A DNA stretch of 64,000 bases from Kitasatospora albolonga. GTDB taxonomy: Bacteria; Actinomycetota; Actinomycetes; Streptomycetales; Streptomycetaceae. The translations under genes were made by a program, and so were the position numbers. The stretch is from assembly GCA_002082585.1 (NCBI GenBank), contig CP020563.1, positions 310,001-374,000 on the forward strand. Reading direction: 5' to 3'. The notes beneath the pieces are model-generated. The model was not told the origin of the DNA, made no database searches, and saw only the letters and a program-made list of their open reading frames with translations. Below, piece after piece: positions 1 through 64,000 of the stretch (position 1 is its first letter; each line of letters begins with the position of its first letter).

Positions 1-8
1 TGGTGGCG

Positions 9-47
9 ACCGCCCCACCGGGCTCCCCCGTACCGGTGGGGCGGTTC
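9..47 (+). terminator. Intrinsic-type terminator of a gene upstream of the window
   Basis: A 12-bp perfect inverted repeat (10-21 and 33-44, CCGCCCCACCGG against its complement) is followed by TTCTG. It lies before the sigma factor and probably ends a gene that begins outside the window. Confidence 0.6.
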
Positions 48-238
48 TGTGCGCCGTGTGTCCCGTGCGCCTCCCGGGGCCCCTGTTGCCCCGTGACACT
101 CCTTCAGGGGTGAACTCCCCCTTCGTTCCGGCCCGATCGCCGCACCCGGCCAGATCGCATCCGTCCGGCACGCATGAGGGCCCCGCACCCGGGCAGGCGA
201 GTAAACCTCATGGCCTACGACCTGGGGAACGTGACGAG

Positions 239-1114
239 ATGACGGCACACACTGCGCAGACCACCGGTACGGAGCGGACGACGGGCACCACGGAGGATCT
301 CCCGTGGATCGAGGACGCCGGGAAGATAGCCCCGATGGACGCCCGGCGGCTGTCGCGGCTCTTCTTCGACCGCCTCCAGGTCCTGGAGGAGGGCACGCAC
401 GAGTACCAGTACGCGCGCAACACCCTGATCGAGATGAACCTGTCGCTGGTCCGGTTCGCCGCGAACCGCTTCCGCAACCGGGGCAGCGGCGACATGGAGG
501 ACATCGTCCAGGTCGGCACGATCGGGCTGATCAAGGCGATCGACCGCTTCGACCTCTCCCGCGAGGTCGAGTTCACCTCTTTCGCGGTCCCGTACATCGT
601 CGGGGAGATCAAGCGGTTCTTCCGGGACACCAGCTGGGCCGTGCACGTGCCCCGGCGCCTCCAGGAGCTGCGGGTCGACCTCGCGAAGGCGAAGGAGACC
701 CTGGCGGGCGAACTCGACCGGGACCCGACGGTGCGGGAACTCGCCGAGCACCTGGGGATGGACGAGTCGGAGATCACCGAGGGGATCGTCGCCTCCAACG
801 GCTACACGGCGGGCTCCCTCGACATGCCGACCGACTCCTCGGAGTCCGGCCCCCAGAACACCGGGGGCCGGACCTTCGCCGATGTCCTGGGCGAACCGGA
901 CTCCGCGATGGAGACCGTGGAGAACCTGCACGCCCTCGCACCGCTGCTGGGCGAACTGGACGAGCGGGAACGCCGGATCATCGACATGCGGTTCGGCCAG
1001 GAGCTGACACAGGCCCAGATCGGTGCGGAGCTCGGGATCTCCCAGATGCACGTCTCCCGGCTGCTGAGCCGGATGCTGGGCAAGCTGCGCAACGGGATGC
1101 TCACCCAGGAGTGA
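239..1114 (+). CDS. RNA polymerase sigma factor, SigB/SigF/SigG family
   Basis: A 291-residue alternative sigma-70 factor of the stress/sporulation type found in several copies in Streptomyces. Region 2 is visible around LVRFAANRF, DIVQVGTIGLIKAIDRFD and FTSFAVPYIVGEIKRFFRD; region 3 around DPTVRELAEHLGM; region 4 ends with a helix-turn-helix TQAQIGAELGISQMHVSRLL. I chose the ATG at 239 because GGGGA lies about 10 nt upstream; the frame stays open back to 56 but that part is proline/arginine-rich and does not look like sigma factor. Which paralogue (SigF, SigB, SigG or other) cannot be told without alignment. No anti-sigma gene is adjacent; the only one in the window is the RsbW-like gene at 51806. 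Confidence 0.9.
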   Translation: MTAHTAQTTGTERTTGTTEDLPWIEDAGKIAPMDARRLSRLFFDRLQVLEEGTHEYQYARNTLIEMNLSLVRFAANRFRNRGSGDMEDIVQVGTIGLIKAIDRFDLSREVEFTSFAVPYIVGEIKRFFRDTSWAVHVPRRLQELRVDLAKAKETLAGELDRDPTVRELAEHLGMDESEITEGIVASNGYTAGSLDMPTDSSESGPQNTGGRTFADVLGEPDSAMETVENLHALAPLLGELDERERRIIDMRFGQELTQAQIGAELGISQMHVSRLLSRMLGKLRNGMLTQE

Positions 1115-1141
1115 CGCCCCACCGTGACACGGTGACGCACG

Positions 1142-1179
1142 AAGGCCGGTCCGGGCACCCACGCCCCGGACCGGCCTTT
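1142..1179 (+). terminator. Terminator of the sigma factor gene
   Basis: A strong hairpin with AAGGCCGGTCCGGG and its complement around a short loop, ending in CCTTTG, sits 28 nt after the sigma factor stop codon. Confidence 0.75.
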
Positions 1180-1339
1180 GCGTTGCCGCCGTATTGCAGG
1201 TTCGTGGCCAGGCGGGCGACACGCTTCCGGGCCGGTCCGGCACGTTCTACGGTCCGTAATCAGCCCGTCGCCACTCCCGGGCTTCCGCCGACCGGCGGAC
1301 GTACGCCGTACGGCGACCGAACCACGTGCGAGGAACCAC

Positions 1340-2701
1340 ATGAGCCAGCCCCTCGACTCCGTCACCGCGGGCCACACCCCCGAGGACCAGAACCGGCAGG
1401 AGCCCGGCGCCGCCTGGTCGTTCGAGACCAAGCAGATCCACTCCGGGGCCGCCCCGGACCCGGCGACGGGCGCCCGAGCGGTACCGATCTACCAGACGTC
1501 GTCGTTCGTCTTCCGGGACACCCAGCACGCCGCCGATGTGTTCTCCCTCGCCGAGCCCGGCAACATCTACACCCGCATCCACAACCCCACGCAGGACGTC
1601 CTGGAGCAGCGCATCGCCGCCCTGGAGGGCGGGGTCGCCGCCGTGGCGCTCGCCTCCGGGCAGGCGGCCGAGACCCTCGCGCTGCTGACGCTGGCCGGGG
1701 CGGGCGACCACATCGTCTCCTCGCCCTCCCTCTACGGCGGCACCTACAACCTCTTCCGCCACACACTGCCCCGGTTCGGCATCGAGGTGACGTTCGTCGA
1801 GGACCCCGAGGACCTGGATGCGTGGCGGGCCGCCGTCCGGCCCAACACGAAGGCGTTCTTCGCCGAGACCCTCGGCAATCCGCGCGGTGACGTGCTGGAC
1901 ATCCGGGCGGTCGCCGACGCCGCGCACACGGCCGGGGTGCCGCTGATCGTGGACAACACCGTGCCGACGCCGTTCCTGCTGCGGCCGATCGAGCACGGCG
2001 CGGACATCGTCATCCACTCCGCGACCAAGTTCCTCGGCGGACACGGCACCACCATCGGCGGGGTCGTCGTGGACGGCGGCACCTTCGACTTCGGCGCCCA
2101 CCCCGAGCGGTTCCCCGACTTCCACGAGCCCGACCCGAGCTACCACGGACTCCAGTACTGGCCGGCGCTGGGCCCGGGCGCGTTCGCCATCAAGCTCCGC
2201 GTGCAGCTGCTGCGAGACCTGGGCCCCGCGCTCTCCCCGCACTCGGCGTTCCTGCTGCTCCAGGGCGTCGAGACACTGAGCCTGCGGCTGGAGCGGCACA
2301 CCTCCAACGCGCTGGAGCTGGCCCGCTGGCTGGAGCAGCGCGACGAGGTGGAGACCGTGCACTACGCCGGTCTCCCCTCGAACCGCTGGTACGAGGCCGG
2401 GCAGCGCTATCTGCCGCGTGGCGCCGGAGCGGTGCTGGCCTTCGAACTGAAGGGCGGGGCCGAGGCGGGCAAGCAGTTCGTGGACGCGGTCGAGCTGTTC
2501 AGCCACCTCGCCAACATCGGTGACGTACGGAGCCTGATCATCCACCCGGCGTCCACCACCCACAGCCAGCTGACCGAGGAGCAGCTCGTCGCGACCGGCG
2601 CCACGCCCGGTCTGGTGCGGCTCTCGGTCGGCCTGGAGAACGTGGACGACCTCAAGGCCGACCTGGAGTCGGGGTTCCGCGCCGCGAAGGCGGCGTCCTG
2701 A
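1340..2701 (+). CDS. metY: O-acetylhomoserine/O-acetylserine sulfhydrylase (MetY)
   Basis: A 453-residue PLP enzyme of the Cys/Met metabolism family that makes homocysteine from O-acetylhomoserine and sulfide. Near the N-terminus it has WSFETKQIHSGA and YQTSSFVF, typical of MetY; the PLP-lysine segment is HSATKFLGGHGTTIGG, and the C-terminal substrate-pocket segment is NIGDVRSLIIHPASTTHSQL. The ATG at 1340 is preceded by AGGAA at 1331. The next gene makes its substrate, so the two form a methionine operon. The 225-nt leader before it shows no SAM riboswitch that I can recognise. Confidence 0.93.
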   Translation: MSQPLDSVTAGHTPEDQNRQEPGAAWSFETKQIHSGAAPDPATGARAVPIYQTSSFVFRDTQHAADVFSLAEPGNIYTRIHNPTQDVLEQRIAALEGGVAAVALASGQAAETLALLTLAGAGDHIVSSPSLYGGTYNLFRHTLPRFGIEVTFVEDPEDLDAWRAAVRPNTKAFFAETLGNPRGDVLDIRAVADAAHTAGVPLIVDNTVPTPFLLRPIEHGADIVIHSATKFLGGHGTTIGGVVVDGGTFDFGAHPERFPDFHEPDPSYHGLQYWPALGPGAFAIKLRVQLLRDLGPALSPHSAFLLLQGVETLSLRLERHTSNALELARWLEQRDEVETVHYAGLPSNRWYEAGQRYLPRGAGAVLAFELKGGAEAGKQFVDAVELFSHLANIGDVRSLIIHPASTTHSQLTEEQLVATGATPGLVRLSVGLENVDDLKADLESGFRAAKAAS

Positions 2702-2790
2702 ACCGTGGCGCCGCGCCCGCCGCACTCCCCCTCCCTCCGGCCTCCGGCGGCCGGAGGGAGGGGGACCCGCCCGGTCGTCGCCGCTGGGTG
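2698..2790 (+). other. Possible CTG start and N-terminal extension of metX, containing a 17-bp-arm hairpin
   Basis: The metX frame is open from 2524 and has no ATG, GTG or TTG before 2788. The 30 codons before that GTG read ALPLPPASGG then REGDPPGRRRW, which resembles the usual N-terminus of actinobacterial MetX. A CTG at 2698-2700 overlaps the metY stop as CTGA, with GAAGG 7 nt upstream. The segment also encodes a perfect 17-bp inverted repeat (2726-2742 and 2749-2765, loop TCCGGC). See the finding on this start. Confidence 0.45.
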
Positions 2791-3903
2791 ACGATCGAGG
2801 ACCCGCTGCCCCTGGAGTCCGGCGCCCGGCTACCGGGGGTCCGCCTGGCGTACGAGACCTGGGGGCAGCGGGCGGCGGACGGCTCCAACGCCGTGCTGGT
2901 CCTGCACGCGCTGACGGGCGACAGCCATGTGGCCGGACCCGCCGGTCCCGGCCACCCCACCCCCGGCTGGTGGGACGCGCTGGTCGGCCCCGGCCGGGCG
3001 CTCGACACCGACCGGTGGTTCGTCGTCGCCCCGAACGTGCTGGGCGGCTGCCAGGGCAGTACGGGCCCCTCTTCCCCGGGGCCCGACCGCGCGCCCTGGG
3101 GCTCCCGGTTCCCGTATCTGACGGTACGGGACCAGGTGGCGGCCGAGGCGGCGCTGGCCGATGCGCTGGGCATCGGCCGGTGGGCGGCGGTGATCGGCGG
3201 GTCCATGGGCGGGATGCGGGCCCTGGAGTGGGCGGTGAGCAGGCCCGGGCGGACCGGTTCGCTGCTGGTGCTCGCCGCCCCGGCCGCCGCGTCCGCCGAG
3301 CAGATCGCCTGGGGCTCGGTGCAGATCGGCGCGATCCGCTCCGACCCGGGGTGGCGGGGCGGCGACTACCACGACGCGCCGCCCGGCGGCGGTCCGCACC
3401 GGGGCCTCGGCCAGGCGCGCCGCGTCGCCCACATCACGTACCGCAGCGAGCCCGAGCTCGGCTCCCGGTTCGGCCGCGCGCCGCAGCCGGGCGAGGAGCC
3501 GGGGCGCGGCGGGCGCTATCAGGTGGAGTCCTATCTCGACCACCACGCGGGCAAGTTGGTGCGCCGGTTCGACGCGGGCAGCTATGTGGCGCTCACCGAG
3601 GCGATGAACGGGCACGACGTGGGCCGGGGCCGGGGCGGCATCGAACGGGCGCTGGGCCGGGCGGAGTTGCCCGCGCTGGTCGTGGGCGTCGACTCGGACC
3701 GGCTGTACCCGCCGTCCCAGCAGGAGGAGCTGGCGGCGCTGCTGCCGGGATCGGACGGTCTGCGGATCGTCAACTCACCTTATGGACATGACGGTTTCCT
3801 CATCGAGACCGATCAGGTGGGTTCCCTGGTGAGGGAGTTGCTCCCTCCGGAACCCGCACCCCTCCCGTTCCCTCCCCCCGTTCTCTGCGAGGAGCTTCCA
3901 TGA
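2788..3903 (+). CDS. metX: Homoserine O-acetyltransferase (MetX)
   Basis: An alpha/beta-hydrolase-fold acyltransferase that acetylates homoserine with acetyl-CoA, feeding MetY. Visible landmarks are GVRLAYETWG, the VLVLHALTGDSHV block, the oxyanion segment PNVLGGCQGSTGPSS, the nucleophile elbow GGSMGGMRALEW, the acid site GVDSDRLYPPSQQ and the catalytic histidine in SPYGHDGFL. The GTG at 2788 is the first standard start codon in frame and gives 371 residues, but the coding sequence very likely begins further upstream (see the separate entry). The stop overlaps the start of the next gene as ATGA (3900-3903). Confidence 0.92.
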   Translation: MTIEDPLPLESGARLPGVRLAYETWGQRAADGSNAVLVLHALTGDSHVAGPAGPGHPTPGWWDALVGPGRALDTDRWFVVAPNVLGGCQGSTGPSSPGPDRAPWGSRFPYLTVRDQVAAEAALADALGIGRWAAVIGGSMGGMRALEWAVSRPGRTGSLLVLAAPAAASAEQIAWGSVQIGAIRSDPGWRGGDYHDAPPGGGPHRGLGQARRVAHITYRSEPELGSRFGRAPQPGEEPGRGGRYQVESYLDHHAGKLVRRFDAGSYVALTEAMNGHDVGRGRGGIERALGRAELPALVVGVDSDRLYPPSQQEELAALLPGSDGLRIVNSPYGHDGFLIETDQVGSLVRELLPPEPAPLPFPPPVLCEELP

Positions 3904-5183
3904 ACCCGGCACCCCCACCGTCCGAGGGCGCCTACGACCGGATACGGCTGCGGCAGTGGTCCGCCGGGCGGGCGCGTTCCGCCGGGATCGACCGCCGCGA
4001 TCTGCTGAGGCTCGTCGCGGCGGCGTCGGCCGCCGTGCCGCTGGCCTCGGCCGCCGCCCCGGCCCACGCGGCGCCTTCCGCCGCCGCCCCGGCCGCCGCC
4101 GGGCTGCCCGGTGTCGTCAAGCCGCTGCCGCCGGAGCTGTTCACGCTGCGCGGCACCAACGCGGAGACGAACTTCGCCGCGTTCAGGGGCACCGGACTGC
4201 TCACCCCCGCCGACCGGTTCTTCGTCCGCAACCACACCGCCACCCCGCGGATCGACCGGGACACCTGGAAGCTGACGGTGTGGGGCGACGGGCTGAAGGG
4301 CGGCCCGGTGGACTTCACGTACGCCGATCTGCTGCGGCTGCCCCAGGTGACCCGTACCGCGTTCGTGGAGTGCGCGGGCAACGGGCGCAGCTTCTTCGCC
4401 TCCCAGCAAGGCCAGACGGTCAGCGGCACCGCGTGGACGCTCGGGGCGATCGGTACGGCCCGCTGGCGCGGGGTACGGCTGGGGGATGTGCTGCGCCGGG
4501 CCGGGATCGGGCGCCACGCGGTGGACGTGCTGCCGCGCGGGCTGGACGCGGAGGTCGTCACGGACGGGGTGAACCTGGGGCGGGTGCGCCGGCCGCTGCC
4601 GGTGGCGAAGGCGCTGGACGACGTCCTGCTCGCGTACGGGATGAACGGCGGGCCGCTGCCGCCCGACCACGGGTATCCGGTCCGGGTGATCGCGCCGTCC
4701 TGGGTGGGCATCGCCAACATCAAGTGGCTCGGGGACATCGAGGTGAGCGCCGAGCCGCTGCTGACGCCGTGGAACACGGGCCTGTACCGGCTGTTCGGCC
4801 CCGGCCACCCCCCGGAGGGCAGCGCCCCGCTGACCCGGCAGACCCTGAAGAGCGCCTTCGAGCTGGAGCGGGGCGCCTCGTTCCGCGCCCACCGCCGTAC
4901 GGTGCTGACCGGCCGTTCCTGGTCGGGCGGGGTGCCGGTGAAGTCGGTGGAGGTCAGCACCGACGGCGGGCGCCACTGGCGGCGGGCCCGGCTGCACGAC
5001 GAGCCCCGGGCCGGGAGCTGGGTGCGGTGGTCGGCGGACTGGGTGCCGGTCCGGAAGGGCGCGACGGAACTGCTGGCCCGGGCCACGGACCGCTCCGGGC
5101 GTACGCAGCCGAAGGCGACGGCGCACAACACGCAGGGGTACCTGTTCGACGCGGTGGTACGGCATCCGGTGACGGTCAGCTGA
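3900..5183 (+). CDS. Tat-exported sulfite-oxidase-family molybdopterin enzyme
   Basis: A 427-residue protein whose N-terminus has a twin-arginine motif RRDLLRL followed by an Ala-rich hydrophobic stretch and AHA cleavage-like site, so it is probably folded with its cofactor and exported by Tat. The molybdopterin-binding domain holds the Mo-ligand cysteine in FVECAGNGRSFF (Cys158), then VTDGVNLGR and DHGYPVRVIAPSWVG; the C-terminal third (SVEVSTDGGRHWRRARL) is the Mo-co dimerisation, Ig-like domain. The family oxidises sulfite or related sulfur compounds. AGGAG lies just upstream of the ATG, and the gene is translationally coupled to metX, linking it to sulfur metabolism. The substrate is inferred. 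Confidence 0.87.
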   Translation: MNPAPPPSEGAYDRIRLRQWSAGRARSAGIDRRDLLRLVAAASAAVPLASAAAPAHAAPSAAAPAAAGLPGVVKPLPPELFTLRGTNAETNFAAFRGTGLLTPADRFFVRNHTATPRIDRDTWKLTVWGDGLKGGPVDFTYADLLRLPQVTRTAFVECAGNGRSFFASQQGQTVSGTAWTLGAIGTARWRGVRLGDVLRRAGIGRHAVDVLPRGLDAEVVTDGVNLGRVRRPLPVAKALDDVLLAYGMNGGPLPPDHGYPVRVIAPSWVGIANIKWLGDIEVSAEPLLTPWNTGLYRLFGPGHPPEGSAPLTRQTLKSAFELERGASFRAHRRTVLTGRSWSGGVPVKSVEVSTDGGRHWRRARLHDEPRAGSWVRWSADWVPVRKGATELLARATDRSGRTQPKATAHNTQGYLFDAVVRHPVTVS

Positions 5184-6024
5184 GCCCCCGGGGCACCGCT
5201 TCCCGTACGGCGGTGTGCACGGCGCGGGCGATCCGTGCGCCCCAGGTGGAGCGGGGCCCGGCGAAGGGTTCGCCGCCGTCGGGCCCCGGCTCGGGGGCGG
5301 CGACGCACACGGCGTCCGTGGGGGTGCCCGAGCAGTCGAGTCCGGCGTCCAGGAGGGCCTGGACCTTGGCCTCGGTGGCGGTGGCGACGGCGTTGACCAG
5401 GGCGGCGTCGGAGAGCGCGGCGGGGAGCGTGACGACGATGTTGACCGTGCCGGGGCGGTACGGGGCGCCCAGGCCGACCGGGCCGGGGGCTGCGGCTTCG
5501 GAGGCCGTGGCTTCGGAGGCGACGGTTTCGGGGGCAGCGGCTTCGGGGGCAGCCGCCCCGGAAGCCGCGGTTTCGTAGACCGCCGCCCAGCCCCGTACGC
5601 CGAGGCCCGCGGTGACGGTCGCGGTGACGCCTCCGTCGTGCCCGGTGGTGTACGCGACGACGTCGGCCGCGGTCATCAGTCCGGCACCGGGGCCGGTGAG
5701 CCCCTCGGCGGCGGCGATCTCGGCGAGGTGGCGGTCCGGGTCCAGGCGGGGGTAGCCGCCGGGGACCTGGGCGTTGAGGAGCCAGGCACGGGGGCCGATG
5801 CCGCCGCCGAGGACCGCGCTGCTGCACACCCGCACCCCGGGCCCCAGCCGCCACACGAGGTGGTGGAGGTGGTGGCCGTCCTCGTACCGGTCGCGCAGCT
5901 CCGGGCACGGTTCGCCGCGCTGGGCGGGCAGGTCGACGTGTACGGAACGGATGGCGCACCCCTGGTGGCTCGGCGGGACCGGCTCCGGCCCGCCCTCCCG
6001 GGGCCGCCGTGCTCCGCCGATCAT
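5176..6024 (-). CDS. cbiZ: Adenosylcobinamide amidohydrolase (CbiZ family)
   Basis: CbiZ cleaves the aminopropanol side chain of cobinamide or pseudocobalamin so that cobyric acid re-enters B12 synthesis. The family signature is seen in CSSAVLGGGIGPRAWLLNAQ, the following DPDRHLAEIAAAEGL and GLMTAADV, and the C-terminal TVNIVVTLPAALSDAALVNAVATATEAK segment. I take the ATG at 6024 (282 residues) because it lies after the divergent promoter region and has GAGGGG upstream; the true start could be later. A region of about 35 residues between AAVYETA and GLGAPYRPG is made of repeated A-S-E-A/A-P-E-A units and looks like an expanded linker. Its tail overlaps the molybdoenzyme by 8 bp. The neighbouring btuFCD operon supports a salvage role. 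Confidence 0.83.
   Translation of the reverse strand: MIGGARRPREGGPEPVPPSHQGCAIRSVHVDLPAQRGEPCPELRDRYEDGHHLHHLVWRLGPGVRVCSSAVLGGGIGPRAWLLNAQVPGGYPRLDPDRHLAEIAAAEGLTGPGAGLMTAADVVAYTTGHDGGVTATVTAGLGVRGWAAVYETAASGAAAPEAAAPETVASEATASEAAAPGPVGLGAPYRPGTVNIVVTLPAALSDAALVNAVATATEAKVQALLDAGLDCSGTPTDAVCVAAPEPGPDGGEPFAGPRSTWGARIARAVHTAVREAVPRGLS
5483..5578 (+). repeat. Nine-base periodic repeat inside cbiZ
   Basis: Imperfect units such as GCTTCGGAGGC, GCTTCGGGGGC and related variants follow one another and encode the A/S/E/P-rich linker of CbiZ. The period is a multiple of three, so the frame is kept. Confidence 0.7.
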
Positions 6025-6241
6025 ATGCGGGGCCCGCACCCCCTCACCCGATTGGCCTAACTGGTCCGGGGGCCGCTCAGCGCGCTCGTACGGGGCCAGC
6101 AGGGCCGCGCGACCTCCGGCGCCCCTTCGCCCGGGTGGCCGGGAGGTTGCAGCGTCCAGGCGGGTGAGGCGCGATGGAAGCCGGACGTGCCACATCTGGT
6201 GGAGCCACCCACAGGGCGCGCCCAGCGAGGAGGGTTCGGTT

Positions 6242-7282
6242 ATGGGAGCCGCTGACGGTTTCACGGATTCCGGAGAGCTCGACGGTCTGACCGTGTACGA
6301 CAACGAGGGCGAGAAGGTCGGCAGTGTGGGCCGGGTGTACGTCGACGACGACACCGGCAAGCCCGACTGGGTCACGGTCAAGACCGGTCTGTTCGGCATG
6401 AAGGAGAGCTTCGTACCGCTCGCCGGAGCCCGTCGAGTGGGCTCCGACCTGCACGTCTCGCACTCCAAGGAGACGGTCAAGGAAGCGCCCCGGGTGGACG
6501 CGGACGCCCATCTCTCCGTCGCCGAGGAAGAGGAGCTCTACCGGCACTACGGCATGTCCCGGAAGACCGGCAACCTCGGTGACACCAAGGGCACGGGCAC
6601 CGGGGCCGATGCCCCCACCGTCGCCGGAACCGGCGCCATGGGCGCGGCCGGAGCGGGTGCGGGCGCCGCGGGCGCGGCCCGGGGCACGGGTGCGCCGCCG
6701 AGCGCCAAGGCGACCGGCAGGACCACCACGGCCGCCGGGACGACCGGAGCGGCCGGGATGGCCGGGGCGGGTGCCGGTACGGGCAGGCACCGCGACACGG
6801 ACGTCTCCGCCACGTCCCGTCCGCTGGCGGGCGCCGGAGCGGGCACGTCCCGGGCCGCCGACGTGAGCGGCAAGGACGAGCTGATCCGCTCCGAGGAGCA
6901 GCTGCACGTCGGTACGGAGGAGTACGAGAGCGGCCGGGCGAGGCTGCACAAGTACGTGGTGACCGAGGAGGTCACCCGGTCCGTGCCCGTCTCCCACGAG
7001 GAGGTGCGGGTGGTCCGCGAGCCGCTCCAGCCCGGCGAGAAGGTGACCGGGACCACGGACTTCGGTGAGCAGGACGTGGAGGTCACCCTGCACGCGGAGC
7101 GCGCCACGGTCCGCAAGGAGGCCGTCCCGGTGGAGCGGGTCCGGCTGGAGACCGAGCGGGTCACCGAGCAGAAGGAAGTCTCCGCCGAGGTCCGCAAGGA
7201 GAAGATCGACTACGCGGACGGCAAGGGCATGGACACCGGCAAGGACACCGGTGGCGAGTTCGGCCAGGGGCGCCGCCGCTGA
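6242..7282 (+). CDS. PRC-barrel and DUF2382 (YsnF/AvaK-type) stress protein
   Basis: A 346-residue cytosolic protein. Residues about 15-105 form a PRC-barrel (LTVYDNEGEKVGSVGRVYVD, then WVTVKTGLFGMKESFVPL). A long Ala/Gly/Thr-rich linker follows, and the last 110 residues are a DUF2382 domain (RSEEQLHVGTEEYESGRARL, KYVVTEEVTRSVPVSHEEV, and ERVTEQKEVSAEVRKEKIDY). Proteins of this make-up are often associated with general stress in actinobacteria; the biochemical role is unknown. The ATG is preceded by GAGGAGGG, a strong ribosome binding site. It is divergent from cbiZ across about 217 nt in which I recognise no clear operator. Confidence 0.85.
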   Translation: MGAADGFTDSGELDGLTVYDNEGEKVGSVGRVYVDDDTGKPDWVTVKTGLFGMKESFVPLAGARRVGSDLHVSHSKETVKEAPRVDADAHLSVAEEEELYRHYGMSRKTGNLGDTKGTGTGADAPTVAGTGAMGAAGAGAGAAGAARGTGAPPSAKATGRTTTAAGTTGAAGMAGAGAGTGRHRDTDVSATSRPLAGAGAGTSRAADVSGKDELIRSEEQLHVGTEEYESGRARLHKYVVTEEVTRSVPVSHEEVRVVREPLQPGEKVTGTTDFGEQDVEVTLHAERATVRKEAVPVERVRLETERVTEQKEVSAEVRKEKIDYADGKGMDTGKDTGGEFGQGRRR

Positions 7283-7328
7283 CGGCACCCCCTCCGGCGG
7301 CCGGAAGGCCGCTCCCATGTCCTCGGCC

Positions 7329-7362
7329 GCCGGGCGGACCCGTGATCACGGGTCCGCCCGGC
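7329..7362. terminator. Bidirectional terminator, perfect 34-bp palindrome
   Basis: Two 14-bp arms flank TGATCA, which is itself palindromic, so all 34 bp read the same on both strands. It lies between the convergent PRC-barrel and btuD genes. Confidence 0.75.
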
Positions 7363-7442
7363 GGGCTGTCCGGGGCCGGTGCCTCTGACGTCGGCGGCGC
7401 GGCCGGAACCGTACGGTGACCGGCGCGCCCCGGCCCGTACGG

Positions 7443-8237
7443 CTACCGGCGCGGCAGGAACCGTACCGAAGGACGTCCGTCCGGCCCGTCGGGGGTGACG
7501 ATCGCCCGGACCCCGTAGACGTCCTCGATCAGCTCCTCGGTGATGACCTCGGCCGGGGTGCCGCCCGCGACGACCCGGCCCGCCTTCATCACGGTGATCC
7601 GGTCGCAGAACATCGCGGCGAGGTTGAGGTCGTGCAGGGCGATGACGCTGGTGAGGGGCAGCGCGGCGACCAGGGCGAGCAGGTCCAGCTGGTGCTGGAT
7701 GTCCAGGTGGTTGGTGGGCTCGTCCAGGAGGAGTTCGCGGGGCCGCTGGGCCAGTGCGCGGGCGATCTGGACGCGCTGGCGTTCGCCGCCGGACAGGGTG
7801 TGCCAGGACTGGGCGGCCCGGTCGGCGAGTCCGGTGCGCCGCAGGGCGTCGGTGACGGCCTCCTCGTCCACGTGGTCCGGGGCGGACCAGGCGCGGCGGT
7901 GCGGGATGCGGCCGAGGCGTACGACGTCCAGGACGCTCAGGTCGACCTGGGTGACGGCGTGCTGGTCGACCACGGCGATGCGCCGGGCCACGGTGCGGCG
8001 GCCGAGGGCGGTGAGCGGGTCGCCGTCCAGGGTGACGGTGCCGGTGTCCGGGGCGAGGAGGCCCGCGAGGACGCGCAGCAGGGTGGACTTGCCGGAGCCG
8101 TTGGGGCCGAGCAGTCCGACGGTGGCGCCGGGCGGCGGGGTGATGTCCACGCCGTCGAGGACGATCCGGCCGCCCGCCTTCCGGCCGACCCGTTCGGCGC
8201 GCAGGCCGCCGGTCGCGCCGGTCGTGGTGGGGCTCAT
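7443..8237 (-). CDS. btuD: Cobalamin ABC transporter, ATP-binding protein (BtuD-like)
   Basis: A 264-residue FecE/BtuD-family ATPase that powers uptake through the permease encoded just upstream. It shows Walker A GLLGPNGSGKSTLL, the Q-loop VVDQHAVTQVDL, the signature LSGGERQRVQIARAL, Walker B ELLLDEPTNHLD and the switch histidine in IALHDLNLAAMF. Its ATG overlaps the permease stop as ATGA (8234-8237). The family alone does not separate iron-siderophore from B12 transport; the cobalamin riboswitch at the head of the operon and nearby cbiZ are the reasons for choosing B12. Confidence 0.88.
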   Translation of the reverse strand: MSPTTTGATGGLRAERVGRKAGGRIVLDGVDITPPPGATVGLLGPNGSGKSTLLRVLAGLLAPDTGTVTLDGDPLTALGRRTVARRIAVVDQHAVTQVDLSVLDVVRLGRIPHRRAWSAPDHVDEEAVTDALRRTGLADRAAQSWHTLSGGERQRVQIARALAQRPRELLLDEPTNHLDIQHQLDLLALVAALPLTSVIALHDLNLAAMFCDRITVMKAGRVVAGGTPAEVITEELIEDVYGVRAIVTPDGPDGRPSVRFLPRR

Positions 8238-9388
8238 GAGGCGCTCCGGGTGCGGTACAGGACGAGGACGAACGCGGGGACGCCGATCAGCGCGGTGACC
8301 ACCCCGACGGGCACCTCCTGCGGGTCCAGGACGGTCCGGGCGAGGGTGTCCACCCAGACCAGGAAGATCGCCCCGGCGAGCGCGGTGACCGGCAGGAGGC
8401 GCCGGTGCCCGGAGCCGGTGAGGGCGCGGGCCGCGTGCGGGAGGACCAGGCCGACGAAGCCGATCGCCCCGGCCGAGCTGACGAGGGCGGCGGTCAGCAG
8501 GGCGGTGGTGCAGAGCAGCACGATCCGGGTGCGGGCCACGTTGACGCCGAGCGCGGCGGCGGCGTCCTGCCCGAAGGCGAAGGCGTCGAGCGTACGGGCG
8601 TGGGCCAGGCAGACGGTCAGGCAGACGGCGAGGACGGCGGTGCAGAGCGCCACCTCGCCCCAGCCGACCCCGCTGAGCGAGCCGAGCAGCCAGAACAGCA
8701 CCCCGCGGGTCTGCTCGGCGTCGGCGGAGGTCATCACGACGAAGGAGGTCAGGGCGGAGAAGAGCTGCATCGCGGCGACCCCGGAGAGCACCACCCGGTC
8801 GGTGGTGGAGCCGAGGGTGTGGCTGAGCAGCAGGACCAGGGCGAAGGAGCAGAGGGCCCCCACGAAGGCCCCGGCCGAGAGCGACACCGCTCCCCCGCCG
8901 ACCCCGAGGACGACCACCACGACCGCCCCGGTGGAGGCTCCGGAGGAGACGCCGAGGACGAAGGGGTCGGCGAGGGGGTTGCGCAGCAGGGACTGCATCA
9001 CCGTGCCGCAGACCGCGAGCCCCGCGCCGCACACGGCGGCGAGCAGGGTGCGGGGCATGCGCAGGTTCCAGATGATGCCGTCCCGGATCGGGCTCAGCTC
9101 CGAGGTGCCGAACCCGAGGTGAGAGGCGACGGCGGACCAGACGTCGGGGACGGAGATCCGGGCGGGCCCGATCGTGACGGCGACGGCTATGGAGAGCAGC
9201 AGGAGCGCGAGTCCACCGGCCCAGAGCAGCGCCTGCACCGGCCCGCCGAACTGACGGGCGGCGAAGGGCTGTTGCCCGGCCGTCCGCTGCCCGACTGCCT
9301 GTTGCGCGGCTATCTGCTGCCCGGCTGTCTGTTCTGCGGCCGACTGCCGCCCGGCCGTCCGCTTCGCCGTCAGGTTGCCGTCGCTCAC
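8234..9388 (-). CDS. btuC: Cobalamin ABC transporter, permease (BtuC-like)
   Basis: A 384-residue FecCD-family membrane protein with about ten predicted transmembrane segments. Family landmarks include LRMPRTLLAAVCGAGLAVCG, MQSLLRNPLADPFVLGVSSGA, and the coupling region near GFVGLVLPHAARALTGSGHRR. The GTG at 9388 overlaps the stop of the binding-protein gene as GTGA, so the three genes are coupled. The first 40 residues are unusual: a Gln/Ala/Thr-rich repeat (TAGRQSAAEQTAGQQIA and similar) lies before the first membrane helix, encoded by an imperfect 21-bp repeat. Confidence 0.88.
   Translation of the reverse strand: MSDGNLTAKRTAGRQSAAEQTAGQQIAAQQAVGQRTAGQQPFAARQFGGPVQALLWAGGLALLLLSIAVAVTIGPARISVPDVWSAVASHLGFGTSELSPIRDGIIWNLRMPRTLLAAVCGAGLAVCGTVMQSLLRNPLADPFVLGVSSGASTGAVVVVVLGVGGGAVSLSAGAFVGALCSFALVLLLSHTLGSTTDRVVLSGVAAMQLFSALTSFVVMTSADAEQTRGVLFWLLGSLSGVGWGEVALCTAVLAVCLTVCLAHARTLDAFAFGQDAAAALGVNVARTRIVLLCTTALLTAALVSSAGAIGFVGLVLPHAARALTGSGHRRLLPVTALAGAIFLVWVDTLARTVLDPQEVPVGVVTALIGVPAFVLVLYRTRSAS
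9274..9366 (+). repeat. Imperfect 21-bp tandem repeat at the start of btuC
   Basis: Units built around CTGTTGCCCGGCCGTC, CTGTTGCGCGGCTATC and CTGCTGCCCGGCTGTC occur four to five times. They encode a seven-residue Gln-rich repeat on the cytosolic N-terminus of the permease. Confidence 0.7.
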
Positions 9389-10437
9389 TCCGCGAGCCCG
9401 AAGTCGCGCAGCCCGGTGGCGACGCGCTCCAGTCCCTCGACCGTGCGGATGGTGGGGTTCATGGCCTGGCCGCTGAGCAGCACGTACCGGCGGTTCTTGA
9501 CGGCGTCCATGGTCCTGGTGACCGGGTTGGACTCCAGGAACTCGATCTTCTTCTCGGCGCTCTCGGCCGTCTGCATCGTGCGGCTCAGATCGCCGATGAC
9601 CAGGACGTCGGGGTTGCGGTCGGCGACGGTCTCCCAGCTGATCTGGGGCCATTCGTCGTGGGTGTCGTCGAAGACGTTCTTCGCGCCGAGCTCCCGGGTG
9701 ATGACCCCGGGGGCGCCGCAGCAGCCCGCGAGGTAGGGGGCTTTGGAGTCGGAGAACCAGTACAGGAGGGAGGTGCTGGACCCGTCGATGCCCTCGGTGG
9801 CCTTCGCCACCCGGGCCCGGAGCTTCTTCACCAGGGCCTCGCCCCGCTCGGGGACGCCGAACACCTGGGCCAGTTCGCGGACTTCGGTGTAGACGCTGTC
9901 CATGGTGAGGGGTGCGGTACGGGCTCCGTCGCCGCCGCCGCTGTTGTCCTTGCCGGTGCAGTCGGCGGGCGAGATGTAGGTGGGGACGCCCAGCTTCTCG
10001 AACTGTTCGCGGGGTGCGACGCCGCCCTTGGCGAGGGTGGAGGCGAAGGAGGCGGAGAGGAAGTCGGGCTCCTTGTCGAGGACCTTCTCCGATGAGGGGC
10101 GGTTGTCGGAGATCCGCTCGACGCCCTCGTTGGCCTTTTCCAGGCCCTTCATCACCGGGTCGCTCCAGGTGGCGGTGGCCGCGATCCGGTCGGCGAGGCC
10201 GAGCGAGAGGAGGATCTCCGTCGATCCCTGGTCGACCGAGACAGCCCGCTGGGGCGGCGCCTTCACCGTGACGGTGCGCCCGCAGTTCTTCAGGGTGAGC
10301 GGAAAGCCGTCGGCCTTGTCGCCGCCGCCCTCGGCGGACGAGGCGGTGCCACCGCCGCCGCAGGCCGTGAGCAGGACGAGTCCCGCCGCGAGCAGGGCGG
10401 CGGTGCGTATGGGGGCGGGGGTGGCCTGGGGCAGCAC
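9385..10437 (-). CDS. btuF: Cobalamin-binding lipoprotein (BtuF-like)
   Basis: A 350-residue periplasmic-binding-protein-fold lipoprotein. The GTG at 10437 gives a signal peptide ending in the lipobox LLTACGGGG. The mature part has the class III binding-protein layout: RAVSVDQGSTEILLSLGLADRIAATATW near the start, a central helix, GELGAKNVF-like segment (ITRELGAKNVFDDT) and PDVLVIGD in the second lobe. It lies directly after the cobalamin riboswitch and is coupled to btuC. The same fold carries haem and siderophores; B12 is inferred from the riboswitch. Confidence 0.86.
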   Translation of the reverse strand: MLPQATPAPIRTAALLAAGLVLLTACGGGGTASSAEGGGDKADGFPLTLKNCGRTVTVKAPPQRAVSVDQGSTEILLSLGLADRIAATATWSDPVMKGLEKANEGVERISDNRPSSEKVLDKEPDFLSASFASTLAKGGVAPREQFEKLGVPTYISPADCTGKDNSGGGDGARTAPLTMDSVYTEVRELAQVFGVPERGEALVKKLRARVAKATEGIDGSSTSLLYWFSDSKAPYLAGCCGAPGVITRELGAKNVFDDTHDEWPQISWETVADRNPDVLVIGDLSRTMQTAESAEKKIEFLESNPVTRTMDAVKNRRYVLLSGQAMNPTIRTVEGLERVATGLRDFGLAE

Positions 10438-10499
10438 GGAGGACCTCGGTGTCTCTGGGCCCAGCCGCGGAGCCCGTCGTACGGTTCCCGGCCCCGGGT

Positions 10500-10690
10500 G
10501 CGGGGCGGGTGCCAGCAGGTCTTCGGACTCGGGTTCATCCGGGCGGGACGCCTTCCCGGAGCAGGTGGTGCTCCAGTGGCCGTGGCCCCGCCCGTCCCCC
10601 TCACCGCTGCGCGTCAGTTCCGGTTTCGCACCGGATTCCCTGACCCCGTCGCTGGGGTTCGACTGGCCCCGGCAAGCTATCACGGGGCTT
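10500..10690 (-). promoter_or_regulatory. Cobalamin (AdoCbl) riboswitch
   Basis: Reading the minus strand, GCCGGGGCCAGTC is followed by GTCAGGGAATCCGGTGCGAA, ACCGGAACTGACGCGCAGCG, a variable G-rich region, and near the 3' end GAGTCCGAAGACCTGCTGGC. These match the conserved GGGAA...GGTG core and the closing CCGAAGACCTGC segment of cobalamin riboswitches. It ends about 70 nt before the btuF start codon, so bound cobalamin probably represses the uptake operon. Confidence 0.92.
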
Positions 10691-10782
10691 CGCGCAGCTC
10701 AGAGCCGGTTCGGGCGAGGGCGCCCGGGGCCGGTGCGGCGCGGGATCGTCCCGCCGCACCGGCCCGGTGACGGCCTTCCGGG

Positions 10783-12006
10783 TTACGGGGTCCGGAGGGC
10801 GATCACCGCGTTGTGTCCGCCGAATCCGAAGGAGTGGCTGACGGCCCGTCGTACGGGCAGCTCACGCGGGACCTTGGTGACGCAGTCGATGGCGAACCCG
10901 GGGTCGGGGGCGTCCAGGTTCGCGATCGGCGGGATCAGGCCGTGCTGGAGCGTCAGGACGGTCAGCCCCGCCTCGATGGCACCGGCCGCCCCCATGCAGT
11001 GGCCCAGGACACCCTTGGGCGCGGTGACGGGCGGCCGGTGCGGGTAGGCCCGGCCGATGAGGGCGGCCTCGGTCGCGTCGCCCTGGGGCGTCGCGGTCCC
11101 GTGCGCGTTGACGTGGTCGACGTCCTCGGCCCGCCAGCCCGCGTCGGCCAGCGCCGCTTCGACGGCCACCCGTGCCAGCTCCCCGGAGGGGTGCGGGCTG
11201 GTGGGGTGGTGGGCGTCGGTCGTGGCTCCGGTGCCGGCCAGCAGCGCCCGGGGGGCCGCTCCTCTGGCGCGGGCGTCGTCGGCCCGCTCCAGGACCATGA
11301 TCGCGGCACCCTCGCCCATGACGAGCCCGGCCCGGTCGGCGGCGAAGGGGCGGCAGAGGCGGGCGGGGTCGCCGTCCCGCGGCGCCGCCGCGCCCGAGCG
11401 GGCGAAGCCGGTCATGGCGACCGGGAAGACGATCGACTCGGTGGCTCCGGCGATCGCGATGTCGCACTGGCCCAGCGTCAGCATGTCGCGGGCCACGGAC
11501 AGGGCGGTCACCCCGGACGAACAGGCCGTGCAGGGTGCCAGGCTGGGCCCCGTGGCCTTCATCTGGATGGCGATCTCGGCCGCGGGCATGTTCGGGATGG
11601 TGAGCAGGATGCCCGAGGGCGAGGTGGCCTCGGGGCCCCGGCGCTCCAGGGCGACGGCCTGTTCGGTGAGTCCGGCGGAGCCGCCGCTGCTGGTGCCGAC
11701 GACGACGGCGACCCGGGAGCCGTCCCAGTCGGCGGGGTCGAGCCCGGCGTCGGTCACCGCCTCCCGGGCGGCGAGGACGGCGAACTTGACGTACCGGCCC
11801 ATGCGGAAGGCGGTGCGCCCGCCGACCGCGTCGTCCAGGTCGATGCCGGTGACCGTACAGGCAAAGTCGACGGCGCAGCCGTGCAGTTCGGGGACGGTGC
11901 GGGCGAAGGACCCGCCTCGGCGGACCCCGTCCCAGGTGGTGTCGGTGGTGTGGCCGGCCGGGGTGATCATGCCCAGGCCGGTGACGGCGATGGCGGGTCG
12001 GTTCAT
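10783..12006 (-). CDS. Beta-ketoacyl-ACP synthase (FabF-type), second of two
   Basis: A 407-residue condensing enzyme with a complete Cys-His-His triad: Cys162 in PCTACSSGV, the first histidine in VNAHGTATPQGD and the second in VLGHCMGAAGA. The C-terminal SHSFGFGGHNAV is standard for KASII. Because the cysteine is present it is not a chain-length factor. It is the last gene of the five-gene operon and its ATG overlaps the ACP stop (12003-12006). It is clearly related to, but not the same as, the KAS at 14524; many family-wide residues are shared and the N-terminal thirds differ. Confidence 0.88.
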   Translation of the reverse strand: MNRPAIAVTGLGMITPAGHTTDTTWDGVRRGGSFARTVPELHGCAVDFACTVTGIDLDDAVGGRTAFRMGRYVKFAVLAAREAVTDAGLDPADWDGSRVAVVVGTSSGGSAGLTEQAVALERRGPEATSPSGILLTIPNMPAAEIAIQMKATGPSLAPCTACSSGVTALSVARDMLTLGQCDIAIAGATESIVFPVAMTGFARSGAAAPRDGDPARLCRPFAADRAGLVMGEGAAIMVLERADDARARGAAPRALLAGTGATTDAHHPTSPHPSGELARVAVEAALADAGWRAEDVDHVNAHGTATPQGDATEAALIGRAYPHRPPVTAPKGVLGHCMGAAGAIEAGLTVLTLQHGLIPPIANLDAPDPGFAIDCVTKVPRELPVRRAVSHSFGFGGHNAVIALRTP

Positions 12007-12284
12007 CGGGTGTTGCTCACCGGCACCGTACTGTCGGCCGCCTCGCCCGCGACGGCCGCGTCGATGAACGCGGAGATGTCGGCGAGCGTGGCGTCCTTGT
12101 AGAGCTTCTCGGAGTCGGCGGTGACGCCGAGGGTCTCCTTGATGATGACGGCGAACTCGGCGACCGCCAGGGAGTCCATCTCCAGGCTGTCCATCGTGGA
12201 CTCCGGCAGGATCTCGGCCGCGGGCACCTTGAACGTCCCGGTCAGCACCTCGGCGATCTTCGGGTGGATGGTCTGGGTCTTCAC
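12003..12284 (-). CDS. Acyl carrier protein
   Basis: A 93-residue ACP. The phosphopantetheine serine is most likely Ser38 in MDSLEMDSLAVAEF, where the DSL motif occurs twice four residues apart. Helix I (PKIAEVLTGTFKV) and helix II (SLAVAEFAVIIKETLG) fit the ACP fold. The GTG at 12284 has AGAGGAAA upstream. It sits between an acyl-CoA oxidase-like gene and a KAS, so it probably carries the acyl chain for the pathway rather than serving general fatty acid synthesis. Confidence 0.87.
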   Translation of the reverse strand: MKTQTIHPKIAEVLTGTFKVPAAEILPESTMDSLEMDSLAVAEFAVIIKETLGVTADSEKLYKDATLADISAFIDAAVAGEAADSTVPVSNTR

Positions 12285-12435
12285 GGTGTTTCCTCTCGTC
12301 GGCGAATCGTCGGCGGCCGGTCGGCGGCCCGTCAGCGGCTCGGGGCGCTGACCGGCAGCCCATCGGCGGCTTCCGTACGGCGGCGGCCGAACGTATCGGC
12401 CCCACCGCCGAAGTAACTGGATGACGATCTTCCGG

Positions 12436-14460
12436 TTACGCCCTGGGGCGAACCGATTCGTCTACGCTCACCTGCGGCTTCTCGAACCATCGGGAGAGCA
12501 TCGAGGTGGTCCCCCAGTACGCCAGCAGCACGCCCCGGGTGCCGAGCGCCGCCACCTTCTCGCGCAGCGGGCGCCTCTTGCTGCCACAGGCGGCCCGCCG
12601 GAAACCGGCCGTGCGGGCCCCGGTGGCCCCCGGCCTGCGGTCGCGGTGCCAGGCCCCCTCCGGGTCGTCGTAGGCGTCCGCGTAGCCGGGTCCGGCGATC
12701 GGCCAGTCGGACATCAGGCGCTCCGGCAGCGCGAAGGACCTCACCAGGGCCGGGGCGTGCCGGGCCACGGTCGCGATGAGCCCCTCCACCGCGTCGGGCA
12801 GCAAGGACACCTGTTCGGCGGTCAGCCGTCCGGCGGCGAGGAGGTCACCGCTGTTGCGGGCGATCCACTGGAGGGCGAAGAGCCGGTGCAGCTCGGTCAG
12901 CCGCTCGCGGGCCGGTCCGTCGGGCAGCGCGGCGACGGCCTGCTCGTACGCCTCGCCCGCCTGCCGGTAGCCGTACGCCTCCACCCCGCGCAGCGCGGCC
13001 CCCGACGCGGCGTTCCAGCGGCCGAGCGGGTCGCCGGAGGGGGCCGCGCTCATCCGCTCCCGGGCCCGGGTGAACCAGAGGGCCTCCACGGCGGCGAGCA
13101 GCCGCCCGAGGAACCGGGGGTCGTCCAGCTCGCCGGGGCCCGGCTCCGCCTCCTCCCCGACCGTGGCGCTGAACAGCATCTCGGCGGCGGCCTTGGCGTG
13201 GACGGCGAGGTTGTCGCCCTCGGCGGTGATCGCGCCCTCGATACCGGTGAACAGCTCGGTCATGCCGTTGTTCTCCAGCAGCCCCTGCGCCCCGCACCGC
13301 TCCCGGCACTCGACGATGACGCCGCGCGCCTGCCAGGTGATCCACCCCTTGGCGACGGCGACCAGGCGCTCCGCCTCGTCCCGGTCGGGTTCGGGCGCGG
13401 ACTCCCAGCGGTCCAGGGCCCGGCGGTGCAGGAGGCTCATCGCGAAGACGGTGGCCATCGCCCCGGCGAGCGGGCCGTGGTGGGTGCGGTGCGCGTAGAC
13501 CGGAACGCGCTGCGCGGCCCGCGGTCCGGAGACCAGCCGGTGGCCGGCGTACCGGATCGCGATGGCGAGGGTGACCCGGGCGGAGCCGACCGCGCAGGCG
13601 CTCATGGAGAGCTTGCCGGGGGTGACGCGCCCGATGGAGTGGAGGAACCGCCTTCTGCGGTTGGCCAGTTCGCTGGTGAACCGGCCGTCCCGCCCGATCC
13701 GCCCCTGCTCCCCGGCGAGCAGCGCGTCGCGCGGGACGAAGTACCGGTCGAAGGAGGTCAGGCAGTGGTCGACCGGGGAGCCCATCCGGGCGGGCAGCCG
13801 CCGGACCCGTACGCCGGGCAGGGCGCCGGTGTCGTCGGTGAGCGGGGCGAGGAGGAGGAAGACCCCGTGGTCGGTGGAGTCGACGAGGAGCCGGGCGGCC
13901 ACCACCCCGGTCTTGGGGCCCCCGGCGGGGCTGGTGTTGGGCATGAACTTCTGGGCCCCGGCGTGCGGGGTGTGCAGGACGAAGCCGTCGCGTTCGCGGT
14001 CGTACGTCGCGGTCGTCTCGACGGCCGCCGCGTCGTTGCCGTGCGCCACCTCCGTACAGAGGAAGGTGCCGATGCGCCGCAGCTCCAGGAAGTCCGCGAG
14101 GTCGCGCGGCGTGCCCGGGTCGTGGTCGAGGAGGGAGCCGAGGAAGAGGTTGTAGTGGATGCCCGCGACGGTGGTCATCGCCGGGTCGACCGGGCCGAGC
14201 CATTCGTGCAGGGCGGCGAGTGCGCGCGGGTCGGCGGCGAGCCTCGCGCCGCTGTCCAGTGCGCCGTTGAGGATGCGCAGCCGGTGGTAGGCGAGGGCGA
14301 GCCGTTCGTCGGGCGTGCCGCCACCGGCCCGCCGAAACGGTTCTGTTGTGAGCAGCCGTCGCCAGAAACCGTGCTCCTGGCGGAAGTTGTCGCCGTAGAG
14401 CACCCGGGTGAGCAGATCGGTGGTGGAGGGCGGGGGTGAATTATGCGTGGATAGGGTCAC
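12436..14460 (-). CDS. Acyl-CoA oxidase/dehydrogenase-family flavoprotein
   Basis: About 674 residues, the length of acyl-CoA oxidases rather than the usual 380-residue dehydrogenases. The N-terminal half has FLCTEVAHGNDAAAVETTATYD (flavin/substrate loop) and SPVDHCLTSFDRYFVPRDALL; the centre has CRERCGAQGLLENNGMTELFTG, the place of the catalytic glutamate and flavin-binding loop in the family. It could insert an alpha,beta-double bond into a CoA- or ACP-bound chain. Two GTG starts are possible: 14493, which lies in a hairpin loop, and 14460, just after it; I prefer 14460, although neither has a good ribosome binding site. Confidence 0.78.
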   Translation of the reverse strand: MTLSTHNSPPPSTTDLLTRVLYGDNFRQEHGFWRRLLTTEPFRRAGGGTPDERLALAYHRLRILNGALDSGARLAADPRALAALHEWLGPVDPAMTTVAGIHYNLFLGSLLDHDPGTPRDLADFLELRRIGTFLCTEVAHGNDAAAVETTATYDRERDGFVLHTPHAGAQKFMPNTSPAGGPKTGVVAARLLVDSTDHGVFLLLAPLTDDTGALPGVRVRRLPARMGSPVDHCLTSFDRYFVPRDALLAGEQGRIGRDGRFTSELANRRRRFLHSIGRVTPGKLSMSACAVGSARVTLAIAIRYAGHRLVSGPRAAQRVPVYAHRTHHGPLAGAMATVFAMSLLHRRALDRWESAPEPDRDEAERLVAVAKGWITWQARGVIVECRERCGAQGLLENNGMTELFTGIEGAITAEGDNLAVHAKAAAEMLFSATVGEEAEPGPGELDDPRFLGRLLAAVEALWFTRARERMSAAPSGDPLGRWNAASGAALRGVEAYGYRQAGEAYEQAVAALPDGPARERLTELHRLFALQWIARNSGDLLAAGRLTAEQVSLLPDAVEGLIATVARHAPALVRSFALPERLMSDWPIAGPGYADAYDDPEGAWHRDRRPGATGARTAGFRRAACGSKRRPLREKVAALGTRGVLLAYWGTTSMLSRWFEKPQVSVDESVRPRA

Positions 14461-14477
14461 GACAGAGTAACGATCAA

Positions 14478-14506
14478 GGAACGGCGAGGACACCCCCCGC
14501 CGTTCC
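14478..14506 (-). terminator. Intra-operon hairpin between KAS and acyl-CoA oxidase genes
   Basis: Nine-base perfect arms (GGAACGGCG and complement) around an 11-nt loop, followed on the minus strand by TTGATCGTTA. It may attenuate transcription within the operon. Confidence 0.45.
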
Positions 14507-14523
14507 CGAACGGCCCTGCGGGG

Positions 14524-15780
14524 TCAGGCGCGTTGGAAAGCGAGCGCCACGTTGTGCCCGCCGAAGCCGAAGGAGTGGCTCACCGCGCGCTCGACCCGCT
14601 GGTGGCGGGGTTCCTTCACGACGCAGTCGAGCGGGAAGGCGTCGGGAAGGGAGTCCAGATTGGCGATCGGCGGGATGAGGGAACGTTCCAGCGTGAGGAC
14701 GGTGGCGACCGCCTCGATCGCGCCCGCCGCCGCGAGGGTGTGGCCGATGACGCCCTTGGGCGCGGTGACCGGGGGGCGGTGCGGGAAGAGCCGGGAAATG
14801 AGGGTGGTCTCCATGGCGTCGTTGAGCGGGGTGGAGGTGCCGTGGGCGTTGATGTGGCCGACCTCGTCGGCGGCCCACCCCGACTGGTCCAGGGCCGCCC
14901 GCACCGCGCGTTCGGCGCCGTGCCCGTCGGGGGCCGGGGCGGTGGGGTGGTGGGCGTCGGTGCTGGAACCGGCCCCGGTGAGCAGGGCGCGGGCCCGGCC
15001 GCCCCGGGCGCGGGCGCTCTCCGCGCGCTCCAGGACGAGCATGGCGGCGCCCTCGCCGATCACGAAGCCGTCCCGGTCGGCGGCGAACGGCCGCGAGGCG
15101 CCCGCCGGATCGCCGGTACGGGTGGAGAGCGCGCCCATCCGGGCGAAGGCGGTCACCACCAGCGGGGTCAGCACCGACTCGGCGCCGCCCGCCACCACCA
15201 CGTCGCAGGAGCCGCCGAGCAGCAGATCGCGGGCGACGGCGACGGCGGTGGCCCCGGAGGCGCAGGCGGTGGCGGGGGCGAGGGAGGGGCCGCCCGCCTT
15301 CAGCGCGATGGCGACCTCGCCCGCCGCCGCGTTGGGGATCATCATGGGGACGAGCAGCGGGGAGACCGCGTCGGGCCCCGAAGCGGCGAGCCTGGCCGCG
15401 TTGTCGACGAGGACGGAGACGCCCCCGACGCCGACGCCCAGCACCACGCCGACCCGGCCGCCGTCCCACACCGCCGGGTCCAGACCGGCGTCGGCGACGG
15501 CCTGCCGGGCCGCGACGACGGCCAGTTTCACGAACCGGGCCATCCGCCACACCGAACGGCCGCCCACCGCCCCGTCCAGATCGACCGAGTCGACCGGGCA
15601 GGCGAAGTCGACCGGGAGACCGGCCAGTTCCGGCAGCCGCCGGGCGGTGGAGTGCCCGGAGCACAGCCCCTCCCAGAAGCTGTGCTCATCAGCCCCTGCG
15701 GGTGTCACCAGGCCGACCCCCGTCACCGCGACGGCGGTGCCGGAACCGGCTCCGGTGCCCTGATCAGCGGACTGCGACAT
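14524..15780 (-). CDS. Beta-ketoacyl-ACP synthase (FabF-type), first of two
   Basis: A 418-residue condensing enzyme with Cys173 in TACASGATAV, histidines in INAHGTSTPLND and VIGHTLAAAGA, and the C-terminal SHSFGFGGHNVAL. Both KAS proteins of the operon carry the active cysteine, so this is not a KS/chain-length-factor pair. The ATG has AAGGAAC upstream and the gene overlaps the end of the KASIII gene by 17 bp, consistent with one transcript. It probably extends the chain started by the KASIII. Confidence 0.88.
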   Translation of the reverse strand: MSQSADQGTGAGSGTAVAVTGVGLVTPAGADEHSFWEGLCSGHSTARRLPELAGLPVDFACPVDSVDLDGAVGGRSVWRMARFVKLAVVAARQAVADAGLDPAVWDGGRVGVVLGVGVGGVSVLVDNAARLAASGPDAVSPLLVPMMIPNAAAGEVAIALKAGGPSLAPATACASGATAVAVARDLLLGGSCDVVVAGGAESVLTPLVVTAFARMGALSTRTGDPAGASRPFAADRDGFVIGEGAAMLVLERAESARARGGRARALLTGAGSSTDAHHPTAPAPDGHGAERAVRAALDQSGWAADEVGHINAHGTSTPLNDAMETTLISRLFPHRPPVTAPKGVIGHTLAAAGAIEAVATVLTLERSLIPPIANLDSLPDAFPLDCVVKEPRHQRVERAVSHSFGFGGHNVALAFQRA

Positions 15781-16900
15781 GCTGTGTTCCTTCCGTAGAA
15801 TCCGTGGAAATCTCCTGCGGGGTCCCCGGCCAGCGGAGCGCCGCCGAACCCCAGGTCAACCCGCCCCCGAACGCGGTGAGCAGCACCCGGTCCCCGCTCC
15901 GGAGCACCCCCCGGCCCGCCGCGTCGGCCAGGGCGAGGGGGATGGAGGCGGCGCCGGTGTTGCCGACCCGCTCCAGATGGGTGACGCAGCGCTGCGGCCC
16001 GATGCCGACCCGGTCCGCGACGGCGCGCAGGATGCGGGCGTTGGCCTGGTGCGGCACGAAGTGGTCGACCTCGGCCGGGTCCCAGCCCACCCGGTCCAGC
16101 AGCGCCCGGCACGAACCGGTCATCCGTTCGACGGCGTGCTGGTAGACGGTGGAGCCCCGCATCCGGAAGTACGCGTCCGGGAGCGCGGGCGGCTTCCCCT
16201 CCGCGCGGGCGCGGGCTCCCCCGCCGGGGACGGTGATCAGGTCGTAGCCGGTGCCGTCGCTGCCCAGGTCGAAGGCGAGCAGCTCACCGGGGTCGCCGGT
16301 CCGCCCGGCCGCCACCAGGGCCGCGCCCGCCCCGTCGCCGAAGACGACTCCGGCGGAACGGTCCTCCGGGTCGAGCCAGGTCGAGTAGACGTCGGCGCCG
16401 ACCAGCAGGACGCGCCGGTAGAGCCCCGAGGCGACGATCCCGTGGCAGAGGGCGAGCCCGTAGACGAACCCGCTGCACACGGCGGCGATGTCCAGCGCCG
16501 GTACGGTGCCGAGCCCGAGCCGGGCCGCGAGGGCGGGCGCGGTGCCGGGGCAGAGGTGGTCGGGGGTGGCGGTGGCGAGGACCACCGCGTCGACCGGGCC
16601 CGTCTCCGGGGCGCCCGCGAGCAGCCGGGAGGCCGCCTCGTAGGCGAGGTCACCGGTGGCGGCCCCGGGTCCGGCGCGGTGCCTGCTGCCGATGCCCGTA
16701 CGGCGGCGGACCCAGGCGTCGTCGACGCCCCAGCCGTCCGGGAGCAGGTCATTGGGGACCGGCTCCCCCGGCACCCAGCCCGCCACCCGCTCCAGCACCG
16801 CCGTGCGTCCGCCGCCAGGCGCTAAACCGCGCTCCCGCGGTCCCGCCCCGCTGTCCGCCGTCCCTCTTCTCGCCACCCGCTGCCCCGATCCCGTTGTCAT
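15764..16900 (-). CDS. Beta-ketoacyl-ACP synthase III (FabH-like)
   Basis: A 378-residue KASIII with Cys142 in AAVCSGFVYGL, the histidine in FVPHQANARIL and asparagine in RVGNTGAASIP, which form the family's catalytic triad. It would start chains by condensing an acyl-CoA with malonyl-ACP. The first 30 residues, before RTAVLERVAGWVPGE, are Gly/Arg-rich and longer than in housekeeping FabH; a later start is possible. It is the first gene of the operon, 76 nt after the sugar-kinase stop. No clear promoter or ribosome binding site was seen. Confidence 0.87.
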   Translation of the reverse strand: MTTGSGQRVARRGTADSGAGPRERGLAPGGGRTAVLERVAGWVPGEPVPNDLLPDGWGVDDAWVRRRTGIGSRHRAGPGAATGDLAYEAASRLLAGAPETGPVDAVVLATATPDHLCPGTAPALAARLGLGTVPALDIAAVCSGFVYGLALCHGIVASGLYRRVLLVGADVYSTWLDPEDRSAGVVFGDGAGAALVAAGRTGDPGELLAFDLGSDGTGYDLITVPGGGARARAEGKPPALPDAYFRMRGSTVYQHAVERMTGSCRALLDRVGWDPAEVDHFVPHQANARILRAVADRVGIGPQRCVTHLERVGNTGAASIPLALADAAGRGVLRSGDRVLLTAFGGGLTWGSAALRWPGTPQEISTDSTEGTQHVAVR

Positions 16901-16976
16901 ACTGCGGCCGGTTGACGAACGGCGGGACGCCTGGCGAGGATGCGTTCGACTGGGCCGAACGGGTCATGACGGCTTG

Positions 16977-17909
16977 TCAGTTACGGGCGAGCGCCTCTCG
17001 GAGCTCCTTCGCGTCGGGCGGGTTGGCGCCCGCCCGGGAGACGGTGACGGCCGCCGAGGCCACGGCGTGGCGCAGTACGTCGGTGACGGCGTCCCGGCCC
17101 ACCGCGCGCAGCCGGTCCCTGGCCCCGGCGCCGATGAGCCCGTGCGCGGCCAGGGCGTGGAGGGTGCCCGACATGAACGCGTCGCCCGCGCCCACGGTGT
17201 CCACGACCTCGACCGGCGCGGCCCGCACCGCGACCGGCCCGCCGGGCAGCAGGGCCAGGGCCCCGGCACCGCCCCGGGTGACCAGCACGACGGCGGGCCC
17301 GTGCTCCAGCCAGCGGGCGGCGGCCTTCTCCGGCTCCTCCCCCGGGTACAGCCACGCCAGGTCCTCGTCGCTCGCCTTGACCAGGTCGCTCAGCCCGACG
17401 CACTCCTCGACCCGCCGCACGGCCGCGCCGCGTTCCCCCATGAGGGCGGGCCGCACGTTGGGGTCGTAGCTGACGGTCGCGGTGGTCCGGGCGGCCCGCA
17501 CGATCTCCAGCACCGTGGCCGCCCCCGGCTCCGCCACCGCCCCGATCGACCCGGTGTGCACATGGCCCGGCGCGGGTTCCACGGCGACCGGTCCGAGGGT
17601 CCAGCCGACGTCGAACGCGTACGTGGCCTGCCCGGCCGCGTCCAGGGTGACGGCGGCCGACGGGGTCGGGGCCGTACGGCCGTCGGTGCGGACGGTGACT
17701 CCGGCGGAGTCCAGGTGGTCCCGGATGAGCCGCCCGTTCGGGTCGGGGCCGAGCTGGGTGAGAAGGGTGGCCCGGTGGCCGAGCCGGGCGAGGCCGTAGG
17801 CGACGTTGGCGGGGCTGCCGCCGGGGTGGACCCGGTCCTCCCGGTCCGGCTGCCGGACGATGTCGGCGACGCACTCGCCGACGACCAGCAGTTCGCTGTG
17901 GTCGAGCAT
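16977..17909 (-). CDS. PfkB-family carbohydrate kinase, fructokinase-like
   Basis: A 310-residue ribokinase/PfkB-family kinase. The first signature is GGSPANVAYGLARLGHRATLLTQLG near residue 30 (read in two parts) and the second, with the catalytic aspartate, is DTVGAGDAFMSGTL. YDPNVRP in the middle is typical of fructokinases. It phosphorylates a sugar with ATP; the exact sugar cannot be told. The ATG at 17909 has AGGAGAT upstream. It lies before the acyl-chain operon on the same strand, but nothing links them functionally. Confidence 0.86.
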   Translation of the reverse strand: MLDHSELLVVGECVADIVRQPDREDRVHPGGSPANVAYGLARLGHRATLLTQLGPDPNGRLIRDHLDSAGVTVRTDGRTAPTPSAAVTLDAAGQATYAFDVGWTLGPVAVEPAPGHVHTGSIGAVAEPGAATVLEIVRAARTTATVSYDPNVRPALMGERGAAVRRVEECVGLSDLVKASDEDLAWLYPGEEPEKAAARWLEHGPAVVLVTRGGAGALALLPGGPVAVRAAPVEVVDTVGAGDAFMSGTLHALAAHGLIGAGARDRLRAVGRDAVTDVLRHAVASAAVTVSRAGANPPDAKELREALARN

Positions 17910-18083
17910 GGGGGTGGATCTCCTCGGCTGCGGTGATGTGCGGTGTCCTGGCGGGCGGCGCGGCCCCCGCCCCCATTGAGCCCGATCCCGCGCCCCGGCG
18001 GAAGGCGCCCGTGGCGCGGGCGGCCGGTCGGGCACCGATCGGACGCCGGTACGGGGAGAAACGGGCGGGAACGGCCGGCCCCG

Positions 18084-18638
18084 TCAGGCGGACCGCGCCC
18101 GCAGCACCGCGATGACCTCCCGGCACCAGTCCCGGTTGGCGCGCTCGAAGTCCAGGCCCCGGCGGCAGGTCAGATAGGGCCCGATCCGCTCCCCGTACCG
18201 CAGGAACTCCGCCTCCGCCCGCTCTCCGCGCATCCCCTTCAGCAGCGCCTCGAACTGCGCGGCCTTGCCCTCGGCGAACTCCGCCCGTTCGGTGAGCCGC
18301 CCGATCAGCTCGGCGGTGTCGAGGTGGTCGGCCGCCTGGACCTTGACGAGCAGGTCGTCCCGGATGAACGAGGGCTTGGCCGCGACCGTCGCGAACCGCT
18401 CCAGCTCCGCCAGCCCTTCGTCGGTGACCCGGAACAGACGCTTGTTGGGCCGGGCCTCCTGGACGATCTCGCGCCCGGCGACCAGCCCCTCCCTCTCCAG
18501 CCTGGCCAGCTCCGCGTACAGCTGCTGGGGCTGGGCGTGCCAGAAGTTCGCGACGCCCAGGTCGAACGCCTTGGCCAGCTGGTATCCGCTCAGCTCCTCG
18601 TCGAGCAGCGCCGCCAGGACGGCATGGCGCAGGGCCAT
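18084..18638 (-). CDS. PadR-family transcriptional regulator
   Basis: A 184-residue two-part PadR repressor. The N-terminal winged helix (MALRHAVLAALLDEELSGYQ, then ANFWHAQPQQLYAELARLEREGLV) is followed by the C-terminal Vir domain with long helices (AEFAEGKAAQFEALLKGMRGER). The ATG at 18638 is chosen because GGAGG lies 7 nt upstream; the longer frame from 18701 would read through the operator region. It is divergent from the SnoaL-like gene, which it probably controls together with itself. Confidence 0.88.
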   Translation of the reverse strand: MALRHAVLAALLDEELSGYQLAKAFDLGVANFWHAQPQQLYAELARLEREGLVAGREIVQEARPNKRLFRVTDEGLAELERFATVAAKPSFIRDDLLVKVQAADHLDTAELIGRLTERAEFAEGKAAQFEALLKGMRGERAEAEFLRYGERIGPYLTCRRGLDFERANRDWCREVIAVLRARSA

Positions 18639-18693
18639 CGGACCGCCTCCCTCCCGTTCCCGCGCACCCCTGTCCAGGAGTGCGCGGTCCATG

Positions 18694-18732
18694 GTAGTCA
18701 TAAAAGTGACTACTCATATTTATGACTAGTCA
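18694..18732. promoter_or_regulatory. Probable PadR operator, two inverted repeats
   Basis: GTAGTCA and TGACTAC flank TAAAAG (18694-18713), and 10 bp further the palindrome TGACTAGTCA (18723-18732) repeats the same half-site. The pair lies in an A/T-rich gap between the padR and SnoaL-like genes. Confidence 0.72.
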
Positions 18733-18764
18733 CTTTCTTGACCGGCCATCTTCGAGGAGACGTC

Positions 18765-19190
18765 ATGACCACCGCAGTGGACCGCTTCCGCACCGCCGTC
18801 AACACCCGCGACCTCGGCGCCCTGGAGGACCTGTTCACCGAGGACATCCGGTTCTACAGCCCGGTGAAGTTCACCCCGTTCGAGGGCCGGCCGATGGTGC
18901 TGGGACTCTTCGGGGTCCTCCTGCGCACCTTCGAGGACTTCCGTTACGTCGGAGAGTTCGCGGGCACGGCGCAGACCAGCGCCGACGGGGCCGAGGCCCC
19001 GGCAGCGGTCCTCCTCTTCCGGGCCACCGTGAACGGCCGGGAGATCCACGGCATCGACCTGGTCCACCTCGGCGAGGACGGGCGGATCAAGGAGTTCACC
19101 GTGATGGTCCGCCCCCAGTCCGCCGTCCACACGCTCAGCGAGGCGGTCCTCGCCGGGCTCGTCGCCGACGGACTGGTCCCCGCGCCGTAA
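18765..19190 (+). CDS. SnoaL-like / NTF2-fold protein
   Basis: A 141-residue small alpha+beta-barrel protein: DRFRTAVNTRDLGALEDLF then EDIRFYSPVKFTPFEGR is the usual SnoaL start, and the later HGIDLVHLGEDGRIKEFTVMVRP strand pair closes the fold. Members act as isomerases, hydrolases or binding proteins; no catalytic assignment can be made. The ATG at 18765 follows GAGGAGA. It faces padR across the operator, so it is a likely PadR target and may handle the compound that PadR senses. Confidence 0.82.
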   Translation: MTTAVDRFRTAVNTRDLGALEDLFTEDIRFYSPVKFTPFEGRPMVLGLFGVLLRTFEDFRYVGEFAGTAQTSADGAEAPAAVLLFRATVNGREIHGIDLVHLGEDGRIKEFTVMVRPQSAVHTLSEAVLAGLVADGLVPAP

Positions 19191-19196
19191 CCGCGC

Positions 19197-20078
19197 CTAC
19201 CGCGTCCGGGGCGCCTCCAGCGCGTCCGCGACCAGGCCGAGGAAGCGGGCGTGGTCGCGGGGCCCGTACAGCGGCTCCGGGTTCCACGGCACGACCGGCG
19301 CCGAGCCGTCACCGTCCCCACGCAGCTCGTCGAGCGGGGCGGCGTGGGCGCGGATGTCGGTGAGGATCACGTCGGGGCGCAGCGCGAAGGTCTCCGCCCG
19401 GCCGAGGGTGGACCAGTTGGCCCCGGGGCCGGGGGCCGGTTCCACCAGCTGGACGCCCAGCTCGGTGAGGACGCGCAGCTCGGGCCACATCCCGGGGCGC
19501 GCCACATGGGCCTGGTCGGGACCGGCCGGGGAGAGGGCGACCACACGGCGGGCGCCGGCCGGGCCGGTGGCGGTGAGCGTCCGCAGCCGGTCCCGGGCGG
19601 CGTCGAGGTCGGCGTCGGCGTCCGCGCGGTCCTCGGCGCCGAGCGAGCGGGCCAGTTCGGCGAACCGGTCGCCGATCTCACCGAACGTACGGGCCTGGCT
19701 CACATCGATGACGACGACCGGGACCCGCTCCTCCAGCGGCTTGGCGGTCTCCGGCGCCAGCCCGTAGACATGGCCGCCGCCGTAGCTCACGGCCACCACC
19801 AGATCCGGCCGACCGTCCAGCAGCCGCTCCACGTCGAGCGCGGCCCCGGCGCCGACGTAGGCGACCTCGTCCAGCGGAAGCGTCCCGGTCTTGGCGCGGT
19901 CGGGCTCGGGGCCGTCGTGGTCGGAGCCGAAGACCGCCTGCGGCCGGATGCCGAGGCCCCAGAGCGTCGCCCCGGCCTGGACGTAGGCGAGCACCCGCCC
20001 GGGCCGTCGCGGGGCCGTCGACAGCTGGCCCCGGTCGTCGGAGAAACGCCATTCGCTCTGTTCCGTCACGTCACACAC
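19197..20078 (-). CDS. ABC-type binding-protein fold, lacking a signal peptide
   Basis: About 293 residues of the FecB/TroA class: GRVLAYVQAGATLWGLGIRP, then DLVVAVSYGGGHVYGL, VVVIDVSQARTFGEIGDRFAELAR and a second lobe with RAETFALRPDVILTDIRA. Family members usually bind iron-siderophores outside the cell, but here the N-terminus (VTEQSEWRFSDDRG) has no hydrophobic signal or lipobox, and no permease or ATPase is adjacent. It is either a cytosolic binding protein or enzyme accessory, or has lost export. Start is uncertain between GTG 20078 and GTG 20069. Confidence 0.72.
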   Translation of the reverse strand: MCDVTEQSEWRFSDDRGQLSTAPRRPGRVLAYVQAGATLWGLGIRPQAVFGSDHDGPEPDRAKTGTLPLDEVAYVGAGAALDVERLLDGRPDLVVAVSYGGGHVYGLAPETAKPLEERVPVVVIDVSQARTFGEIGDRFAELARSLGAEDRADADADLDAARDRLRTLTATGPAGARRVVALSPAGPDQAHVARPGMWPELRVLTELGVQLVEPAPGPGANWSTLGRAETFALRPDVILTDIRAHAAPLDELRGDGDGSAPVVPWNPEPLYGPRDHARFLGLVADALEAPRTR

Positions 20079-20120
20079 GCCCCTTTACCACCGACTGCCG
20101 TACCGCTTGTGCGAGTTCGT

Positions 20121-20142
20121 ACAGGTGTACCTGCCCACCTGT
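20121..20142. promoter_or_regulatory. Inverted repeat in a divergent gap
   Basis: ACAGGTG and CACCTGT, seven-base perfect arms with an eight-base spacer that itself contains ACCTG, lie 43 nt upstream of the binding-protein-like gene and 155 nt before the protease. It may be an operator; the regulator is unknown. Confidence 0.4.
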
Positions 20143-20296
20143 TCACCGCCACACCCCTCGGCCCGGCATCATCCTTCCTGCCAGCCGGTATCGGGTGTGA
20201 CGGGCGCCGGAGTTCACCGGGTGTTAGAAAGGAGACACGTTCGGCAAACCCGGGTGGCGCCCTCCGCCCGGCCTCTCCGGCTGGAGACAACTCCCC

Positions 20297-21127
20297 ATGC
20301 GCGCAACCGTCCTGAAAGCGGCTCTGGCCGTCGGCATCGCCGCGTCCCTCTGCGCCGCCCCGTTCCTCGACGGCAGGTCCGCGAGCGCCCCGGCGGCGGG
20401 AGGGGCGGGCTGTCCCGTGGTCGACGTCCTGGTCGTCCATACGCCGAAGGCAGCGGAGCGGGTCGGCGGGGAGCACCGGGTCCCGGCGTCGGCCCAGCGG
20501 ATCGCGACCCGGATGAACCGCTCGCTCGCGGCGGGCGGGCTCTGCGGGACCATCAGGGTCATCCACCCCTACACGGCGAGGGACTACGACGGTTCGGAGG
20601 AGTTCCGCGCCGCGTACGCCGTCCTCAAGGACCACACCTCGGGGCTCGGGCGCCAGGTGCACGAGCAGCGCGAGCGGTACGGCGCCGATCTGGTGACGCT
20701 CGTCGTGGAGCGGGCGCAGCGGGGCGGCGGCACCGCCGACTACACGCCCGCGCTCGACAGCTCCACCGACGAGTACGCGTACGCGGTCGTCGAGGTCGAC
20801 GGCATCGAGCTGGATTCGGCGAGCCACGAGATCGGGCACAACCTGGGCCTCGCCCATGACCGTACGACACTGGCGGCAGGCGCCGAAGGGGCGATGCGGG
20901 TGAGCCGTACCCGCCCCTACAACACCGGCTGGATCACCGAGGACGGCACGCACTACACCCTCATGGCGTACCGCGCCTCGTGCGGCGCGCACTGCAAGCG
21001 CATCAGCCGGTTCTCCAGCGCGAAGGGGAGCTGGAAGGGGCACCGGCTCGGGGACGCGTCGAACGACAGTGTGCGGGTGCTGCGCGAGACGATGCCGATC
21101 GTCGCCGGTTACCGTTCGAAGAGCTGA
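20297..21127 (+). CDS. Secreted metzincin-type zinc metalloprotease
   Basis: A 276-residue exported protein: residues 1-32 are a Sec signal peptide (RATVLKAALAVGIAASLCAA). The zinc site is HEIGHNLGLAHD, with His177, Glu178, His181 and His187 (the extended HExxHxxGxxH of metzincins), and LMAYR downstream fits the Met-turn. The cysteines in the C-terminal third probably form disulfides outside the cell. GGAGA lies 8 nt before the ATG. It resembles M12B/reprolysin-like bacterial proteases; the substrate is unknown. Confidence 0.87.
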   Translation: MRATVLKAALAVGIAASLCAAPFLDGRSASAPAAGGAGCPVVDVLVVHTPKAAERVGGEHRVPASAQRIATRMNRSLAAGGLCGTIRVIHPYTARDYDGSEEFRAAYAVLKDHTSGLGRQVHEQRERYGADLVTLVVERAQRGGGTADYTPALDSSTDEYAYAVVEVDGIELDSASHEIGHNLGLAHDRTTLAAGAEGAMRVSRTRPYNTGWITEDGTHYTLMAYRASCGAHCKRISRFSSAKGSWKGHRLGDASNDSVRVLRETMPIVAGYRSKS

Positions 21128-21222
21128 CCTCCCGGGCCCCGTCACTGCCGATCGGGCCCGCTCCGGCATGCTCCGTAACGACCTCACGGACCGTCATGAA
21201 CCGTCACGACAAGGACCCCGCC

Positions 21223-22233
21223 ATGGAACGCATGCGCGCCGCGCGCCTGCACCTGCCCACCCGCACGCTCTCCGTCCAGGAGGTGGCGAGGCCGGTACCG
21301 GGTCCGGGCGAGGTGCTGGTGAAGGTGGGGGCCGCCGGGGTCTGTCTCTCCGATGTGCATCTCGTCGACGGCACGCTGACCCCCCTGTATCTGGAGGGCG
21401 ACCGGGTCACGCTGGGCCATGAGGTGGCCGGGACGGTCGACACGCTCGGCCCCGGGGTCACCGGCTGGACGGCCGGGCAGCGGGTGGTGCTCCAGGCGGG
21501 CGAGCGGCGCGGGGGCCGGACGCACACCCGGGGTGTCGACTACGACGGCGGCTGGGCCGAGTACGCCCTCGCCTCGGCCACCACCCTCGTCGCCCTGCCC
21601 AGTACGCTCCCCCTCGACCAGGCGGCGATCATCCCGGACGCGGTCTCCACCCCCTGGGCGGCGGTGACCGGCACCGGTGACGTACGCCCGGCGCAGGCCG
21701 TCGGGGTCTGGGGCGCGGGCGGGCTCGGCGCGCACGCCGTGCAGCTGCTGCGGGCCGTGGGCGCGTACCCGGTGATCGCGGTGGACCCGGCCCCGGCGGC
21801 CCGCGGCCGGGCCCTGCACTTCGGGGCCGACCTGGCGCTGGACTCCGGCGACCCGCTCCTGCGCGAACAGGTGCTCGGGGCGACGGGCGGGGCCGGTCTG
21901 GAGGCGGCCTTCGACTTCGCGGGCGCTCCCCCGGTGCGGGAGCAGGCGCTGAGTGTGCTGGCGCCCAAGGGGCGGCTGGTTCTGGTGGGGCTAAGCGACC
22001 AGCCGCTGACGGTCGACCGCTCCACCCGCTTCAGCTATCTCCAGCACCGCATCCTGGGCCACTACGGCTCCGAGGAACACCATGTGGCGCAGCTGGTCCG
22101 GCTGGCGGAGGGCGGGCGGCTGGACTTCTCGCGGTCGGTCACCGACGTACTGCCGCTGGAGGAGGCGGCGACGGCGGTGCGGCGGATGGAGACGAAGGAG
22201 GGCGATCCGGTCCGCCTCATTCTGCGGCCGTAA
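21223..22233 (+). CDS. Zinc-type MDR alcohol dehydrogenase
   Basis: A 336-residue medium-chain dehydrogenase. The N-terminal GroES-like half has the zinc-ligand cysteine in AAGVCLSDVHLVDG and TLGHEVAGTV; the Rossmann half has VGVWGAGGLGAHAVQLLRAVGA. The structural-zinc cysteine cluster of classical alcohol dehydrogenases is missing: in its place is GERRGGRTHTRGVDYDGG, so only the catalytic zinc may be present. The ATG at 21223 follows AAGGA by 7 nt; an ATG at 21196 is an alternative. Substrate unknown. Its end overlaps the convergent membrane-protein gene by 17 bp. Confidence 0.86.
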   Translation: MERMRAARLHLPTRTLSVQEVARPVPGPGEVLVKVGAAGVCLSDVHLVDGTLTPLYLEGDRVTLGHEVAGTVDTLGPGVTGWTAGQRVVLQAGERRGGRTHTRGVDYDGGWAEYALASATTLVALPSTLPLDQAAIIPDAVSTPWAAVTGTGDVRPAQAVGVWGAGGLGAHAVQLLRAVGAYPVIAVDPAPAARGRALHFGADLALDSGDPLLREQVLGATGGAGLEAAFDFAGAPPVREQALSVLAPKGRLVLVGLSDQPLTVDRSTRFSYLQHRILGHYGSEEHHVAQLVRLAEGGRLDFSRSVTDVLPLEEAATAVRRMETKEGDPVRLILRP

Positions 22234-23260
22234 CGTTTTCCCGCTCCGCGGCCCGGGCGTTCTCCCCCTCCGGCTCCGGCCGGTGCAGCTCCACGTTGAA
22301 CTGGGCCCCGGCGAGCAGGGAGAGGTTGGCGAACCAGACCCAGATCAGGAAGACGACCAGGCCCGCGAGGGAGCCGTAGAGCCTGCTGTAGCTGCCGATC
22401 TGGGTCGCGTACAGCGCGAAGAGCGCCGATGCGGTCAGCCAGAGGAACGCTGCCAGGACCCCGCCGGGCAGGCCCCGGCGGATACCGCGCGCGGAGCGCG
22501 GCCCGGTGCTGAAGAGGACGACGATCAGGCAGGCGACGAGGCAGAGCAGCACCGGCCACTTCAGGACCATCCACAGGGTCTGGCCCTCGTGGGGCAGGCC
22601 GATGTGGCGGCCGAGCCAGCGGGCCAGCGGGCCGGTCAGGACGAGGGCGAGGGCGCTGGTCATCAGCAGGAGGAGGAGCCCGATCGCCGAGACGACGATG
22701 ATGTGCGCCTGCCGCAGGGGCGGGCGGTTGTCCTGGACGTCGTGCATGGCGTGCATCGCGCGGCGGAAGACCGCGAGGTAGCTGCACGCGGACCAGACGG
22801 CGCTGACGGAGCCGGTGCCGACGAGCAGCCAGACGGCGGTGCGCTGCTCGGTCGCCGCCTCCAGCGGTCTGCGCAGCGCCTCACCGGACTCGGCGGGGGC
22901 GAAGGCGGTGATGTCGGCGATCAGGGCGGTGGTCGCGTCGGGGTTGGCCAGGCCGATCACGGAGACGGTGACCAGGAGGGCCGGGAGCAGGGCGAGGATG
23001 GCGTAGTAGGTGAGGGCGGCGGCCCAGTCGGTGATGTCGTCGTTCCACAGCGAGACCGGGGTGCGGCGCAGGGCGGTGAGCCAGTGGCGCGGTGTGCCGG
23101 GGCGGCCGGTGGCGGGAGCGGTGCGTTCCGCGGCTGCGGCGGTCTGGGTGGGCAAGCTGGTACTCCGGGGACGTGGTCGGACGCGGCGGGCGGGGTGCTC
23201 GTCCGTCGGACGCCCCGGCTTGTCTCGATCCTCTCCTGCCACGTCCTGGCCCGGACACAC
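22217..23260 (-). CDS. YihY/BrkB-family integral membrane protein
   Basis: A 347-residue membrane protein with about six transmembrane helices. The family core is visible in DDITDWAAALTYYAILALLP, SAVWSACSYLAVFRRAMHAMHDV, and GSYSRLYGSLAGLVVFLIWVWFAN. Once named ribonuclease BN in error, this family has no settled function; roles in transport or envelope integrity have been suggested. The N-terminal 55 residues are charged, proline-rich and probably cytosolic. The GTG start at 23260 is provisional; GTG 23242 is possible. Confidence 0.86.
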   Translation of the reverse strand: MCPGQDVAGEDRDKPGRPTDEHPARRVRPRPRSTSLPTQTAAAAERTAPATGRPGTPRHWLTALRRTPVSLWNDDITDWAAALTYYAILALLPALLVTVSVIGLANPDATTALIADITAFAPAESGEALRRPLEAATEQRTAVWLLVGTGSVSAVWSACSYLAVFRRAMHAMHDVQDNRPPLRQAHIIVVSAIGLLLLLMTSALALVLTGPLARWLGRHIGLPHEGQTLWMVLKWPVLLCLVACLIVVLFSTGPRSARGIRRGLPGGVLAAFLWLTASALFALYATQIGSYSRLYGSLAGLVVFLIWVWFANLSLLAGAQFNVELHRPEPEGENARAAERENVTAAE

Positions 23261-23293
23261 CTCCCCCGGCCGTACGGCCTCCCGGGGGTCCCG

Positions 23294-23611
23294 TCAGTCG
23301 TTGACGGCCGTGAGCAGGACCACCGCGTCCTGGAGGGCCAGCAGCCCGTGGCGCTCCTGCGGGATCGGGTGGAGCGTTCCGGCGGGGAGCTCGGTGTCGC
23401 CGGAGGCGGCGGTGAGGCGGACCGTGCCGCGCAGCACCAGGAGGGAGGCGGCGGGCGGCGCGTTGTGCTCGTCGAGCGCCGAGCCGGAGGTGAGCGCGAT
23501 CACCGTCTGGCGCAGGGGCGGTTCCTGGACGAGGAGGTGGGCGCTGCGGCCGTGCGCGGAGGCGCGGGCGGCGGTCAGGTGCTCCTCGGCGAGTGCGTTG
23601 AGGTCGTCCAT
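23294..23611 (-). CDS. Small cupin-domain protein
   Basis: A 105-residue single-domain beta-barrel protein: RQTVIALTSGSALDEHNAPPAASLLVLRGTVRL and LPAGTLHPIPQERHGLLALQD follow the two cupin motifs (read as separate strands), though the metal ligands are only partly conserved. It may bind a small ligand or metal. ATG 23611 is chosen; GTG 23620 is an alternative, and neither has a strong ribosome binding site. Confidence 0.78.
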   Translation of the reverse strand: MDDLNALAEEHLTAARASAHGRSAHLLVQEPPLRQTVIALTSGSALDEHNAPPAASLLVLRGTVRLTAASGDTELPAGTLHPIPQERHGLLALQDAVVLLTAVND

Positions 23612-23651
23612 GGTGCCCACTCTGCCGCAGGGCCCGCCGCCCCGCGAACCT

Positions 23652-23686
23652 GAGAGGCGCCTCCCGCCGGGCGGGAGGCGCCTCTC
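23652..23686 (-). terminator. Strong hairpin terminator after the GH87-type gene
   Basis: Perfect 17-bp arms (beginning GAGAGGCGCCTCCC) around a single central base, between the glucanase stop and the cupin gene, both on the minus strand. Confidence 0.75.
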
Positions 23687-23706
23687 CGTGGGACCCGGTT
23701 CTCCCT

Positions 23707-23756
23707 CGCCGGGTTCTGCTTCGCTACGGTTCGCCGGGTTCCGCTTCGCTACGGGT
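23707..23756. repeat. 25-bp tandem duplication at the 3' end of the GH87-type gene
   Basis: Two adjacent copies starting CGCCGGGTT and containing GCTTCGCTACGG differ at two positions. The second copy overlaps the last codons and stop of the glucanase gene; the first lies just after it. Confidence 0.7.
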
Positions 23757-26700
23757 TGATGTCGATCCGGAAGGTGGAGGTGGTGTTCCGGATGTCCTGG
23801 GCGTTGCCGCTGAGCCTCAGCCGGTTGAAGGTGACCTCGCCGACCGCGGGCCCCTGCCCCGCCTCCGGCATCTCGTTGGCCCAGAGTCCGAAGCCGGACT
23901 TGGCGTCGAAGGCGTCACCGCTCTTGCGCGCACCGGAGATGGAGATGTCGGTGAGCACGGTGTCCTTGATCGGGAACTGCGGCTGTCCGCCGACGTAGTT
24001 CGTCTGGAACATGATCCCGCTGTACGTCGGATCGACGATGTCCACGTTCGAGATCCGGATGCCCTGGAACACCTTGGAGGCGGAGAAGAGCCAGATCCCG
24101 GGGAAGGTCTGCGATCCCCAGAAGTGGCCGCCGGACCGGACGATCGAGACGTTCTCGATCCTTGTCGGCCGGGTCCCGAAGCCGTTCATCGGGTAGCCGA
24201 AGTCCAGCGAGCTGACCGTGATCCCGGAGTAGACCAGGGTGTCGGCGATGTGGATGTTGCGGAAGGTGTTGTCGTAGCCGCCGTAGACGGCCACGCCCGC
24301 CGCGCGCCAGGTCAGGATCGAGGTCAGGTTCTCGTAGACGTTGTTCTTCATGTCCGCTCCCCCGGCGTCGATCGCCGAGAAGAGCGCGAAGCTGTCGTCA
24401 CCGGTGGCACGCGCCTCGTTGTTGGTCACGAGGTTGTCCGTGGACCCGTTGGTCATGTTGATGCCGTCGGCGAACATGTTGCGGATGCGGGAGTTCCTGA
24501 TGGTGATGTTGTCGGTGTTGGCGCCCCAGTAGAGGCACACCATGTGCTCGTTCCAGATGTTGTCGATGACGATGTCCGACACATTGGCGAAGTCGAACAC
24601 CTTGCCGGGTCCGTCGATGCGGGAGGTGTAGTTGCCGAAGTAGGCGAAGTTCGCGAACGAGGACCCCTTGGCACTGGCCTCGGCCCGGAAGCCGATGTCG
24701 GTGTTGTCCTGTGTGGCGGGGGCGTTGAACCGGGTGTACCAGGGCCCGGCGCCGACCACCTCGACGGCCTTGCCGTACACCTGGAACTTGCTCGCCGTGC
24801 TGTACTCCCCCGGCGGCAGGTAGACGCCGGCCAGGTTTCCGGTGGTGTCCATGCGGACCCGGTCCAGGGCGTTCTGGACGTCCTGGTGGGTGAACCCGGC
24901 GGGCACGGTGTAGGTGGCGGGGTCCGGGTTGGCGACCGGTGCGACCTGCTCCAGACTGATGAAGTCGATCGCGTACGTGGTGGAGTTGGCGGCGTCCTTC
25001 TGGAGCCGGATCTTGGCTCCCGCCGGGACGGTCCGGCCCAGCATGACGTTGGCCTCGTCGTAGATGTGGCGGGGTGCCCCGGCGCTCGGGGAGTTGCCGG
25101 GCGCGGCCTCGTTCCCGTACAGCCAGGCGTACTTGGAGGTGAGGTCGATCGCCTTGAGGAAGGTGCCGTCCACGTAGATGTTCAGCGTGGAGTCGATGCC
25201 CCCGCCGCCCGGGGCGTCCGGGATGGAGAACCGGGTGACCAGGGTGTTGGTGGACTTGCGGGTGGTGAACTCCACGTAGTTGCCGGTGCTGTCGAGGGTG
25301 ACGGCCTTGCGGCCCGACGCCTCGCCCGCGATGTCGCCGACGGTCCTGTTGGGGCCGACGACCCGGGCGCCGCCGCCCGTGGTGCCGTCCTCCGCCTCGT
25401 ACATGTCGTACGGCATGTGGGCGCCGCGTCCGACGAAGAGGGGTTCGGTGGAGGTGTTGTTCTCGCGCTTGACGGGGAGTTCGTTGGCGTCGGCCGCGAG
25501 GACGGTGCGCAGGGTGTACGAGCCGTTGGCGGCGGTCCAGGTGCCGAGGGTGACGGGTGCGGTGGTGGCGCCCGGGGCGATGGTCCCGTTGTGTGCTCCG
25601 GTGAAGGTCTTCACGGTGGCGCCCCGGGAGTCGATGAGCGTGAGCGTGATGCCGTGGCCGCCGCTCGCGGAGGCGATGGTGCCCTGGTTCCTGATGGCGA
25701 CGGAGAAGGTGACCGTGTCTCCGGCGGCCGGGGCGGAGGGCGAGGTGGTGACGGCCGCCGCGACCAGGTCGGAACTGGAGACCGGCCGCACGACCAGCGG
25801 GGAGGCGGCCGTGTAGGTGTTGTCGGTCTCGTTCTGCTCGATGATCTCGTTCTCCGGGTCGGCGACCGCGCTCAGGACGTAACTGCCCGCGGCCTGGGCG
25901 CCGATGGATGCGCTGGCCTGGGTGGAGGCACCGGCGGCCAGGGCGCCGACACTGCCGGTGGCGACCTTGGAGCCGCCGAGCCGGAACTCGACCTTGCTCG
26001 CCGGGGCGGCGAGCGCGCCGGAGTTGCGGACGGTGGCGGTCAGGGTGATGGCGTCGGACTCGACCGGGGTGGCGGGCGACGCGGTGATGCCGGTGATCCG
26101 GAGGTCGGGGTTGGCCGCCGGGGCGCCCAGCACCTGGAACTCGGCGACCTGGCCCGCGCCGGAGCCGCTGTTGGCGGTGAACTTCAGCTGGACGTCGGCG
26201 ATACGGGCGGCGACCGGGATGGTCACCGTGTTGCCGCTCGCCGGGCTGAAGGCGTAGTCCCGGGCCGCGACCAGGGAGTTGAAGGAGGAGGAGCTCTGCT
26301 CCCGGCCCAGGACCTCGATGCGCTGGGTGCGCGGGCCCCAGCTGCTGTCCGGGTTGAGCTTGACGACGACGCTCTGTGTGTCGGCGTTGGAGCCGAGCCG
26401 GACGGTGAGCGTGTTCGGGTAACTCCCGCCCGCGCCCTCCCAGTAGGTGGCGGTGCTGTTGTCGTTGGCGTGGGCGGCGACGTAGGTGTGCACCACCGAG
26501 GAGGCCGTGATCGGCTTGTTGACCGCGAGGTTGGAGGCGGCGCCCGTGGAGCCGTTGCGGGTCACGGTGTTGCTGTCGGTGGAAACGTTTCCGGCCGCGT
26601 CCTTGGCCCGGACGGTGTAGCTGACCGTGGCGGTGGCCGGCTGGGTGTCGGTGTACGTCAGCACGTTGCCCGCGACCGAGCCGCGCAGCACGTTGTTGGC

Positions 26701-28038
26701 GTGGATGTCGTACCCGGTGACGCCCTTGTTGTCGGTGGACGGCTGCCAGCTGAGCCGGATCTGCCCGGCGGCCGGCTCGGTGAACGCGAGCGCGGTGGGG
26801 GCGGTGGGTGCCTGGGTGTCGCCCGTGTCGCCGGTCCGGGTGACGGTGTTGCTGTCGGGCGAGACGTTGCCCGCCGCGTCCCGGGCGCGCACATGGTAGG
26901 TGACGGTCTGCCCGGCAGGGCGGGTGTCGGTGTAGGTGGTGACGTCGCCCGCGACGGAGGCCAGCAGGGTGTTGTTGGCGTAGATGTCGTAGCCGGTGAC
27001 GCCGGTGTTGTCCGTGGCGGCCTTCCAGGTCAGCCGGATCTGGCCGGTGGCGGGCTCGGTGAACGCCAGGTCGGCCGGTGCGGTGGGGGCCTGCGTGTCG
27101 CCGGTGGCGGGGCCGTAGACCTCCAGCTCGGCCAACTGGGCTGAAGGGCTACCGGTGTTGGCGGTGACCAGGACGCGGACGTACCGGGTGGTCGTGGGAT
27201 CGAAGGAGATCGTCACCGACTGGCCGCCCGCCGCGTCGAAGCGGTAGTCCTTGGAGGCGGTCAGGTCGGTGAACTCCGTCCCGTTGGCGGAGGCTTGGAG
27301 TTTCAGCGTCTGACTGCGCGCCGCCCAGCCGTCGGGGAGCCGCAGAACGATCCGGTCCACGCGGAGCGAGGAGCCGAGGTCGGCCTCGATCCACTGCGGG
27401 AAGGCGTTCTCCCGGCTCTCCCAGTAGCTGGCCCGGTTGCCGTCGTTGGCGTGGGCGGCGACGTGACTCCCGTTGCCGCTGCTGGCCTTGAGGGTCTTCC
27501 CGGCGGCGAGGTTGCCCGACGAGGCGGCGGACGACCGGACCTCCAGCTCGGAGAGCTGGGCGGCCTGCCAGCCGGTGTTGGCGGTGATGTGCACCCGGAC
27601 GAAGCGGGTCAGGGTGGCCGGGAAGGTCACCTTCACCGTGTTGGCGGCCCCCGGGGTGAAGGAGTACGCCGCCGGACTCTTCAGCGTCGCGAAGCCGGTG
27701 CCGTCCGCGCTGCCCTGGAGGGACAGCGTCTGCGTTCGGCTCTCCCAGGACGGCGGGAGCTTCAGGGTCACCTCGTCGACCCGGGCCGCCGAGCCGAGAT
27801 CGGTCTGCACCCACTGGGGCAGGCTGCCGCCCGCGCTCTCCCAGTACGTCGACGCGTTGCCGTCGGTGATGTTGGGGGCGGGGTACTCCGCATGGGCGCT
27901 GCTCGCGGCCGCGGCCCGGCCCGCGGCGAGGTTGGGGCCGTCGGCGGCCGAGGCGGCGAGCGACGGCACGCCGATCATCAGAAGACTGGTGGCGACCACG
28001 GCGGATATCGCCCGCCATCTCCAGCGTAGGGCTCTCAT
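23749..28038 (-). CDS. Secreted multidomain GH87-type alpha-1,3-glucanase / mycodextranase
   Basis: A 1429-residue exported enzyme. Order: signal peptide (1-32); two discoidin-like domains (about 33-310), each with a YWES motif; two fibronectin III repeats (about 315-495) with near-identical GVTGYDI segments; a third discoidin-like domain (about 500-640); two CARDB-like domains (about 645-870); a CBM35-like domain starting MYEAEDGTTGGGARV (about 880-1040); and a C-terminal right-handed beta-helix (1045-1429). In the helix, Asp1191 (FADGIN) and Asp1214/Asp1215 (ATGDDSF) are 23 and 24 residues apart, the spacing I recall for the GH87 catalytic aspartates. Likely substrate: fungal or oral alpha-1,3-glucan or nigeran. 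GGGGAG precedes the ATG. Confidence 0.82.
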   Translation of the reverse strand: MRALRWRWRAISAVVATSLLMIGVPSLAASAADGPNLAAGRAAAASSAHAEYPAPNITDGNASTYWESAGGSLPQWVQTDLGSAARVDEVTLKLPPSWESRTQTLSLQGSADGTGFATLKSPAAYSFTPGAANTVKVTFPATLTRFVRVHITANTGWQAAQLSELEVRSSAASSGNLAAGKTLKASSGNGSHVAAHANDGNRASYWESRENAFPQWIEADLGSSLRVDRIVLRLPDGWAARSQTLKLQASANGTEFTDLTASKDYRFDAAGGQSVTISFDPTTTRYVRVLVTANTGSPSAQLAELEVYGPATGDTQAPTAPADLAFTEPATGQIRLTWKAATDNTGVTGYDIYANNTLLASVAGDVTTYTDTRPAGQTVTYHVRARDAAGNVSPDSNTVTRTGDTGDTQAPTAPTALAFTEPAAGQIRLSWQPSTDNKGVTGYDIHANNVLRGSVAGNVLTYTDTQPATATVSYTVRAKDAAGNVSTDSNTVTRNGSTGAASNLAVNKPITASSVVHTYVAAHANDNSTATYWEGAGGSYPNTLTVRLGSNADTQSVVVKLNPDSSWGPRTQRIEVLGREQSSSSFNSLVAARDYAFSPASGNTVTIPVAARIADVQLKFTANSGSGAGQVAEFQVLGAPAANPDLRITGITASPATPVESDAITLTATVRNSGALAAPASKVEFRLGGSKVATGSVGALAAGASTQASASIGAQAAGSYVLSAVADPENEIIEQNETDNTYTAASPLVVRPVSSSDLVAAAVTTSPSAPAAGDTVTFSVAIRNQGTIASASGGHGITLTLIDSRGATVKTFTGAHNGTIAPGATTAPVTLGTWTAANGSYTLRTVLAADANELPVKRENNTSTEPLFVGRGAHMPYDMYEAEDGTTGGGARVVGPNRTVGDIAGEASGRKAVTLDSTGNYVEFTTRKSTNTLVTRFSIPDAPGGGGIDSTLNIYVDGTFLKAIDLTSKYAWLYGNEAAPGNSPSAGAPRHIYDEANVMLGRTVPAGAKIRLQKDAANSTTYAIDFISLEQVAPVANPDPATYTVPAGFTHQDVQNALDRVRMDTTGNLAGVYLPPGEYSTASKFQVYGKAVEVVGAGPWYTRFNAPATQDNTDIGFRAEASAKGSSFANFAYFGNYTSRIDGPGKVFDFANVSDIVIDNIWNEHMVCLYWGANTDNITIRNSRIRNMFADGINMTNGSTDNLVTNNEARATGDDSFALFSAIDAGGADMKNNVYENLTSILTWRAAGVAVYGGYDNTFRNIHIADTLVYSGITVSSLDFGYPMNGFGTRPTRIENVSIVRSGGHFWGSQTFPGIWLFSASKVFQGIRISNVDIVDPTYSGIMFQTNYVGGQPQFPIKDTVLTDISISGARKSGDAFDAKSGFGLWANEMPEAGQGPAVGEVTFNRLRLSGNAQDIRNTTSTFRIDINP

Positions 28039-28212
28039 AGCTCCCCGATCTTCGGCCTCGGCGCAGGGCGCGACGAGGGCGCGGCTCTGAATCCGTAGTC
28101 AGGAAACACGCGATTCTGCACGCACTACGGCTCGGTTTTGCGTTGTGCGGTCAGAGAGTTGCAGAGAAATGAGAGACCGTCCACCGTTCCGGCAACAGCC
28201 GGACCGGGCGGG

Positions 28213-28251
28213 GCCGGTGAGCGGGAGCCATGTCGCCCGCCGCTCACCGGC
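28213..28251 (-). terminator. Terminator of the subtilase gene
   Basis: Twelve-base arms GCCGGTGAGCGG and its complement around a 15-nt loop, 19 nt after the subtilase stop codon. The rest of the 230-nt gap up to the glucanase start shows nothing I can name. Confidence 0.65.
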
Positions 28252-28269
28252 GCCGCCCGGCGGTGTCCG

Positions 28270-29487
28270 TCAGAGGCCGCCGGTGTACAGCAGCAGATCG
28301 GGCGAGCCCTGGCCGAGGCCGGAGAGCGCCTCGGGGGTGGCGTTGTCGGTGAGCCAGCGCGTGACGGCGGCCGGCGTGGCCGAGGGGTTCTCCTCCTTGT
28401 AGAGGGCGGCGACCCCGGCGACGTGCGGGGCGGCCATGGAGGTGCCGTTCAGGGAGACGGTCCCGCCGCCGAGCCGCGCGGAGGCGATGTCGGCGCCGGG
28501 GGCGTAGAGGGAGACGCAGGAGCCCCAGTTGCTGAACGGGGTCTCGCGGTCCTCACGGTCGCTCGCGCCCACCGTGACCACCCCGTCGGCCGCCGCCGGG
28601 GAGACGTCACAGGCGTCCCGGTCGTCGTTGCCCGCCGCCACCACCGGCAGGACGCCCGCGTCCGCGACCGCTTCCACCGCCGCGTCGACCGCACGCGAAC
28701 GGGCTCCGCCGAGCGAGGCGTTGAGGACGGCGGGGGCGGAGTCGGCCGCCGCGTCCTTGGCGACCCAGTCGAAGGCGGCGATGATCCCGGCCCAGGTGCC
28801 CCGGCCCCGGCAGTCCAGGACCCGCACGCTGACCAGTGAGGCGTCCTTCGCCACCCCGGAGGTGGCGCCCCCGACGGTACCGGCGACATGGGTGCCGTGG
28901 CCGTTGCAGTCCTGCCCGTTCCGGCCGTCCCCGACCGAGTCGTAGCCGTTGACGACCCGGCTGCCGAACTCGGCGTGACCGGCCTCGATCCCGGTGTCGA
29001 CGACGTACACCTTCACCCCGTCCCCCGTGGCGGCCGTGGTGAAGGTGCCGTCCAGCGGCAGGGCGCGCTGGTCGATCCGGTCGGTGCCCCAGGTGGCGGC
29101 GGGGGCCGCGGCACCCGGGAGGGCCGAGGGGGCCGGGAAGAGGCTGCCCGTCCGGGGCGCGCCCACGGCGACTTCGGCGTTCTCCTCGACGGCGACCACC
29201 CCGGGGACGGCCCGGACGGCCTCCAGCTCGGTGGCGGTGAGCGTGACGGCGAACCCGTGCAGGACGTTCCCGTACGTGAACAGCGGGCGGAGCCCGAACT
29301 CCTCCAGGACGGTGTCCGGGGAGAGTTCGGGCTCCAGGGTGACGATGTACTGCCCGGGGACGGCCCGGGCGGACCGCTCCACCGGGACCCCTTCCGGTCC
29401 GGTGTCGGCGGTGGCCGGGGGGGCGGTGCCGATCAGCGGGGCGATCAGCAGCAGGGCCGCCGGGGCCCATCGGGCGCGCAGGCGCAT
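28270..29487 (-). CDS. Secreted subtilisin-like serine protease (S8 family)
   Basis: A 405-residue extracellular protease. A signal peptide (LRARWAPAALLLIAPLIGTA) is followed by an I9-type inhibitor prodomain (PGQYIVTLEPELSPDTV, then VPGVVAVEENAEV) and the catalytic domain with Asp164 (VVDTGIEAGH), His197 (NGHGTHVAG) and Ser350 (NGTSMAAPHVAG). The ATG at 29487 has AAGGAGA upstream. Of the proteinase K/aqualysin type by layout. It neighbours the glucanase on the same strand, which suggests a role in extracellular degradation, though each gene has its own terminator. Confidence 0.92.
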   Translation of the reverse strand: MRLRARWAPAALLLIAPLIGTAPPATADTGPEGVPVERSARAVPGQYIVTLEPELSPDTVLEEFGLRPLFTYGNVLHGFAVTLTATELEAVRAVPGVVAVEENAEVAVGAPRTGSLFPAPSALPGAAAPAATWGTDRIDQRALPLDGTFTTAATGDGVKVYVVDTGIEAGHAEFGSRVVNGYDSVGDGRNGQDCNGHGTHVAGTVGGATSGVAKDASLVSVRVLDCRGRGTWAGIIAAFDWVAKDAAADSAPAVLNASLGGARSRAVDAAVEAVADAGVLPVVAAGNDDRDACDVSPAAADGVVTVGASDREDRETPFSNWGSCVSLYAPGADIASARLGGGTVSLNGTSMAAPHVAGVAALYKEENPSATPAAVTRWLTDNATPEALSGLGQGSPDLLLYTGGL

Positions 29488-29590
29488 GCAGGTCTCCTTG
29501 GGTGGGGGGTCGTTCGCGGTGCGGGTACGCATCCGCGAAGCACGAACATCCGTTCCTTCGTCCCCGCCCGTGCGGCGCCTTAACACGGGT

Positions 29591-30709
29591 TCAGCCGGAC
29601 AGCGCAACGCCCGTCGTGAGCTCCAGATCGGCCAGTTCCCGGTCGGGATCGGCCCCGGGGACGTGGTGCGTCCAGCTGCCGACCGCCACTTCGGCGGTGA
29701 TGCCGGGCCCGAATCCGGCGATCATGCCCTGGGCCGATTCGGCCGCTCCCCCGTCGTCGAAGAGGCGCGCGAGGGCGTCGAAGACGACGGAGCTGGCGAT
29801 GTTGCCGCGTTCGGTGAGGGTGGCCCGGCTGTAGCGGAACATCTCCATCGGCAGTTCGAGGTAGTGGCAGAGGTCGTCCAGGATGCGCGGGCCGCCCGCG
29901 TGGATGATGAAGAAGTCCATGGCCGGGACCGCCCAGCCGTGCAGGTCGACGATGTCCTTCAGGACCGGCGCGAGCATCTCCATGGTGCCGGGCACGCGCT
30001 TGTCGAGCAGGAAGTGGAATCCGGTGTCGCGGACGGCGTACGAGATCCAGTCCTCGGTGTCGGGCACCAGATGGGAGCCGTTGCGCTCCAGTTTCATCCC
30101 GGTGCCGCCCTGTCCCCGGACGACGGCGGCGGAGACGGCGTCCCCGAACAGGCCGTTGGAGAGCAGCGATCCGACGCCGATGTCGGTGGGCTGGTAGCAG
30201 AGCGAGCAGAACTCGCAGGAGACGATGAGGACGTTGGAGTCGGGGTAGGCACGGCAGAAGTCGTGCGCCCGGTTGATCGCCGCGCCGCCGGCCGCGCAGC
30301 CGAGCTGGGCGATGGGCAGTTGTCTGGTCTCCGGTCCGAACCCCATGGTGTTGATGAGCCAGGCGGTCAGCGAGGGCATCATGAAGCCCGTGCAGGAGAC
30401 GTAGACGATGAGGTCGATGTCGGCCGGTTCGGTTCCGGCGTTGGCGAGGGCCTGTCGTACGACTTCGGGGACCCGGGTCTTGGCCTCGGCCTCGTACACC
30501 TGGTTGCGGAGCTCGAAGCCGGGGTGCTTGAGGGTCTCCTCGATCGGCCGCACCAGGTGCCGGGTCTGGACCCCGGTGTTCCGGATGAGCCTCAGGACCA
30601 GGTCCCGCTGGGGGTGCCCGTGGTGGGTCTCCCGGGCCAGCTCCAGGGTCTGCTGCATCGTGATGACGTGTTCGGGCACAGCGATGGCCGGTCGGCACAG
30701 GGTCGCCAT
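29591..30709 (-). CDS. rppA: RppA type III polyketide synthase (1,3,6,8-tetrahydroxynaphthalene synthase)
   Basis: A 372-residue chalcone-synthase-like enzyme that makes tetrahydroxynaphthalene from five malonyl-CoA. The catalytic triad is Cys138 (QLGCAAGG), His270 (FIIHAGG) and Asn303 (RGNIASS), at the positions known for Streptomyces RppA. Cys106 in YVSCTGFM lies in the active-site region. GAGGAGA precedes the ATG. The upstream P450 gene, 34 nt away on the same strand, is the usual partner; together they give flaviolin-derived or HPQ-type melanin pigments that protect mycelium. Confidence 0.95.
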   Translation of the reverse strand: MATLCRPAIAVPEHVITMQQTLELARETHHGHPQRDLVLRLIRNTGVQTRHLVRPIEETLKHPGFELRNQVYEAEAKTRVPEVVRQALANAGTEPADIDLIVYVSCTGFMMPSLTAWLINTMGFGPETRQLPIAQLGCAAGGAAINRAHDFCRAYPDSNVLIVSCEFCSLCYQPTDIGVGSLLSNGLFGDAVSAAVVRGQGGTGMKLERNGSHLVPDTEDWISYAVRDTGFHFLLDKRVPGTMEMLAPVLKDIVDLHGWAVPAMDFFIIHAGGPRILDDLCHYLELPMEMFRYSRATLTERGNIASSVVFDALARLFDDGGAAESAQGMIAGFGPGITAEVAVGSWTHHVPGADPDRELADLELTTGVALSG

Positions 30710-30743
30710 GGGTTCTCCTCGTATCTGGGAGCGGAGGCGCCCG

Positions 30744-32024
30744 TCACCATGTGACGGGCAGCGCGAGCGGGTAACGCCAGATGGACGTGGTGTTCCACCG
30801 GATGTCCTCGGGTTCGGCGTCGAGGCGCAGGCCAGGGAAGCGGGCCAGCAGCGTGGCGAAGGCCACCTCCAGCTCCATGGTGGCGAGCGGCGCCCCCAGG
30901 CAGTGGTGGGAGCCCCAGCCGAAGGTCATGTGCGGGATGGACGGCCGGTCGGGGTCGAGCTCGTCGGGGCGGTCGAACTTGGCGGAGTCCCGGTTGGCCG
31001 TCAGGTACGACACATGGACGAGGTCACCGGCCCTGATGGTGACCCCGCCCAGCTCCACGTCCTCCGTCGCGACCCGGGGGATGCCGACGCCCTTGCGGAA
31101 GGGGATGTACCGCAGCAGCTCCTCGATCGTGCGGGGCAGCCGCTCGGGTTCGGTCTGGAGCGTCTTGAGGAGGCCGGGCCGGGTGAGCAGGGTGTAGGCG
31201 ATGTTGCCGAGTTCGTAGGTGGTGGTGTCCTGGCCGGTGATGAGCAGGACCATCGCCATGACGGCGAGTTCCTTGTCGTCGAGCAGTTCGTCGCCGTCGC
31301 GGGCGGTGGCCAGGGTGCTGATGAGGTCCTGGCCCGGGGAGCGGCGGCGCTCGGCGGTCAGCTCGGTGAAGTAGCCGCGCAGTTCGGCCTTGGCCCGTAC
31401 GGCGTCCTCCTTGCCCGCCGCCCCGACGTTCATCATCGTCATGGCGTGGGCGCGGAGCCAGGGGCGGTCGGCCTCGGGGATGTCGAGCGCCTCGCAGATG
31501 GTGATGAGCGGCAGCGGCGAGGAGACCCGGGCGACGAAGTCGGCGGGTGAGCCCTCCGCCTCCATCCCGTCGAGCAGCCGGTCAACGACGCGCTGGGTGC
31601 CCGCCCGCATCTGCTCGACGCGGCGCGGGGTGAAGCTCTTGGCGACCAGGCTGCGCAGCCGGCTGCTGGCGGGCGGGTCCATGAGGTTGATGGACTCGGC
31701 CTGGACGATCGGTTCCGGGGTCATCCGGGGGAAGTCCCGGCCGAGTACGGCGGCGCGGCTGAAGCGCCGGTCGGTGGTGACCGTCCGGACGTCCTCGTAC
31801 CGGGTGACGAGCCATGCCTCGTCCTCGCCGTACGCCATACGGATGCGGGAGACGGGCTCCTCGGTCAGCAGTTCCTTCAGCTGGGGGTCGAACTCCAGTT
31901 GGTGTGCGAAGTCGAAGGGGCAGCTCCGTACGGTTTCCCTGTCCTGCGCCGAGAGGCTCTGCGCCGGGGTGTTCCGCGCGGAGGGGTTCTGCGCCGAGGC
32001 GTGTCGGACCGAGGTGTTCTCCAC
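30744..32024 (-). CDS. Cytochrome P450, CYP158/P450mel-like partner of RppA
   Basis: A 426-residue soluble P450 with the oxygen-binding helix LITGQDTTTYE, the ExxR segment EELLRYIPF, and the haem loop FGWGSHHCLGAPLA with Cys375. Known partners of RppA couple or oxidise flaviolin or tetrahydroxynaphthalene. The GTG at 32024 has GGGAG upstream. The first 28 residues (NTSVRHASAQNPSARNTPAQ and onward) are a low-complexity repeat not expected in a P450; the conserved part begins at about residue 30. It lies upstream of rppA here. Confidence 0.9.
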   Translation of the reverse strand: MENTSVRHASAQNPSARNTPAQSLSAQDRETVRSCPFDFAHQLEFDPQLKELLTEEPVSRIRMAYGEDEAWLVTRYEDVRTVTTDRRFSRAAVLGRDFPRMTPEPIVQAESINLMDPPASSRLRSLVAKSFTPRRVEQMRAGTQRVVDRLLDGMEAEGSPADFVARVSSPLPLITICEALDIPEADRPWLRAHAMTMMNVGAAGKEDAVRAKAELRGYFTELTAERRRSPGQDLISTLATARDGDELLDDKELAVMAMVLLITGQDTTTYELGNIAYTLLTRPGLLKTLQTEPERLPRTIEELLRYIPFRKGVGIPRVATEDVELGGVTIRAGDLVHVSYLTANRDSAKFDRPDELDPDRPSIPHMTFGWGSHHCLGAPLATMELEVAFATLLARFPGLRLDAEPEDIRWNTTSIWRYPLALPVTW

Positions 32025-32030
32025 CGAGGT
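31941..32030 (+). repeat. Degenerate repeat encoding the P450 N-terminus
   Basis: Units built on TCTGCGCCGAGG and TTCCGCGCGGAGG recur about every 15-30 bp. They encode the Ser/Ala/Asn/Gln-rich tail in front of the P450 fold. Confidence 0.6.
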
Positions 32031-32149
32031 TCTCCCAATGACCGGTTCGGGGGTGTCAGACCGTCCCGGCTCCGGGCCCGGGAACAGACCTCCCCTGTGT
32101 CCCCCGTCACCCTGCGAAACATGCAGTTACGCTCCGCAGTCAGCCGATA

Positions 32150-32312
32150 GGGGGTGCCCGGCGGGTCAGGACCGGACAGGCCGCGGCGTCTGGTGCGGTG
32201 CATCGCAAGGCGCCGGAGCGTCCTCATCGCGGAGCGATTCGGGCGTTTCGGCAACGCCGCGAGGTGCCGTGCCAGGCGTCGCGGGCCCGGTCCTGACCCG
32301 CCGGGCACCCCC
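32150..32312 (+). repeat. 163-bp inverted-repeat element, structured-RNA or MITE candidate
   Basis: Perfect 26-bp arms at 32150-32175 and 32287-32312 enclose a second helix of 21 pairs (32181-32201 with 32264-32284) in which 15 pairs are Watson-Crick and six are G-T, none A-C. The apical 62 nt contain two more small hairpins, ATCGC/GCGAT (32226-32238) and GGCGTT/AACGCC (32242-32258). It fills most of the gap between the P450 and the siderophore operon. Confidence 0.75.
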
Positions 32313-32334
32313 TGGGGGTGCCCGCTCCCCCTGG

Positions 32335-33141
32335 TCAGCCGGTCAGGACGTGGTGGCGGCCGATCGGGAGCATCAGGGGCCGGCCCGAGACGGGGTCCTC
32401 GATGACGCGGCTCTCCAGGCCGAAGACCGCGCGGACGGTCTTCTCGGTCAGCACCTCGGCCGGGGTGCCGAAGGAGTGCAGCTTCCCGTCCGCGAGGGCG
32501 ATGAGGTGGTCGGCGTACCGGGCGGCGAGGTTCAGGTCGTGGAGGACCATCACGATGGTGGTGCCGCGCGAGCGGTTGAGGTCGGTGAGCAGATCGAGGA
32601 CCTCGATCTGGTGGCTGGCATCGAGGAAGGTGGTGGGCTCGTCGAGCAGGAGCAGGTCGGTCTGCTGGGCGAGGGCCATGGCGATCCAGACGCGCTGGCG
32701 CTGGCCGCCGGAGAGCTCGTCCACCGCTCGGTCGGCGAGCGGTTCGGTGGCCGTCGCCTCCAGCGCCGAGGCGACGGCGGCGTCGTCCTTCTCGTTCCAG
32801 CGGGAGAACATCGACTGGTGCGGGTGACGGCCCCGGCCGACGAGGTCGGAGACGGTGATGCCCTCGGGGGCCAGCGGGGACTGGGGCAGGAGGCCGAGCG
32901 TACGGGCCAGTTCCTTGGCGGGGAGGCGGTGCACCTCCTTGCCGTCCAGGACGACGCGGCCCTCGCGGGGTGCGAGGAGGCGGGACATCGAGCGCAGCAG
33001 GGTCGACTTGCCGCAGGCGTTGGCGCCGACGATGACCGTGATGGCGCCGGGCGGTACGGACAGGTCGAGCGAGGAGACGACCGTACGGTCTCCGTAGCCG
33101 AGCGTGAGGTGTTCGGCGGTCAGTTGGTGGTCGGTGGTCAC
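32335..33141 (-). CDS. Siderophore ABC transporter, ATP-binding protein
   Basis: A 268-residue FepC-type ATPase with Walker A VGANACGKSTLLR, Q-loop GLLPQSPLAPEGITV, signature LSGGQRQRVWIAMAL, Walker B LLLLDEPTTFLD and switch VLHDLNLAARY. The Asn-Ala-Cys within Walker A is common in the siderophore subgroup. The GTG overlaps the stop of the permease gene as GTGA (33138-33141). It ends the four-gene, iron-box-controlled operon that begins at 36279. Confidence 0.92.
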   Translation of the reverse strand: MTTDHQLTAEHLTLGYGDRTVVSSLDLSVPPGAITVIVGANACGKSTLLRSMSRLLAPREGRVVLDGKEVHRLPAKELARTLGLLPQSPLAPEGITVSDLVGRGRHPHQSMFSRWNEKDDAAVASALEATATEPLADRAVDELSGGQRQRVWIAMALAQQTDLLLLDEPTTFLDASHQIEVLDLLTDLNRSRGTTIVMVLHDLNLAARYADHLIALADGKLHSFGTPAEVLTEKTVRAVFGLESRVIEDPVSGRPLMLPIGRHHVLTG

Positions 33142-34211
33142 AGCGAGCCTCCCGCCCGGTTGGTGCGGATGATCAGGTAGACGAGGTAGGGGGCGCCGAG
33201 GACGCCGGTGACGACGCCCACGGGGTAGCGCTCACCGAAGGCGAACTGGCCGGTGAAGTCCGCGACGAGAACCAGCAGCGCGCCGACGAGCCCGGCGGGC
33301 ACCAGCAGGGAGCCGCCCGCGCCGACGATCCGGGCCGCGATGGGACCGGAGAGGAACGCCACGAACGCGATGGGTCCGGCAGCGGCCGTGGCGAAGGCGA
33401 TGAGCCCGACGGCGGCCACGATCACGGTGATCCGGGTGCGTTCGACCCGTACGCCGAGGGCGGAGGCGGTGTCGTCGCCCAGTTGCATCGCGGAGAGGTT
33501 GCGGGACTGGCCGAGGAGGAGCGGGGTGAGGACGGCGGCCGCGGCGAGGGCGGGGACGACCTGGTCCCAGTCGGCGCCGTTGAGGCTGCCGGTCAGCCAG
33601 CGCATCGCCTCCTGGAGGTCCCATTCGGCGGCCTGGGACAGGGTGTAGGAGGTGATGCTGTCGAGCATCGCGGAGATCCCGATGCCGATGAGGATGAGCC
33701 GGGTGCCGACGACTCCGCCCCGGAACGCCAGGGAGTAGACGAGGAGCGCCACGCCGAGACCGGCGGCGATGGCGAGGACGGAGACCTGGACCTCGTCGAG
33801 GGAGAGCGTGACGATCGCGATGGCCGCCGCCGCGCTCGCCCCGGAGCTGATGCCGATGATGTCGGGGCTGGCGAGCGGGTTGCGCAGCATCGTCTGGAAG
33901 GTGACCCCGGCGAGGCCGAAGCTGAATCCGGCCACCAGGGCGAGGACCGCGCGCGGCAGCCGCAGCCGCCCGACGGTGAAGGAGGCGCCCGGCACCTGCT
34001 CCCCGAGGATCACCCGGAGCACGTCACCGGGCGGGTAGAACGTACGGCCCGCCATCAGGGTGACGGCGAACGCGGCGAGGACGAGGAGGGCCAGGACCAG
34101 GATCACCAGGCGTCGGCGGGAGGCGCTGCGGATACGGCGGCGGGTGGCGGCCGCGACGGACGCGGGGGCGGCCTCGTGCGGGGCCGGCCGGGCCGGGGCG
34201 GGGGCGCTCAC
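33138..34211 (-). CDS. Siderophore ABC transporter permease (FepG-like)
   Basis: A 357-residue FecCD-family permease with about ten membrane helices; landmarks are RLRLPRAVLALVAGFSFGLAG, MLRNPLASPDIIGISSGASA and GPIAFVAFLSGPIAARIVGA. The N-terminal 35 residues are Pro/Ala/Arg-rich and cytosolic. It probably forms a heterodimer with the other permease. Start GTG 34211 overlaps the stop of that gene as GTGA. Confidence 0.9.
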   Translation of the reverse strand: MSAPAPARPAPHEAAPASVAAATRRRIRSASRRRLVILVLALLVLAAFAVTLMAGRTFYPPGDVLRVILGEQVPGASFTVGRLRLPRAVLALVAGFSFGLAGVTFQTMLRNPLASPDIIGISSGASAAAAIAIVTLSLDEVQVSVLAIAAGLGVALLVYSLAFRGGVVGTRLILIGIGISAMLDSITSYTLSQAAEWDLQEAMRWLTGSLNGADWDQVVPALAAAAVLTPLLLGQSRNLSAMQLGDDTASALGVRVERTRITVIVAAVGLIAFATAAAGPIAFVAFLSGPIAARIVGAGGSLLVPAGLVGALLVLVADFTGQFAFGERYPVGVVTGVLGAPYLVYLIIRTNRAGGSL

Positions 34212-35251
34212 AGGGCACGGACCTTCTGTCGGCGGACGATGTAGATGAAGAAGGGGGCGCCGATCAGCGCGGTGACGATGCCCACGTCGATCTCCGCCGG
34301 GCGGGCCACGATCCGGCCCACCACATCGGCGGCGGTGAGCAGGGCCGCCCCGAGCAGCGCGGAGAGCGGCAGCAGCCAGCGGTGGTCGACGCCGACGAGC
34401 AGTCGGCAGGTGTGCGGGACGACGAGGCCGACGAAGGCGATGGGCCCGGCGACGGCGGTGGCGGCCCCGCAGAGCAGTACGGCGCCGAGCGCGGCCACCG
34501 CCCGGGCGACGGCGACGCGTTCACCGAGTCCGGCGGCCAACTCGTCGCCCAGAGCGAGGGAGTTGAGGGCGCGCGCGGAGAGCAGGCAGATCGCGAAGCC
34601 GACCGCGAGGAACGGCGCCACCTGTCCGATGCGCTCGAAGGAGGCCCCGCCGACGCCGCCGATCTGCCAGAGCCTGAAGCTTCCGGCGATGTCGTTACGG
34701 GGCAGGATGACGGCGCTCACCAGCGAGGCGAAGGCGGCGGAGGTGGCCGCGCCCGCCAGCGCCAGCTTCAACGGCGTGGCCCCTCCCCTGCCGAGCGTGC
34801 CGACGGTGTAGACGAACAGGGCGGAGAGGGCGGCGCCCGCGATGGCGACCCAGATGTAGCCGGTCGGCGAGGAGAGCCCGAAGAAGGCGACGGCGGTGAC
34901 GACGGCGAGCGAGGCGCCCATGTTGACGCCGAGGATGCCGGGGTCGGCCAGGGGGTTACGGGTCACCCCCTGCATCACCGCTCCGGCGAGGCCCAGGGCC
35001 GCGCCGACGACGACCGCAAGGACCGTACGGGGAATCCGCTTGGTGGCGGCCGCCTGCCCCAGGGTCTCGTCGGCGCCGCCCAGCGCGGCCTGGATGTCGG
35101 CCCAGGGGACCTCGCGCGAGCCGAAGGCGACGGAGGCCACCATGACGGCGGCCAGCGCCATCAGGGCGAGCAGGAGCCAGAGCGTGCGGACGCCCGCCGG
35201 ACGCCGGGCCATGGTGGCGTCCGGCGGGCGCCGGTCGGTGGAAGCGGTCAC
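34208..35251 (-). CDS. Siderophore ABC transporter permease (FepD-like)
   Basis: A 347-residue FecCD-family permease: KRIPRTVLAVVVGAALGLAG, MQGVTRNPLADPGILGVNMGAS and GPIAFVGLVVPHTCRLLVG are the usual coupling and helix motifs. The GTG at 35251 overlaps the binding-protein stop as GTGA, so all four transporter genes are translationally coupled. Two different permease subunits instead of one homodimeric permease is typical of catecholate or hydroxamate siderophore systems. Confidence 0.9.
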   Translation of the reverse strand: MTASTDRRPPDATMARRPAGVRTLWLLLALMALAAVMVASVAFGSREVPWADIQAALGGADETLGQAAATKRIPRTVLAVVVGAALGLAGAVMQGVTRNPLADPGILGVNMGASLAVVTAVAFFGLSSPTGYIWVAIAGAALSALFVYTVGTLGRGGATPLKLALAGAATSAAFASLVSAVILPRNDIAGSFRLWQIGGVGGASFERIGQVAPFLAVGFAICLLSARALNSLALGDELAAGLGERVAVARAVAALGAVLLCGAATAVAGPIAFVGLVVPHTCRLLVGVDHRWLLPLSALLGAALLTAADVVGRIVARPAEIDVGIVTALIGAPFFIYIVRRQKVRAL

Positions 35252-36279
35252 TTGACCTTGTCCGCGGCCTCGGCGAGGGCGGCGGCGTAGTCGTCGAGCA
35301 CGTAACTGATCGACAGAGGCGTCGGGTTGGCGGCGGTGGCCAGCGGCGAGCTGCCGGGCAGGAGGTAGGCCGAGCCGCGGTTGATCGCGGGGATCTTGGA
35401 GAGCAGCGGGTCCTTGCTGATGGTCTTCAGCAGCTCGCCCTTGTCGTCGCCGTAGCCGGTGATGATGTCGACGTCGTCGAACGCGTCGATCTGCTCGGCG
35501 CTCTTGGTGAGGGCGAACTTCTCGGTGCCCTCGGACGCCTTGGCGATGCTGCCCGGGGTCGTCATGCCCAGGTCCTCGAAGAACTGCGTCCGGGTGTCGT
35601 GGGTGGTGTAGAAGCCGATCTCGCTGACGTCGTTGGGGTCGACGTGCGTCATGAACATCGCGGACTTGCCCTTGAGCTGCGGGTACTTGGCCGCGGTCTT
35701 GGCTATGTCCCCGTCGAGCTTGGTGATCAGCTTCTCGCCCTCGTCGGCGAGCCCGATGGCCTTGCTGTTGGTGCGGATGATCTCGCGCCACGGGGTGGCC
35801 CAGGCGGCGTCCGGGTAGGCGACGACGGGGGCGATCTCGCTGAGGGTGTCGTAGTCCTTCTTGGTCAGTCCGGAGTACGCGGCCAGGATGACATCGGGCT
35901 TGGTGTCGGCGACGGCTTCGAAGTCGATCCCGTCGGTCTCGTCGAACAGCACCGGCGTCTTGGCCTTGAGCTCCTTCAGGCGCTCCTCGACCCAGGGCAG
36001 CACCCCGTCGCCGTCGTCGTCGCCGAAGTTGGCGGCGGCCATGCCGACGGGCACGACACCGAGCGCCAACGGCACTTCGTGGTTGGCCCAGTTGACCGTG
36101 GCGACGCGCTTCGGCTCGGCAGGGATGGTGGTCTTGCCGAGGGCGTGCTCGACCGTCAGGGGGAAGCTGCCGGAAGCGCTTCCCGCGCTCTTGCTCCCGG
36201 CGTCGGTGGCCCCGCCGCAGGCGGCGACGGAGACGAGGGCGGCTGCCACGGCGAGCAGGCGGAGGCGGTGTGAGGACAT
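35248..36279 (-). CDS. Iron-siderophore-binding lipoprotein
   Basis: A 343-residue FepB/FhuD-class binding protein, with signal peptide and lipobox SVAACGGAT. The two lobes are seen in PKRVATVNWANHEVPLALGV, DFEAVADTKPDVILAAYSGL and PVVAYPDAAWATPWREII. It captures an Fe(III)-siderophore at the outer face of the membrane. An iron box lies about 100 nt upstream, so expression should rise when iron is low. Which siderophore is bound cannot be told; no siderophore biosynthesis genes are in the window. Confidence 0.9.
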   Translation of the reverse strand: MSSHRLRLLAVAAALVSVAACGGATDAGSKSAGSASGSFPLTVEHALGKTTIPAEPKRVATVNWANHEVPLALGVVPVGMAAANFGDDDGDGVLPWVEERLKELKAKTPVLFDETDGIDFEAVADTKPDVILAAYSGLTKKDYDTLSEIAPVVAYPDAAWATPWREIIRTNSKAIGLADEGEKLITKLDGDIAKTAAKYPQLKGKSAMFMTHVDPNDVSEIGFYTTHDTRTQFFEDLGMTTPGSIAKASEGTEKFALTKSAEQIDAFDDVDIITGYGDDKGELLKTISKDPLLSKIPAINRGSAYLLPGSSPLATAANPTPLSISYVLDDYAAALAEAADKVK

Positions 36280-36360
36280 GGGTGAGTACCCGGCTTTCCG
36301 GAGGGTCGGGTGCCGCTTCCCGCACGTCCGGGCGTGGGCCGCCGTCGTGGAGGGGTGCAC

Positions 36361-36399
36361 TGCGAAGGCACAGCGGCTTAGGTAAGGCTTGCCTTCGCA
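36361..36399 (-). promoter_or_regulatory. DmdR/IdeR-type iron box within a 10-bp inverted repeat
   Basis: TTAGGTAAGGCTTGCCTTC (36378-36396) resembles the DmdR/IdeR consensus TTAGGTTAGGCTAACCTAA. It partly overlaps a second perfect repeat, TGCGAAGGCA (36361-36370) and TGCCTTCGCA (36390-36399). It precedes the siderophore-uptake operon. Confidence 0.8.
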
Positions 36400-36520
36400 C
36401 TGTATGAGAGTCGGCCGGACTGTCGCAATCAACCGTTTGAGACAGCTGTTGTAGCGATCGGGACATGAGGCGCGCCCTCGGAGCCGACGCTCATGGCCGC
36501 CCCTCCACGGCGGGCGCCCC

Positions 36521-36850
36521 TCAGACGGGGACGGGTCCGGTTTCGGGGTACGGGCTGAGCATGGTGTTGAAGTAGCCCTCCGGGGCCCCTTCCAGGAATT
36601 CCGGGAGGTTCTCCAGGAAGGCGCGCAGCGGAGGTGTCGCGTTGTGCCGGTCCAGGTCCTCCTGGGAGCGCCAGACCTCGTACAGGAAGAAGCGGCCGTC
36701 CTCGTGCTCGTGCAAGTGGTACTGCAGGTTGCCGGGCTCCTGCCGGGTGGGCTCCACGAAGGAGGAGAGGATGCGCCGGACCTCGTCCGCGCGCTCCGGC
36801 CGGGGCCGCAGGAAACCGTAGAGGGAGATGGGGCGTTCGGTGTTCGTCAT
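36521..36850 (-). CDS. Antibiotic biosynthesis monooxygenase (ABM) domain protein
   Basis: A 109-residue ferredoxin-like-fold protein: ISLYGFLRPRPERADEVRRIL, RQEPGNLQYHLHEHEDGRFFLYEVW and HNATPPLRAFLENLPEF are the standard ABM strands and helices. Related proteins oxidise aromatic polyketides without cofactor or detoxify quinones. The ATG at 36850 sits exactly 7 nt after the -10 box of a MerR-type promoter, so the mRNA is probably leaderless, although GAGGG also lies close. Its divergent neighbour is the MerR regulator. Confidence 0.87.
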   Translation of the reverse strand: MTNTERPISLYGFLRPRPERADEVRRILSSFVEPTRQEPGNLQYHLHEHEDGRFFLYEVWRSQEDLDRHNATPPLRAFLENLPEFLEGAPEGYFNTMLSPYPETGPVPV

Positions 36851-36857
36851 GACCCTC

Positions 36858-36889
36858 ACGCTAAGATCTCACACCTGTGTGAGGTTCAA
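36858..36889 (-). promoter_or_regulatory. MerR-type promoter and operator
   Basis: On the minus strand TTGAAC (-35, 36884-36889) and TAGCGT (-10, 36858-36863) are separated by 20 bp, longer than the usual 17, and the spacer holds the inverted repeat CTCACAC-AG-GTGTGAG (36868-36883). This is the classic layout for MerR activation. Confidence 0.85.
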
Positions 36890-36909
36890 GGGGTTGTGAG
36901 GAGCACCAC

Positions 36910-37269
36910 ATGAAGATCGGCGAGCTCGCCACCGCCACGGGCGTCTCCGTCCGGCTGCTGCGCTACTACGAGGAGCAGGGCCTCCTGGCGTCCTCCCGCC
37001 TCGACAGCGGCCACCGCCGGTACGACGACAGCGCCCCCGATGTCGTCCGGCGCATCCGCTCGCTGCTGGACGCCGGTCTGCCGACCCGGGTCATCCGCGA
37101 CCTGCAGCCGTGCGTCCGCCAGGACGGCACGGTCGCCGCGTGCAAGCTGGAGACCCTTCAGGAGCACCTCCGGGGCCTGGACGACCGGATCTCCGCGCTG
37201 TCGGAGACCCGCACCTCCCTGGCCGGGCTCATCTCCGCCGCCCGGCCCGACGAACCGGCCCTCGTGTAG
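36910..37269 (+). CDS. MerR-family transcriptional regulator
   Basis: A 119-residue regulator with the N-terminal MerR winged helix (MKIGELATATGVSVRLLRYY, EEQGLLASSRLDSGHRRY), then the dimerisation coiled coil (TVAACKLETLQEHLRGLDDRI). It has only Cys68 and Cys78 (PCVRQDG and AACKLE), not the Cys pattern of mercury sensors, so an organic ligand is more likely. GAGGAG lies before the ATG. It faces the ABM gene and its operator sits in the promoter spacer of that gene. Confidence 0.88.
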   Translation: MKIGELATATGVSVRLLRYYEEQGLLASSRLDSGHRRYDDSAPDVVRRIRSLLDAGLPTRVIRDLQPCVRQDGTVAACKLETLQEHLRGLDDRISALSETRTSLAGLISAARPDEPALV

Positions 37270-37338
37270 GACCGCCCGTGGCGGCCCTCGGCGGCCCTCG
37301 GCGGATTGCCGCCCCGGCCGGAAGCCCCGCAGCCACCG

Positions 37339-38112
37339 TCACCCCGGCCGGAAGGTCCCCGGAGTCAGCCCGGTCGTCCGCCGGAAGGCCACGCCGAAGG
37401 CGCTCGCCGAGCGGTAGCCGACCTGCTCCGCCACCGACTCGACGTCCCAGCCCCGGGTCAGCAGGCCGATCGCGTGCTGGGCGCGGACCGCCGCCACCCA
37501 GCGCACGAAGCTCGTGCCCGTCTCGGCGCCGAAGGCGCGGGTGACCGTACGGGTGCTCACACCCAGCTCGGACGCCCAGTCGGCCAGCGTCCGGGGGTCG
37601 GCCGGGTCCTCGCGCACCGCGTCGGCGATCGGGCGCAGCAGCTCGGAGGAAGGGACCTGGACGAGCAGTTCGCGGGGTGAGGGGGCGAGCACGTCGAGCA
37701 CCAGGGCCTCGGTCGCGGCCCGTGAGGAGCTCGCGAGCCCGGGTTCGCCCAGCCGTTCCAGGAGCAGGCGGAGCAGTGGCGTGATCTCCACGGCCACCGG
37801 TGTGTCGGAGATCGACGCGGTCGTCCCGAAGCCGAAGAAGCTCGCCCGGAACCAGGTTCCGGCGGTCGCCGATCCGGAGTGCAGGGTCCCGGCGGGCATC
37901 CACAGTCCCAGGGCCGGTGTGATCGTCCAGATCCGCTCGCCGACCACTGCCGAGGAGGCGCCCCGCTCGTTCCAGAGCAGTTCGTGGAAGGGGTGGGAGT
38001 GCGCGTCCCAGAGGGTGTCGTGGGAGACCACCTCGTCGTAGCCCTGGATGACGAAGGGGGTGTCGACCGCGCCGGGCGCGAGCGCGGGCAGCGTTCTGGT
38101 CTCCCTGGTCAT
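37339..38112 (-). CDS. AraC-family transcriptional regulator
   Basis: A 257-residue regulator. The N-terminal cupin-like sensor domain has SHDTLWDAHSHPFHELLWNE and GLWMPAGTLHSG; the C-terminal double helix-turn-helix has TLADWASELGVSTRTVTRAF and DVESVAEQVGYRSASAFGVAFRRTTG. GGGAG precedes the ATG at 38112. It ends 70 nt after the convergent merR gene. The sensed ligand and targets are unknown. A TAGGCT -10-like box lies at 38196-38201 on the minus strand. Confidence 0.88.
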   Translation of the reverse strand: MTRETRTLPALAPGAVDTPFVIQGYDEVVSHDTLWDAHSHPFHELLWNERGASSAVVGERIWTITPALGLWMPAGTLHSGSATAGTWFRASFFGFGTTASISDTPVAVEITPLLRLLLERLGEPGLASSSRAATEALVLDVLAPSPRELLVQVPSSELLRPIADAVREDPADPRTLADWASELGVSTRTVTRAFGAETGTSFVRWVAAVRAQHAIGLLTRGWDVESVAEQVGYRSASAFGVAFRRTTGLTPGTFRPG

Positions 38113-38454
38113 GGACGCTCCCACCTCCCGGTACGTACGCCGCGGACCCCGGCCGTACGGAGGCCGGGCGCGGCGGATGCGGCACTCGTCCGCCCAGCCT
38201 AGAAGGTCGCCCGGCGGCCCGTACCACCGCTCCCGGGGCGGGCTTCGGGGGCCGGTCGGCCGGTACCGCACGGCACCGCGGGGCACTGCGCCCCCGCGTG
38301 CATCAACTCGACGTTTAGGAAAGATCAGTTACGTCCTTCAGGTGAAAGGGAACCGGCTTTCGTCGTACGCGCGGTCCCCCGGCCGGACAGTGGGTGGGCC
38401 GACCGGGCAGCGGGCCCGGGGCGGTGGGACCGTACGGCGAAAGGTGACGGATTC
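38113..38454. other. Gap between araC-type and EF-hand genes
   Basis: About 340 nt carrying the divergent promoters of two genes. Apart from a TAGGCT -10-like box for the AraC gene (38196-38201, minus) and a somewhat A/T-richer stretch near 38310-38340, I see no gene, repeat or operator. Confidence 0.5.
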
Positions 38455-38988
38455 ATGACCACAGAGGCCAACCGGCGGGTCGCGCTCGTCTTCTCCCTGC
38501 TCGACGCCAACGCGAACGGAGTCCTGGAGGCGGACGACTTCGATCTGATGGCCGACCGGGTCGTCCGCGAGGCGCACGCCTCCGACCGAGCGGCGAAGGA
38601 CGCGATGCGCGCGGCGTTCCGGCGGTACTGGACGACCCTGCTCAGCGAGCTCGACGCCAACGGGGACGGCGAGATCAGCTTCGAGGAGTACACCGCCTGC
38701 GTGCTGTCCCCGGAGCGTTTCGAGGAGACGATCGGCGTCTTCGCGGAGGCGCTCGCCGCGCTCGGGGACCCGGACGGCGACGGTCTGATCGAGCGCCCCC
38801 TGTTCACGGCGCTGATGACGGCCATCGGGTTCGAGCCCGCGAACATCGACGCGCTCTTCGACGCCTTCGGCCCCTCGGACGGGGACCGCATCCGGGTGGA
38901 GACCTGGGTCACCGGGATCAAGGACTACTACGCGCCGGACAAGGCCGGCATCCCCGGGGACCACCTGGTCGTCGGCACCCCGGTCTGA
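38455..38988 (+). CDS. Calerythrin-like EF-hand calcium-binding protein
   Basis: A 177-residue soluble protein with four EF-hand loops at about residues 17-28 (DANANGVLEADD), 67-78 (DANGDGEISFEE), 105-116 (DPDGDGLIERPL) and 141-152 (SDGDRIRVETW). Loops 1, 2 and 3 have acidic residues at the key positions; the last is degenerate, as in calerythrin. It probably buffers or signals calcium in the cytosol. The ATG follows AAAGGTGA. Three imperfect copies of a 20-bp repeat follow the gene. Confidence 0.9.
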   Translation: MTTEANRRVALVFSLLDANANGVLEADDFDLMADRVVREAHASDRAAKDAMRAAFRRYWTTLLSELDANGDGEISFEEYTACVLSPERFEETIGVFAEALAALGDPDGDGLIERPLFTALMTAIGFEPANIDALFDAFGPSDGDRIRVETWVTGIKDYYAPDKAGIPGDHLVVGTPV

Positions 38989-38991
38989 CAG

Positions 38992-39047
38992 CCGCCCGCC
39001 CCGGAAGCACCCGGCCGCCCCGGAAGCGCCGGCCGTCCCGAAGCAAC
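38992..39047. repeat. Imperfect 20-bp tandem repeat, about three copies
   Basis: Units of the form CGGCCGCCCCGGAAGC repeat between the EF-hand gene stop and the ribosome binding site of the next gene. Confidence 0.6.
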
Positions 39048-39058
39048 GACGAAGGAGC

Positions 39059-40177
39059 ATGTTGAAACCGGTCATCGGACTCGCTGTGGGCCGCGGAACG
39101 GGACCAGAGGTCGCCGCCGTCTTCGAACGCGTACTGGGCACACTGGCCCGGCTGTACGGGACGGAGATCGGCGTGGTGCGCTCTCCCCGGACCTACCACT
39201 CGTATGTGTCGCTCAAGGCGGAAGGAGATGTGGAGCGGGTCCGCCGGCTCACGGAGGAGGACGCCGGGCACTACGAGGAGTTCTGCCGCACGCAGGCCGC
39301 GCTCTCCACCCCGGCCGTCTTCCGCACGGCGGTCAACGCGCAGTCCCTCTACCTGGTGCGGCAGCGGCTCCAGGCCGTCAAGGTGGACGCCCTGCCGCCC
39401 GGGGACGGGGCGGCGGCCTCGCTGCTGCTGGTCCGCGACCAGGCGCAGGGCTTCTACACCGGGGAGAACCAGCACCTGGACGGGGTGGTCCGCCGGACCA
39501 TGGAGTTCAGCCGGGACCTCACGGAGAAGGTCCTCTCCTACGCCGTGGGCCGGGCCTGGCAGCAGTGGCCGGACACCGGTCCCGCGCGGATCGTGATGGC
39601 GTACAAGTTCCATCTGCTGGACGGCGCCCTGGACTCCTGGGTCACGGACATCGCCGCCCGGTACGAGGTGCCGGTCGGGCTCTTCCAGCCGGACACGGTG
39701 AACCGGAACCTGATCACGCACGGGTTCCCGGACCGGACGGTCGTGGTCGCGGGCAACGAGTGGGCCGACATCATGCATGTCGTCCTGCTCGACCGGTTCG
39801 GCTCCGACCGGCAGGAGAACCGCTGCACGGAGAACGTCCTCCTGCACCCCGATGTGCACGGGCTGACCGAGTACCAGACGGTGCACGGGTCCGCCGACGA
39901 CCTGGAGGGGCTGGACCGGGTCAACCCGGTGGCGACCGTACGGGCGGCGGCGGCGATCGCGGAGCGGTACGGGGGGTGCGTGGGCGCGGCGGAGGCGGTC
40001 GAGCGGGCGCTGCTCTCCGTCGCCGGGCGGGGCATCCGTACGCCGGACCTCGGCGGGCGCCACTCCACGACGGCGGTGGTGGACGCCCTGGTGGCGGCTC
40101 TGTCGGCGGACCTGGAGCCGGAACAGCCCTTACGCCGGGTGCCGTTGGCCCGGTCCGTACGGGCCGACGCCTCGTGA
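39059..40177 (+). CDS. Isocitrate/isopropylmalate-dehydrogenase-family protein
   Basis: A 372-residue beta-decarboxylating dehydrogenase homologue. The start (VIGLAVGRGTGPEVAAVFERV) is the usual GDGIGPE-type N-terminus, and the end (GRGIRTPDLGGRHSTTAVVDALVAAL) is typical, as are FYTGENQHLDGVVRRTMEFSRD and LLHPDVHGLTEYQTVHGSADDL. The arginine/tyrosine catalytic set differs from housekeeping Icd or LeuB, so the substrate is uncertain. GAAGGAG lies only 1-2 nt before the ATG; a TTG at 39062 is also possible. It is the first gene of a three-gene operon with a GTGA overlap to the next. Confidence 0.78.
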   Translation: MLKPVIGLAVGRGTGPEVAAVFERVLGTLARLYGTEIGVVRSPRTYHSYVSLKAEGDVERVRRLTEEDAGHYEEFCRTQAALSTPAVFRTAVNAQSLYLVRQRLQAVKVDALPPGDGAAASLLLVRDQAQGFYTGENQHLDGVVRRTMEFSRDLTEKVLSYAVGRAWQQWPDTGPARIVMAYKFHLLDGALDSWVTDIAARYEVPVGLFQPDTVNRNLITHGFPDRTVVVAGNEWADIMHVVLLDRFGSDRQENRCTENVLLHPDVHGLTEYQTVHGSADDLEGLDRVNPVATVRAAAAIAERYGGCVGAAEAVERALLSVAGRGIRTPDLGGRHSTTAVVDALVAALSADLEPEQPLRRVPLARSVRADAS

Positions 40178-40842
40178 CCGCGCCGGGCGGGACCGCGCTG
40201 GTCGTCGTCGACCTCCAGAACGACTTCTGCGCGGGCCCGCTCGCCGCGTCCCGCTATCCGGGCGATCCGGCGCGGCTGGAGAGGGTCGTGGCGAACACCT
40301 CCCGGGCCGTCGCGGCGGCCCGCGCGCGGGGTACGGAGGCTGTCTTCGTCCGCTTCCTCGGCGACACCCGCCATCAGAAGGGGAGCTGGCGGCGGCGGGA
40401 CGCGGCGCTCGGCAAGCGGCCGAAGTGCCTGGAGGGTTCCTGGGGTGCGGAGTTCGCCGCCGGAGCGGAACCGGAGGCGGGTGAGGCGGTCTTCACCAAG
40501 CGGGCCTGCTTCGACGCGTTCCTGGCTGAGGGGTTCGAGCGGTATCTCGTCGGCCGGGGCGTGCAACACCTGGTGTTCGCCGGGCTGTTCACCGATGTCT
40601 GCGTGGACTCGACCGCGCGCACGGCGTTCCAGAAGGGCTTCCACATAACGGTGCTGCGGGACTGCACGACCGGCCTGCACCTGCCGGACGAGCAGATCCT
40701 GGGCTTCATGGGCCGGCTGTACGGGGCCCGGATCACGACCGGCGACCAGGCGGAGGTGTGGTCGCGCGGGCCCGGAGAGGAGGAGGAAGCGTGCCGGACA
40801 CCGCCCAGCAGGACCGTGGCGTCGCCGGGGGCGTCGGTCTGA
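40174..40842 (+). CDS. Isochorismatase-family cysteine hydrolase
   Basis: A 222-residue alpha/beta hydrolase of the isochorismatase/nicotinamidase superfamily: Asp in ALVVVDLQNDFCAG, Lys in VFTKRACFDAFL and Cys in VFAGLFTDVCVDSTARTAF form the catalytic triad. The substrate could be isochorismate or an amide. The GTG start overlaps the previous stop as GTGA. The C-terminal 30 residues run beyond the usual fold and overlap the next gene by 52 bp. Confidence 0.85.
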   Translation: MTAPGGTALVVVDLQNDFCAGPLAASRYPGDPARLERVVANTSRAVAAARARGTEAVFVRFLGDTRHQKGSWRRRDAALGKRPKCLEGSWGAEFAAGAEPEAGEAVFTKRACFDAFLAEGFERYLVGRGVQHLVFAGLFTDVCVDSTARTAFQKGFHITVLRDCTTGLHLPDEQILGFMGRLYGARITTGDQAEVWSRGPGEEEEACRTPPSRTVASPGASV

Positions 40843-41711
40843 CCGCGCTCCTGGTGGCCGCCGCGCGGGCCGTGGAGACCCACCGCCCCGACGCGCTGGC
40901 CCGGGACCCCTACGCGGAGCACTTCGTGCGCGCCGCGCGGGCGTCGGCGCGGTGGCCGGTGCGTCCGGAGGAGGTTCCGGGCGGGGAGGCCGATCCGCTG
41001 TGGGGGCGGCTGGGGCGCTACTTCGGGCTGCGGACCCGGGTGCTCGACGACCACCTGCTCCGGCAGGCGTACGGCGGGGTGCGTCAAGTGGTGCTGCTCG
41101 GGGCCGGGTTGGACACCCGGGCGCTGCGCCTGGACTGGCCGCCCGGCTGCACGGTCTTCGAGATCGACCAGGAGGAGGTCCTCGCGTTCAAGCACGGGGT
41201 GCTGGACGCCCTGCCCGCCGGGGACCGGCCGCCGGGGGCGTCCCGCGTCACCGTCGCCGCCGATCTGCGCCACGACTGGGGCGCGGCCCTCACCGGTGCG
41301 GGCTTCGCCCCGTCCGCACCGGCCGCCTGGCTCGCGGAGGGGCTGCTCCTCTACCTCCCGTCGGCGGCCGAACGGCGACTTATCGACATGGTGGACCGGA
41401 TGGGGCGGGCGGGGAGCACCCTCGCGTACGAGGTGAAGCTCGGCGTCGAGTCGGCGGCCGTCCGCGACAGCCCGGTCTACGCCGAGGCGAAGGAGCGCAT
41501 CGGCGTCGACCTGCTCGCCCTGTTCGACGGCGAGCCCCGGCCCGACTCCGCCGCGGACCTCGCCGCGCGGGGCTGGTCCACGACGGTCCGTACGCCCTTC
41601 GACTTCACCCGGCTCCACGGGCGCGGACCGCTGCCGGAGCGCCATGACTGCCTGGCGGCCAACCGGTGGGTCTTCGCCCGCCGACCGGGGGTTCCCGCTC
41701 TCACCCGGTGA
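40791..41711 (+). CDS. SAM-dependent methyltransferase, leucine carboxyl methyltransferase-like
   Basis: A 306-residue class I methyltransferase of the PPM1/TIGR00027-like group: VGLTALLVAAARAVETHRPD and YAEHFV at the start, the SAM motif QVVLLGAGLDTRALRLDWP, the acidic loop TVFEIDQEEVLAFK, and WLAEGLLLYLPSAAE. It likely methylates an O- or carboxyl group of a small molecule. GTG 40791 follows GGAGGAGG. Its end overlaps the convergent thioesterase gene by 11 bp. Confidence 0.86.
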   Translation: MPDTAQQDRGVAGGVGLTALLVAAARAVETHRPDALARDPYAEHFVRAARASARWPVRPEEVPGGEADPLWGRLGRYFGLRTRVLDDHLLRQAYGGVRQVVLLGAGLDTRALRLDWPPGCTVFEIDQEEVLAFKHGVLDALPAGDRPPGASRVTVAADLRHDWGAALTGAGFAPSAPAAWLAEGLLLYLPSAAERRLIDMVDRMGRAGSTLAYEVKLGVESAAVRDSPVYAEAKERIGVDLLALFDGEPRPDSAADLAARGWSTTVRTPFDFTRLHGRGPLPERHDCLAANRWVFARRPGVPALTR

Positions 41712-42117
41712 GCAGGCCGGGGTTGTCGGCCAGGGCGGCGAGGCGGCCCCGCGGGTCCGGGACGAGGCGGCGTGCGGTCAGGTCCAGCACGCCGCCCACT
41801 CCGGTGATCTCGGCGGCCACCGTGCCGTCCTCCTTGATGACCCGCTGCTCCAGGGTGAACGTCTTCCCCGTGCCGTAGTCGAAGCGGCAGGTGACCCGCA
41901 CCCGCTCCCCGCCCCGCAGCTCCCGGCGGAACTTCACCGTGACCTCCAGCGCCACCGGCCCGATCCCGTCGGCCAGCAGCTTCTCCTGGGGAAGGCCGGC
42001 GGCCCGCAGCAGCTCCCAGCGGGCGTGCTCCGCGTACTGGAGGTAAACGGCCTGGTTCAGATGGCCCTGGGTGTCGAGCTCGTAGCCGCGCACGGTCACA
42101 TCAACGGAGAAGGTCAT
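41701..42117 (-). CDS. 4HBT-type acyl-CoA thioesterase
   Basis: A 138-residue hotdog-fold thioesterase with the family core VRGYELDTQGHLNQAVYLQY, followed by AEHARWELLRAAGL. It would hydrolyse acyl-CoA or acyl-ACP thioesters, possibly aromatic ones. ATG 42117 is preferred over GTG 42135. It is convergent with the methyltransferase operon; a link to that pathway is possible but not shown. Confidence 0.85.
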   Translation of the reverse strand: MTFSVDVTVRGYELDTQGHLNQAVYLQYAEHARWELLRAAGLPQEKLLADGIGPVALEVTVKFRRELRGGERVRVTCRFDYGTGKTFTLEQRVIKEDGTVAAEITGVGGVLDLTARRLVPDPRGRLAALADNPGLLTG

Positions 42118-42212
42118 GACCGTGCGAACGCCCACGCCCCGTGATCCATTCCGGTGGGCCGGTCCCGCCGCACCCCTTTACTGGCCTGTCATGCACCGGT
42201 AACTTCCACCCC

Positions 42213-42229
42213 GCAAGAGATTGCAGCAA
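42213..42229 (+). promoter_or_regulatory. GCAA/TTGC repeats, possible MalR-type operator
   Basis: GCAAGAGATTGCAGCAA holds three half-sites in alternating orientation, 142 nt upstream of the amylase gene. Similar TTGCAG/GCAA elements are known near maltose-regulated Streptomyces amylase genes; this assignment is inference. Confidence 0.45.
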
Positions 42230-42264
42230 CATTCCGGCAGAGTTTTCGGCCGGATCACGTTCAC

Positions 42265-42321
42265 CACCGGACCGTGTCGACACCCGACCGTGTTCATCGT
42301 TCACACCCGACCGTGTTCATC
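42265..42321 (+). repeat. Direct repeats in the amylase leader
   Basis: CACCCGACCGTGTTCATC occurs twice with 23-bp spacing (42281-42298 and 42304-42321), preceded by a degenerate copy CACCGGACCGTGT (42265). They lie 50-100 nt before the start codon. Confidence 0.75.
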
Positions 42322-42370
42322 CGCCGAACCCCGAGGCGCGTCAGGGTTCTCCCCTCCCCTGGAGACACGT

Positions 42371-45300
42371 ATGAGACGCACCCCTCACCGGCCGTCCGGC
42401 CGCCCGCTCGCGGCGGCGGTGGCGGCAGCCGGGCTGCTGGGACTCCTCACCGCCGTACCGCAGTCCGCTCCCCCGCCGGTCGCCGAACCGGCCACCGCCC
42501 CCGTCGCCGCCTCGGAAACCACGGCGACCGTCTTCTACTCCACGAAGACCCGCAACTGGTCGACGTACTACCTCCATTACGCCCCCGACGGCGGTTCCTG
42601 GACCACCGTGCCCGGCACCCGTATGACCGCGGCCTGCGCCGACTGGGTCAAGCTGACCGTCCCCCTGGGCGGTGCGGGCGGGCTGAAGGCCACCTTCACC
42701 GACGGCTCGGGCACCTGGGACAACAACGCGGGCAGGAACTACGACCTGGGCACCGGCAGCATCACCGTCAAGGACGGGGCCGTGGCGCACAGCGACCCGT
42801 GTACGGGGACGGGCCCCGGAGAGCCGGACCCCACCGGGCCGAACACCGCCTCCGTCTACTACGCGACGTCGACCGTCGGCTGGTCCACGGTCAACCTCCA
42901 CTACCGCCCGCACGGCGGGGCCTGGACGGCGGTCCCCGGCCTCGGCATGGAAGCCGCCTGCACGGGCTGGGTGAAGCGGACCGTGGACCTGGGCAGCGCC
43001 ACCGGCCTCCAGGCCGCGTTCAACAACGGCAACGGGATCTGGGACAACAACAACGGCGGCGACTACACCCTCCCGGCCGGACTCACCACGGTGAAGGACC
43101 GCACGGTGACCACGGCCGCGAAGGACCCGTGCGCCGCCGAGGAACCGGACACCGAGGCGCCCTCGGCGCCCACCGGCGTGAAGGCCGTGGCCGACGGGGT
43201 GTCGGTGCTGCTCACCTGGGAACCCGCCACGGACGACCGGGGCGTGACGAAGTATCAGGTGACCCGGACCGGCGGCACGAAGGGCACGCTGGTCACCGAT
43301 ACCGGATCGACCGTCTTCGCGGACACCGGGCTCGAGGCGAGGACCGCCTACCACTACACCGTACGGGCGCTCGACGCCGCCGGGAACGTCTCCGCCGCCT
43401 CCGCCCCGGCCACCGCCACCACCGGCGAGAAGCCCACGGCTCCGGCGGCCGGGTCGCCCCTGGGCACCGACCCCCGCAAGGACCCGATCTACTTCGTGCT
43501 CACCGCCCGCTTCAACGACGGCGACCCCACGAACAACCGGGGCGGCAGCCAGCACGAGAAGTCCGGCAACGCGGCCAACGACGACCCCATGTTCCGGGGG
43601 GACTTCAAGGGGCTGGTGCAGAAACTCGACTACATCAAGGGGCTCGGCTTCTCCGCGGTCTGGATCACCCCGGTCGTGCTGAACCGCTCGGACTACGACT
43701 ACCACGGCTACCACGGCTACGACTTCTACAAGGTCGACCCGAGGCTGGAGTCCGCCGGAGCCTCCTACCAGGACCTCATCAACGCGGCCCACGCCAAGGG
43801 CATGAAGATCTACCAGGACGTCGTCCACAACCACTCCTCGCGCTGGGGCGCCAAGGGGCTGTTCACCCCGAAGACCTACGGGGTGCGCGACGCCCAGTGG
43901 AGCTGGTACTACGACGAGCGCAACGACGGCTTCGCGTACGACGGCCTCACCGTCGAGCCCAAGTCGGGGAAGTCGTACTACAACGGCGACCTGTGGTCCA
44001 CGGCCGAGCCGACGGGCAACACCTGCGTGGGCTGGGGCACCCCCACCGGGCACACCTCGCCGGAGGGCTACCGGATCTACAACTGCCAGTGGCCGAGCCC
44101 CACTTCGGGCATGTTCCCGAAAGCGCTGTACCACAACTGCTGGATCGGCAACTGGGAGGGCGAGGACTCCCGTTCCTGCTGGATACACGACGACCTCGCC
44201 GACTTCAACACCGAGAACGCCCAGGTCCAGAACTATCTGATCGGCGCGTACAACAAGTACATCGACATGGGTGTCGACGGCTTCCGGCTCGACACGGCGG
44301 TGCACATCCCCCGCACCACCTGGAACCGCCGCTTCCTGCCCGCGATCCAGGAACGGGTCACCCAGCGGTTCGGGGCGGAGGCGGCGGAGAACTTCTTCGT
44401 CTTCGGTGAGGTGGCCGCCTTCGTCAACGACAAGTGGAACCGGGGCTCGGTCAACCACTCCGCGCAGTTCTTCACATGGAAGGAGCGCAAGGAGTACAGC
44501 GCGGACGACGAGAAGGCCGCGCTGGAGATGTACGCCTACGAGCAGCAGCAGGGCACGGGGGCGCAACCCGTCTCCGACAACGCCTTCCTCAAGGGCAACG
44601 CCTACCACGCGCCCGACCGCAGCCGGTTCTCCGGGATGAACGTCATCGACATGCGGATGCACATGAACTTCGGTGACGCGAACAACGCCTTCCACAACGG
44701 CAAGGACTCCGACGACAGTTACCACGACGCCACCTACAACGTGGTGTACGTCGACAGCCACGACTACGGGCCCAACAAGAGCGGCGAGCGGTACACGGGC
44801 GGCACGGACGCGTGGGCCGAGAACATGGCGCTGATGTGGACCTTCCGGGGCATCCCGACGCTCTACTACGGCTCCGAGATCGAGTTCCGGAAGGGGAAGC
44901 AGATCGACTGCGGCCCCCGCTGCCCGCTGGCCTCGACCGGACGGGCCTACTTCGGGGACCATCTGGCCGGTGAGGTGACGGCCTCGGACTTCGGCAAGGT
45001 GTCCTCGGCCACCGGCAAGGTCGCGGAGACCCTCGCCGCGCCGCTGGCCCGCCATCTCCAGCGGCTCAACGAGATCCGGCGGGCCGTGCCCGCGCTCCAG
45101 ATGGGCCAGTACTCCACGGAGGGCATCAGCGGCTCCATGGCGTACAAGCGGCGCTATACGGACGCGGCGAGCGGCACGGACAGCTTCGCGCTGGTGACGG
45201 TCTCCGGGGGCGCCACGTACACCGGCATCCCGAACGGCACGTACACGGACGCCGTCACGGGTGACACCAAGGTGGTGAGCGGCGGCACGCTCACGGTCCC

Positions 45301-45400
45301 GGCGCCCGGCAAGGGGAACCTGCGCGTGTACGTCCTGGACCTCGGCGGGAAGAACGCCGCGCCCGGGAAGATCGGCACGGCGGGCCCGTATCTGAAGTAA
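42371..45400 (+). CDS. Secreted alpha-amylase (GH13) with starch-binding modules
   Basis: A 1009-residue exported enzyme. A signal peptide is followed by two CBM25-type modules (about 48-145 and 158-250, each with TVFYSTKTRNWST or SVYYATSTVGWST), a fibronectin III domain (about 262-350), and the GH13 catalytic domain. Nucleophile Asp641 is in GFRLDTAVH, acid/base Glu680 in FFVFGEVA, and Asp798 in VDSHDYG. DVVHNHSS is conserved region I. It hydrolyses starch or related alpha-1,4-glucans outside the cell. GGAGA precedes the ATG; direct repeats and a possible MalR site lie upstream. Confidence 0.93.
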   Translation: MRRTPHRPSGRPLAAAVAAAGLLGLLTAVPQSAPPPVAEPATAPVAASETTATVFYSTKTRNWSTYYLHYAPDGGSWTTVPGTRMTAACADWVKLTVPLGGAGGLKATFTDGSGTWDNNAGRNYDLGTGSITVKDGAVAHSDPCTGTGPGEPDPTGPNTASVYYATSTVGWSTVNLHYRPHGGAWTAVPGLGMEAACTGWVKRTVDLGSATGLQAAFNNGNGIWDNNNGGDYTLPAGLTTVKDRTVTTAAKDPCAAEEPDTEAPSAPTGVKAVADGVSVLLTWEPATDDRGVTKYQVTRTGGTKGTLVTDTGSTVFADTGLEARTAYHYTVRALDAAGNVSAASAPATATTGEKPTAPAAGSPLGTDPRKDPIYFVLTARFNDGDPTNNRGGSQHEKSGNAANDDPMFRGDFKGLVQKLDYIKGLGFSAVWITPVVLNRSDYDYHGYHGYDFYKVDPRLESAGASYQDLINAAHAKGMKIYQDVVHNHSSRWGAKGLFTPKTYGVRDAQWSWYYDERNDGFAYDGLTVEPKSGKSYYNGDLWSTAEPTGNTCVGWGTPTGHTSPEGYRIYNCQWPSPTSGMFPKALYHNCWIGNWEGEDSRSCWIHDDLADFNTENAQVQNYLIGAYNKYIDMGVDGFRLDTAVHIPRTTWNRRFLPAIQERVTQRFGAEAAENFFVFGEVAAFVNDKWNRGSVNHSAQFFTWKERKEYSADDEKAALEMYAYEQQQGTGAQPVSDNAFLKGNAYHAPDRSRFSGMNVIDMRMHMNFGDANNAFHNGKDSDDSYHDATYNVVYVDSHDYGPNKSGERYTGGTDAWAENMALMWTFRGIPTLYYGSEIEFRKGKQIDCGPRCPLASTGRAYFGDHLAGEVTASDFGKVSSATGKVAETLAAPLARHLQRLNEIRRAVPALQMGQYSTEGISGSMAYKRRYTDAASGTDSFALVTVSGGATYTGIPNGTYTDAVTGDTKVVSGGTLTVPAPGKGNLRVYVLDLGGKNAAPGKIGTAGPYLK

Positions 45401-45442
45401 CCCACGGGCCCGCGACCGGAGTTGCCCGGGCTCACTCCGCGG

Positions 45443-45486
45443 CCCGCCGCACCGTGCGCAGGAGGCACTCCTCGCGGTGCGGCGGG
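45443..45486. terminator. Terminator between amylase and polymerase genes
   Basis: Twelve-base arms CCCGCCGCACCG and its complement around a 20-nt loop, 43 nt after the amylase stop, in the gap between convergent genes. The rest of the gap to 45632 shows nothing else. Confidence 0.65.
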
Positions 45487-45632
45487 TCGTGGTCGGTGCG
45501 CGGCCGCCTCCGGGACCGGCCCGCCCGGCCCCTTCTCGGCCCCGGCGATGGGGCCGCGGACAGGACCTGATCAGCTCCAGACGTGCGGGGTGCGCGCACC
45601 CCGCACGATCAACGCCCTTGGGGGCACCGGAG

Positions 45633-46688
45633 TCACGCCGCCCGGGCTCCCCCTCGCCGCAGGCCCCGGCGCTCCCCCTCGGCAGGCAGCCGGCCCGGCG
45701 TCCGCGTCTCCGGCTCGGTCATCCCTGCGGTGCTGGCAGGCCGTACCGCGCCCGGGCCGAAGCGGGCGCGGGCGCGGTCGGCCGCGGCCTCGATGCGGCG
45801 GGCCCGGTCGTCGTCGGGGCCGAAGGCCAGCTGCCGGGGGGTGGAGGCGGCGGCGCGGAGTTCGCCCGCGCGCAGGGCGAGGGAGCGGACGCGGGCCCGC
45901 TGGAGCCCGAGGGAACCGTGCAGGGAGTGGGCTTCGGCGCGGAGCCGGGGGCTGTGCGCGGTGGGCTCGGACAGGGTCCGGGTGCGGGTGGTCGTGGAGC
46001 GGTCGGCGTACAGGACGGTCAGGGTCAGTGCCCGGCAGGTCTGCCGCTCGTCGCGGAGGCGGGCACCGAGCTGTTCGGTGAGGTGGGTCAGGGCCGCCCG
46101 TCGGCGGGCCGCGTCGGGCTCGTCGTGGCCGAAGCAGTGTTCGGCGTCGAGGGTGCGGGGCGGGGCACCGGCGGTGACGCGGGTGGGGTCGATGCCTGCC
46201 GCGCGTTCGCGCAGCTCGCGCCCGGCGGCCGCGCCGAGGATGCGCTGGAGGGTGAGCAGGGGGGTGGCGGCGATCCGGTCGGCGGTGCGCAGTCCGTACG
46301 AGGCCAGGGTGCGGGCGGTGGCCGGGCCCACGCCGGGCAGCGCGGCGGCGGGCAACCCGGCGAGGAACCGGGTGACGGCCTCGGGGTCGTCCGGGACGGT
46401 GCGGATGGCGCCGGGCTCGCCCCGGTGGGCGGCGAGCCGGGCGAGGAGGGGGTTGGGGCCGATGCCGACCGTCAGGTCCAGGCCGTGCAGCGCGGCCGCG
46501 CGCATCCGGATCAGGGCCGCGAGTCCGGTGGCGTCGCGGCCGAAGTAGCGGGTGCTCCCGGACACGTCGGCAAGGGCCGCGTCCGGGGGCAGGGCCTGGG
46601 CTAGAGGGGTGAACTCGCCCACCAGGTCCAGGAGTCGGCGGTACACCGGCTCCGGCTGCGGGGCACCGAAGTGCAGGTGGAGGATCAT
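45633..46688 (-). CDS. Y-family polymerase homologue, ImuB-like, active site lost
   Basis: A 351-residue protein of the DinB/ImuB type. The helix-hairpin-helix (AALPGVGPATARTLASYGL) and little-finger region are present, but the catalytic positions are not: where DNA polymerase IV has an HVDMDAFF-like motif, this protein begins ILHLHFGAP, and the later DEA of pol IV is DAALADVSG. ImuB proteins show just this loss and act as an adaptor linking DnaE2 to the clamp. It follows dnaE2 by 5 nt, and its ribosome binding site lies in the dnaE2 end. The C-terminus is Arg/Pro-rich. Confidence 0.82.
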   Translation of the reverse strand: MILHLHFGAPQPEPVYRRLLDLVGEFTPLAQALPPDAALADVSGSTRYFGRDATGLAALIRMRAAALHGLDLTVGIGPNPLLARLAAHRGEPGAIRTVPDDPEAVTRFLAGLPAAALPGVGPATARTLASYGLRTADRIAATPLLTLQRILGAAAGRELRERAAGIDPTRVTAGAPPRTLDAEHCFGHDEPDAARRRAALTHLTEQLGARLRDERQTCRALTLTVLYADRSTTTRTRTLSEPTAHSPRLRAEAHSLHGSLGLQRARVRSLALRAGELRAAASTPRQLAFGPDDDRARRIEAAADRARARFGPGAVRPASTAGMTEPETRTPGRLPAEGERRGLRRGGARAA

Positions 46689-46693
46689 CTCCC

Positions 46694-49600
46694 TCACCCC
46701 GCGCTTCCGGGGCTCGCATGGTGGAAGGACCGCCCGTCGAGCGCGTCGAGGACGGGCAGGGCCGAGGAGGCGGGGGTGCCGGGCGGCCGGAGGTCGGCCC
46801 AGGGGTGCAGGGCGTAGCCGTTGGGCTGGGTGAGGGTGCGGTGCGGTGCGGCCCGGCGGGAGGCGGGCCCGGGGCGGGTGAGGTGGTCGGCGACGGCGGC
46901 GGGGCCGCCCTCGCGGTGCAGGTCGATCAGCTCGGCCAGGTCCCAGGCGGCGGTGCCGGTGATGCTGAAGGCGCGCGGCGGGCGGCGGGCGAGGGTGCCG
47001 CGGACGAGCAGCAGGCCGCTGTGGAACACCGTGTGGGCGCAGCGCGCGTGGCTGTCCTCGAAGAACGCCAGGTCGGACAGGCCGGTGGGGTCGTCGAGGG
47101 TGGCGAAGATGACGCGGCGGCCGGAGCGGATCGGCGGGGTCTGGGTGGCGACCTTGACTCCGGCGACGAGCACGGTGGTGCCGTGCCGGATGCCGGGAAG
47201 GCCGGCGGCGGGGGTCGCTCCGATGTCGGCGAGCAGGGAGCGGTGCTCGTCGAGGAGGTGGCGGGAGATGTCCATGCCGAGGACGTCCAGTTCGGCGGCG
47301 AGCTGTTCGGACGCGTCCATGACGGGCAGGCCCGTGGCGTCGACGGGATCGCCGTCCGGCCCGGCACCGGCGCTTCCCGCACCCTGCGGGCCGTCGGCCC
47401 GCTCCGGGTTCTCCGCGCTCCCCATGCCCGCCATCGGAAGCTGACCGGCGGCGGAGCCGGCGGCTCCGCGCCCCGAGCGGTGCAGCTCGGCGACCTTCAG
47501 CAGGAGCTCGCGGCGGGAGCCGAACGCGTCCAGCGCGCCGACCCGGGCGAGGCGTTCTGCCAGCGGGCGGCTGGGCCGGGCACGCTCCCAGAAGTCCTCG
47601 ACCGAGGCGTACGGCTGTCCGCCCGTGATGCGTCCGCTCTCGGCCTCGGTGATGCCGCGCACCTGCGAAAGGCCGATCCGCACCCCCCACTTACCAGACA
47701 CCAGTTCGATTATGTGTGCGGCCTGGGAGCGGTTGACGTCGGGCAGCAGCAGCGGCACCCCATGACGCCGGGCGTCGGCCGCCAGAACCCTCTTGTGGTA
47801 CATCCCGGGGTCGTGGGTGAGCAGCCCGGCGAGCAGGGCCGCCATCCGGTGGGCCTTGAGCCAGCTGGACTGGTAGGCGGGCTGCGCGAAGGCGGCGGCG
47901 TGCGCCTTGGCGAAGCCGAAGCTGCCGAAGTTCTCCAGGGTCCTCCATACGTCCCGTACGGCCTGGACCGAGTAGCCGCGCCCGCGCGCCCGGTCCGCGA
48001 ACCAGGCCCGGACCCGGCCCTGCCGCTCGGGGACGGACAGGGCGCGGCGGGCCTCGTCCGCCGTGCCCCGGTCGCAGCCGGTCATCGTCACCATGATCGC
48101 GATGACCTGCTCGTGGTAGACCACCTGCCCCTCGGTCTCGGCCAGGATCGGCTTCAGGTCGCGGTGCGCGTACCGGGTGACGCTCCGGCCCTCGCGGGCG
48201 CTGATCAGCGGCTCCACCATGTCGGCCGCGACCGGTCCGGGCCGGAACAGGCTGATGTCGAGCGCCAGGTCGGCGAAGGACCGCGGCCGCAGGTTCCGTA
48301 CCAGCTCCCGCTGGCCCGGGCTCTCCAGCTGGAAGGTGCCCAGGGTGTCCCCGGAGGAGATCAGGTCGTACGTGGCGGGGTCGTCCGGCGGCACCTGTGC
48401 GGGATCGTCCAGGTCGAGGGGTTCGCCGGTGACGCGTTCGATCTCGGCGGCCGCGTGGGCGAGCGCCGACTGCATCCGCACACCGATGATGTCGATCTTC
48501 GGGTGTCCGGTGTCCTCGATGTCCTCCTTGTCGAACTGGGACATGGCGATGTTCTCGACGGTGGTCGGCGCCATCGGGGTGCGCTCCAGCAGCCGGCCGT
48601 TGGAGACGAGCAGCCCGCACGGGTGCATGGCCGCCTCGAACGGCAGCTCGTCGAGCGCCTCCACCAGCTCCCACAGCCGGCCGTGGTCCTCGGCGGCGAC
48701 CTCGCGCAGCTCCGGCAGCTCGGCGAGCGCGGCCCGCACGTCCCTGGCCCGGATGTGCGGGAACGCCTTGCCCAGCCGGGCCGCCTCGTCCGGGGCCATG
48801 CCGCGGGCGCGGGCCACCACCTCGATCGCCCCGCGCGCCCGGTAGGTCTTGTAGACGGCGAGCGTCGCCACCCGGCCGGCCCCGAACCGCTCCCGTACGG
48901 CCCGGTAGACCTCCAGGCGGCGGGCCGACTCGACGTCCAGGTCGATATCGGGCAGGGCCGAGCGGTGCTCGGACAGGAAGCGCTCCATCACCAGACCGTG
49001 TGCCACCGGGTCGACCGGGCTGATGCCCAGCAGATGCGTGACCAGCGAGCCCACGCCCGAGCCGCGCGCGGCCACCCGCACGCCCAGCCGCCGGGCCTGC
49101 GCCGCGACCTCGGCGACGGTCAGGAAGTACCCGGCGAAGCCGTGCCCGGCGATGATCCGCAGCTCCTCCTCCAGCCGGTCCCAGCGCTCGCCGTCCCGGT
49201 GGTAGGCGCGGCCGAGCATGCCCGCCGCACACCGGTCCGCGAGCACCCGGTCCGCCGGTCCGCCGCCCGCGACGATCTCGGGCTCCGGAAGATTCAGCCG
49301 GCCGAGCCCGAACGCGCCACCCGGATCGACCACGCACGCTTCGGCCGTCTCCTCGGTGGCCGCGAGCAGCCGCCGCCCGTCCCCGCTCCGGCCGCCCGCG
49401 GCCTCCGCGATCCGCCCGGCGATCCGCTCCATCTCCCCGGCGTCCTTCAGCCACCGCTGCCCGCCGTCGAGCCGGGACGCGTCCCGGGCGTCGATCGGCA
49501 CCAGGAGGCGGGCGGAGTCCAGGATGTCGGCGACCTCGCCCCGGTCCGGGTCCGCGTAGCGCACGGCGTTGGTGAGCACAGGGACCACCTGCTGCTCGGT

Positions 49601-50203
49601 GGCGAAGCCCAGCATGCGCGCGGCCAGCCGGAGCGACCCCGGCCCGGTGCCGGGCCGCCCGTGCCAGGACGTCTCGATGCGCAACGACCGGCCGAACCGT
49701 TCCCGCCAGGGGCCCAGCAGGGTCGCGGCCCGGTCCGGCCGCCCCGCCGCCAGCGCCTGCCCCACCTCGGAGTCCGCCCCGAGCAGGACGAACAGCTCGC
49801 CGTCCGGGCAGGACAGGTCCTCCCAGGTGACGCCCTGGTCGGCGGCGGCCGTCACCAGACGGCACAGCTCGGCCCAGCCGCGTTCGGTCCGGGCCAGGAA
49901 CACCGCGCGCTGCGGCGCCTCCGCGACGAACGCACCGCCCCGGGCAGGAGTCCGCTGCCGCTTCGACGGCACCGGACCGGACGCCGGTACGCCGGGCACC
50001 GCCAGGTCGACACCGAACAGCGGCCGGACACCGGCCCCCGCACACGCCTTGGCGAAACGCACCGCACCGGCCAGGGAGTCCCGGTCGGTCAGCGCCAGGG
50101 CATCGAGACCCCGCTCGGCGGCCCGCTCGGCCAGCGCGTACGGATGACTGGCCCCGTACCGCAGCGAATAGCCGCTGGCCGCATGGAGGTGCGTAAACGA
50201 CAT
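46694..50203 (-). CDS. dnaE2: Error-prone DNA polymerase DnaE2
   Basis: A 1169-residue C-family polymerase alpha subunit. The PHP domain (FTHLHAASGYSLRYGASHPY) is followed by the polymerase domain, whose catalytic aspartates lie in PDIDLDVESARR (Asp419, Asp421, Asp423), then VVYHEQVIAIMVTMTG and the OB-fold near GTTVLVAGVKVATQTPPIRSG. It performs translesion synthesis after DNA damage. AGGAGG is 5 nt before the ATG. Together with the ImuB-like gene it forms a two-gene mutasome operon; no ImuA' (RecA-like) gene is seen nearby. Confidence 0.93.
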   Translation of the reverse strand: MSFTHLHAASGYSLRYGASHPYALAERAAERGLDALALTDRDSLAGAVRFAKACAGAGVRPLFGVDLAVPGVPASGPVPSKRQRTPARGGAFVAEAPQRAVFLARTERGWAELCRLVTAAADQGVTWEDLSCPDGELFVLLGADSEVGQALAAGRPDRAATLLGPWRERFGRSLRIETSWHGRPGTGPGSLRLAARMLGFATEQQVVPVLTNAVRYADPDRGEVADILDSARLLVPIDARDASRLDGGQRWLKDAGEMERIAGRIAEAAGGRSGDGRRLLAATEETAEACVVDPGGAFGLGRLNLPEPEIVAGGGPADRVLADRCAAGMLGRAYHRDGERWDRLEEELRIIAGHGFAGYFLTVAEVAAQARRLGVRVAARGSGVGSLVTHLLGISPVDPVAHGLVMERFLSEHRSALPDIDLDVESARRLEVYRAVRERFGAGRVATLAVYKTYRARGAIEVVARARGMAPDEAARLGKAFPHIRARDVRAALAELPELREVAAEDHGRLWELVEALDELPFEAAMHPCGLLVSNGRLLERTPMAPTTVENIAMSQFDKEDIEDTGHPKIDIIGVRMQSALAHAAAEIERVTGEPLDLDDPAQVPPDDPATYDLISSGDTLGTFQLESPGQRELVRNLRPRSFADLALDISLFRPGPVAADMVEPLISAREGRSVTRYAHRDLKPILAETEGQVVYHEQVIAIMVTMTGCDRGTADEARRALSVPERQGRVRAWFADRARGRGYSVQAVRDVWRTLENFGSFGFAKAHAAAFAQPAYQSSWLKAHRMAALLAGLLTHDPGMYHKRVLAADARRHGVPLLLPDVNRSQAAHIIELVSGKWGVRIGLSQVRGITEAESGRITGGQPYASVEDFWERARPSRPLAERLARVGALDAFGSRRELLLKVAELHRSGRGAAGSAAGQLPMAGMGSAENPERADGPQGAGSAGAGPDGDPVDATGLPVMDASEQLAAELDVLGMDISRHLLDEHRSLLADIGATPAAGLPGIRHGTTVLVAGVKVATQTPPIRSGRRVIFATLDDPTGLSDLAFFEDSHARCAHTVFHSGLLLVRGTLARRPPRAFSITGTAAWDLAELIDLHREGGPAAVADHLTRPGPASRRAAPHRTLTQPNGYALHPWADLRPPGTPASSALPVLDALDGRSFHHASPGSAG

Positions 50204-50538
50204 ACACACCTCCTGCTGCTCATGCTCCCCCTCGCTTCGTCCGTGTCATCCCGATTGCTACCGATCGAGGGAAGCATCCTACCCCCAGGTTCGCATATTA
50301 GTTCGATTCAATGATCGAGTCGAAGCAAAGAAGATAAAAGCCACAAAGATGGATCTACTCAGCGAGGAGCGGCACCGCGAACGCCCCGCCGACGGCGGGG
50401 CCCCTGCCGCCACCGGGCCCGCTTCGCGACCATGAAACCGTGCGGGTCCGGGCAGCAGGCCGTCCGGGCTCGCAATGCCCCCTGGGGAGGCGATACGATA
50501 CGTCTCGTCTAGCCTCGGATTCGCCCTGGAGGAACACC
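50204..50538. other. Unusually A/T-rich divergent gap before dnaE2
   Basis: The stretch 50285-50360 (TTCGCATATTAGTTCGATTC, and AAGAAGATAAAAGCCACAAAG) is far richer in A/T than its surroundings. It holds TCGAAC and GCGAAC direct half-sites and TCGAT/ATCGA, but no complete LexA box. It probably carries the dnaE2 promoter. Confidence 0.55.
50493..50510 (+). promoter_or_regulatory. TetR-type operator candidate before the hydrolase gene
   Basis: ATACGATACGTCTCGTCT has imperfect dyad symmetry (ACGA...TCGT) and overlaps a TAGCCT -10-like box at 50510-50515, 23 nt before the hydrolase start. No tetR gene is adjacent. Confidence 0.5.
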
Positions 50539-51408
50539 ATGGAACGTTTCATCGACGCAGCACCCGGCGTACGCCTCTGGACGGAAGACCGGGGTGCCAC
50601 AGACGCGCCCCCACTCCTGCTGATCATGGGAGCGCAAGCGCCCGGCCTGGGCTGGCCAGACGAGCTGGTGGACATGCTCGCCTCCCGCCGTCGCGTGATC
50701 CGCTATGACCACCGCGACACCGGTCGCTCCACTTGGGCGTTCGACCAGCACCCCTATCCCCTCAGCCAACTCGCGGAAGACGCCATCGCGGTGTTGGACG
50801 GTCTCGGCATCGAACGCGCCCACATAGTGGGCATGTCACTGGGAGGGATGCTCACCCAACTCCTCATCGCGGACCATCCCGACCGGCTGCTCAGTGCGAC
50901 GCTGATCGGCACGAGCGCGCTGAGCGACGTCCCGTACGTCCAGCCGAACGGAACCCCGATCCCGCCCGAGGAGCTCCCCGGTATCGCACCCCGCCTGCTG
51001 GAGATGTGGTCCCGTCCCGCAGAGGACCTCGGTCCGGAAGCGGAGCTGGAACGGCGGGTCGAGCACGGGCGCCTCCTGGGCGGAGACCGGCTTCCCTTCG
51101 ACGCCGACTACGCGCGCGCCCTGGAGCTGAAGGTCATCGAGCACACCGGGCACTACGCCACCAGCACCGCGCACGCCCGCGCCGACGCGTCCGACCTGAA
51201 TCGCACCGAACAACTCGCCCAGGCCACAGTGCCCACTCTCGTCATCTCCGCTCCCGCCGAACCAGTCTTCCCGCCGCCGCACCCCCACCACCTCGCCCAG
51301 GCGATTCAAGGCGCACGCATCATCGAAATCCCCGGCATGGGGCACGCACTCCCACGTGAGGTACACAGGCCGCTCGCTGCCGCGATCCTGGACCACACCG
51401 AACGCTGA
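50539..51408 (+). CDS. Alpha/beta hydrolase, methylesterase-like
   Basis: A 289-residue hydrolase: oxyanion region PPLLLIMGAQAPGLGW, then RRVIRYDHRDTGRST, the nucleophile elbow HIVGMSLGGMLTQLL and the histidine in IPGMGHALPREV. The overall layout resembles aclacinomycin methylesterase RdmC and related polyketide-tailoring enzymes, but such hydrolases are widespread. GGAGGAA precedes the ATG. It is divergent from dnaE2 and seems to have its own regulated promoter. Confidence 0.85.
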   Translation: MERFIDAAPGVRLWTEDRGATDAPPLLLIMGAQAPGLGWPDELVDMLASRRRVIRYDHRDTGRSTWAFDQHPYPLSQLAEDAIAVLDGLGIERAHIVGMSLGGMLTQLLIADHPDRLLSATLIGTSALSDVPYVQPNGTPIPPEELPGIAPRLLEMWSRPAEDLGPEAELERRVEHGRLLGGDRLPFDADYARALELKVIEHTGHYATSTAHARADASDLNRTEQLAQATVPTLVISAPAEPVFPPPHPHHLAQAIQGARIIEIPGMGHALPREVHRPLAAAILDHTER

Positions 51409-51805
51409 TGTGCAGCCGGGCCGAGGTGCTGCCGGAGCCAAGGCTTCCGACCCGTTGGCGCCGACGCCGCAGAAGAAGCTCGACACCCCGACGCCGGTCT
51501 TCAGAGCCCTCAACAGGGCACGGGGGCGCTGATGCCGTCGCCTCAGTGCATCGCCCTCGCCGGAGAGCGGGAGTACCTCGGGCCCATGAGTCACTACACA
51601 CAGTCGAGCATTGGGCCACCACACCCAGCACAGCACAGCGGTCGCGCACGCAGAGCTCTCGACGAGAGAAGACGTGGGTCCGGAGGAGGAGGGGGAACAA
51701 ACCGTAGCGGGGACGTCACTCCCGCCCCAGGGTCGTTGTCCATGAAATCCGGTTACGGGGGTACGCGCACGTCAGCCAGAAAGCTCACGCGACGGGGTGA
51801 CCGCC
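51409..51805. other. Gap of about 400 nt without a gene
   Basis: Codon-position bias is weak here and no reading frame looks real. A GGGTAC at 51759-51764 resembles the -10 of SigB-type promoters, but no matching GTTT-like -35 was found at the usual distance. The G/C content is lower than in flanking genes. Confidence 0.5.
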
Positions 51806-52222
51806 ATGAACGACCGCATGCTGATGACACTCTCGCCGGACGGGGAGACCCGCACCGACTTCGTGTGCCGGCCGGAGAGGGCCGCCGACGCACGGGACGC
51901 GATCAGCTCCTTCGTGGCCCTGCTCAACCCCGCACCGGCCGCGCACGTGGTGCAGAATCTGCTGCTCCTCGTCACGGAGCTGGTCACCAACGCCCTCCGG
52001 CACGCGGGGTCCGTCACCTCGCTCCGGCTGACCGCCGACCGTACGGGCGTCCATGTCCGGGTCGCCGATCCGAGCCCGGCGCACCCGCAGGACCGGACGC
52101 CGGACCTGACGGGCCGCACCGGGGGCTTCGGCTGGCCGATGGTCCAGCGGCTGGCCCAGGAGGTCACGGTCCGCGGGTCGGCGGACGGCGGGAAGATCAT
52201 CCTCGCCACCGTGCTCCGCTGA
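51806..52222 (+). CDS. RsbW/SpoIIAB-like ATP-binding anti-sigma factor or kinase
   Basis: A 138-residue GHKL ATPase: N-box LLVTELVTNALRHAG, G1 VHVRVADPSP and G2 TGGFGWPMVQRLAQEV. Such single-domain proteins are abundant in Streptomyces and act as anti-sigma factors or phosphorylate anti-sigma antagonists. No partner antagonist is adjacent. ATG 51806 is preferred to GTG 51797. A SigB-type -10-like box lies upstream at 51759. Confidence 0.85.
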   Translation: MNDRMLMTLSPDGETRTDFVCRPERAADARDAISSFVALLNPAPAAHVVQNLLLLVTELVTNALRHAGSVTSLRLTADRTGVHVRVADPSPAHPQDRTPDLTGRTGGFGWPMVQRLAQEVTVRGSADGGKIILATVLR

Positions 52223-52345
52223 GAGACGCGCACTCCGCCGAGAGGCCACAGCGCTCCGTCGGGAGACCGCGCACTCCGCCGAAGGGCCACCGCGCTCCAC
52301 CGGGAGCCCCTGCCCCGCCGTGGGGCCGCCCCGCTCCGGAGTGCC
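52222..52345. repeat. Imperfect 40-bp tandem repeat, about three copies
   Basis: Units begin GAGACGCGCACTCCGCCG, GAGACCGCGCACTCCGCCG and GAGCCCCTGCCCCGCCG and each ends in a GCTCC(R)CCGG-like block. They fill the gap after the anti-sigma gene. Confidence 0.65.
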
Positions 52346-52413
52346 GAGGGACCGCCCCGCCCCGGAGGCCCGTCGGACGAGCGCCGCGACGGGCGCCGAT
52401 CGTGACGTATCGA

Positions 52414-52429
52414 TAGAATTCAGGGCATG
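52414..52429 (+). promoter_or_regulatory. -10 box of a probable leaderless promoter
   Basis: TAGAAT (52414-52419) is followed by exactly 7 nt and then the ATG of the FHA-ABC gene, so transcription should begin at or next to the A of the start codon. No ribosome binding site is present. Confidence 0.7.
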
Positions 52430-54790
52430 GGAGAGCGGCCCGCAGCGCCGACTGCGCCCGAGCTCGTCCTGGAGACCGATCTCGGCTCCACGGTGATGAG
52501 TCCGAGCCGGGACTACCATGTCGGGCGCGACCCCGAGAGCGACATCGTCATCGACGACGCCCGGGTCTCCTGGCACCACGCGGTGCTCCATCCCGAAGCT
52601 GGTCACTGGACGCTTCAGGACGAGGACAGCACCAACGGCACATACACCGGCGGCCACCGCGTCCATGAGTCGGGCGTCGGCGCGGGCAGCGTCATCCGCT
52701 TCGGCAGCCCGAGCGACGGACCGCGCGCCGTGCTGGTGGGGCGTGAGCCCCCTGCCCGTCCCGCCACCGCGGACCGGCCCTCGGCCGTCTCGATGCCCGC
52801 CGCCACCGGCACGTTCCGGCAGCCCACCACCGTACGGCCGCTGCCCGCGAAGACCGTGCGCATCGGCCGGGACGCGGGCAACGACCTCGTCATCGACGAC
52901 CTCGTGGTCTCCCGGCGCCACGCCGAACTGCGGGCGCTCCCCGACGGCCGCCACGAGATCGTCGACCTCGGCAGCCACAACGGCACCTTCCTCAACGGCC
53001 AGCCCGTCGACCGGGCGGTCGTGGAGACCGCGGACATCATCGGTATCGGCCACTCCGCCTTCAGCCTCGTCGGGGATGTGCTCCAGGAGTTCGTGGACAC
53101 CGGCGAGGTGTCGTTGGACGTCCAGGATCTGGAGGTCCACGTCGGCAAGGCGCGCAAGGCCGGCAGGACCCTGCTGGACAAGGTCTCCTTCCCGGTCGGC
53201 GAGAAGTGCCTGCTCGGGGTCGTGGGGCCCAGCGGCGCCGGGAAGTCGACGCTGCTCAACGCCCTCACCGGACTGCGCCCCGCCGACACCGGCACCGTCC
53301 TCTACGACGGCCGTGACCTCTACCGGGACTTCGCCGAGCTGCGCCAGCGCATCGGCCTCGTACCGCAGGACGACATCCTGCACTCCCAGCTGACCGTACG
53401 GAAGGCCCTCGGCTACGCCGCCGAGCTCCGCTTCCCGCAGGACACCGCGAAGGAGGAGCGGCAGGCCCGGGTCCTGGAGGTCATCCATGAACTGGGCCTG
53501 GAACAGCGGGTGGACCAGCCCATCCACAGCCTCTCCGGCGGCCAGCGCAAGCGGGTCAGCGTCGCCCTGGAGCTGCTGACCAAGCCCTCGCTGCTCTTCC
53601 TGGACGAGCCGACCTCGGGGCTCGACCCGGGGATGGACCGCTCGGTCATGCACATGCTGCGCGGGCTGGCCGACGACGGCCGTACGGTCATCGTCGTCAC
53701 GCACAGCGTGCTGAGCCTGGAGGTCTGCGACCGGCTGCTCGTCCTCGCCCCCGGTGGCCGCATCGCCTACTACGGCCCGCCGGAGGACGCCCTCGCCTTC
53801 TTCGGCTTCACGGAGTGGCCGGAGGCGTTCGAGGCGTTCGAGAGCGACCGGGACCGGGACTGGGCGGCCACCTACGCCCGCTCGCCGTTCCACCGGCAGT
53901 ACATCGCGGGCGCCTCGGCCCAGCCGCGGTCGGACCGGACCGCGCCCGGGGCGACCGTGGCCCCGCCGCCGAAGACCCGTAACTGGGGTGCGCAGTTGTC
54001 CACCCTGGTCCGCCGGTACGCCTCCGCGCTCGCCGCCGACCGCACGTTCCTGATCATCATGATCGCGCTGCCCTTCGTCATGGGCGCGATGGCCCGCGCC
54101 CTGGCCGGGAGCAGACTCACCCAGGAGACGGCGATGAACGCGCTGCTCATCCTGTGCGTGGGCGGCGTGCTGACCGGGGCGGCCAACGCCGTACGGGAGC
54201 TGGTCAAGGAGCGGGTGATCTACCGGCGGGAGAGAGCCGTCGGCCTCTCCAGATCCGCGTATCTGATGTCGAAGATCGTGGTGCTCGGGACCATCACGGT
54301 CCTTCAGGCCATCGTGCTGACCCTGGTGGGACTGGTCGGCGTCGACCTCAACGCACCGGGCGGCGAAGGGGTGTTCCTGCCACCACTGGTGGAAATCACC
54401 CTGGCCGTCGCCCTGTTGTCCTTCACCGCGATGATGCTCGGTCTGCTGGTCTCCGCCCTGGTGCGCAAGGAGGAGGTCACGATGCCGCTGCTCGTCCTCC
54501 TCGCCATCGTCCAAGTGGTGTTCTGCGGGGCCCTGCTGAAGCTGAACGGGGTGCCCGGGCTCGAGCAGCTGTCCTGGCTGGTTCCCTCGCGGTGGGCACT
54601 GGGTGCGATGGCCGGCACGATCGATCTGGCCCGGATCGTGCCGGGCGACCTGACGTCCGACCCGCTCTTCGGGCACTCCGCGGGGGTCTGGCTGCTCAAC
54701 ATGGGCATGCTCGTCGTCCTCTCCGCCCTCTTCGGATACGTCGTCGCGAAGCTGCTGCGGCGCCATGAGCCCGCGGTCATGCGGAAGTGA
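52427..54790 (+). CDS. FHA-domain ABC transporter (Rv1747-like)
   Basis: A 787-residue fusion: FHA1 (about 15-105, HVGRDPESDI and SWHHAVL), FHA2 (about 142-222, RIGRDAGNDLVIDDLVVSRRH then GSHNGTFLNG), ABC ATPase (Walker A GPSGAGKST at 267-275, signature LSGGQRKRVSVALEL, Walker B LLFLDEPTSGLD), and a C-terminal ABC2-type membrane domain with about six helices. In mycobacteria the like protein Rv1747 is phosphorylated by its neighbour kinase PknF and exports cell-wall-related glycolipids. Here a kinase gene lies two genes downstream. The substrate is unknown. The mRNA is probably leaderless. Confidence 0.93.
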   Translation: MGERPAAPTAPELVLETDLGSTVMSPSRDYHVGRDPESDIVIDDARVSWHHAVLHPEAGHWTLQDEDSTNGTYTGGHRVHESGVGAGSVIRFGSPSDGPRAVLVGREPPARPATADRPSAVSMPAATGTFRQPTTVRPLPAKTVRIGRDAGNDLVIDDLVVSRRHAELRALPDGRHEIVDLGSHNGTFLNGQPVDRAVVETADIIGIGHSAFSLVGDVLQEFVDTGEVSLDVQDLEVHVGKARKAGRTLLDKVSFPVGEKCLLGVVGPSGAGKSTLLNALTGLRPADTGTVLYDGRDLYRDFAELRQRIGLVPQDDILHSQLTVRKALGYAAELRFPQDTAKEERQARVLEVIHELGLEQRVDQPIHSLSGGQRKRVSVALELLTKPSLLFLDEPTSGLDPGMDRSVMHMLRGLADDGRTVIVVTHSVLSLEVCDRLLVLAPGGRIAYYGPPEDALAFFGFTEWPEAFEAFESDRDRDWAATYARSPFHRQYIAGASAQPRSDRTAPGATVAPPPKTRNWGAQLSTLVRRYASALAADRTFLIIMIALPFVMGAMARALAGSRLTQETAMNALLILCVGGVLTGAANAVRELVKERVIYRRERAVGLSRSAYLMSKIVVLGTITVLQAIVLTLVGLVGVDLNAPGGEGVFLPPLVEITLAVALLSFTAMMLGLLVSALVRKEEVTMPLLVLLAIVQVVFCGALLKLNGVPGLEQLSWLVPSRWALGAMAGTIDLARIVPGDLTSDPLFGHSAGVWLLNMGMLVVLSALFGYVVAKLLRRHEPAVMRK

Positions 54791-54799
54791 GGCGGTGCC

Positions 54800-55579
54800 A
54801 TGGCGACCCCGGCCCCGGAGTTCCGTCCCACCCATGTCGTCCCGCCGGACGGGCTGGACGCCTGGGAGACGCCCGATGCCGCCCGGCCCACCGATCCGCT
54901 GGACGGACTGCTGCCGGTGCGGCTGGTGGACCGGCGCGGGGACTGGGCGTACGTCGTCTGTTCCAACGGCTGGGCGGCCTGGGTCGACGGGCGGCTCCTC
55001 GTCTCCGTACCGAAGGACCCTCCGGCCCCCGGTCAGCCGCTCGCCCGTACGGCGGACCCGCGCCCCCTGCTGGCCCGGGCGGAGGAGGCCCTGAACCAGT
55101 ACCGGCGCGCGGCCCAGGACCTGGCCGAGGGCCGCAGCGACGGGGAGGGCTTCCAGCGGCGGACGCGGGGGATGCGGGTCGGCATGATCGTGGACGGGGA
55201 GTCGGTGTGGCTGTACGACGCCGAGCACGAGCGGTGGGTCTTCTGCGACGGGACCCAGCTCAGTACGTACGCGGCGGACGCCGGGCCGGGGGCGAGCTCG
55301 GGGCCCTCGAGCTCAGCCCCGGTGGCTCCCGAGGGGGCCGCGCCGGAGCCGACCCGGGTGGTGGAGCCGGACGATTCCGCGCCGGGCCGGGAGGCTGCTC
55401 CCGGATCACCCGAACCGACCCGGGTGGTCACTCCCGGGGAGCCGGAACCCACCCGCGCAGTCACCCCGGACGGGCCCGAACCCACCCGTGTCGTCACTTC
55501 CGACGGGCCCGAACCCACCCGTCTCGTCACTCCCGCCGACTCGCCGGACGGCGGGGCGCCGGGCCGCCCTGAGCGGTGA
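54800..55579 (+). CDS. SH3-like protein with Thr-rich Glu-Pro-Thr-Arg repeats
   Basis: A 259-residue cytosolic protein. Residues about 35-70 (LLPVRLVDRRGDWAYVVCSN, GWAAWVDGRLLV) look like an SH3-type barrel, and a second part (RVGMIVDGESVWLYDAEHERW) contains a similar strand pattern. The tail has five EPTR[VAL]V units (EPTRVVEPDD, EPTRVVTPGE, EPTRAVTPDG, EPTRVVTSDG, EPTRLVTPAD) separated by acidic and proline residues. Sitting between an FHA protein and a Ser/Thr kinase, it may be a phosphorylated scaffold. GAGG lies before the ATG, 9 nt after the previous stop. Confidence 0.75.
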   Translation: MATPAPEFRPTHVVPPDGLDAWETPDAARPTDPLDGLLPVRLVDRRGDWAYVVCSNGWAAWVDGRLLVSVPKDPPAPGQPLARTADPRPLLARAEEALNQYRRAAQDLAEGRSDGEGFQRRTRGMRVGMIVDGESVWLYDAEHERWVFCDGTQLSTYAADAGPGASSGPSSSAPVAPEGAAPEPTRVVEPDDSAPGREAAPGSPEPTRVVTPGEPEPTRAVTPDGPEPTRVVTSDGPEPTRLVTPADSPDGGAPGRPER

Positions 55580-55585
55580 CGGGCC

Positions 55586-56599
55586 GTGGCTCCCCCGCCT
55601 CCCCCGTCGCACGATGCCGGGCTGCCCGCCGGGCGCGACGACGAGCTGGTCGGGAAGCGGATCGCGGGCTATCTCGTGGAGGCCGAGATCGGGCGTGGGG
55701 GTATGGCGGTCGTCTACCGGGCCAGGGATCTGCGGCTGGACCGGATCGTCGCGCTCAAGCTGCTCGCCCCGGAACTGGCCCGCAACGACACGTTCCGGCA
55801 GCGGTTCACCCATGAGTCGCGGGTGGCGGCGGCGATCGACCACCCCCATATCGTGCCGGTGTTCGAGGCCGGGGAGACGGACGGGCTCCTCTACATCGCG
55901 ATGCGGTACGTACCGGGCGCCGATCTGCGCGTACTGATCGACCGGCGCGGGCCGCTCGATCTCACCGCCGCCGTCCGGATCGGCGGACAGGTCGCCTCCG
56001 CGCTGGACGCGGCCCACGACCACGATCTGGTACACCGCGATGTGAAGCCGGGGAACATCCTGGTGGCGGCGGGGACCGACAGCGACCATCCGGAGCATGT
56101 GTATCTGACGGACTTCGGGCTGACGAAGAAGTCGCTGTCGCTGACGGGGTTCACCACGGTCGGCCAGTTCGTCGGGACGCTCGACTACGTGGCGCCGGAG
56201 CAGATCTCGGGGAAGCCCGTGGACGGCCGGTGCGATGTGTACAGCCTGGCGTGCGTCGTGCAGGAGACCCTGACCGGGGCGCCGCCCTTCCAGCGGGACG
56301 ACGACATGGCCCTGCTCTGGGCCCACCAGTACGATCCGCCGCCTCCGCCGTCCGGGCAGCGGCCCGGTCTGCCGGGCGCGGTGGACGGCGTACTGGCGAA
56401 GGCGCTGGCCAAGTCGCCGGACGACCGTTACGAGACCTGTCTGCGGTTCGTGGCGGCGCTGCGGGCGGCGGCGTCCGGGATCGCGGCCGGGGACCACGCG
56501 CCGACCCGGGTGGACGCGCGGGCCGGTTCCTGGTCGGCGACGCCCGAGCCGCCGCCCCGGCCGCCGCGCTGGGCCCGCCCGGTCTTCCCGGAAGCCTAG
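55586..56599 (+). CDS. Soluble Ser/Thr protein kinase (PASTA-less Hanks type)
   Basis: A 337-residue kinase with all catalytic marks: glycine loop AEIGRGGMAVVY, Lys58 (VALKLL), HRDVKPGN (Asp152, Asn157) and DFG (Asp176), then GTLDYVAPEQ in the activation segment and DVYSLACVV. No transmembrane helix or sensor domain follows; the C-terminal 45 residues are short and contain HAPTRVD, like the repeats in the preceding protein. It begins with GTG and lies 6 nt after that gene. Its stop codon TAG is inside the duplicated target site of the IS element, but the protein is not shortened. Confidence 0.93.
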   Translation: MAPPPPPSHDAGLPAGRDDELVGKRIAGYLVEAEIGRGGMAVVYRARDLRLDRIVALKLLAPELARNDTFRQRFTHESRVAAAIDHPHIVPVFEAGETDGLLYIAMRYVPGADLRVLIDRRGPLDLTAAVRIGGQVASALDAAHDHDLVHRDVKPGNILVAAGTDSDHPEHVYLTDFGLTKKSLSLTGFTTVGQFVGTLDYVAPEQISGKPVDGRCDVYSLACVVQETLTGAPPFQRDDDMALLWAHQYDPPPPPSGQRPGLPGAVDGVLAKALAKSPDDRYETCLRFVAALRAAASGIAAGDHAPTRVDARAGSWSATPEPPPRPPRWARPVFPEA

Positions 56600-56600
56600 G
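56595..56600. repeat. Target-site duplication CCTAGG, left copy
   Basis: The palindrome CCTAGG lies directly outside the left end of the IS element; the right copy is at 57669-57674. It contains the kinase stop codon (TAG, 56597-56599). Confidence 0.9.
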
Positions 56601-57549
56601 TGTATTGCCCTGTGAGGTTGGGGACGCGGGTGGCGGGTGGTTTGCCTGCGAGCGCGGTGTGTCCGCGGTGGTGATTGTAGGTGTGCAGCCAGGCGGGGAA
56701 GGCGTCGCGTCGTTCCTGTTCTGAGCGGTAGGGACGGGCGTAGGCCCATTCGTCCAGCAGGGTGCGGTTGAGGCGTTCGACCTTGCCGTTGGTCTGGGGC
56801 CGGTAGGGCCGGGTTCGCTTGTGGGCGATCCCGGCTGCTGCCAGGGTGTCGCGCCAGGTGTGGGACTTGTAGCAGGCGCCGTTGTCGGTCAGGACGCGTT
56901 CGACGGTGATTCCGACGCCGGTGAAGTAGGCGTGGGCCCGCTGCCAGAAGGCGGTGGCGGTTTCCTTCTTCTCGTCGGTGAGTATCTCGCTGTAGGCCAG
57001 GCGGGAGTGGTCGTCGACGGCGGTGTGGATGTACTGGTAGCCGACACCGGACCTGGTCCTGCGGCCCGCCGGGCGGCCCAGGACTTTGTGGCCGCCGCCG
57101 TCGGGGATGTTCCCGAGTTTCTTGATGTCCACGTGTACCAGCTCGCCGGGGCGGTCGTGTTCGTAGCGGCGTATGACGCGGCCGGTGGCCCGGTCCAGAT
57201 GCTTCAGGCGGGCCAGGCCGAAGCGGGTCAGGACCCGGTGCACGGTCGAGGGGGCCAGGTTCAGCAGGTGCGCGATGCGGGCTGGTCCCCAGCGCCGCAG
57301 GACTCTGACCTTGATGATCCGGCGTTCGGTTCGGGTCGCGGTCCGGCGCGGGCTGTGGTGCGGGCGGGAGGAGCGGTCGCTCATGCCGGCCTCGCCCGTG
57401 GCCCGGTAGCGGGTGGCCCACCGCTGGGCCGTGGTGGGCGAGACCTGGAAGCGTTCTGCCGCGCGTCGAAGAGGCCAGCCATCCTCGACCACGCAGCGGG
57501 CCAGACGCAGGCGGCCGGTCTCGGTCAGAGGTGCATTACGGTGGGGCAC
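56596..57549 (-). CDS. IS481-family transposase
   Basis: A 317-residue DDE transposase. An N-terminal helix-turn-helix (GWPLRRAAERFQVSPTTAQRW) is followed by a second DNA-binding part (RIAHLLNLAPSTVHRVL) and the integrase core with Asp141 (VHVDIKKLG), Asp222 (VLTDNGACY) and Glu258 (NGKVERLNRT); the last two have the 35-residue spacing typical of the family. GTG 57549 is chosen because AAAGG lies 5 nt upstream. The last codon is completed and the stop codon TAG provided by the target site CCTAGG, not by the element itself. It looks intact and possibly active. Confidence 0.94.
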   Translation of the reverse strand: MPHRNAPLTETGRLRLARCVVEDGWPLRRAAERFQVSPTTAQRWATRYRATGEAGMSDRSSRPHHSPRRTATRTERRIIKVRVLRRWGPARIAHLLNLAPSTVHRVLTRFGLARLKHLDRATGRVIRRYEHDRPGELVHVDIKKLGNIPDGGGHKVLGRPAGRRTRSGVGYQYIHTAVDDHSRLAYSEILTDEKKETATAFWQRAHAYFTGVGITVERVLTDNGACYKSHTWRDTLAAAGIAHKRTRPYRPQTNGKVERLNRTLLDEWAYARPYRSEQERRDAFPAWLHTYNHHRGHTALAGKPPATRVPNLTGQYT

Positions 57550-57668
57550 GAGGGCCTTTCGGTCAGGTGTAGACGTCGCAATCCACACCGAACCGGCAGG
57601 CCCTCACCCATTTCAAGATCCCTCAGCCGAGATGTACCTCACCGCCCACAACCTCCCGGGACAGAACA
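56601..57668 (-). mobile_element. Complete IS481-family insertion sequence, 1068 bp
   Basis: The ends are TGT...ACA with imperfect inverted repeats, 19 of 26 positions identical (left TGTATTGCCCTGTGAGGTTG, right on the complement TGTTCTGTCCCGGGAGGTTG). It is flanked by a 6-bp CCTAGG duplication, fitting the CTAG-centred target preference known for IS481. One transposase gene fills the element. Confidence 0.94.
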
Positions 57669-57674
57669 CCTAGG
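57669..57674. repeat. Target-site duplication CCTAGG, right copy
   Basis: Matches the copy at 56595-56600 on the other side of the IS element. Confidence 0.9.
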
Positions 57675-57686
57675 CCCTGTCGTCGA

Positions 57687-57713
57687 ACGGCCGCCCGCAG
57701 CTCGGGCGGCCGT
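57687..57713. terminator. Terminator between kinase operon and SDR gene
   Basis: Perfect 11-bp arms ACGGCCGCCCG and complement around CAGCT. Before the IS inserted it lay about 20 nt after the kinase stop and would have ended both convergent units; the IS now separates the kinase operon from it by 1.07 kb. Confidence 0.7.
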
Positions 57714-57741
57714 CCGGCGCGTGGCGGTGGACCGCTCCGGG

Positions 57742-58557
57742 TCAGCGTGCGCCGGGACGCATCGCGGCCGCGGTGGCCGACGCCACGGTCAGCGCGTCGG
57801 TGAGCGGCCGGTCGAGGAGCCCGGCGAGGTCGGGACCGGAGCCGCCGAGGAGTCCGTGCCGGACGCTCGTGGCGATCGAGGCGAGCATCGGCGGCTGGAA
57901 CGGCAGCAACGTGTCGTCCGCGAGGAGCCGGGCGCGGTACTCGCCGAGCCCGATGGTCCGGTGAGCGACACGCAGACGCTCGGCGACGCCATCGGCGGTG
58001 ATCGGGGTGCCGACCAGTTCGTAGACCCGGCCGACGTGCGCGGTCCTGTCGCCCGCGACGACGGCCGCCGCGGCGGCCAGATCCGCCCGGGCCACCGCGG
58101 CGAGAGCGCCGTCGCCGAAAGCCGACTCCACTCCGTCGGGCGTCCACGCCAGCAGCGCCCCGAAGAGCTCGGCGTAAAGACCGTTGCGCAGAATCGTCCA
58201 CGCGAGGCCACTGGCCCTGACGAGGCTCTCCGTGACGCGGTGGGCGAGCGCGAATCCGAGGTGGTCCCCGGTAGCGGTCAGGCTCGTGTAGACCACGTGC
58301 TCGACGCCGTCGCGGACCGCGGCATCGAGCAGTGCCCGGTGCCGGGCGATGACCTGGTCGTCCTCGGCGTACCCGGCCGAGATCAGGACCAGGGTCGAGA
58401 CACCGGTGAGATCCAGCCCGGCGGGGTCGTCGAAATCCAGGCGGCGCTGCCCGTCGGCGGGGGTTCGGCTGCCGCCCAGGGCGGGGACCTTCCGGTCGGC
58501 CAGCTCCTGGAGCGTCAGGGAGGCGAGCTGTCCGCTTGCGCCGGTCACCATGATCAT
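57742..58557 (-). CDS. NmrA/QorB-like NAD(P)H-binding reductase
   Basis: A 271-residue atypical SDR: Rossmann GASGQLASLTLQEL at the start, DLTGVSTLVLISAG, and HVVYTSLTATG, as in NAD(P)H quinone oxidoreductase QorB/YtfG. Divergent from an HxlR regulator with two cysteines, the usual setting for quinone- or aldehyde-responsive reductases, so quinone reduction is a reasonable guess. The ATG is at 58557 with GGAGA about 10 nt upstream. It ends near the IS element. Confidence 0.85.
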   Translation of the reverse strand: MIMVTGASGQLASLTLQELADRKVPALGGSRTPADGQRRLDFDDPAGLDLTGVSTLVLISAGYAEDDQVIARHRALLDAAVRDGVEHVVYTSLTATGDHLGFALAHRVTESLVRASGLAWTILRNGLYAELFGALLAWTPDGVESAFGDGALAAVARADLAAAAAVVAGDRTAHVGRVYELVGTPITADGVAERLRVAHRTIGLGEYRARLLADDTLLPFQPPMLASIATSVRHGLLGGSGPDLAGLLDRPLTDALTVASATAAAMRPGAR

Positions 58558-58586
58558 TGCGGTTCGGTCTCCTGCCGTGGTTCTCT

Positions 58587-58653
58587 TCAGTAACCAGAGT
58601 GATCGTGGACATCAGTAACAGAGTTGATCGTGAAAACTAAGGTGATCGTGGAG
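58587..58653. promoter_or_regulatory. HxlR operator region with 25-bp tandem repeats
   Basis: TCAGTAACCAGAGTGATCGTG and TCAGTAACAGAGTTGATCGTG (each quoted within 21 bases of its unit) repeat with 25-bp period (58587 and 58612), followed by a third partial GTGATCGTGGA (58642-58652). The repeats span the divergent promoter of the reductase and hxlR genes, with one half-site unit per about two helix turns. Confidence 0.7.
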
Positions 58654-58685
58654 CCGCCGAGGTCGGCCCACAAGGAGGCAGTCCG

Positions 58686-59108
58686 ATGTCAGTGACGCAC
58701 ACCGGGGTAACCGCTGGACCCGCGGAGCTGGACCCGTGCGGGCAGCCGCACCATCCGGACTGCGGAATCCGCGATGTCCTCGACCGCATCGGCGACAAGT
58801 GGTCGGTCCTCGTGATCGTCGAGCTGGCGAACGGGACGCGGCGTTTCCGGCAGCTTCAGCGCGCGATCGAGGGGATCTCCCAGCGGATGCTGACCCTGAC
58901 CGTGCGCCGGCTGGAACGCGACGGGCTGGTGCTCCGGACCGTCTACCCGACCGTGCCCGCCCAGGTCGACTACCGGCTCACCGAGACCGGCGCGAGTCTG
59001 ACCCACCTGGTCAAGGCACTGGCCGACTGGTCGCTCGATCACCGGGAGACCGTCGCCGAGGCCCGCCGGGCCTACGACGCGCAGCATCCCGGCCACGAGA
59101 TCCGCTGA
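58686..59108 (+). CDS. HxlR-family transcriptional regulator
   Basis: A 140-residue winged-helix regulator: [40 protein letters not shown], then [29 protein letters not shown] (the standard HxlR core). Two cysteines ([15 protein letters not shown]) precede the helix-turn-helix, where redox-sensing HxlR proteins such as QorR and YodB have their sensor cysteine. AAGGAGG is a strong ribosome binding site. It faces the reductase gene across the tandem repeats and probably represses it until quinones or oxidants appear. Confidence 0.9.
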
Positions 59109-59142
59109 CCGCCCGCGTCACCGACGTACCGGGACAGCGCGT

Positions 59143-60453
59143 CTAAGGGCTGTCCGGCGGGACCTCGCCGTGCCGCCGGTGCACCCGGGAGGCGGCGAGC
59201 GCGCCCAGGAAGCCGGCGGCCAGGCCCCAGAGGAAGGCGATGCCGAGCGCGGTCCACAGGCGGGGGCGCAGCGAGACCTCGCCCCCGAGGCCGCCGCCGA
59301 GGTCCCCGATGCCCAGCAGGGACAGGCCGTACCGGGCGGAGACGGCGGCGGTCAGGCCGATGAGCAGCACGGTCAGGGTGAGCGCGACCGCCAGGTGCAG
59401 GGCGTGCTGCCAGGGCCGCGTCCGGGCGGGCGAGCGCACCGCCATCAGGAACGCGGCGCCGAGCACGAGCAGGACGGTGACGACGAGCAGCCACCAGACG
59501 CGCCCGTCCTGGGCGGCGAGGGTGCGCAGGTCGACCGTGGAGAGGTCCGGCGTACGGAGTACGGAGTCGAGGACCTGGGGCATCGGCAGCCCGAAGGGAC
59601 CCTGCACCTTGCCCTCCCAGGAGGCGCCGAGGCCCACGGTGAGCGCGAGCCAGACCAGGTTCGGCAGCCCGAGGAGGATCACCGCGAGGGTCTGGGCGGG
59701 GTGGCCCCGTACCACCATCACGACCAGCCCCGCCACGGCCCCCAGGGCGACGGACACCAGGAGCAGCGCCACCATGGCGGACGCGGCCGGGCGCACGGTC
59801 TCCTGGAAGCGCACCAGCCGGGGCGGCAGCGGTGCCCGGCGCGAGACGAGGAGCGCCAGTACGAGGACACCGGCGAGCCACAGCAGGCCGAGGAGCAGGG
59901 TCGGCGGGAGGTCGGCCCGGAATCCGATCCGGGCCGAGTCGCCCAGGACGTCCCCGAAGGCGTCCTCCGCGCCGTCGCCGGTCCCGTCCCCCGTGAGGTT
60001 CTCGGCCGGGAGGGTGAACGTGTGCCGGGCCACGAGGGAGAGGACGACCAGCACCACGGCCCACAGGGCGGCGACGCGGCCCGCCCAGCCCGCCAGTTCC
60101 CGGCCCCCGGCGACGGCCCGGTGGCGCAGCGGGCGGAGGAACCCGTGGGCGATGAGGAGCGCGCCCGCGAGGGTCACCGAGAGCGGGAGCACCGAGAGGC
60201 CCGCCTGCGCCCCCACGAGGGAACCGGCGTCGCCCGCCAGCCCGACGGAGCCGCCCGCCGCCATCACGACGACCGCGGCGACCACCTGGGGGAAGCCGCC
60301 GCCGGGCAGGCCGGTGGCACCGGCGGCCCAGAGGCCGAGGGCCGCCGTCACCAGCATGGCCAGGGTTCCGGCCAGCACCGCCGCGAGCGCGTCGCGCCAG
60401 CCGTGCGGTGCGCGCGCCGCGCTCTTCCTGTCGTTGCTCGCCCGGACGTTCAC
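59143..60453 (-). CDS. Streptophobe-type integral membrane protein
   Basis: A 436-residue membrane protein with about ten hydrophobic segments (for example ALAAVLAGTLAMLVTAALGL and LLVVTVLLVLGAAFLMAV) and a long loop rich in Gly, Asp and Thr in the middle. It matches the layout of the streptophobe family, found in Streptomyces and of unknown function. It is divergent from the DUF6777-type gene, a pairing often seen. No motif suggests a substrate. Confidence 0.75.
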   Translation of the reverse strand: MNVRASNDRKSAARAPHGWRDALAAVLAGTLAMLVTAALGLWAAGATGLPGGGFPQVVAAVVVMAAGGSVGLAGDAGSLVGAQAGLSVLPLSVTLAGALLIAHGFLRPLRHRAVAGGRELAGWAGRVAALWAVVLVVLSLVARHTFTLPAENLTGDGTGDGAEDAFGDVLGDSARIGFRADLPPTLLLGLLWLAGVLVLALLVSRRAPLPPRLVRFQETVRPAASAMVALLLVSVALGAVAGLVVMVVRGHPAQTLAVILLGLPNLVWLALTVGLGASWEGKVQGPFGLPMPQVLDSVLRTPDLSTVDLRTLAAQDGRVWWLLVVTVLLVLGAAFLMAVRSPARTRPWQHALHLAVALTLTVLLIGLTAAVSARYGLSLLGIGDLGGGLGGEVSLRPRLWTALGIAFLWGLAAGFLGALAASRVHRRHGEVPPDSP

Positions 60454-60632
60454 GCTGCCACGCTAAGCAGTGGCCCGGAACTCCGCTTCCCGGGGAGAAC
60501 GGTCTCTCCCTCCGCTTGCGGGGAGCGCCCGGGCGGAGCACACAATGAGTGCGACAAGGCCCGGATTGCCCTGTTATGCCCTGAAGGTGGATCAGGAGTC
60601 CGGGGCGTTACCGACTTCGGGGAGCAGAGCCC

Positions 60633-62015
60633 GTGAGTGTCCAACCGCCGTCCTCCGGCCGCCCCTCGGGACCGCCTTCCGGTCCGCTCTCGGGCCCCTC
60701 CCAGTCCGGTCCGACGCCCCCGCCCCCCACCACCGTGTCCGGCTCGCCGCCCGGTCCGCCGAGCGGCGGGGACCACGGCGGGCCAGGGGGGCCGGGCGGC
60801 TCCGGCGGCGGCCCGGGCCCGGGGGACTCCGGCGGCTCCGGCCCGGGCAGTGGTTCCGGGGCCTCCTCCGGTTCCGGTTCCGGCCCCGGGCGTCCGTGGT
60901 GGCGGTCCGTGCCCCGGATCGCCATGATCGCGACGGCCGTGGTCGCGGCCGTCGTGCTGGTCGTGTTCCTGACCCGCCCGGACAGCGGCGGTTCGAAGGC
61001 GGGCGGTGAGGTGTTCCTCCAGGCGGCGGGCTCCTCCGGCCCGGACCCGTTCACGGAGTCCACGGCGCGCGAGAGCGACCCCGAGCCCGGCACCTCCTCA
61101 CCGTCCGCGGCGCCGAGCCCGTCGGACCGGGGATCGCAGGTGACCCGTGGGGTGGACGGGGCGGAACCCGGTCTGTACGGGGGGACCCGCGAGGTCGCGA
61201 GCTGTGACGTGGAGCAGCAGATCAGGTTCCTGAGCGGGGCGCCGGAGAAGAACCGGGCGTTCGCCTCGGTCCAGGACATCGAGCCGTCGGCCGTCCCCGG
61301 CTATCTCCGCTCGCTCACCCCCGTACAGCTGCGCATGGACACCCGCGTGACCAACCACAGCTTCCGGGACGGGGAGGCGACGGCCTATCAGGCGGTGCTC
61401 CAGTCCGGTACGGCGGTGCTCGTGGACGACCGCGGGGTCCCCCGGGTGCGGTGCGCCTGCGGGAACCCGCTGCTGCCGCCCGTTGCCCAGGAGAGCACCC
61501 CGAAACAGACGGGGAAGGCATGGCCGGGATACCGGGCGTCGGACGTGGTCGTGGTGGAACCGTCGTCGAAGCCGGTGGAGGAGTTCGTGATGGTCGACCC
61601 GGAGAACGGTGACTGGTTCACCCGTCCGGCGGGTGACACCGGAAGCGGGGACAAAAAGACCGATCCGCCCGAGGACAAGAAGAAGGACGGGTCGGAGTCG
61701 CCCTGCCCGCCGGGAGCCGGTGACGGAAACCGCTCCTGCCCTCCGAGCCCGGGCGCATCGCCGCCCGAGGGCGAATCCCCGCCGCCCGGCGACTCCCCGC
61801 CCCCGGCCGACGACGGGACCACTCCGCCGCCGGACAGCCCGCCCGCCAGCGATCCCCCGCCGCCCGACAGCCCGCCCGGCGACTCGCCCGCCAACCCGCC
61901 CGGGGACTCGCCCGGCTCGCAGCCCGCGCCGCCGCAGGAACAGCAGCAGCCGGAGCAGCAGCCGCAGGATCAGCAGTCCGGCTCCCGGTCGGCGCCGCTG
62001 CCGCAGGACGTCTGA
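60633..62015 (+). CDS. DUF6777-type membrane-anchored protein with Pro-rich tail
   Basis: A 460-residue protein. The first 85 residues are Pro/Gly/Ser-rich and cytosolic; one membrane helix follows (IAMIATAVVAAVVLVVFLTR). Outside the cell is a domain with VEQQIRFLSGAPEKNRAFAS, YLRSLTPVQLRMDTRVTNH and RCACGNPLLPP, the DUF6777 core, and the last 130 residues are very Pro/Ser/Asp-rich with Gln at the end. Function unknown. GGGGAG precedes the GTG at 60633. Confidence 0.8.
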   Translation: MSVQPPSSGRPSGPPSGPLSGPSQSGPTPPPPTTVSGSPPGPPSGGDHGGPGGPGGSGGGPGPGDSGGSGPGSGSGASSGSGSGPGRPWWRSVPRIAMIATAVVAAVVLVVFLTRPDSGGSKAGGEVFLQAAGSSGPDPFTESTARESDPEPGTSSPSAAPSPSDRGSQVTRGVDGAEPGLYGGTREVASCDVEQQIRFLSGAPEKNRAFASVQDIEPSAVPGYLRSLTPVQLRMDTRVTNHSFRDGEATAYQAVLQSGTAVLVDDRGVPRVRCACGNPLLPPVAQESTPKQTGKAWPGYRASDVVVVEPSSKPVEEFVMVDPENGDWFTRPAGDTGSGDKKTDPPEDKKKDGSESPCPPGAGDGNRSCPPSPGASPPEGESPPPGDSPPPADDGTTPPPDSPPASDPPPPDSPPGDSPANPPGDSPGSQPAPPQEQQQPEQQPQDQQSGSRSAPLPQDV

Positions 62016-62147
62016 CATCTGACGCCAGGGCCGGGTACGGATCGGCAGTGGACGGGGCGGCCGTCCGTCCGGCCCCGGCGGCAGTCGGCCGACGGCATAC
62101 GGTTCCGGGTCCGCACCGGTGTTCCCCGGCGGGGGCAGGCCCATCGA

Positions 62148-62882
62148 TCACGACCCGTTGGGCGCAAGGAGTTCATCGGACAGACCGAGGTGGCGGCGGA
62201 ACGCCTGCCGGCCGAGGGCGGTGACCGCGACGGCGCGCGTGGTGCCGACGGGAGTGATCCAGCCGGTGTCGAACGCGTGGCGGCACAGGGCGGCACCGAC
62301 GGCACCGGCCAGGTGGGGGCGGCGTTCGGTCCAGTCCAGGCACGACCGTACCGACGGCCGGCGCGTGCCGGCCGGGACGGTGATGCCGAGATCGTCGAGC
62401 CAGGCCGCTCCGGCGCCGGTGAGCCCGAGTCCGAGGTCCTGGTCCAGCAGCCTTCGGCCGAGCATCGCGTCGGTGATGGCGACCCCGACGGTCCCGGCGA
62501 GGTGGTCGTAGCAGGTGCGGGCGTGGGCGAGGGCCTGCCGTCGGCCGGCCGCCGACAGGGAACGGGGTGCCGGGGTAGGCGCGGGTGCCATGGAGGCGAG
62601 GCTCTCGACCAGCTCGGCCACCTGCGGACCGGCCAGACGCACATAGCGGTGGCGGCCCTGCCGTTCCTCGGCCAGCAGGTTCCCACGGACGAGCGCGTGC
62701 AGGTGCTCGGTCGCGGTCGAGGGCGCCACCCCCATATGACGCGCCAGTTCTGTCGCTGTCCACGCCCGGCCGTCGAGCAGGGCCAGGCAGAAACCCGCCC
62801 GCGTACCGTCGGCCAGAAGCTTCGCCACGGTGGCCAGGTCGGGACCGGCCACCTGTGCACGCCGCATGTCCATGTGCCCCAT
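62148..62882 (-). CDS. ArsR-family winged-helix regulator
   Basis: A 244-residue regulator: ATVAKLLADGTRAGFCLALL, ATELARHMGVAPSTATEHLHAL and RQGRHRYVRLAGPQVAELVE make the ArsR winged helix; the C-terminal 140 residues are a less conserved extension (ARTCYDHLAGTVGVAITDAML) often seen in this Streptomyces subgroup. No metal-binding cysteine pair is at the usual ArsR sites. ATG 62882 is used; ATG 62873 is possible. It faces a flavin-reductase-like gene with a dyad between them. Confidence 0.85.
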   Translation of the reverse strand: MGHMDMRRAQVAGPDLATVAKLLADGTRAGFCLALLDGRAWTATELARHMGVAPSTATEHLHALVRGNLLAEERQGRHRYVRLAGPQVAELVESLASMAPAPTPAPRSLSAAGRRQALAHARTCYDHLAGTVGVAITDAMLGRRLLDQDLGLGLTGAGAAWLDDLGITVPAGTRRPSVRSCLDWTERRPHLAGAVGAALCRHAFDTGWITPVGTTRAVAVTALGRQAFRRHLGLSDELLAPNGS

Positions 62883-62898
62883 TGTCCCCCCGTGACAC

Positions 62899-62914
62899 TT
62901 CGGCCCTGACCGAA
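62899..62914. promoter_or_regulatory. Short dyad, possible ArsR operator
   Basis: TTCGG and CCGAA flank CCCTGA in the gap between the divergent arsR-type and flavin-reductase-like genes, just upstream of the TAGGCT box. Confidence 0.5.
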
Positions 62915-62926
62915 ACGACCGGACCC

Positions 62927-62942
62927 TAGGCTGCGCACCATG
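62927..62942 (+). promoter_or_regulatory. -10 box of a probable leaderless promoter
   Basis: TAGGCT (62927-62932) is followed by exactly 7 nt and the ATG at 62940; no ribosome binding site is present. The geometry equals that of the FHA-ABC and ABM genes. Confidence 0.65.
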
Positions 62943-63635
62943 AACACGGCACCTCCCAGCATCCTGCCCGCACCGACAGCAGCCACCCGACCGACAGCCG
63001 CCACCCATCTGGAGATCGAGCCGAGCGTCCTGTACTTCGGGACGCCGGTGGTGCTCCTGTCGACAGAGAATCAGGACGGCTCGTTCAACCTTGCCCCGAT
63101 ATCGTCCGCGTGGGCCCTCGGGCGGACGGTGGTGATCGGACTGGGCCGTGAGGGGCAGACCGCGTACAACCTCGGCAGCCGCCCCGGCCTGGTCATCAAT
63201 CTGCCGGCCCCCGACCAGTGGCCGGCCGTGGAGCGGCTGGCGCCGCTGACCGGCCGGAATCCCGTGCCCTCCGGCAAGCCCGAGGGCTGCCGTTTCGAGC
63301 CGGACAAGTTCGCCGCGGCGGGGATGACGGGCGAGCCCTCCCATCTGGTCCGGCCGCCTCGCGTCGCCGGATGCCCGATCCAGCTGGAGGCCCGTGCCGA
63401 ACGGGTGCGGCCGGATGTCTCCGGGGAGTTCGTCATCGTCGAGGCCGCCGTGTGCAAGGTGCACGCCGACTCCCGCATCGTCGTTCCGGGCACCGATCAC
63501 ATCGACCCCGTCGCCTGGAGCCCGCTCATCTACAACTTCCGCCACTACTTCGGACTCGGCCCGGAACTCGGCCACTCCTACCGGACCCGGACACCCCGCG
63601 GCTCCGAGGGGCCCGGCGCACGCGCGGACGCCTAG
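62940..63635 (+). CDS. Flavin-reductase-like FMN-binding split-barrel protein
   Basis: A 231-residue protein: LYFGTPVVLLSTENQDGSFNLAPISSAWALG and VVIGLGREGQTAYNL follow the flavin-reductase-like split barrel, with GEFVIVEAAVCKVHADSR later (each read as separate strands). It may reduce flavin or a small substrate with FMN. The first 25 residues are Pro/Ala/Thr-rich. It is divergent from the ArsR-type gene, its probable regulator, and its mRNA is likely leaderless. The last 4 bp overlap the convergent YkvA-type gene. Confidence 0.82.
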   Translation: MNTAPPSILPAPTAATRPTAATHLEIEPSVLYFGTPVVLLSTENQDGSFNLAPISSAWALGRTVVIGLGREGQTAYNLGSRPGLVINLPAPDQWPAVERLAPLTGRNPVPSGKPEGCRFEPDKFAAAGMTGEPSHLVRPPRVAGCPIQLEARAERVRPDVSGEFVIVEAAVCKVHADSRIVVPGTDHIDPVAWSPLIYNFRHYFGLGPELGHSYRTRTPRGSEGPGARADA

Positions 63636-63985
63636 CGCACCGCGTCCGGCCGGCGCCCGGCCGTCTTCCCTGGCGTGGGGATCTCCACCGGGGCTCCGGC
63701 CCCCTTGGCCGCCCCCAGTCCGGCCGCCGAGGCGGCGGAGTGGAGCGAGCGCAGGGCCAGCAGCAGGAATCCGATGTCGTCGAGGTAGACGGGGTCCGGC
63801 AGCAGGTCGACCGGGGAGACCGTGTAGATGACGGCCGCCCAGACGAGCGCCTTGTTCCGCAGCGGGATACCGGCGTCGACCAGGAGCTTCCTGGCCTTGA
63901 AGACGCGCACCAGCAGTACGGCGGCCAAGGCCAGCATGAGGAGTGCGGCGACGGCGCCGACGACGAGCCAAACGGTGGTGTCCAT
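63632..63985 (-). CDS. YkvA/DUF1232-family small membrane protein
   Basis: A 117-residue protein. An N-terminal membrane helix (TTVWLVVGAVAALLMLALAA) is followed by the DUF1232 core AVIYTVSPVDLLPDPVYLDDIGFLLLALRSL with the conserved SPxDLxPD motif. Function unknown. The C-terminus is Pro/Arg-rich. The ATG at 63985 is close to the window end; no ribosome binding site beyond that could be judged. Confidence 0.87.
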   Translation of the reverse strand: MDTTVWLVVGAVAALLMLALAAVLLVRVFKARKLLVDAGIPLRNKALVWAAVIYTVSPVDLLPDPVYLDDIGFLLLALRSLHSAASAAGLGAAKGAGAPVEIPTPGKTAGRRPDAVR

Positions 63986-64000
63986 GGCTCATCGTCTACC

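Follow-up and report, generated by a model that had tools for sequence, protein, structure and literature searches.

Between two genes in the 64,000-nucleotide stretch of Kitasatospora albolonga DNA analysed here (the window) lies a long hairpin, and the question that it raises is what kind of element this is and whether one of its strands is selected to fold. The first-pass annotation described perfect 26-bp outer arms followed by 21 inner pairs, of which 15 are Watson-Crick and six are G-U with no A-C, and took this asymmetry for the mark of selection on a plus-strand RNA. Both structural descriptions are confirmed on the sequence, the outer arms being perfect inverted repeats (Table 1). Folded as RNA, the plus strand of the element forms one long hairpin of -157.6 kcal/mol (z -13.1) and the minus strand reaches -126.8 kcal/mol (z -8.3); none of 200 shuffles equals either value. 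Folded as DNA, the element scores -82.8 for the plus strand versus -72.4 for the minus strand. The two small hairpins that had been placed at the top are not recovered in the plus-strand minimum-energy fold, which has a single apical arm with internal loops; the branched top belongs to the minus-strand fold. A covariance model, R1, built from 49 sequences including the window element, has a single match within the window at E up to 1.

Table 1. Parts of the element and the match of the covariance model, in window coordinates
Feature	Position	Strand	Remarks
Whole element	32148..32313	+	Left boundary CCGATAGGG, right boundary CCCCCTGGG
Left outer arm (terminal inverted repeat)	32150..32175	+	Perfect
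Left inner arm	32181..32201	+	21 pairs including six G-U
Module, 5' half	32202..32212	+	ATCGCAAGGCG: mismatched A, UCGC helix, AAG loop, GCG helix
Variable apical hairpin	32213..32251	+	
Module, 3' half	32252..32263	+	CAACGCCGCGAG: CAA bulge, CGC helix, one free base, GCGA helix, mismatched G
Right inner arm	32264..32284	+	
Right outer arm (terminal inverted repeat)	32287..32312	+	Perfect
Match of covariance model R1	32176..32289	+	108 bits

The left-hand neighbour of the element is a cytochrome P450 gene (30744-32024, minus strand), and the right-hand neighbour is an ABC transporter ATPase gene (32335-33141, minus strand) with a periplasmic binding protein gene upstream of it; the latter two presumably have a siderophore role. 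Together with a gene for a type III polyketide synthase (RppA-type domain match), the cytochrome P450 gene adjoining the element occupies 29591-32024 of the minus strand. The same strand encodes, at 23749-28038, a 1429-residue protein with alpha-1,3-glucanase catalytic, F5/8 type C and CARDB domains. Within 31950-32500, a scan covering promoters of the sigma-70 type found no site resembling one, and there are 0 intrinsic terminators, that is, G+C-rich hairpins followed by a T run. A search of the whole window against Rfam gave no match at gathering score at the element, nor did searches of nine loci with relatives; a permissive search of 32100-32370 returned four matches, all far under the gathering scores. 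The sole Rfam match in the window at gathering score is a cobalamin riboswitch (10497-10682, minus strand, 92.8 bits).

The element is far from unique. The window's own genome contains several strong BLAST copies and, with the covariance model, 10 strong matches and one weak one; the model finds the family at E 1e-4 or better in 23 of 396 Actinomycetota genomes, the window's included. BLAST matches at 0.01 or better, many of them short, are present in 51 of 61 genomes, and a pattern scan of named genomes detects at least 119 stretches. Judged by title, the 119 stretches listed comprise 111 from actinobacteria, six from betaproteobacteria (Delftia, two Acidovorax, Allofranklinella, Xylophilus and one Paracidovorax assembly), one acidobacterial and one from a Spartobacteria assembly. 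All six betaproteobacterial loci and two further Allofranklinella stretches match the covariance model, and seven of these eight have an adjacent second module on the other strand, which for two of them is a weak match (E 1e-4 to 1e-3). The acidobacterial element (L168), from a Vicinamibacteria metagenome assembly placed in another phylum, has paired arms and may reflect either a wider host range or a binning error; the Spartobacteria stretch (L190) has no paired arms and is probably a chance match. One stretch comes from viral contigs, and a search of plasmids with the betaproteobacterial element gave no match. The copies also vary in size: in L060, L061 and L062 (G000 1347753, 680706 and 2059401), close to where the right inner arm begins, 44 bases that include a separate small hairpin stand in place of 5 bases of the window copy (39 more), and L092, L096, L110, L115 and L185 have different small hairpins at the corresponding place in the left arm. 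No larger version with a gene between the arms is evident around 57 elements with weak near arms. Keyword and string searches of the open-licence literature, which most subscription papers lie outside, found no description of the family, and the five papers that hold the element's letters deal, according to their titles or the start of their abstracts, with other subjects. Short, non-coding, bounded by terminal inverted repeats and present in many copies, the elements have the properties of MITEs. The early suggestion that the element could be a MITE is right as to its membership of a multi-copy, MITE-like family, and the assignment of the hairpin as one copy of a non-autonomous, MITE-like family present in actinobacteria and some betaproteobacteria is well supported.

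Candidate partners for mobility come from two other subfamilies, in which the elements share at least one end with autonomous transposons. In Allofranklinella (G063), TAGAGCGTGTTATGCACTTTT, with up to 3 mismatches allowed, occurs at 46 places in each direction. Delimited by these ends are elements of roughly 250 bp, palindromes of roughly 60 bp and one 879-bp transposon with DUF4096 and DDE_Tnp_1 domains, whose two ends differ from the 21-bp end of the short elements at 0 and 2 positions. In G019, of the Streptomyces type, an element of about 1.28 kb encodes DDE_Tnp_1, DDE_Tnp_4 and HTH_Tnp_4 domains, from which we take its transposase to belong to IS5; one of its ends is the complete CTAAGGGCTGTCCCGTAA of the short elements, and the other shares 12 bases, CTGTCCCGTAAA. 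A second gene of this transposase type is located beside the same end, CTAAGGGCTGTCCCGTAA, in G012, where a search for the far end of the transposase-bearing element found none. Shared ends and domain content make IS5-type partners a well-supported prediction for at least two subfamilies. In the subfamily of the window's genome, the elements enclosed by paired TAGGGCGTGTCCGGCGG-type ends are 206 bp long and the palindromes 59 bp; TAGGGCGTGTCCGGCGG occurs repeatedly in this genome, and the left arm of the window copy is a related end with 2 mismatches. No autonomous partner was recognised for this subfamily, and the inverted repeats around IS5-type transposases in other Streptomyces genomes yielded no clear shared ends. 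Three 59-bp palindromes (L272, L273 and L274; G000 2448899, 3516548 and 5138622) consist of two element ends with little between them and are possibly still smaller mobile units. A gene for an IS481-type transposase (L014, G000 5462038) is flanked by 40-bp palindromes that resemble the left part of the element and have the same orientation; this transposase is provisionally set aside as a candidate partner.

Orthologous sites with and without the element are found as well. At the window site, G005 has the two flanks joined directly with no element between them, and G485 lacks the element too; a plasmid copy is absent from five related plasmids (three aligned), and two plasmid queries gave no usable empty site. 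Among 94 elements, 32 have CTAG on both sides, 21 have other CTRR/YYRG ends and 41 have none that is recognised. With CTAG or its variants at these ends, target duplication is likely, bearing in mind that the end pattern used favoured inverted ends and that the empty sites are too diverged for a target-site duplication to be read. CTAG is rare in the window itself (8 occurrences versus 31 expected from trinucleotides), so that an element seeking CTAG would seldom hit coding sequence.

The inner part of the hairpin, a module that flanks the apical hairpin on both sides, follows rules of its own. In alignment A1, ATCGCAAGGCG and CAACGCNGCGAG on the two sides of the apical hairpin are gap-free, an invariance that is partly circular because most rows were picked by the module pattern. 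Conservation was re-measured on 80 copies from four genomes (20 of 57 in G025, 40 of 51 in G012, 12 of 23 in G019 and 8 of 11 in G349), mostly high-scoring rows that lean to intact copies. AAGGCG and CAACGC are both intact in 61 of these copies (11/20, 38/40, 4/12 and 8/8, respectively); the AAG and CAA motifs are not invariant. The module is conserved above the outer arms in all four genomes and above the inner arms in three, the exception being G019 (0.946 vs 0.949). The majority sequence of G349 has changes in both strands of the helix next to the AAG loop, and the helix pairs nevertheless. From one subfamily to another the ends are different, while the module can still be aligned.

A covariance analysis, proposed at first reading as a check, shows that the stem does covary. 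Across the 49 sequences, 84.4% of the cells pair versus 63.5% in shuffles, 372 cells are changed on both sides versus 145, and both-side changes occur in 33 of 40 pairs versus 29.5; the covariation score is 0.501 versus 0.164 in shuffles and at most 0.156 in slid versions. Even a wobble can be preserved through such changes: at pair 24-101, 23 of the 49 sequences have U-G and 15 have G-U. Beside the CAA bulge, as judged by eye, GA faces GA in some sequences and two Watson-Crick pairs are present in others.

The asymmetry between G-U and A-C is centred on the same module. It was counted on one representative from each of 25 clusters, 57 of 151 pattern matches having been dropped for an arm score under 40, a score that weighs G-U and A-C equally. 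The G-U:A-C ratio is 77:1 within 10 nt of the module, 38:0 at 10-20 nt, 18:7 at 20-30 nt, 27:10 at 30-45 nt and 45:33 past 45 nt; the contrast between 133:8 within 30 nt and the outermost class is significant (Fisher p 7.5e-11). As G-U still exceeds A-C at 30-45 nt, the core passes into the outer arms without a sharp boundary, and the places of the wobbles may partly reflect the common descent of the 25 clusters. Within their first 30 positions, the representatives have 33 tandem wobbles of the form 5'-UG-3'/3'-GU-5' and 2 of the reverse form.

Within genomes, the balance was counted separately for private and for shared changes. Distinct private departures from Watson-Crick pairing in the four genomes divide 17:17 between G-U and A-C in the core and 12:18 in the outer arms, and shared departures 14:8 and 12:13, respectively. 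Counted as cells, the departures are 75:37 in the core (44:2 in G012, 31:35 in the other three genomes) and 91:88 in the outer arms (74:51 and 17:37), so that the within-genome picture is uneven, G012 and the other three genomes having different ratios. We read this as selection on propagating lineages while resident copies decay freely; G012 fits least. The first-pass annotation would have abandoned its reading if A-C changes were as frequent as G-U, and this is the case for private decay and not for the lineage-level pattern. What stands of that reading is the recurrence of the asymmetry near the module across the family, which supports plus-strand selection, apparently acting on propagating lineages; RNA is one candidate for the selected molecule, plus-strand single-stranded DNA would fit the asymmetry equally well, and the two are not distinguishable from sequence. 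Conservation of the inner module while the ends change, with probable selection on one strand along propagating lineages, is the unusual feature of this family.

With respect to the genes called by a simple purpose-written gene finder, 76 elements are located between genes, 5 inside genes and 8 at contig edges. With the two neighbouring genes as the reference, 21 elements are sense and 24 antisense (p 0.77), 22 lie between convergent genes and 9 between divergent genes. Orientation relative to replication was assessed with dnaA as the origin marker and with positions taken from the matches listed, which placed 34 of 57 copies in G025, 50/51 in G012, 8/11 in G349, 14/23 in G019, 3/13 in G004, 3/5 in G005, 3/7 in G009 and 1/2 in G015; rows on other contigs (G019 C2, G004 C1, G025 C3) were left out, as were four rows of G093, G174 and G189, two with the rule and two against it. 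Among the matches listed, the plus strand is the leading-strand template for 8 of 10 in the window's genome, 13/14 in G019, 26/34 in G025, 7/8 in G349 (taken as circular), 9/15 in G045 as linear (8/15 as circular), 3/3 in each of G004, G005 and G009, and 0/1 in each of G015 and G031. G012, with 25 of the 50 matches listed, has no orientation bias. Without G012, the sum over the matches listed is 77:20 (p 4.6e-9), a test on data that overlap the BLAST matches from which the idea arose; it takes G349 and G395 as circular and the others as linear, and becomes 76:21 with G395 linear. Again among the matches listed, adding the four rows of G093, G174 and G189 gives 79:22 (p 1.0e-8), and including G012 gives 102:45 (p 2.9e-6).

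Several explanations can be weighed against these observations. In one, propagation would depend on a folded plus-strand transcript rather than on DNA. The preference among tandem wobbles and the alternation of tandem G-A with two Watson-Crick pairs speak for such an RNA, but G-T and tandem G-A pairs form in DNA too, so that no RNA-only feature is found here. Moreover, a plus-strand transcript would run head-on to replication in most genomes counted. This explanation is a serious one and, on balance, unlikely.

Another explanation would derive everything from survival at replication. Hairpins on the lagging-strand template are prone to attack, and a filter that leaves the weaker hairpin on that template could also have made the G-U asymmetry. 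The orientation bias fits, as does the less stable fold of the minus strand, in the window copy and on average in four genomes, where the mean stability of the plus-strand DNA hairpin exceeds that of the minus strand by 5 to 11 kcal/mol. The outer arms, with little asymmetry both among the representatives and in private changes, speak against such a filter. Furthermore, in G025, the 5 copies that break the orientation rule are no different from the 15 that follow it in the energy gap between strands (-6.0 vs -6.4), and G012 combines a large gap (-10.7) with no bias. A narrower suggestion, that copies whose stronger hairpin lies on the lagging-strand template were lost once they had inserted, is the simplest reading of the orientation bias; for the same two reasons it is weak, and the filter as the sole cause is quite improbable.

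The plus-strand transcript could alternatively serve the host, as a regulator or a stabiliser of RNA kept where it is useful. Strong covariation, plus-strand wobble pairs and the location of most elements between genes would agree with such a role, but there is no preference in gene orientation, the distribution is patchy and no promoter-like site of the scanned sigma-70 type is present. In particular, an RNA serving the host from each insertion is unlikely because the private changes of resident copies lack a G-U preference, and a host role in general is, in our estimate, remote. A plain palindromic MITE, with the hairpin a mere consequence of inverted repeats and the G-U pattern inherited by chance, is no less improbable: no function has to be assumed for a palindrome of 165 bp and private changes show no strand preference, but the module remains alignable across differing ends, is for the most part better conserved than either set of arms and retains a wobble in both orders at one pair.

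The explanation that we favour, and consider probable although well short of secure, is an IS5-mobilised, MITE-like element with a transferable module that needs its plus-strand fold to propagate. The element would be moved in trans by IS5-type DDE transposases acting on its terminal repeats, and the inner hairpin would be the transferable module, in which the loop pattern is conserved and certain places favour wobble pairs. A requirement for the plus-strand fold during propagation would result in selection along spreading lineages and neutral decay in residents. The module most likely acts in cis on mobility, and its active form could be a folded single strand made at replication, or RNA, presumably recognised by a protein; the fold apparently aids the spread of the element rather than serving the host. 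A more far-reaching version, in which a portable, wobble-marked, one-strand hairpin sits on interchangeable transposon ends across phyla, is bound by a protein and couples spread to replication, is put forward tentatively and should be regarded as rather doubtful. If it is true, a host or transposon protein reads a folded single strand, and the spread of the element is tied to DNA replication. The family itself offers a testable case of a MITE core, beyond its ends, under structural selection, and it ties hairpin elements to the direction of replication in Streptomyces. The type of mismatch tolerated on each strand serves, in addition, to separate selection on the spread of an element from selection on the host.

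Among known systems, QMITE2 of Coxiella burnetii is a MITE with a strong hairpin transcript (PMC10969869). In the passages seen, it resembles the present family in having terminal repeats, a core of much the same size and a transcript that is predicted to fold very stably, and these passages are silent on strand-specific selection; the main text of that paper contains no occurrence of Streptomyces, Actinobacteria, CTAG or lagging strand. Like the MITEs mobilised by the IS5 family, the present elements are short, non-coding, numerous, mostly intergenic and present or absent between relatives, and in two subfamilies their inverted-repeat ends are common to a transposon of the same genome. Unlike those MITEs, the family keeps a covarying inner module while its ends switch between subfamilies with different transposases, and this module, of which one element may have two in opposite orientations, appears to be under wobble selection on one strand.

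Two further groups of elements can be compared with respect to the folded strand. REP/REPIN elements are intergenic palindromes that are repeated in the genome and probably act in the form of a folded single strand; they have paired units in opposite orientation, a tyrosine transposase partner (RAYT) and a short GTAG-type hairpin. The present family shares with them palindromic intergenic repeats and paired opposite units, but its elements are about 165-250 bp long and bounded by repeats that match DDE transposons. Integron attC sites and the ends of IS200/IS605 are imperfect hairpins in which extra-helical bases mark one strand and which are linked to the replicating strand; in attC, R and L box motifs are recognised by the integron integrase. 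The present family likewise combines an imperfect hairpin and strand-marking bases with a link to the replication strand, but its plus strand is mostly the leading-strand template, the opposite of the active strand in attC and IS200/IS605.
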